This document shows positions 1-20,667 of a stretch of 20,667 nt of DNA, one piece after another. Position 1 is the first letter of the stretch; every line of letters begins with the position of its first letter. The position numbers were made by a program, and so were the translations under genes. The stretch is from a virus, in IMG/VR virus record IMGVR_UViG_3300043621_000060, positions 1 to 20,667 of that record; one strand, written 5' to 3'. The notes beneath the pieces are model-generated. The model worked only from the letters and a program-made list of their open reading frames with translations. It was not told the DNA's origin and did not search any database.

Positions 1-1173
1 GGGCGGCTGGTATCCCACCTCGATGGACAGCCCGAAGCGGTCGGCGAAGGCGGCGTTTTGTCTCACAACGCCAACAAATCCCTTGGCCGCGCCACCATCG
101 CTCAACGTCGCATTGTTCGTTGCGAAAAAGACAACGTTCCTGGCGACCGAAATCCGCTCGCCCGTATCTGGAACGAAATAGGTCATTGATTGCAGAAGGT
201 TATTGAGTGCCACGCCCACGGCCGGGCGCATTCCGCCCACCTCGTCCAGACAGATCACCATGCCCGGCTGGCGCATCGCGGCCAGCAACAGGCCGTCAGC
301 CCATGCCACGCCGCCTTTCCCGTCCAGCACTCGCTGGCCCATGAGCGTATCCACTTCAACGCCGTCGGACAGGCTGATGCAGGTATAGGGGCGCCCCGTC
401 CGCGCGGCGAATTGCTGCGCCCAGGCCGTCTTGCCGGTGCCGGCCGGCCCCCACATCAAAACGTGCTTGGCGGGCGAACCGGCCGCCCGGGCGCGGTCGG
501 AGCGTGCCATCTGCGCCAGCGCCAGCGCCGTTGCCTCGGGCGGAAAAACATAGGCTGGGTTGATGGTCGGCGCGTCCGGGTGATCCCAGACAGTGATCTG
601 GCGCCCGGCCGCAGGGTGGCCAGTCGGCAGACCGAACAAGCCGCCCCACGTCGCCGCTGCCTTCGGCTTGAGGTCATGCACGCCCGCCGGCAGCTTCTCC
701 GGCGCGTCGCGATACACGATTTTTTCCACCGTCACGGCCGGCTTTGCGGCGGCCAGGATGAGGCTTTCCAGATCGGCGCGGATCGCTCCGAACCCACCTT
801 CTACCAGATCGGATTTCAGCCCCTCGATGCGTGTCTTGATGTCGGCCGGCGCCAGCGCCACGGCCGGCACGCTGGCCGGCGCCGTGGTCGGCGCGATCGC
901 CGCAGGGTCGGCCGCCTTGGCTGCGGTGCTGGCACGGAAGGCGGCGACGATGAAGGGCGCGGGGGATGCGGCCGGCGCCGCGCCCCCAGCGGCCAAGGCG
1001 GCGCTCGCGATGTCATCCGCGTTGCCCCCCAGCGTCGCCACTAGGGCGCGAAGCTCGGCGCGCGTCATCCTGGCCACGTCGTGCGTGGCCTTGTCGTATC
1101 CGGCCGCATTGCGAACCCATGCGCGCAGCGCATCACGAATCAATTTAGGCTCCGGGCGTTTTTGTTCGGTCAC
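1..1173 (-). CDS. MoxR/CobS-like AAA+ ATPase (3' end off window)
   Basis: At least 391 residues are visible and the frame is still open at the left edge. The ATPase core is clear: Walker A GPAGTGKT at residues 242-249, Walker B MVICLDE ending at D310-E311, and a sensor-1-like stretch FFATNNA with N353/N354, followed by ADRFGLSIEVGYQPP as seen in MoxR/CbbQ/CobS-type ATPases. The first ~60 residues are charged, residues ~60-110 are Ala/Pro-rich linker, and a pre-ATPase segment leads to the P-loop. The GTG start at 1173 is chosen because GGGAG lies 7 nt upstream and because it overlaps the stop of the upstream micro-ORF (GTGA). Such ATPases usually remodel a partner, often a VWA-domain protein encoded next door; that neighbour would lie off the left edge. 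Family assignment is solid, but the role in this phage is unknown. It is transcribed away from the virion genes. Confidence 0.88.
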   Translation of the reverse strand, partial: MTEQKRPEPKLIRDALRAWVRNAAGYDKATHDVARMTRAELRALVATLGGNADDIASAALAAGGAAPAASPAPFIVAAFRASTAAKAADPAAIAPTTAPASVPAVALAPADIKTRIEGLKSDLVEGGFGAIRADLESLILAAAKPAVTVEKIVYRDAPEKLPAGVHDLKPKAAATWGGLFGLPTGHPAAGRQITVWDHPDAPTINPAYVFPPEATALALAQMARSDRARAAGSPAKHVLMWGPAGTGKTAWAQQFAARTGRPYTCISLSDGVEVDTLMGQRVLDGKGGVAWADGLLLAAMRQPGMVICLDEVGGMRPAVGVALNNLLQSMTYFVPDTGERISVARNVVFFATNNATLSDGGAAKGFVGVVRQNAAFADRFGLSIEVGYQPP

Positions 1174-1250
1174 AGGGAAGCTCCCAGCAGCGCCAATAGG
1201 GCGCAATAGATGATGAATAAGCCAAAAAAGCGCAGCAATTCCAAGGGCAT
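1170..1250 (-). CDS. 26-aa single-helix membrane micro-ORF
   Basis: This reads MPLELLRFFGLFIIYCALL followed by ALLGASL and a TGA stop. Almost the whole product is one hydrophobic helix with a single Arg near the N terminus, so an inner-membrane micropeptide is the natural reading. The start is supported by GGAGA 7 nt upstream (1258-1262). The stop overlaps the GTG start of the AAA+ ATPase gene as GTGA, the layout of translational coupling. The frame stays open further upstream, but that extension is Arg/Pro/Trp-rich and lies antisense to better genes, so only this end is called. It could be a leader peptide for the ATPase, a holin-like or regulatory membrane peptide, or chance; I recognise no family. 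Confidence 0.5.
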   Translation of the reverse strand: MPLELLRFFGLFIIYCALLALLGASL

Positions 1251-1257
1251 AAGCTTG

Positions 1258-1262
1258 TCTCC
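1258..1262 (-). promoter_or_regulatory. Ribosome binding site of the micro-ORF
   Basis: GGAGA on the minus strand sits 7 nt before the ATG at 1250. It is the main reason for calling such a short coding region. Confidence 0.5.
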
Positions 1263-1307
1263 GGGTTGGGTTTGTTTCGGTGTTCGTCTTGGGTAGCGAC
1301 CCATAGG

Positions 1308-1324
1308 ACGCACAATTTGTGCGT
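1308..1324. promoter_or_regulatory. 17-bp perfect palindrome, candidate operator
   Basis: Arms ACGCACAA and TTGTGCGT flank a single central T. The dyad lies between the leftward micro-ORF/ATPase pair (start 1250) and the rightward gene starting at 1361, the usual place for an operator bound by a homodimeric repressor controlling divergent transcription. It is not followed by a T-run, so a terminator is less likely. No obvious sigma-70 promoter can be fixed beside it. Confidence 0.5.
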
Positions 1325-1360
1325 TTTGTCCAGCATGTTGGCCGCCATACAGTGCAAGCC

Positions 1361-1798
1361 ATGCAAGGCGAACGGTACGAACCGAAACAATCAGTAGCTG
1401 CGCCAAAAAAGCGGGGTGGGTGGCGCGGGTCGCAAGCGTCTCTTGATGCGCTGGCGCTGCATCGGCCGCAGTGGGCGGACCATCCCAAGTGCCCCAAGTG
1501 CGGCGCCGTGGCGCTGGCCATGAGCGGCCGCGGATTGTGCCAGCGCCACGCTGGCGCACTGCGGCGCCCGCCTCCGTCGCCGGAAGTGAGGGACAAGCGA
1601 GAGGTGCGCCGGTTGCTATGGGGCGGCCTGGTGCCGGTCGAACTGCGCCAGGTGGCCACGTTCGCCAGGTGCGCCCACGGCCCGGCCAGGTTGGCTCGCC
1701 TGGCGCTGGCCATGGTCGCGGCCTGGCCGCTGCGCCAGGTTGATCCGGCGGCGTGGGCGGAGGCTGCCAGGTCGGCCAGACAGGCTCTTGATGCCTAG
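1361..1798 (+). CDS. Small zinc-finger-like phage protein
   Basis: A 145-residue basic protein. Residues 44-63 hold a C-x2-C-x12-C-x2-H pattern (C44, C47, C60, H63) inside HPKCPKCG...LCQRHAG, which resembles small phage proteins with a Cys/His-rich patch followed by RHAG or MHGG that often sit near terminase genes. The N-terminal half (KRGGWRGSQASLDAL) is positively charged and could contact nucleic acid. The C-terminal half is Ala/Arg/Leu-rich helix. The ATG at 1361 is preferred over an in-frame GTG at 1319, which falls inside the palindrome; neither has a strong ribosome binding site. The stop overlaps the next gene's ATG (ATGCCTAG). The 3' half carries five DNA-level GCCAGGT repeats. Function unassigned. 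Confidence 0.6.
   Translation: MQGERYEPKQSVAAPKKRGGWRGSQASLDALALHRPQWADHPKCPKCGAVALAMSGRGLCQRHAGALRRPPPSPEVRDKREVRRLLWGGLVPVELRQVATFARCAHGPARLARLALAMVAAWPLRQVDPAAWAEAARSARQALDA
1647..1772 (+). repeat. Five GCCAGGT direct repeats
   Basis: Exact GCCAGGT copies begin at 1647, 1664, 1685, 1734 and 1766. They fall in different reading frames of the overlapping gene, so the repetition is at DNA level. Three further GCCAGG copies follow at about 1841, 1983 and 2097. The arrangement is iteron-like, but the spacing (17, 21, 49, 32) is irregular. Confidence 0.55.
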
Positions 1799-2123
1799 GG
1801 CGCGGCCGTTGTCTGGCTTGTCTCGGTTGTCTGGCGCGCGCCAGGACAAGGCAGACCACGCGGACAACGCTGCACATAACGCCCCGACTACTGACTACCT
1901 CGGCATGGATCAGAGGCTTGTCCGGGAAACACTCCGTGATCTGCTGCAATCGGACGCTCCGGCGGCGGCCAAAGCACAGGCGGCCAGGACGCTAGCCGAG
2001 ATGTCGGGCTTGGTTGGCCGTCACCAAGACAAACCAAGCGAAATGGACAAACGCCCGTTGTCTGCCTTGTCCCAGGACGAATTGCGGGCAGAGTTGGCCA
2101 GGGTGGTAGGTCTAAGCCGTTGA
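1791..2123 (+). CDS. Putative small terminase subunit (weak)
   Basis: A 110-residue protein beginning at an ATG that overlaps the upstream stop; an in-frame ATG at 1740 would lengthen it but lies deep inside the previous gene. Residues ~1-38 are low complexity and repeat LSG/LSR, produced by three tandem 9-bp units. Residues ~38-72 (DQRLVRETLRDLLQSDAPAA onward) form an amphipathic helical segment, and the tail reads PLSALSQDELRAELARV. A helix-rich middle ending in a LSxDELxxELxR tail is seen in several small phage DNA-packaging proteins, and the location upstream of the large terminase gene fits. No helix-turn-helix can be proven by eye. It could equally be an unrelated small regulator. Confidence 0.4.
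   Translation: MPRARPLSGLSRLSGARQDKADHADNAAHNAPTTDYLGMDQRLVRETLRDLLQSDAPAAAKAQAARTLAEMSGLVGRHQDKPSEMDKRPLSALSQDELRAELARVVGLSR
1809..1832 (+). repeat. Three tandem 9-bp TTGTCTNNN units
   Basis: TTGTCT occurs at 1809, 1818 and 1827, exactly 9 bp apart, encoding LSG-LSR-LS in the putative small terminase. The series is followed on the same 9-bp register by inverted copies GGACAA at 1844 and 1862. The last TTGTCT and the first GGACAA can pair as a hairpin through GGCG/CGCC with one bulged base. Confidence 0.65.
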
Positions 2124-2159
2124 TAAGACAAGCTTAGACACGCCCTATCTAGGGGCGTG
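2111..2159 (+). terminator. Two back-to-back hairpins at the end of the leading operon
   Basis: The first pairs TCTAAGC (2111-2117) with GCTTAGA (2132-2138) around a 14-nt loop and spans the TGA stop at 2121-2123. The second begins at the next base and pairs CACGCCC (2139-2145) with GGGCGTG (2153-2159) around a 7-nt loop. Both stems are perfect 7-mers. There is no strong T-run after the second, so a classical intrinsic terminator is not proven; RNA stabilisation or a protein binding site are alternatives. Confidence 0.4.
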
Positions 2160-2340
2160 CCTGCCTTGCCTTGTCCTGTTTTGGCTGCCTTGCTTGCTCG
2201 GCTGGCTCGCAGACAAGCAATCGAACGCGCGAATCGCGAAACCGCCCCTGGCCCCTCGCGCGCGAGCGCCTGGTGCCATTATCACCCACACGCACAAAAT
2301 TTGAACTCCCCAACTTTCGTTGCCGTTTCGTTCTGGCTTT

Positions 2341-2371
2341 AAAGCTGGCCGGGGCTTTTGTTGTTTTTGTC
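2341..2371 (+). terminator. Weak hairpin with T-rich tail
   Basis: AAAGCT (2341-2346) can pair with GGCTTT (2353-2358), including one G-U pair, around GGCCGG; TGTTGTTTTTG follows. This could terminate read-through before the tail fibre gene. The stem is short, and the T-rich tail is also part of the repeated promoter-like element, so the two readings compete. Confidence 0.25.
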
Positions 2372-2389
2372 CCACTGCCAATGTAGACA
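2357..2389 (+). promoter_or_regulatory. Repeated 33-bp promoter-like element, copy A
   Basis: The pattern is TTTGTTGT-N-TTTGTCC-N9-T-R-TAGACA, matching copy B at 10396-10428 at 25 of 33 positions with no gap. Read as a promoter, TTGTTG (2358-2363) and TGTAGA (2382-2387) are 18 bp apart, and the element ends 28 nt before the tail fibre ATG. The conserved TTTGTCC inside the spacer is not explained by a plain sigma-70 promoter and may be an activator or phage-factor site. Confidence 0.5.
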
Positions 2390-2417
2390 AGGAAACCAAC
2401 GCAAAAGGCCCGGCCTT

Positions 2418-5189
2418 ATGCCCGCGATCCCAGCCAAGCCCGTCCGCGCGTATTCGTTCACGTCGCACTCCACAAGCCAGCCAAGCCAGCCCCAGCCGGG
2501 TGGAAGCATGGATGGCGAGTATGACCGGAGTAACAGCGCCACTGGCTCGATCATTGATGTCCTGCACGTCTCACTCAACCCTGACGGCACGCTGAAATCC
2601 CAGGCGGTTGAAGACGCCTACAACCCGGGCGACCCAACCAACGGCGGCGAGTTCGTCAACGTCTTCAACGAACCCAGCGCCCTGAACGCTCGCACCGCCA
2701 TGGCGTGGGCGGAACACCTACCTGACATCCTGCCCGCCGACGTTCTGGCCAACTCGGAAGTGACCGGCGACCATTGGTCGTCCCGTTGGTGGGCGAACAA
2801 GGCCGCCCAGATTGTCGATGACTTCCATAACAACCCGAACCTGCCCCCGACTGACTGGGATGACATCCCGAACAAGCCAACCACCTTTCCCCCCACGCTC
2901 CCGATCGCGCAGTCCGATGTCACCGGCCTCCTGACCGACCTGAACAGCAAGCTGCCCCTCGCGGGCGGAATACTGACCGGGCCTCTGACCTTGGCCGGCA
3001 ACGGCACCAACCCCCTTCACGCCGTCGCCTTCCAGCAACTCGCGCCCTTCGCCACCTCGGCCAGCCCCGTCTTCACGGGCGACCCACAGGCCCCCACGCC
3101 CCCGCCGGGCGACGCTGACACCTCCATCGCCACCACCGAGTTTGTCATGGCCGCCGTGGCCGCCAGCACCACGGGCGTCGCCACTTGGAACGCCCGCACC
3201 GGCAACGTCGTCCTGAACACCACGGATGTTGTCTCGGTGTTTCCCGGTTCCGTGGCCATCCCCTTGATGGATGGCGTGGGCGTGTCGGGTTCCGCTGTCA
3301 CATGGTCGCGTGGCGACCATGTGCATCCTACCGACACCACGCGGGCGCCAATCGTCAGCCCCGCCTTCACCGGCAACCCAACCGGCGTCACCCGGGCGCC
3401 CGGAGACAACACGATCAGCCTTGCCACCACCGCCTTTGTCACGGCCGGTTTCCTCGCCCTGGCGGGCGGAAGCCAGTCCATGGCGGGGCCTCTCAACGTC
3501 GGCGTCGCCGCCATCCCTGGCCTCACGCCCGCCACCGTCAACACGGGCGATATCATCCTGAATGGTGGGCTGAGCTTCAACGTCTATTATGGCGGCAGCA
3601 GTGTTTGGAAGCGCCGGGAAGCCGGCACGGGCGCGCTCATCCACCTCGACTACACCGCCCCCACCCCGTCGCTGAACTTCTTCACCGTCGCCACGGGCGC
3701 CAAGGATTCCGCCGCCACCCTGAACACGATGTTTCAGGTGCAGGAGACGAATACCTACGTAAACAACCGCCTGATCGTGCAGTCCGGGCGGATTGTCTCG
3801 CAATCCACGCTCGCCACCGATGTCTCGTCCTTCACCGCTTTTAACCAGGGCAACAACAAGGGTGCCGGCTTCTGGAGCAACAACGGCCAGATTGATTTCG
3901 GCTCGATGGATGGTGGCGGCGGGATTGTCACCTATTATGGCGGGTTTAATAGTGCCGGCTCCTTCATCGCCACAAACTATCTTAGCGGCAATATCGTGCT
4001 TGCCAAATCCGGCATGCAGATCGGTGAAGGCATTGGCTACGCCTGGAACCATTACGTCGAAGCTGGGTCGAACGATCACATCCAGGGGCATGCCGGCGGC
4101 TGGTATGATCGGTGGGCGAGTAACGGCGGGCTGCGGTCGTGGGTCGGCGGCAACGTCACTACAATGTCACACGATGGCTCAGGCAACACTGAGATTAAAG
4201 GTTTCGTGCGGGCTCAGAACGGCGTCTACGGTGATGCCAACCATACGGCATTGCTCTTGAGCGGCAATCGCTGGGGCATCCTGCGTCTTGTCAGCAATGG
4301 CGCGCAGTTCCAGTGCGACAACACCACCGGATACCTGCAATGGGTCCGTGGCGGCGATGGCCTGGAGATGTTTGGCATAAACACATCCGGCCAATTCTCG
4401 ACAGCCGGTTTCATCAATGCCAGGGGCGCCGACGCGAACGGCTACGCATTCACCTCAAGTGCCGGCGGGCTTTGGCTCTCTGGCAGCGCGTATTTCGGCG
4501 GCGGCATCGGAACCGGCGGCGATGTAAGTGCTGGGCAGTTGATTTACTGCAACGCCGGCGTATATGGGCAAACCGGCGTCTGGGCGAACCATGTAAATAG
4601 CGGCGGCAACTTCGGCATATACCCCAGCGGCAACTGGCGCTTCCTCCAGTTCTCGCCAGAGTGGCGTCTACAATGGAGCCACGACCAGCCCGACTTCTCG
4701 TATTGGGCCAGCAGCCGGATACTCCTGCAATGCCGCAATGGCGATGGCGTCCTGATCAACCCATCCGGCACAGTCGGCGGAAATGGCGCATACTGGAATT
4801 TCTCCGACCTCCGCAACAAGGAGAACATCGAGCCGTCTGCGGTTGGGTTGACTGAAATCCTCCAGCTCCAGCCTGTGCAATTCAAGCGCGTCGCTATGGT
4901 CGGCGATGAGGGCGGGACATCGCCTGATGGCATCGTGACCCCTCCGATGATCCGCCGGCAGGAGATCGGCTTCGTCGCCCAGGACGTTCTGAAAGTCATC
5001 CCCCAAGCCGTCGTCAACGCGGGTTTCCCGCTCCCTGACGGCTCCGGCACCCTGGAAGACACCGACCCGACCCTTGGCCTGACCTACGACACAATCACCG
5101 CCGCTCTCGTCAACGCCACCAAGGAACTGAGCGGCCAGATCAACACCCTCCACACCCGCATCAAAGCCTTGGAAACCCCCACACCATGA
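2418..5189 (+). CDS. Tail fibre/spike with C-terminal S74 self-cleaving chaperone
   Basis: A 923-residue receptor-binding protein. Residues ~11-50 (AYSFTSHSTSQPSQPQPGG then a D-E-containing helix) match a conserved N-terminal segment of phage fibres, which supports ATG 2418 over later ATG 2508, although the ribosome binding site is weak. Residues ~175-200 carry PLAGGILTGPLTLAGN, a common fibre motif. Two copies of a SPxFTGxP...PGD...ATTxFV unit lie at about 214-246 and 312-344. The middle is a Gly/Asn/Ser-rich beta-structured shaft. The C terminus is a peptidase S74 chaperone: S796 and K801 in SDLRNK have the S-x4-K spacing of the catalytic dyad, followed by EIGFVAQDV. By analogy with known members, cleavage just before S796 would release about 128 residues after trimerisation. 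The gene sits between the putative small and the large terminase rather than at the end of the virion block. Confidence 0.92.
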   Translation: MPAIPAKPVRAYSFTSHSTSQPSQPQPGGSMDGEYDRSNSATGSIIDVLHVSLNPDGTLKSQAVEDAYNPGDPTNGGEFVNVFNEPSALNARTAMAWAEHLPDILPADVLANSEVTGDHWSSRWWANKAAQIVDDFHNNPNLPPTDWDDIPNKPTTFPPTLPIAQSDVTGLLTDLNSKLPLAGGILTGPLTLAGNGTNPLHAVAFQQLAPFATSASPVFTGDPQAPTPPPGDADTSIATTEFVMAAVAASTTGVATWNARTGNVVLNTTDVVSVFPGSVAIPLMDGVGVSGSAVTWSRGDHVHPTDTTRAPIVSPAFTGNPTGVTRAPGDNTISLATTAFVTAGFLALAGGSQSMAGPLNVGVAAIPGLTPATVNTGDIILNGGLSFNVYYGGSSVWKRREAGTGALIHLDYTAPTPSLNFFTVATGAKDSAATLNTMFQVQETNTYVNNRLIVQSGRIVSQSTLATDVSSFTAFNQGNNKGAGFWSNNGQIDFGSMDGGGGIVTYYGGFNSAGSFIATNYLSGNIVLAKSGMQIGEGIGYAWNHYVEAGSNDHIQGHAGGWYDRWASNGGLRSWVGGNVTTMSHDGSGNTEIKGFVRAQNGVYGDANHTALLLSGNRWGILRLVSNGAQFQCDNTTGYLQWVRGGDGLEMFGINTSGQFSTAGFINARGADANGYAFTSSAGGLWLSGSAYFGGGIGTGGDVSAGQLIYCNAGVYGQTGVWANHVNSGGNFGIYPSGNWRFLQFSPEWRLQWSHDQPDFSYWASSRILLQCRNGDGVLINPSGTVGGNGAYWNFSDLRNKENIEPSAVGLTEILQLQPVQFKRVAMVGDEGGTSPDGIVTPPMIRRQEIGFVAQDVLKVIPQAVVNAGFPLPDGSGTLEDTDPTLGLTYDTITAALVNATKELSGQINTLHTRIKALETPTP

Positions 5190-5323
5190 AGATCGAACTC
5201 TCGGAACAAGAGTGGCAACTGGTCATCAATGTCCTCGCCCGCGCGCCCTACAGCGAGGTGGCCCAAGTGATCGCCAATATCGCCCGCCAGGCCGGCGAGG
5301 CGCGTCAGGCGCCGCCGTCATGA
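5186..5323 (+). CDS. 45-aa conserved small phage protein
   Basis: MKIELSEQEWQLVINVLARA leads to a short helix ending APPS. The pattern (an acidic start, LSEQEW, then a V-x3-L-x5-Y-x-x-V repeat) resembles a family of very small helical proteins found near lysis or fibre genes in many proteobacterial phages; their function is not known. The ATG overlaps the tail fibre stop (ATGA) and the stop overlaps the next ATG (ATGA), so it is embedded in a coupled operon. There is no membrane segment. Confidence 0.65.
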   Translation: MKIELSEQEWQLVINVLARAPYSEVAQVIANIARQAGEARQAPPS

Positions 5324-5517
5324 TCGACTTCCTCATCTGGTTCATCCTTGTCCTGCTTGTCTTTGGCCTCCTGCTGTGGGTCATCGACATCATTCCTGGC
5401 CTCCCGCCCCAGATCAAAGTCATCGCCCGCGTCCTCGTCGCGGTCGCCCTCATTCTCGTCTTTCTCAACGCCATCGCGCCCGGCGGCCTGATGCGCTTCC
5501 CCCTGTGGCGGTCCTGA
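5320..5517 (+). CDS. Two-helix small membrane protein (Thivi_2564-like, possible holin)
   Basis: A 65-residue protein with two predicted transmembrane helices, about residues 3-23 (LIWFILVLLVFGLLLWVIDI) and 31-53 (KVIARVLVAVALILVFLNAI), joined by a short PGLPPQIK turn. The LLLWVI...P...IK...V-x-V-x-I-LVFLNA layout fits the small membrane family called Thivi_2564 that is frequent in phages. Size, topology and place among small late genes would also suit a holin, but nothing in the sequence proves lysis activity and no endolysin gene is adjacent. The ATG overlaps the upstream stop. A longer in-frame start would run antisense-like residues through the 45-aa gene and is rejected. Confidence 0.65.
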   Translation: MIDFLIWFILVLLVFGLLLWVIDIIPGLPPQIKVIARVLVAVALILVFLNAIAPGGLMRFPLWRS

Positions 5518-5520
5518 CCC

Positions 5521-5817
5521 ATGACCGACGAGGCCCGGTGGGCAATCGAGTGCCCGGCAGCCGACCGGCGTCAGGCGGCGGCGAAGGGGCACGATCCCGT
5601 CAACCATCCAGCCCACTACACCTCCGGCCCAGCCTGCCCCGGCTGCGGTCGCGTGATCGAGTGCATCGACATCTCCGAGCGAATGAACTTCTGTAAGGGC
5701 AACGCCTTCAAGTACCTCTGGCGGGAGGAGTTGAAGGGCAGCGGCCTTGTCGATCTCAAAAAGGCGCGTTGGTATCTCGACCGCGAGATCGCGCGCCGCG
5801 AGGCGGCCCATGACTGA
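5521..5817 (+). CDS. DUF3310 family protein
   Basis: A 98-residue protein with the DUF3310 signature in order: DPVNHPAHY (about 25-33), a CPGCG knuckle, IECIDI, then MNFCKGNAFKYLWR (about 55-68) and DLKKARWYLDREI (about 79-91). Members are widespread in phages and are sometimes labelled nucleotide kinases, although the biochemical role is not established. The Cys pair in the insertion plus the later Cys residues might bind metal. The ATG follows the previous stop after 3 nt. Its last codons (ARREAAHD) lie in a 35-bp sequence that is repeated at the end of the next gene and also provides GAGG in front of the following ATG. Confidence 0.85.
   Translation: MTDEARWAIECPAADRRQAAAKGHDPVNHPAHYTSGPACPGCGRVIECIDISERMNFCKGNAFKYLWREELKGSGLVDLKKARWYLDREIARREAAHD
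5783..5817 (+). repeat. 35-bp direct repeat, left copy
   Basis: This includes GCGCGCCGCGAGGCG followed by a CCCATG start and an overlapping CTGA stop. It matches 5973-6007 at 32 of 35 positions. Each copy is the end of one gene, the ribosome binding site (GAGG) of the next and the overlapping ATG/TGA junction. Confidence 0.75.
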
Positions 5818-6007
5818 CCACATCGCCATCAAGGTGCGCCTGGAAGCCGGCTTGCGCTCCCTCCAGGCGGCCTACGCCCTGCTCGCTAAGGAGCTTCCAA
5901 AGGACAAGGACGAGGCGCTTCGGACTGCCACCCTGCACGCCCTTGGCGAAACGCACGCCGCCATCCAGCAGTGCGAGACCGCGCGCCGCGAGGCGACCCA
6001 TGGCTGA
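5810..6007 (+). CDS. 65-aa helical protein of unknown function
   Basis: The ATG overlaps the DUF3310 stop (ATGACTGA), and its own stop overlaps the next ATG (ATGGCTGA). The product begins MTDHIAIKVRLEAGLRSLQA and is almost wholly amphipathic helix, with an Ala/Lys/Glu-rich centre and the tail CETARREATHG. No family is recognised. The gene is bracketed by near-identical 35-bp direct repeats that supply the start region at one end and the stop region at the other, so homologous recombination between them would remove exactly this gene while leaving both neighbours intact. Confidence 0.6.
   Translation: MTDHIAIKVRLEAGLRSLQAAYALLAKELPKDKDEALRTATLHALGETHAAIQQCETARREATHG
5973..6007 (+). repeat. 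35-bp direct repeat, right copy
   Basis: This differs from 5783-5817 at three positions and lies exactly 190 bp downstream. A weaker relative, CGCCGCGAGG followed by GCCATGA, occurs at the Lar-like/large terminase junction (6482-6501). Confidence 0.75.
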
Positions 6008-6296
6008 TCCCGTCCGCGTCGTCCTCCGTGCCGTGACCGGCGACGCCCGCTCATTCATGGCCCCGGGTGAATTGGGCTACGATTCCCTTTCCGGCGAGCT
6101 TGTCCTGGCCGGCTTCGGCGGGGCGCCCGCCGCCGCGCGCGTGGCCGCCCCGACCGCCATCGCCTACGTCGAACTGCCCTCCGCCCCAACCACGACCAAC
6201 ATCCCCCCGGGCCGGGCAGCCATCGTTAAGCACGACGGCCAAGTCCGTCTCTACGTCAACGACGCGGGCGTCCTGCGGTCGGTCCTGCTGTCATGA
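6000..6296 (+). CDS. Small putative virion/fibre-associated protein
   Basis: A 98-residue protein. The segment FMAPGELGYDSLSGELVLAG (about 19-38) resembles the short GExGYDxxxGxL beta-hairpin module found at the N terminus of some phage fibre and tropism proteins, and the second half (TTTNIPPGRAAIVKHDGQVR followed by LYVND) looks beta-stranded, like a fibre tip or head-fibre module. It might therefore be an accessory fibre or capsid decoration protein; this is inference from motif style. It starts in the overlap with the 65-aa gene and ends in an ATGA overlap with the Lar-like gene. Confidence 0.55.
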   Translation: MADPVRVVLRAVTGDARSFMAPGELGYDSLSGELVLAGFGGAPAAARVAAPTAIAYVELPSAPTTTNIPPGRAAIVKHDGQVRLYVNDAGVLRSVLLS

Positions 6297-6502
6297 TCAC
6301 CCTCTCGCCCTGTCCCTTCTGCGGCGAAACCCCAGCAACGCCGGCTTGTCTTGTTTTGACCGATCCATCCGGCAAGTGGGGCGCGATCGAATGCACTTAC
6401 TGCGGGGCGCGAAGCCCGGACGTTCGGACCCAATATCAGCCCGTGGAAGCCTGGGGCAACGACGCCGCCAACGAGTGGAACCGCCGCGAGGTGGCGCCAT
6501 GA
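6293..6502 (+). CDS. Lar-like restriction alleviation zinc protein
   Basis: A 69-residue protein with paired Cys knuckles: C7-PF-C10-G and C34-TY-C37-GA, followed by EAWGNDAANEWNRRE. The order CPFCG ... CxxCGA ... A-x-x-x-WNxR is the signature of the Lar/restriction alleviation family, whose founding Rac-prophage member modulates type I restriction-modification; many phage relatives are untested. The ATG overlaps the upstream stop and the TGA overlaps the terminase ATG (both ATGA). Its location directly before the large terminase gene would make it a late product if regulation is shared, which is odd for an anti-restriction factor. Confidence 0.75.
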   Translation: MITLSPCPFCGETPATPACLVLTDPSGKWGAIECTYCGARSPDVRTQYQPVEAWGNDAANEWNRREVAP

Positions 6503-8061
6503 GCGACACCTACGACCGGACCCGCCACCGCCTCATCCTACAGCGTCTCCTGGCCATCTCGGAGGCACAGGACCAACTCATCCCGTTCACCCAACTGATG
6601 ATGCCTACCCCGAAACACCCCGACGACGCGGCCCTCAGCCTCTACACCGCCGAGCGGTTTCACCGCGTGATGGCGGCCGGCCTGGAAGAACTCGAAAAGG
6701 GCACGTTCACGCGCCTCATCATCAATCTGCCCCCGCGCCATGGCAAAACGCAGCTCGCGTCAAAGTCCTTTATTCCGTGGTATGTGGGCAAAAACCCAGG
6801 TAATTCGGTAATATTCGGGACTTACAACGAGAAGTTTTCGGGCGATATCGGCCGCGCCGTCCGGGATATCATGCACCACCCCGCTTATGCCCAAGTATTC
6901 CCCCACGCTGTTCTTAAACAGGACAGTCAAGCCAGCGACCGCCTAGAAACCGACCAGGGCGGAGTTCTTGCCTTTGTTGGGCGCGGGGGCACAACGACTG
7001 GCCGGGGCGGCGACATCCTGATTGTCGATGACCCGACCAAGGACCGCCAGGAAGCCGACAGCCCCACCCTGCGTGACACGACATGGACGTGGTTCACGCA
7101 GATTCTTGGCACCCGCATGATGGACGATCGCGCCCGCGTGCTGCTCATCCAGACCCGCTGGCATGAAGACGACATCGTGGGCCGTTTGACCGATCCCAAG
7201 AACGATTACTACGACGCCGAGGTGGCCGAGAAGTGGAAGATCATCGAACTCCCCGCCCTGGCCCGGGAGGATGACGTGCTGGGGCGCAAGGAGGGCGAGG
7301 CCCTCTGGCCCTCGCGCTTCGGCGTGAGCTTCCTGAAGGACCAGCGCCGCCAAGACCCGCGTGGTTTCAGCGCCCTCTACCAAGGCCGCCCCAGCCCCGA
7401 GACGGGCGCCTTCTTCAAGGCTGAGTGGCTCAAGACCTACAACCCCAGCCAGCTTCCCAAGGGCCTCAGATACTATTGCTCGTCCGACCACGCCGTCTCG
7501 ATCAAGCAGGGCGCGGACAAGACCGTCCTCATGTCGGTCGGTGTGGACGAAGACGACAACATCTACGTCCTGCCTGACACCGTTGTCCGACGCATGGAGG
7601 CGGCCAGCCAGGTCGAGGCCATGCTGACCCTTATTCGTAACCGCCGGCCTCTCTTTTGGTGGGCGGAACGCTCCCAAATCTCCAAGTCTCTCGGCCCTTT
7701 CCTCCGGAAACGAATGTTGGAGGAAGGCACGTTCTGCTCGATCGTGGAAGTCACCCCCGTTCTGGACAAGCAATCCCGGGCGCAGTCCATCCAGGGCCGC
7801 ATGAGCATGGGAAAGGTGTTCTTCCCCGCGCACGCCACCTGGTGGTCGGAAGCTCGCGACCAAATCCTGAAATTCCCGCACGACAGCCACGACGACTTCG
7901 TGGACAGCCTCGCCTACATCGGCCTGGGCCTTGGGCTGCAAACCTCCTTCAAGCCCGCCCAGCGGGCGCAGATCAACAAACCCGGCACGTTCGGGCACCT
8001 CAAGCAACAGCGGGCGGAAGCCGCCCGCGCGGCGCGCCTCAGCGCCAACGGAGGCTGGTAA
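6499..8061 (+). CDS. terL: Terminase large subunit
   Basis: A 520-residue DNA-packaging motor. The ATPase half has NLPPRHGKT (Walker A, residues 76-84), a GTTTGRGGD loop (about 164-172) and Walker B DILIVDD (172-178), then a QTRWHEDD segment typical of this terminase family. The C-terminal nuclease half starts near CSSDHAVSIKQGADKTV with D330 as the likely first metal ligand, continues through WWAERSQ, and ends with the FPHDSHDDFVDSLAY motif (D465, D466, D469). All expected active-site elements are present, so it looks functional. The ATG at 6499 overlaps the upstream stop as ATGA with GAGG 8 nt upstream. It would bind the portal encoded immediately downstream. Confidence 0.96.
   Translation: MSDTYDRTRHRLILQRLLAISEAQDQLIPFTQLMMPTPKHPDDAALSLYTAERFHRVMAAGLEELEKGTFTRLIINLPPRHGKTQLASKSFIPWYVGKNPGNSVIFGTYNEKFSGDIGRAVRDIMHHPAYAQVFPHAVLKQDSQASDRLETDQGGVLAFVGRGGTTTGRGGDILIVDDPTKDRQEADSPTLRDTTWTWFTQILGTRMMDDRARVLLIQTRWHEDDIVGRLTDPKNDYYDAEVAEKWKIIELPALAREDDVLGRKEGEALWPSRFGVSFLKDQRRQDPRGFSALYQGRPSPETGAFFKAEWLKTYNPSQLPKGLRYYCSSDHAVSIKQGADKTVLMSVGVDEDDNIYVLPDTVVRRMEAASQVEAMLTLIRNRRPLFWWAERSQISKSLGPFLRKRMLEEGTFCSIVEVTPVLDKQSRAQSIQGRMSMGKVFFPAHATWWSEARDQILKFPHDSHDDFVDSLAYIGLGLGLQTSFKPAQRAQINKPGTFGHLKQQRAEAARAARLSANGGW
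8050..8054 (+). promoter_or_regulatory. Strong ribosome binding site for the portal gene
   Basis: GGAGG lies 9 nt upstream of ATG 8064 and is located inside the last codons of the large terminase gene. It decides the portal start against in-frame upstream starts. Confidence 0.7.
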
Positions 8062-8063
8062 CA

Positions 8064-10385
8064 ATGTCTGGCTTTAACGGGTTCATCCCCTCGCCCACGG
8101 TGCCGGGCGCTCTGGAAGCAGACCCTGGCTTCGCCCAGGCTGCTCAGGCCGGCATCCAGGCAGACCCGAACGCGCCCCAGGCAGACAAGATACCGCGCGA
8201 GCTACCGGACCCGTCGCTGGCCCGGCGGCGCCTTGTCACTCGCTGGCAGGACCGTGTGACCCGGGGCCGCAAGCATTTCGCCCGCGATTTCGAGCGGATG
8301 AAGGCGAACACCGAGTTTGTCCTGGGCGCGCAGTGGGAGGAGGGCAAGCCCCTCACCGGCAATGAGGCCAAAGACAACCGCTATGTGGCCAACGTCGCCC
8401 TGCGCCACGTCCAGCAGACGGTCGCGACCTTGTATCCCACCAATCCGACCGTCAAATTCGTCGCCCGCGAGAAGATGATCGCCACCGTCTGGGATGGCGA
8501 CATGACCACCCTCGCGGCGGCCCAGCAGAAGATGCAGATGGACGCCCAGGCGCAGGCGATCGGCCTCCCTCCCATGCCGCCCGATCCCCAGACGATGGCC
8601 GTCATGCGCGATTTCGTGGCCGTCCAGACCTACGGCAAAATGATCCGGCGCGTTGGCAAGACCATGGAAATCCTGTGGGACTACAACGTTGACGAACAGG
8701 TGCATCCGTTCAAGAGCATGATGAAGCTGACCCTTCGCCGGGCGGTCATCACGGGTGTTGGCTACATCAAGCTGGGCTTCCAGCGCGCGATGAAATTGTC
8801 CCCCGAAATCGAGAACCGCATCGCGGACATGAGCGAGCGCCTCGCCACCATCGAGCGCATCTCGGCCGACATCGCGGACGACAAGACCGATACCGACAGC
8901 GCCGAGGCGGAACAGCTTCGGCTGTCGATCCAGGCCATGGCCGCAGACAATCAGGTGGTTGTCCGTGAGGGCCTGGCGTTCGACTACCCCGATTCCTGGT
9001 CGCTCATCCCAGACCCCCGCTGCCGGTCCCTGAAGGGCTTTCTCGGTGCCGATTGGGTCGCCCAGGAATACCTCTTGTCCCCGGACGAGGTGGAGGAAAT
9101 CTACAAGGTCGATGTCCGCAAGGGCTATCTCGCCTACGCCCCGGACGGCCTCTCCCCCGGGGGCAATGCCATCACCACCGGCCATACCAAGGCGGGTGGC
9201 ACGGACAACGGCACCGACAGCGACCGCGACGGCGGGCGGGATATGTGCTGCGTCTGGGAGATTTGGTCGCGCAAGGATGGCCTCGTCTATACCGTCTGCG
9301 ACGGCTATCCCGACTTCCTCTTGGAGCCGCACCCGCCCGAAACATTTTGCGACGCCTGGTGGCCCTGGCATGTCATTCTGTTCAACGAAGCATATCACGC
9401 TAAACGCTTGTTTCCGCTATCTAATATAGATCTGATCCGCGACATGCAGATGGAAATCAATCGTGCCCGTCAGGGGCTGCGCGAGCAGCGCCAGGCCAAC
9501 CGCCCGGCCATGGTCACGGCGGCCGGGTCTATGGAGCAGGGAGACAAGGACAAGATCGCCACGCGGCCCGCGAACGCCTTGATCGAGTTGAACGCCTTGC
9601 AGCCCGGGCAAAAAGTGGACGACCTCCTGCAAGCTCTCGAAATGCCGGCCATCAAGCCCGAACTCTATGAGACGGCCGGGGCCATGGAAGACATGCTGCG
9701 GGTGCTTGGCAACCAGGCGGCCGACACCGGCTCCACGTCGGGCGCCACCGCCACCGAAGCCTCTCTGGCCGAGGCAAGCCAGCACAGCGCGCAGTCCAGT
9801 GTGATGGACGATCTGGATGATGTCCTCTCCCAACTCGCCCGCAACGGCGGCCAGATCATGCTCCTGAATATCTCGGCCGAGGTGGTGAACGATGTCGTCG
9901 GGCCGGGCGCCGTGTGGCCCACGCTGGACAAGACAACGGTCGCGAAGAACGTCTACCTCGAAGTCGAGGCAGGTAGCTCCGGGCGGCCCAACAAGCAGGC
10001 CGACATCCAGAACCTCGTCCAGCTTATCCCCCTGCTACAGCGCATCCCGGGCGTCTCGCCGGAGTGGATGTCCAGGGAAATCCTGCGCCGGATGGACGAC
10101 CGGATGGACCTCACGGACGCCTTCGCGCAGGGCATCCCAAGCATGGAGCAAATGAACCGGGGCGGTATGCCTGGCATGGGCGCGGGCGCCGGGCCGCCCG
10201 ACGCCGGGGGTGCCAGCGACCCGAGCGCCCAAGGCGCCCAAGGCGCGTCCAACAGCCAGGCCGGGCCTCCTACGAACGGCATGATGCGCCCGCGCGATCT
10301 CCCGACCAGCGCCGAGACAATGCCACAGGCGGGCCAGCCCATGGGCGTCCAGCCCACCCCCGGCACAGGAATGGCAACGCCTTAG
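8064..10385 (+). CDS. Portal protein
   Basis: A 773-residue protein directly after the large terminase. Recognisable portal features are the early QWEEGKPLTGNEAKDNRYVA segment (about 94-113), RHVQQTVATLYPTNPTVKF, a long helical region (about 240-300) and the stretch containing DMQMEINRARQGLREQRQAN (about 457-476), as in portals of podoviruses with P22-like or related head-to-tail machinery. The last ~90 residues are Gly/Met/Pro/Gln-rich low complexity. The ATG at 8064 has GGAGG 9 nt upstream. It forms the dodecameric ring through which DNA is packaged and ejected. Portal identity rests on length, gene order and these motifs; the exact subfamily is not fixed. Confidence 0.88.
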   Translation: MSGFNGFIPSPTVPGALEADPGFAQAAQAGIQADPNAPQADKIPRELPDPSLARRRLVTRWQDRVTRGRKHFARDFERMKANTEFVLGAQWEEGKPLTGNEAKDNRYVANVALRHVQQTVATLYPTNPTVKFVAREKMIATVWDGDMTTLAAAQQKMQMDAQAQAIGLPPMPPDPQTMAVMRDFVAVQTYGKMIRRVGKTMEILWDYNVDEQVHPFKSMMKLTLRRAVITGVGYIKLGFQRAMKLSPEIENRIADMSERLATIERISADIADDKTDTDSAEAEQLRLSIQAMAADNQVVVREGLAFDYPDSWSLIPDPRCRSLKGFLGADWVAQEYLLSPDEVEEIYKVDVRKGYLAYAPDGLSPGGNAITTGHTKAGGTDNGTDSDRDGGRDMCCVWEIWSRKDGLVYTVCDGYPDFLLEPHPPETFCDAWWPWHVILFNEAYHAKRLFPLSNIDLIRDMQMEINRARQGLREQRQANRPAMVTAAGSMEQGDKDKIATRPANALIELNALQPGQKVDDLLQALEMPAIKPELYETAGAMEDMLRVLGNQAADTGSTSGATATEASLAEASQHSAQSSVMDDLDDVLSQLARNGGQIMLLNISAEVVNDVVGPGAVWPTLDKTTVAKNVYLEVEAGSSGRPNKQADIQNLVQLIPLLQRIPGVSPEWMSREILRRMDDRMDLTDAFAQGIPSMEQMNRGGMPGMGAGAGPPDAGGASDPSAQGAQGASNSQAGPPTNGMMRPRDLPTSAETMPQAGQPMGVQPTPGTGMATP

Positions 10386-10395
10386 CCGCGTAAAG

Positions 10396-10428
10396 TTTGT
10401 TGTGTTTGTCCATGGGCGGATATAGACA
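10396..10428 (+). promoter_or_regulatory. Repeated 33-bp promoter-like element, copy B
   Basis: Same pattern as copy A at 2357-2389 (TTTGTTGT-N-TTTGTCC-N9-T-R-TAGACA) with identical spacing. Read as a promoter, TTGTTG (10397-10402) and TATAGA (10421-10426) are 18 bp apart. It ends 24 nt before the scaffold TTG start, in the only sizeable gap (10386-10452) between portal and capsid genes, where a separate late promoter for scaffold and capsid would make sense. Confidence 0.55.
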
Positions 10429-10439
10429 GCAAGGACAAT

Positions 10440-10444
10440 AGGAG
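10440..10444 (+). promoter_or_regulatory. Ribosome binding site that fixes a TTG start
   Basis: AGGAG is followed, after 8 nt, by TTG at 10453. No ATG or GTG in frame has comparable support, so the rare TTG start is accepted. That TTG is itself part of a TTGTCC word. Confidence 0.7.
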
Positions 10445-10452
10445 AACATCCG

Positions 10453-11547
10453 TTGTCCGACGCGCTAAATTCGTCTTCGTCAGGCGATACAGGTAACGGC
10501 CATCCCGAGGCCGCAGACGCTTCCGGCGCGCCAGCGCCGGAAACGGCGGCGGCAGCCCCGGAGGCCAGCCAGGACCAAGGCGCGAGTGACGCGGCTTCGC
10601 CAGCCGCAGACCCGGTATCCGACCGCGCCGCCCTGCTTGCAGTGGTAAAGGACGCGGTAGCCAAACCCGAAGACAAGGCCGCGCAGGCCGAGACAACGGA
10701 CAAGGCGTCAGATGCCGCAAGTAGTCCGACCACGACGGCTCAAACGCCCGCTGCGCCCGATCCGAATGCTGACCCGACCGAGCAAGAGCTTCAGGGCTAC
10801 AAACCCTCGACGCGCAAGCTGATCGCCAAGCTGACGACCGCCCGCAACGACGCGCGCGAGCAATTCGACCGTGTTCAACCCGAACTGGCCGCTCATCGAG
10901 AGCTAGTTGGCTATCTACAGCGCCACCAGTTGGCCGCCGAAGATGTCAACCTGCTGTTGGGCGTCGGTGCCGCGTTGCGCCGAGGCGATTTCAAAGCGTT
11001 TCTGGATGGCATCGAGCCTTATCGGCAAGTCGCCCGCCAGTCACTTGGCCTGGACGTATCGCCCGACTTGCAAGCGCAAGTGGACGAAGGAACGATCAGC
11101 CCAGAGTTCGCAGCGGAGCTTACCAAAACTCGCCTTGAGGCGGCCCGAAGCCGCGTCGAGGCCAGCACGCAGCAAGACCGACACGCCGCTAGGGATCAGG
11201 ACGCTCACCAAAACGCCCTCCGTCTGGCCATCGACGGGTGGGAATCACAGGTGCGGTCGCGTGACCCGGACTACGCCCGCAAGGAGCTATTTGTGCGGCG
11301 TGCGTCGCAGGCCCTGTTGTCCGAGTTTGGCGCTCCCCGGAGCGCCCAAGAAGCCGTGCAACTGGCGCAGCGAGCTTACGACGAAGTGAGCAAAGGGTTC
11401 GGGGCGATTCGGCCCCCGCGCCAGCCCACCCGTCCCACGCCGAACGGTTTCTCCACCCCCTCACTCGGCGCTGCCGCCGAACCGCGGACCCTATTGGAAG
11501 CTGCAAAGCTTGCATTGTCCCGGACGCGGGCGGGTAGCGAAGCGTAA
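10453..11547 (+). CDS. Scaffold-like capsid assembly protein
   Basis: A 364-residue protein between portal and major capsid genes. Residues 1-110 are highly Ala/Pro/Asp/Glu-rich and probably disordered; about 110-330 are charged helix with coiled-coil character (KLTTARNDAREQFDRVQPEL, then TRLEAARSRVEASTQQ); the tail is basic and Pro-rich (IRPPRQPTRPTP). This architecture and position are those of internal scaffolds that line the procapsid and leave before maturation. No protease motif is seen. The TTG start is supported by AGGAG. Sequence matches for scaffolds are weak by nature, so the call rests on context. Confidence 0.75.
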   Translation: MSDALNSSSSGDTGNGHPEAADASGAPAPETAAAAPEASQDQGASDAASPAADPVSDRAALLAVVKDAVAKPEDKAAQAETTDKASDAASSPTTTAQTPAAPDPNADPTEQELQGYKPSTRKLIAKLTTARNDAREQFDRVQPELAAHRELVGYLQRHQLAAEDVNLLLGVGAALRRGDFKAFLDGIEPYRQVARQSLGLDVSPDLQAQVDEGTISPEFAAELTKTRLEAARSRVEASTQQDRHAARDQDAHQNALRLAIDGWESQVRSRDPDYARKELFVRRASQALLSEFGAPRSAQEAVQLAQRAYDEVSKGFGAIRPPRQPTRPTPNGFSTPSLGAAAEPRTLLEAAKLALSRTRAGSEA

Positions 11548-11562
11548 TCGGACCCAAACAAC

Positions 11563-12675
11563 ATGGCTTTCACAGCCGGAGAACTGACCAACATCAGTAA
11601 CGCTGCCCTTGACTTCTATATGAACAAGGGAAAGACCTTCAAGCAGTCCATCCAGGCCAAGCCAATGCTTGCCCTCATGGAAGCGGGGAAAAAGACCTTT
11701 CCGGGCGGCAAGGGCAGTATTTCCCTTGGCGTGAAGGGGGTCTACGGCGCGGCGGGCGTGAACGATAGCGTTGTTGGTTACACCCACAACGACACCGTGA
11801 ACTTCTATACGCCCGCCAATATCCAGCGGGCCAACTTCCCGTGGCGGGAACACCACATCGGTCTGACGCTCACTCATACTGAGTTGAAGATCGACGGTAT
11901 CTCAGTCACGGACGAGACGGGTGACGGTTCCAGCACCAGCCAGCACTCTGACCGGGACATGACTGTTCTTGTCGGGTTGCTGGAAGACAAGCTGGATGAC
12001 TTTGGCGAGCAGTATTCGCGCACCATGAATACCCTCCTGTGGGGTGATGGGGTCTCGGATGCCAAAGCCCTGGCCGGCATTCGCAGCATCATCACCGCGA
12101 CCCCCGGCACGGGCGTCGTGGGCGGCCTCTCCCGCGTCACCTACCCGTGGTGGCGTAACCGCTCCCGCACGGCGGCCATGGCCGCCGCGATTGTGGGCAC
12201 CCCTGGCCTCGCGGCCTGGGGCGGCGATGCCGTGACCAGCGCCCCAACGGATGGCGGCGTGCTGCTTCAGGCGCTCACCAAGGAATACCTCCAGCTTTGC
12301 CGCTACGGCGCCCGCCCGAACAAGGCGTTCGCTGGCAGCGACTTCCTGGCGGCGTTGCAGAAGGAGCGCCGGGCGAACGGCACCTACAGCCAGACTGGCT
12401 TCGACAAGAGCCAGTCCATCAACGTGGGGGATAGCATCCTCCCCGGTGGCGCGGTGCCGGAGTACGATCCTACCCTTGATGATCTTGGCCTGTCCAAGCG
12501 CATGTATTGGTGGGACAGCCGGCATATCTACCTGATGGCAATGGAAGGCGAGTGGAACCACCAGTTCACGCCGTCCAGGCCAACTAACCAGTTCGCCATG
12601 TACAAATCACTTACCCATACTGGCCAGTTGGTTACTCAGCAGATGAACGGCGCGCTCGTCATCGACATCACTTAA
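11563..12675 (+). CDS. Major capsid protein
   Basis: A 370-residue protein following the scaffold. It begins MAFTAGELTNISNAALDFYM, includes the KTFPGGKGSISLGVKGVY segment (about 45-62), a NFPWREHHIGLTLTHTELKIDG stretch (about 90-110), the long acidic helix LLEDKLDDFGEQYSRTMNTLLWGDG (about 145-168) and ends with QFTPSRPTNQF and a beta-rich tail. This fits HK97-fold phage coat proteins of the group in which helix and peripheral segments follow this order; the fold is inferred from family resemblance and gene order. Only a weak GGA about 10 nt before the ATG is visible, which is surprising for such an abundant product; coupling with the scaffold gene (gap 15 nt) may compensate. Confidence 0.88.
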   Translation: MAFTAGELTNISNAALDFYMNKGKTFKQSIQAKPMLALMEAGKKTFPGGKGSISLGVKGVYGAAGVNDSVVGYTHNDTVNFYTPANIQRANFPWREHHIGLTLTHTELKIDGISVTDETGDGSSTSQHSDRDMTVLVGLLEDKLDDFGEQYSRTMNTLLWGDGVSDAKALAGIRSIITATPGTGVVGGLSRVTYPWWRNRSRTAAMAAAIVGTPGLAAWGGDAVTSAPTDGGVLLQALTKEYLQLCRYGARPNKAFAGSDFLAALQKERRANGTYSQTGFDKSQSINVGDSILPGGAVPEYDPTLDDLGLSKRMYWWDSRHIYLMAMEGEWNHQFTPSRPTNQFAMYKSLTHTGQLVTQQMNGALVIDIT

Positions 12676-12700
12676 CCGCTTCTATACTAAGGGGGCCACC

Positions 12701-13102
12701 GTGCCACACTTTCAGCTACTTGAGTGCATGGTGGCCCTCGGAGGCGATGAGGGTCAGATCGTTCATCGCACGCAGGACAATCCGATCACCTACCCGGAGA
12801 TGCTTGTCCTGACCTACCTGCACGGCGAGAACGCCGTGAGTGACGCCTACGCGCTTGGCAGCATCGAGCGCGAGAACATGGACGAACTGGAACGGCTGCG
12901 CGTCACCTATGGCAAGCTGGCCATCACCGACGTTTTCCCGGGCATCAAACCCAGGCTGCCCGCCCAGGACACCCGGATCAAATCCCGCACAGCGCCCACC
13001 GCGCCCAAGCGCAAGCCCCTGCCTGCGCGCCAGGAGGAGCTTGAGGACGACGGCGAGGGCGTGCCCCGGGCGCGTGAGCTTGTCTCGGACGATGGCGAAT
13101 AA
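12701..13102 (+). CDS. Small protein downstream of the coat gene
   Basis: A 133-residue protein starting at GTG 12701, with AAGGGGG 7 nt upstream. The N-terminal 95 residues are compact, with PITYPEMLVLTYLHGENAV; the C-terminal ~40 residues are a Lys/Arg/Pro-rich then acidic tail (TAPKRKPLPARQEELEDDGE), likely disordered. Proteins of this size immediately after the coat gene in podoviruses are often conserved but of unknown function, perhaps linking capsid and connector. A TATACT in the 25-nt gap before it is noted, but there is no convincing -35 box. Confidence 0.65.
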   Translation: MPHFQLLECMVALGGDEGQIVHRTQDNPITYPEMLVLTYLHGENAVSDAYALGSIERENMDELERLRVTYGKLAITDVFPGIKPRLPAQDTRIKSRTAPTAPKRKPLPARQEELEDDGEGVPRARELVSDDGE

Positions 13103-13104
13103 CC

Positions 13105-13809
13105 ATGGCCGAGAAGCAGCTACGCGAGTTGCTGACGGCGCTGCGCGCCGAGTGCGGCCACAGCACCAATGTCGCTCACGGTCTGAACGACCGGGAATCC
13201 ATGGTCTACCTGCTTGATCGGACCCAGACAGACCTGATCGAAAGCTATGACTGGCCCAGCCTACAGGTGGACCGGGATGTCACCCTGGCGACCGATCAAC
13301 GGTTCTACCCCTATCCCGCCGATCTGCGGTTTGAGGACATCAATATCGTCTGGCTGATGGACACGGCTCAGACCTTCACCCTTGAATACGATATCACGCC
13401 CAATCTGCTCACGATCTACAACTCGGACGCAGGCATCACCGGCTGGCCGCCCCAGCGTTGGCTTCACCGGCCTGATACCAACTCTTTCGAGGTCTGGCCG
13501 ATCCCGGACGGCAGCGCCAACCAGGGCCGCTTGCGCCTGCGGGGGACAATGACGGTCCCACAAATGATTGAAGACAGTGATGTCTGCGTTCTCCCCTGGC
13601 GCATCATTGTCTTGACCGCCGCCTCCGAGGTTCTCGCCCAGGAGGAAGACCCCGCCGCCGCCGTGAAGGCCCGCCGGGCGGGCGAACTGATCCGCCGCTA
13701 TCGCGTGCGCCTTGGCAGCCACAAGACGGGCGTCACACCCTACGGCGACCCACCCGGCCGGTTCCCGGGACACGTTGGGGACTATCGCCCGGCGGTCGGG
13801 CGCCGATGA
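13105..13809 (+). CDS. Head-tail adaptor (tail accessory/connector) protein
   Basis: A 234-residue protein. The N-terminal helix-rich region (LTALRAECGHSTNVAHGLND, then LLDRTQTDLIESYDWPSLQV) followed by RDVTLATDQRFYPYPADLRF and a beta-rich centre (YDITPN...SFEVWPIPDGS) is the arrangement of phage adaptor proteins that dock below the portal in P22-like and T7-like tails. The Arg-rich C terminus (KARRAGELIRRYRVRLGSHK) may contact DNA or portal. It starts 2 nt after the previous stop and is followed directly by the tail stabiliser, as expected for the connector complex. Confidence 0.75.
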   Translation: MAEKQLRELLTALRAECGHSTNVAHGLNDRESMVYLLDRTQTDLIESYDWPSLQVDRDVTLATDQRFYPYPADLRFEDINIVWLMDTAQTFTLEYDITPNLLTIYNSDAGITGWPPQRWLHRPDTNSFEVWPIPDGSANQGRLRLRGTMTVPQMIEDSDVCVLPWRIIVLTAASEVLAQEEDPAAAVKARRAGELIRRYRVRLGSHKTGVTPYGDPPGRFPGHVGDYRPAVGRR

Positions 13810-13810
13810 T

Positions 13811-15193
13811 ATGGCGACGGAATACATCTCGGATTTCAAACACGGGCTGGACGTTCGCAAAGGCCCGCTGACGGCGATCGGTGGCTCGCTCCAAATCTTT
13901 GAGAACGCGGTCATCACCAATGGCGGCGAGATCGAAAAGCGGATGGCCTTTGTCTACCAGGCCACCCTGCCGGCTGGTTGTTTCAGCCTGTTCAGCGCGG
14001 GCGGGATGCTGCACACGTTTGGCACGGGGGCGGCGCCCGCGCTGCCCATCCTGCCCGTTCCGATCGTCTATCACCAACTCGCGGACGCTGGCTCCCCGAT
14101 CGCCCGCCTCACGGATATCGAGGTCTATAAGGGCCTGTTCTGGGTCGGCGCCTACCTGCAAAACGGCGCGCTCGTCAATTGGTGGAACGGCGCGATCCGC
14201 GCCAATCCGGGCGACTATTCCCGTGTCTACCGCTCCAAAATGTATCGAACCGCCGGCCCGCTCCTGCGCTTTTCCAGCGTGGACAATCCTGGCACCGACG
14301 ACAACACGGTGGCCTCCCCCGGGGGTGGCTTCATCGACGTAAGCGCCAACGACGCCGAGAGCGATGGCACCTCCGGCCTCGAAATCTACTACAGCCAACT
14401 CGCCGTCTTTTCCCGCCACGCCACTCAGCTATGGGACGTGGACCCCGATCCGGCGCTGAACACCCTCAAGCAAGTGCTGCGGGTGGGGACCGTCGCGCCC
14501 CGGTCGGTCTACCAGTTCGGGTCGGGCGACGTGCTGTTCCTGGCCGACACGGGCGTCCGATCCCTGCGGGCGCTGAACCTCACGCTGGCTGCGGGCGTCA
14601 TCGACGTTGGCAGCCCGATCGACTTTCTGGTGCAGGCTGACCTTCGCACGAACTTCTACCAAGCCAGCCAGGCGCAAGCGATCGTCAACCCGATCTCCTC
14701 GCGCTACTGGCTGGCGGTCGGTCAGAGCATCTACAGTCTGAGCTTCTTTCCGAGCGCCAAAATCTCGGCCTGGTCGAAATTCACCGTGCCCTTCATCGTC
14801 ACCCGCTGGGCGGTCGTGCAGCACCAAGTCTATTGTCTGGACACGAACAACAACGTTTACCTTTACGGCGGGGTGAATGGCAGCACCTTCGATGCGTCGG
14901 TCGCCCGCATCCGCACGCCCCATTCCGGCATGGAACGCCCGGTGGTGATGAAAAAGGTCACGGCCCTGGCGGCCATCGCCACGGGCGACTGGACGATGAA
15001 GCTGGGCATGGTCGCGGACAACACCGAGCTTTTCGAGACGGTGGCCAATTTCACCGGCCCGACTGTCAGCCAGCACCGCATCCCGGCCGCTGGCCACGGC
15101 ACGCATGTCGCCTTGGAGTTTTCCACTACGGGCAGCGGCCCGGCCACCCTTGGCGCGGTGTCGATCGACTACGGCATGAACGAGAAGCTCTAG
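13811..15193 (+). CDS. Packaged-DNA/tail stabilisation protein (gp10-like)
   Basis: A 460-residue, strongly beta-structured protein starting at ATG 13811, one base after the adaptor stop. The opening FKHGLDVRKGPLTAIGGSLQ (about 8-27), ENAVITNGGEIEKRMAF, and repeated short beta units ending in YGGVNGSTFD resemble the P22 gp10/T7 gp12-type nozzle proteins that plug the portal after packaging. Length is in the usual range. Together with the adaptor it completes a short, non-contractile tail. The alternative of a generic beta-propeller virion protein cannot be excluded by eye. Confidence 0.78.
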   Translation: MATEYISDFKHGLDVRKGPLTAIGGSLQIFENAVITNGGEIEKRMAFVYQATLPAGCFSLFSAGGMLHTFGTGAAPALPILPVPIVYHQLADAGSPIARLTDIEVYKGLFWVGAYLQNGALVNWWNGAIRANPGDYSRVYRSKMYRTAGPLLRFSSVDNPGTDDNTVASPGGGFIDVSANDAESDGTSGLEIYYSQLAVFSRHATQLWDVDPDPALNTLKQVLRVGTVAPRSVYQFGSGDVLFLADTGVRSLRALNLTLAAGVIDVGSPIDFLVQADLRTNFYQASQAQAIVNPISSRYWLAVGQSIYSLSFFPSAKISAWSKFTVPFIVTRWAVVQHQVYCLDTNNNVYLYGGVNGSTFDASVARIRTPHSGMERPVVMKKVTALAAIATGDWTMKLGMVADNTELFETVANFTGPTVSQHRIPAAGHGTHVALEFSTTGSGPATLGAVSIDYGMNEKL

Positions 15194-15195
15194 CC

Positions 15196-15717
15196 GTGGC
15201 GGTCGTCGGCGTCCCCGCCGAACACGAACGGATGGCCTACATCATCCGCAACCTCCGGCCGATCGACCGGGAGGAGTTGTTCGCGGTTCGCTGGGACGAC
15301 GACGAAGACAAATTCCTCGATTATATCATGGCCTATGCCGGCGCGATGACCGTTGTCTGGGAGCGCGATGGCTTGCCCGTCTCGGCGCAGGGTGTGGTGC
15401 CCTTGCGCCCGGGCGTGGTGGAGCTTTGGTGCTTCGGGACCATGCGATGGTCCTCTGTCTTGTTGTCCATGACAAAACATGCAAAGCGGTTTATCGTCCC
15501 GGCGCTTGCTCGCGCGGGCATACATCGAGCCGAGGCCCATCCGCTTGTCTCCAACCTGCTCGCCAGGCATTGGATCGAGCGTATGGGGGGCCGTCTCGAA
15601 AGCATCCAACGTGGCGCCGGCCGCTCCGGCGAAGACTATGCAACCTACGTGTGGCAGCCCAATGTGTTTCTTTGGCGGTCCCAAAAGCAACGCCCAAGCG
15701 CAGGCGGAAGAATCTGA
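15196..15717 (+). CDS. GNAT-fold internal virion protein (T7 gp13/DUF2833-like)
   Basis: A 173-residue protein. IIRNLRPIDREELFAVRWDD, then LPVSAQGVVPLRPGVVELWC, a SMTKHAKRFIVPALARAGIH helix and LARHWIERMGGRLE followed by GEDYATYVW fit the acyltransferase-like family that includes T7 internal virion protein A; members have a GNAT fold without proven enzymatic activity. The GTG at 15196 follows the previous stop by 2 nt; an ATG at 15232 is an equally possible start. It opens the right-hand ejection module. The 3' end overlaps the next gene by 56 nt in another frame. Confidence 0.7.
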   Translation: MAVVGVPAEHERMAYIIRNLRPIDREELFAVRWDDDEDKFLDYIMAYAGAMTVVWERDGLPVSAQGVVPLRPGVVELWCFGTMRWSSVLLSMTKHAKRFIVPALARAGIHRAEAHPLVSNLLARHWIERMGGRLESIQRGAGRSGEDYATYVWQPNVFLWRSQKQRPSAGGRI

Positions 15718-16522
15718 GCGTCAGATCGCCGCTCAGAAAGAGTTGCAGACCCAGAGCCTGCAACAGCAGCAGAAGATTGCCGACGCCCAGGCCGCGCAGA
15801 ACCAGCAGCAGTTCGACTACCAGAAGGCCCAGGACGACCGCCGCCTTCAGGACACGGTTGACCAGTCCAACCGGCAGGCAGCCTGGGACCAGTCGCGCAA
15901 CGCCGCCGCAGGCAAGGCCACCAATGCGGTGGAGGCGGCGTTCTCCCGGTTCAGCCCGGAATACTTCAAGCAATATCAAGACGACTACATGGCCAACTCG
16001 GGCGGCGAGATTAACCGCCAGTATGGCGACGCCACCAAGGAACTGACCTACGCCCTGGCCCGGCGAGGCACCCTGGCCAGTTCGACCGGGGCCGACCAGC
16101 TAGGTCTCCTGACCGAGACAAAGGGCCGCAAGGAAGCCGACGAGGCCAATACCGCCGTGACCCGGGCGAATGCCCTCAAGACCCAGGCCCTCTCGGCCAA
16201 GCAGGGCCTGCTGCAACAGGCGTTGTCTTCGGACACGCTTGGCTCTCCCATTGCGCCCGGATCGTCCGACAGCGTGAACGCCGCCATCGACGCCGCCAAC
16301 CGCGCGGTGTCCCAGATCGGCGTCACTTCGGGCGACTATGCCGCGTCCATCAAGCCGCCGGAGCAGTCGCTTGGCACGCTGTCGGGCATCTTCGCGGGCG
16401 CCTTGGGCGGCGCCAGCAACGTCATGTCTGGCCGGGAAGACGCCCGGGTGGCGGCGGCCTACGGCGGCCCCAGCCCGGGCGCGTCGTCCAACTCATCCGG
16501 GAGTGTGAAGCGATGGAGCTAG
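15662..16522 (+). CDS. MCFFGG-type internal virion/connector-associated protein
   Basis: A 286-residue protein with the distinctive MCFFGGPKSN start; many phage proteins in this genomic position begin MCFxGG. Residues ~13-85 are a Gln/Ala/Glu-rich coiled coil (SERQIAAQKELQTQSLQQQQ), the middle contains FSRFSPEYFKQYQDDYMANS, and the C terminus is Gly/Ser-rich. This suggests an elongated helical protein ejected with DNA or lining the core, possibly a T7 gp14-like role. Overlap of 56 nt with the upstream gene and 10 nt with the downstream one. Function is inferred from place and composition. Confidence 0.65.
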   Translation: MCFFGGPKSNAQAQAEESERQIAAQKELQTQSLQQQQKIADAQAAQNQQQFDYQKAQDDRRLQDTVDQSNRQAAWDQSRNAAAGKATNAVEAAFSRFSPEYFKQYQDDYMANSGGEINRQYGDATKELTYALARRGTLASSTGADQLGLLTETKGRKEADEANTAVTRANALKTQALSAKQGLLQQALSSDTLGSPIAPGSSDSVNAAIDAANRAVSQIGVTSGDYAASIKPPEQSLGTLSGIFAGALGGASNVMSGREDARVAAAYGGPSPGASSNSSGSVKRWS

Positions 16523-16977
16523 TCTTCACACGGGAGTTGGCCACACAGAAGCTGCGCGACGAGGCGCAGTCGCTCTTGGTTGCTCATTGGCAGGAGATCG
16601 CCCTGGACCAAGACACGGTGCCCCTCGATGACCGCTGGGACATCTACGAGCTTCTGGAAAACCAAGGCGCCCTGAACATCATGACCGCCCGCACCAAGGA
16701 CGCCGGGCGGCTGGTTGGCTATGTCGTGCATATCATCACGGTCAATCCCCACTACCGCTCCCTCCTCGTCGCGGACAACGATATCTTCTGGCTGGACCCG
16801 GCCTACCGCAAGGGGATGGCGGGCGTTCGGCTCCTGCGGGCGGCCGAAGCCGAGTGCAAGGCGCGCGGGTGCAACAAGATCGTCCTCAAGGAGAAGGTGC
16901 ATCGGTCGCTAGGCCGCTTGATGGAGTTCATGGGCTACACGCTCATTGAGCGCGTCCACGCCAAGGCGCTCCGCTAA
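16513..16977 (+). CDS. GNAT-family N-acetyltransferase-like protein
   Basis: A 154-residue protein. GRLVGYVVHIITVNPHYRSL (strands), DIFWLDPAYRKGMAGVRLLR (about 92-111) and RGCNKIVLKEKVHRSLGRLM followed by EFMGYTLIERVHAK fit the GNAT fold. RKGMAG corresponds to the R/Q-x2-G-x-G/A loop that binds the acetyl-CoA pyrophosphate, so unlike the preceding GNAT-like virion protein this one may retain cofactor binding. The substrate is unknown; some podoviruses carry such proteins among virion genes. GGGAG lies 13 nt upstream and GAAG 3 nt upstream of the ATG. Confidence 0.78.
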   Translation: MELVFTRELATQKLRDEAQSLLVAHWQEIALDQDTVPLDDRWDIYELLENQGALNIMTARTKDAGRLVGYVVHIITVNPHYRSLLVADNDIFWLDPAYRKGMAGVRLLRAAEAECKARGCNKIVLKEKVHRSLGRLMEFMGYTLIERVHAKALR

Positions 16978-18005
16978 TGGCCCTCATGCCCGCCGCCACC
17001 GCCATTGCCCTGGCTGGTCTGGCCACATCCGCCGCCGGGGCAGGCTATTCGGCCTACGCCCAGAACCAGGCATCGAACGCCCAGCAGCGGGCGAATGACC
17101 AAGCGATCTCGGCGCAAAACGCTGGCTTCTGGTCACGCAACGCCTCCGCGAAGACGCAGCTAGACGCGCAGGCGTCTGCCCAGGAAACCGCCCAGGCAGC
17201 CCAGAAGGGTGCCTTCGATAACCTGCGCTCAAAGCAGAGCGCGGCGCTGGACAGCCGCGACACGGCCGTAGCGGCCGAGAACCAGGCCGCCGACGACATC
17301 CGCGCCCGGGCGGATGCCGCCAGGGCGACCCTGCTGGACAACACCACCTCGACCGCCATGGACACCGCGCAGGCGGCCGACGCGGCCAACCGCACCGCCA
17401 TGGTCGCGCCGGTCGCGCAGAACGTCCAAGAGACAAGCGCCCTTGGCAGCCCGGGCGAGACAACCAAGCAAGCCTATGCCTCGCGTCTGCACGACGCCGC
17501 GACCAAGGTGCGGGACTACGGCCAGCGCCTCGCCACAGTGAGCAGCTACACTGCTCCTTTGACCACCGTGAGCCAGGCAATCAGCGACGAGCAGGCGCAA
17601 CTGATGCCCGTCGCCGCCGCCAATCGTCTCCTGCAATCCGGCCAGAGCGCCCGCATCCTGCCTTCCCAGACCGCATACAACATCGCCGGCAGCGAGGCGG
17701 GGACGCAGAACGACATGATCGCCGCCGCCCTGAAGGGCGACCTGAACGTGGCCGGCACCCGCTTCCAGGGCGACAATGACGTGGCCAATCTACGCCAGGG
17801 CAACACCACGCAGATCAGTCGCAACGCGGCGGCCGAGGCGGAATCGCGGGCCAAGCAGGACCAGGCGCTGGGGGCCATCATCTCGTCCGTTGGGAACATC
17901 GGCGCCTATGGCGCCAGCCGCTACCCCGACCAAATCGACGACTTCCTGGGAACCGGCAAATTCAGCAAGGCAGCCGTCCTGGGCGGCGGCAGTGGCGCCC
18001 CATGA
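16977..18005 (+). CDS. Ala-rich internal virion-like protein
   Basis: A 342-residue protein whose ATG overlaps the previous stop (TAATG). Residues ~5-28 (PAATAIALAGLATSAAGAGY) form a hydrophobic Ala/Gly segment that could insert into membrane, followed by a long Ala/Gln/Asp-rich coiled coil (about 30-140), a more mixed region and a C terminus rich in Gly/Ser. N-terminal hydrophobic helix plus coiled coil is typical of ejected internal virion proteins that form a channel across the envelope. No enzymatic motif. Family not recognised. Confidence 0.65.
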   Translation: MALMPAATAIALAGLATSAAGAGYSAYAQNQASNAQQRANDQAISAQNAGFWSRNASAKTQLDAQASAQETAQAAQKGAFDNLRSKQSAALDSRDTAVAAENQAADDIRARADAARATLLDNTTSTAMDTAQAADAANRTAMVAPVAQNVQETSALGSPGETTKQAYASRLHDAATKVRDYGQRLATVSSYTAPLTTVSQAISDEQAQLMPVAAANRLLQSGQSARILPSQTAYNIAGSEAGTQNDMIAAALKGDLNVAGTRFQGDNDVANLRQGNTTQISRNAAAEAESRAKQDQALGAIISSVGNIGAYGASRYPDQIDDFLGTGKFSKAAVLGGGSGAP

Positions 18006-18007
18006 GG
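18004..18007 (+). promoter_or_regulatory. Ribosome binding site of the 592-aa gene
   Basis: GAGG begins at the end of the upstream TGA and lies 9 nt before ATG 18017. It supports this start in a region where most junctions overlap. Confidence 0.5.
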
Positions 18008-18016
18008 ATCACATAG

Positions 18017-19795
18017 ATGCCCTATCGCGGTAGCTTCACCGACCTCCCGGGCGCCATGGACAGCGCCGCCAAGGGCCTCTGGGGCGACCCCTCCCGGGAA
18101 GCCGAAGCGAAGGCGCTTGGCTCCCAGGCGCGCAACTGGGACGCGACCGCGCTCCACACGGGCGCGCAGACCGCTGACCTGCAAAGCCAGGCCGCCGCCC
18201 GCGCCAGGCTGGCGGATATCTTCACGCGGTTTCGGGACCGCCCGGGTGAGGTTGGGCCGGAATTGCTTGCCGGCTTGCAGAACGCTGGCATAGCGAAACC
18301 GGCCGATTGGCTTGGCCCGGCGATGGCCAACAACCAAATCGGCACCGCCCCGATCTCAGGCACGATGGCCGACAACTACAATTCGCAGGCGGGTGGCGTG
18401 AAGTGGGAGGACAGCCGGAGCGGACGGGGCCAGACTCTCGCTGCGGATATCACGAAGCAGACGATTGCTTCGCAGCCGCTGCTGAATGAGGTCGCGCTAA
18501 AGCGGGATCAGGCAACGGCCAACAACTACTACGAAGACGACAAGGGTAACATCACCTACCAGCCGCTGGGGTCGCAGCCGGCGGCGGGGATCAATGTTCG
18601 CCCGGGCACCGTGGCCTTGAAGCGGTTTGAGACCGAAAACAACAACCTCGCCAACATCATGCTGGCGAAACAGAAGGCCGCGGAATGGGCGGGGGGATAC
18701 ACCTCCTACACGAACATAAACGACGGACAGGTTCAGCAGGTTAAGAACGGCGACACGCCCCCGAGCGGCCCGGGCTGGATGACGACCGCCCAGGCCGTCG
18801 ATATCAACAAGAACAACCGGACCACCGAAGCAGGGATTACGCTCGCCAACACAGGCGACTTCAAGGCCCGCCAGGACTTGCGGACTTTCGTCAACAACAA
18901 CGGCCAGACATGGAACGGCCGCCTGGGTGAAAGGCCCCCGGACGACAACACCGGCTGGCGGCCGGTTAACGACGCCTCCAACACGGCGGCGGTTACGAAT
19001 GTGCGCTACATCATCCCCGGCCCCGGCGGCCGGCAGCAGGTTATAACGCTCCGGGCGGATGAGCGCCCCCCGCCGGGCGCCATCCCGATGAACGACGACC
19101 CTGGCAAGACCATGGCCAATGTCGGCGCCTTTGGCACAAGCCTGCCCGAGCTTGACGCCCCGCCGACCATCGCCACGATGCCGCTTGCCATCGACGGCAA
19201 CCCGACGTACGGCCCGCCGCCTATCATCCCCGGGGCGAAGGGCGCGGATGTCCCGATGTCCAGCATCTTCACGGATGCTTCGCGCGCCGCCGTGGACAGC
19301 CTGGGCCGGGGCGCGAGCGCCGGCACCGCCCCCGGCAGCGTGGGCATCCAGCAGGACGCGGAGTGGGACGAGGGGATCACCAGCCGTTTGAGCGCCTTCA
19401 ACGAGGAACGTCCCTACAACTACGATATCACAGCGACCTCATCCGACCGGGCGGCCATCCGTGCCCGGGCGTCGGCGCTTCTTGCTGACCAGAAGTCCCG
19501 GGCGACCTTCCGCAACCAGCCACAGGCGCTCGACCAGGCCGTGCAGGAGTGGCTTGCGGCGAAGCAGCCGGAGAACCGGCGGAACATCTGGGGCTTCTCC
19601 ACCGACACCAAGGCGCCCAGCCTGGGCCAGACAATCGCCAAGCCGCCCGGCACCGCCGTAACCACCCCGCCCAAGCCGACCGCCGCTGCCGCCCTAGAAC
19701 CCGCCCCAGCCCCGGCCCAGCGGGTGGTGGGCCGAGAATACTCCACCCCCAGAGGCCCAATGCGTTGGATGGGGTCTGGCTGGGTTAACCCCTGA
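18017..19795 (+). CDS. Large low-complexity virion-like protein of unknown function
   Basis: A 592-residue protein. Residues 1-110 are helical (MPYRGSFTDLPGAMDSAAKG, then ARARLADIFTRF); 110-260 contain Asn/Gln-rich repeats of beta type; 300-420 are Pro/Gly-rich; 430-560 are helical, including DQKSRATFRNQPQALDQAVQ; the end reads RGPMRWMGSGWVNP. No catalytic motif is seen. Position between the Ala-rich protein and a lytic transglycosylase suggests an internal virion or ejection component, perhaps corresponding to part of a large gp15/gp16-type protein. I do not recognise a family. Confidence 0.65.
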   Translation: MPYRGSFTDLPGAMDSAAKGLWGDPSREAEAKALGSQARNWDATALHTGAQTADLQSQAAARARLADIFTRFRDRPGEVGPELLAGLQNAGIAKPADWLGPAMANNQIGTAPISGTMADNYNSQAGGVKWEDSRSGRGQTLAADITKQTIASQPLLNEVALKRDQATANNYYEDDKGNITYQPLGSQPAAGINVRPGTVALKRFETENNNLANIMLAKQKAAEWAGGYTSYTNINDGQVQQVKNGDTPPSGPGWMTTAQAVDINKNNRTTEAGITLANTGDFKARQDLRTFVNNNGQTWNGRLGERPPDDNTGWRPVNDASNTAAVTNVRYIIPGPGGRQQVITLRADERPPPGAIPMNDDPGKTMANVGAFGTSLPELDAPPTIATMPLAIDGNPTYGPPPIIPGAKGADVPMSSIFTDASRAAVDSLGRGASAGTAPGSVGIQQDAEWDEGITSRLSAFNEERPYNYDITATSSDRAAIRARASALLADQKSRATFRNQPQALDQAVQEWLAAKQPENRRNIWGFSTDTKAPSLGQTIAKPPGTAVTTPPKPTAAAALEPAPAPAQRVVGREYSTPRGPMRWMGSGWVNP

Positions 19796-20403
19796 TGCTG
19801 CGCGATCTCATCAAGCAGGCGGCCATCGCCAACGGTCTTGACGAGGCGCTGCTCACGCGCCTCATCATGGCCGAGAGTTCGGGCAACCCAAACGCGGTCA
19901 GCCCCAAGGGTGCCCAAGGGCTGGGACAGCTCATGCCTGGCACCGCGCGCGAGATGGGCGTCACCAACGCCTTCGACCCGGCGCAGAACGTCAACGCCTC
20001 CGCTGGCTACCTGGCGAAGCTCCGGGGGCAGTTCGGCGGCGACCTGAACAAAGCCGTCGCCGCCTACAATTGGGGGCCTGGGAACCTCTCGCGGGCGGGC
20101 GGCAACGTGAACGCCGCCCCGCCGGAGACACTGAAATACCTCAACCGCGTGATGCAGCCGGCGCCCGGCCAGGAGCCACTGCCGCCGGAGCCGCCCCCCG
20201 AGGCACCCCCGGCTGCCCCGGAGGCGGCCCCGGGTGGACTGCCCCCTAGCCAACTGACCAATGACCAGCGGATGCGCCGGGAGATGCCACCGGGGCGTGG
20301 CTCACTGGCCGGTCTGCTCGCCGGGGTGGCTGGCAGTGTGCCCGGGGTAGCCGCCCCCGCCCCCATCACGTTGGGCCGGCGGCCAGGGTTTGGGCTGGTT
20401 TGA
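19795..20403 (+). CDS. Lytic transglycosylase, SLT domain
   Basis: A 202-residue protein. Residues 1-105 are an SLT fold: ALLTRLIMAESSGNPNAVSP with E27 as the catalytic acid, then GAQGLGQLMPGTA (about 39-51), FDPAQNVNASAGYLAKL, and AVAAYNWGPGNL (about 87-98). The remaining ~90 residues are a Pro/Ala/Gly-rich tail. It would cleave the peptidoglycan glycan strand. Among virion genes, such enzymes usually open a hole for DNA entry rather than lyse the host. In T7 this domain is the N terminus of the huge gp16; here it is separate. The ATG overlaps the previous stop (TGATG), and the stop overlaps the following TTG. No signal peptide. Confidence 0.9.
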   Translation: MLRDLIKQAAIANGLDEALLTRLIMAESSGNPNAVSPKGAQGLGQLMPGTAREMGVTNAFDPAQNVNASAGYLAKLRGQFGGDLNKAVAAYNWGPGNLSRAGGNVNAAPPETLKYLNRVMQPAPGQEPLPPEPPPEAPPAAPEAAPGGLPPSQLTNDQRMRREMPPGRGSLAGLLAGVAGSVPGVAAPAPITLGRRPGFGLV

Positions 20404-20667
20404 GCGGGGTCCGCACCTTCTCGGATGAAGACCTGGGCATCCAGGCCCCGGACGTGGCCATGCGCCCGCCGGTCCCCAGCCTGGGGGCGAAATACAACAC
20501 GCGACTGACCCAGGATCAAGAGATCGCCTTCCAGCGGTGGGCGGCCGAGAACGGCCGGCAGGACGACATTGACGACTACGATCTCCGGGGCGCCTGGCTG
20601 GCCGGCGGCGGGCGCCCGGCCGGCGAGCATATGACGGACCAGTTCAAGAAGCCGAACCATCCGACCT
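20400..20667 (+). CDS. Virion-like protein, start only (cut by window edge)
   Basis: An open frame runs from TTG 20400, which overlaps the previous stop (TTGA), to the window end: 89 residues visible. An ATG at 20460 is an alternative start. The sequence ...YNTRLTQDQEIAFQRWAAEN...DYDLRGAWLAGG...HMTDQFKKPNHPT matches a short conserved segment that I associate with phage virion proteins near internal core genes (E/Q-x2-F-x2-W, then DYDLRGA-x-x-AG and DxFKKPNHPT). The full function cannot be judged from this part. Confidence 0.7.
   Translation, partial: MSGVRTFSDEDLGIQAPDVAMRPPVPSLGAKYNTRLTQDQEIAFQRWAAENGRQDDIDDYDLRGAWLAGGGRPAGEHMTDQFKKPNHPT

Follow-up and report, generated by a model that had tools for sequence, protein, structure and literature searches.

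The tail fibre and scaffold genes of the phage studied here are each preceded by a copy of one 33-bp element, which raises the question of what reads this element, and whether it places the two genes under a common control. The DNA analysed (the window), a viral contig of 20,667 bp and 64.7% G+C, is a fragment that lacks the early half of the genome and any early or regulatory genes. The initial annotation interpreted the element as a phage-specific late promoter or as the site of a phage activator. Both copies were found where it had placed them, on the + strand, without a gap and with 25 of 33 bases identical, and their closeness to gene starts was confirmed, copy A lying 28 nt before the fibre ATG and copy B 24 nt before the scaffold TTG (Table 1).

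Table 1. Coordinates of genes, repeat copies and candidate promoter boxes in the window.
Feature	Position	Strand	Remarks
CobS-like AAA ATPase	1-1173	-	PF07728; PHROG 249, porphyrin biosynthesis
Alternative promoter reading of third copy, TGGACA-N18-TCCTAT	1303-1332	-	best match of relatives' matrix
Third exact copy of 16-bp core	1316-1331	+	divergent gap upstream of 1361 ORF
1361 ORF promoter, -35 candidate TTGTCC	1326-1331	+	TTGTCCAGCRTGT kept in G019
1361 ORF promoter, -10 candidate TACAGT	1348-1353	+	
Small ORF (1361 ORF)	1361-1798	+	3' of third core copy; homologous ORF at matching G019 position
Second small ORF	end at 2123	+	
Terminator-like hairpin	2330-2355	+	directly 5' of copy A; T tail overlaps element start
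33-bp element, copy A	2357-2389	+	upstream of tail fibre gene (ATG 2418)
Fibre promoter, -35 candidate TTGTTG	2358-2363	+	alternative TTGTTT 2361-2366; TTTGTTG kept in G019
Fibre promoter, -10 candidate TGTAGA	2382-2387	+	alternative TAGACA 2384-2389
Tail fibre gene	2418-5189	+	Peptidase_S74; ATG start 2418
Terminase large subunit	start 6499		
Portal gene	8064-10385	+	
33-bp element, copy B	10396-10428	+	upstream of scaffold gene (TTG 10453)
Scaffold promoter, -35 candidate TTGTTG	10397-10402	+	alternative TTGTGT 10400-10405, aligns with G019 TTGCTT
Scaffold promoter, -10 candidate TATAGA	10421-10426	+	alternative TAGACA 10423-10428
Scaffold gene	10453-11547	+	assigned by position between portal and major capsid; TTG start
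Major capsid gene	11563-12675	+	further structural genes after capsid

By capsid, the window is related to two named phages, Rhizobium phage RHph_N65 and Microcystis phage Mae-Yong1326-1. Since each encodes an integrase together with a repressor, the group is temperate; the window phage is a temperate, P22-like phage, probably of Alphaproteobacteria. A related prophage was found in one Rhizobiales genome, and a scan of portal alignments detected related prophages in five of 397 genomes of that host's order. Outside these 397 genomes, the sole portal match was G019 (L264), a 47-kb relative with 63-67% portal identity and the gene order of the window, which is the closest relative; a scan with the tail fibre N-terminus found no relative. 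Several short genes lie between the tail fibre and terminase genes of the window. Tandem hairpins at 2110-2160, after the ORF ending at 2123 (GTCTAAGC...GCTTAGAC and CACGCCC...GGGCGTG), probably mark the end of a first small operon. The CobS-like ATPase gene adjoins the late genes, a similar gene occupies the matching place in G019, and CobS and CobT are both present in Mae-Yong1326-1. A GNAT acetyltransferase gene (16513-16977) sits amid the structural genes of the window, with genes in like positions in G019, RHph_N65 and Mae-Yong1326-1. The last of these (L073, OP028995) has 71.8% G+C and head genes that group with those of phages of Alphaproteobacteria, whereas Microcystis, its stated host, has ~43% G+C; it was described with a long flexible tail, yet its late module looks podovirus-like. 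The assignment of its host or particle deserves a check.

Copies A and B share the pattern TTTGTTGTnTTTGTCC-N9-TRTAGACA. Among the intergenic gaps of the window, their pair score of 37.1 was reached by none of 1000 dinucleotide-shuffled gap sets, and an identity of 25/33 by one of 1000. No other pair of sites in these gaps was comparable, and the best of the remaining window sites retained only 16 of the 25 bases common to A and B. The full pattern, sought with spacers of 6-12 in all viral contigs, had no match elsewhere, and no match of at least 18/25 was found in the capsid relatives. The 15-base left half gave at least 120 scattered single matches, about the chance level, none of them with TRTAGACA at the right spacing.

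A scan of the window for the pattern, a check that the initial annotation had named, revealed, once the left half was reduced to its core, a third copy of part of the element that the first reading had overlooked. The core, TTTGT-N4-TTTGTCC, is a 16-bp direct repeat with a 9-bp period and forms the left half of the 33-bp element. The window contains three exact copies of it and no more, all on the + strand and in the sense orientation, in the gaps upstream of the 1361 ORF, the tail fibre gene and the scaffold gene, which are the main window gaps upstream of + genes. Exact matches were expected at 3.5e-5, 5.6e-5 and 8.3e-6 in the three gaps (3.5e-5 in that of the third copy) and at 1e-3 in the whole window, several patterns having been picked after looking at the sequences. 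One site thus recurs at several promoter gaps of one genome. The third copy is without TRTAGACA at N9, so that the right half is common to two of the three copies only, and the unit common to the three gaps is the 16-bp repeat rather than the full element. The conserved spacing likewise held in part: copies A and B agree in their distance to the -10 box, whereas the candidate -10 of the third copy is 5 bp farther, and the core is therefore not at one set distance from this box.

Across the relatives, pairs of TTTGT were most frequent at a spacing of 9 (10 pairs, of which the window has three, versus 0-5 at other spacings). The exact core was observed in no relative other than G019 (0.09 expected) and was absent from the stretches read in the five prophage genomes. 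No exact CtrA box (TTAA-N7-TTAA) or LexA box (GTTC-N7-GTTC, GAAC-N7-GTTC) was found anywhere in the window. Inverted TGTC-N13/14-GACA pairs, spotted by eye in the window, L026 and L044, were set aside, being inconsistent in a clade of soil phages described below.

The -35/-10 reading offered in the initial annotation was compatible with the pattern of the family. The scaffold promoter can be read as TTGTTG-N18-TATAGA or TTGTGT-N17-TAGACA, the fibre promoter as TTGTTG-N18-TGTAGA or TTGTTT-N17-TAGACA, and the 1361 ORF promoter as TTGTCC-N16-TACAGT. With a sigma70 matrix (15-19 bp spacing) scored against shuffles, the window copies alone scored weakly, with P values of 0.14 (scaffold), 0.31 (fibre) and 0.015 (1361 ORF). 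Alternatively, the third copy may belong to a promoter of the CobS-like gene on the minus strand, with the boxes listed in Table 1. About 70 capsid relatives were collected and their scaffold-upstream DNA was read, gene starts being assigned with a simple caller written for this analysis. The scaffold-upstream regions of 35 relatives scored above shuffles in aggregate (median P 0.15, combined P ~1e-6, the latter a guide only because the relatives are not independent), versus median P values of 0.64 and 0.53 (combined ~0.8) for control junctions upstream of the capsid and at the portal frame start. Among 38 non-redundant scaffold-upstream regions (below 70% identity), TAGACA was the most enriched 6-mer, present in 11 versus 0.72 expected, followed by TCTTGC and AGACAC. 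Clear sigma70-type examples were found at the junction in prophages, namely TTGACA-N18-TATTGT (L283), TTGTCG-N17-TATTTT (L288) and TTGACA-N18-AATTAT, and TATAGACA is present as well between the portal and scaffold genes of the G112 prophage. The sigma70 scores, the 6-mer enrichment and the prophage examples therefore define the portal-scaffold junction as a conserved promoter position, which the window element occupies.

Other features of these junctions were also recorded. Hairpins with an AGACAC loop (L026/L027) proved no commoner than hairpins with permuted loops and were rejected. Repeats of the scaffold-upstream region within a genome were strong only in the L062/L063 clade and in L048, where they have other sequences. 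In the former, GTCTGATC[TC]GTC, a clade-specific repeated element, has 11 copies in L127-L129 (L063) and 13 in L130-L132 (L062), each genome being ~49 kb long, on both strands and often at gene ends or between genes; some copies directly precede hairpins and one lies in the portal-scaffold gap. In the L048 genome (L139/L140), the palindrome CGTTA-N4-TAACG, which looks like an operator, has three copies, among them those immediately before the scaffold and capsid genes.

The orthologous scaffold promoter reads TTGCTT-N17-TAACAGGCAAG...GACAATAGGAG in G019 versus TTGTGT-N17-TAGACAGCAAG...GACAATAGGAG in the window, so that the boxes are conserved (TTGCTT-N17-TAACAG versus TTGTGT-N17-TAGACA). The -35 box, the N17 spacing and the -10 box are retained and TTTGTCC is identical, while the other spacer bases have diverged; this match was made by eye, the program alignment shifting the T-rich block. 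The retention of TTTGTCC in the spacer suits a regulator site. At the fibre promoter of G019, TTTGTTG and a TGnAnACA box are retained and TTTGTCC is lost. A ~60-bp tandem duplication (GTGTAGCGGTGGAAATTCGCGTCTTCCCAACCTTCATTCCGATTTAACATCGTGGCC) was noted just upstream of this promoter (L275, ~42.8-42.95 kb). Upstream of the 1361 ORF, TTGTCCAGCRTGT is retained in G019 ~35 nt before the start codon, again by eye, the program having aligned that stretch otherwise. The exact core is present in G019 twice, as overlapping copies with the 9-bp period (TTTGTGTGCTTTGTCCTGTTTGTCC), in the gap 804-1081, where 2e-5 were expected and which is not orthologous to the core-bearing gaps of the window. The scan of related phages thus recovered the exact core in G019, but the full 33-bp element in no other viral contig. 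Common descent of one locus only, which the initial annotation had named as grounds for abandoning its reading, does not describe this distribution: the three window copies are non-orthologous, and G019 has the core elsewhere too.

A more distant connection was suggested by the clade of soil phages (L004, L005, L007-L010, L012-L015, L018, L033 and L045), whose scaffold promoter carries CTRGACA...ACAAA...CATAAG (TRGACA-N16 to N18-CATAAR). A matrix built from 13 of their scaffold-upstream sites, with no window sequence included, gave the three window cores, read on the minus strand, ranks 1, 2 and 3 among ~41,000 positions (P 1e-4, 5.5e-4 and 1.8e-3 in same-letter shuffles). In the converse scan, the best match fell on the same element in most of the clade, where the site occurs about once per genome and is inverted relative to the window. 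A link between the window core and this site, inverted between the clades, is suggestive only, since the training sites were aligned by hand and the motif is A/C-rich.

Taken as promoter regions, the element sites agree with the initial annotation, and this part of the reading is well supported. The proposed arrangement would comprise three host sigma70-type promoter regions in the late (structural) arm, each with TTTGT-N4-TTTGTCC over the -35 box and the 5' part of the spacer. Given the boxes and their spacing, the host sigma70 RNA polymerase would most likely read these promoters, its -35/-10 boxes at scaffold, fibre and 1361 ORF being poor. The repeat lies at three non-orthologous promoters and is partly kept at the G019 scaffold promoter, which indicates that something besides the boxes is selected there. 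From these sequence patterns we infer that a protein binds the repeat and that a regulator exists; it would be phage-encoded or, less likely, a host protein, and would help or gate the polymerase. Activation is more likely than repression because the boxes are weak, and in the simplest model the regulator would contact the polymerase at the weak -35 box. Since the same repeat adjoins ordinary bacterial promoter boxes at three gene starts, a shared regulator probably turns on the structural genes jointly, so that the fibre, the scaffold-capsid and the first late genes would respond together. With modest confidence, we favour three sigma70-type promoters that share a regulator-bound repeat and co-control the late genes.

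The alternative that survives best, possible but rather unlikely in our judgement, is that these are three plain sigma70 promoters with no shared regulator, the repeat being a copied promoter region or convergent T-rich DNA bound by RNA polymerase only. The core does overlap the -35 region in all copies, the relatives have sigma70-type promoters at the scaffold junction without a core, and the G019 fibre promoter keeps its boxes without TTTGTCC. Against it speak the recurrence of the exact 16-mer in a non-orthologous gap of G019, the retention of TTTGTCC within the diverged spacer of its scaffold promoter, and the peak of TTTGT pairs at spacing 9.

It is improbable that the repeat serves the phage's own immunity regulators of the CI/Cro type as an operator that silences late promoters in the prophage. 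Such a role was suggested by TTTTGTC/GACAAAA words in the divergent repressor/Cro intergenic regions of several relatives, but in six relatives other gaps matched the scaffold-upstream site at least as well as the immunity region did, and the immunity regions of L012, L013 and L033 carry other dyads, AACAAC-N5/6-GTTGTT. Dyads of this kind are common to divergent repressor/Cro-like gaps (L106 7853-8142, L109 6981-7270, L122 12455-12653) and are candidate immunity operators.

T-rich terminator tails or another RNA signal are a very improbable source of the element: the terminator-like hairpin runs into copy A, but no such hairpin precedes copy B, and the conserved parts reach beyond the T tract. 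The phage-specific promoter of the initial annotation, in the sense of a promoter for a phage-encoded single-subunit RNA polymerase, found next to no support; T7-type promoters likewise form an element that recurs along the late strand, but a search of 20 relatives gave no RNA_pol (PF00940) match (the T7 control was detected at 1e-109), the relatives have sigma70-type boxes at the position, and the window element itself resembles -35/-10 boxes. Chance resemblance of T/G-rich intergenic DNA is hardly credible, for although random 110-bp coding segments of the window scored 27.6 +/- 2.9 with one of 25 reaching 36.3, a smaller margin than that against shuffles, it is contradicted by the third exact copy, the G019 copies and the shuffle tests.

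Three sigma70-type promoters with a shared regulator site would be a new example among already known kinds of late-promoter control. In phages lambda and P22, one late promoter and Q antitermination suffice. The window shares the P22 order of head genes (terminase, portal, scaffold, capsid) but has several promoters within its late arm, and a search of 15 relatives for one Q family (antitermQ, PF06530) gave no match. Late promoters of the P2 type share one activator site, for Ogr/Delta, near -55; several late promoters with one common site are likewise found in the window, and an Ogr_Delta gene was sought in 15 relatives and not found (the control was positive). The CcGTA promoter of Caulobacter crescentus is sigma70-dependent with a degenerate -35, and its activators are GafY and GafZ, together with IHF; GafY, which assists the degenerate -35, and IHF have their sites far upstream, and a putative GafZ element, the inverted repeat GCGCCCG-CTGGCGC, lies inside the -35/-10 spacer (PMC11150451). 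The window would share with it a phage-like late cluster of Alphaproteobacteria and a sigma70 promoter with a poor -35 and a regulator element in the spacer, whereas the window repeat is direct, T/G-rich and placed over the -35. Because sequences and geometry differ, CcGTA is an analogy and does not imply membership.

The finding is sound but fairly ordinary. A broader reading, which we hold tentatively and consider unlikely, is that a single regulator family would govern late promoters across this temperate, podovirus-like group by way of a site, GACA...ACAAA / TTTGT...TGTCC, whose orientation over the -35 box and spacer is free to vary. One clade would have a lone, inverted copy of it per genome, and in the window phage it would have reached no fewer than three promoters. 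If true, this would be a late-control system that operates without phage RNA polymerase, Q or Ogr. The timing of late genes is known for few temperate phages of Alphaproteobacteria, a class whose gene transfer agents, themselves phage-like relics, face the same problem of control. A relative that bears the core and a 16-bp site at three late promoters together offer a handle on the late regulator of a mostly metagenomic phage group.
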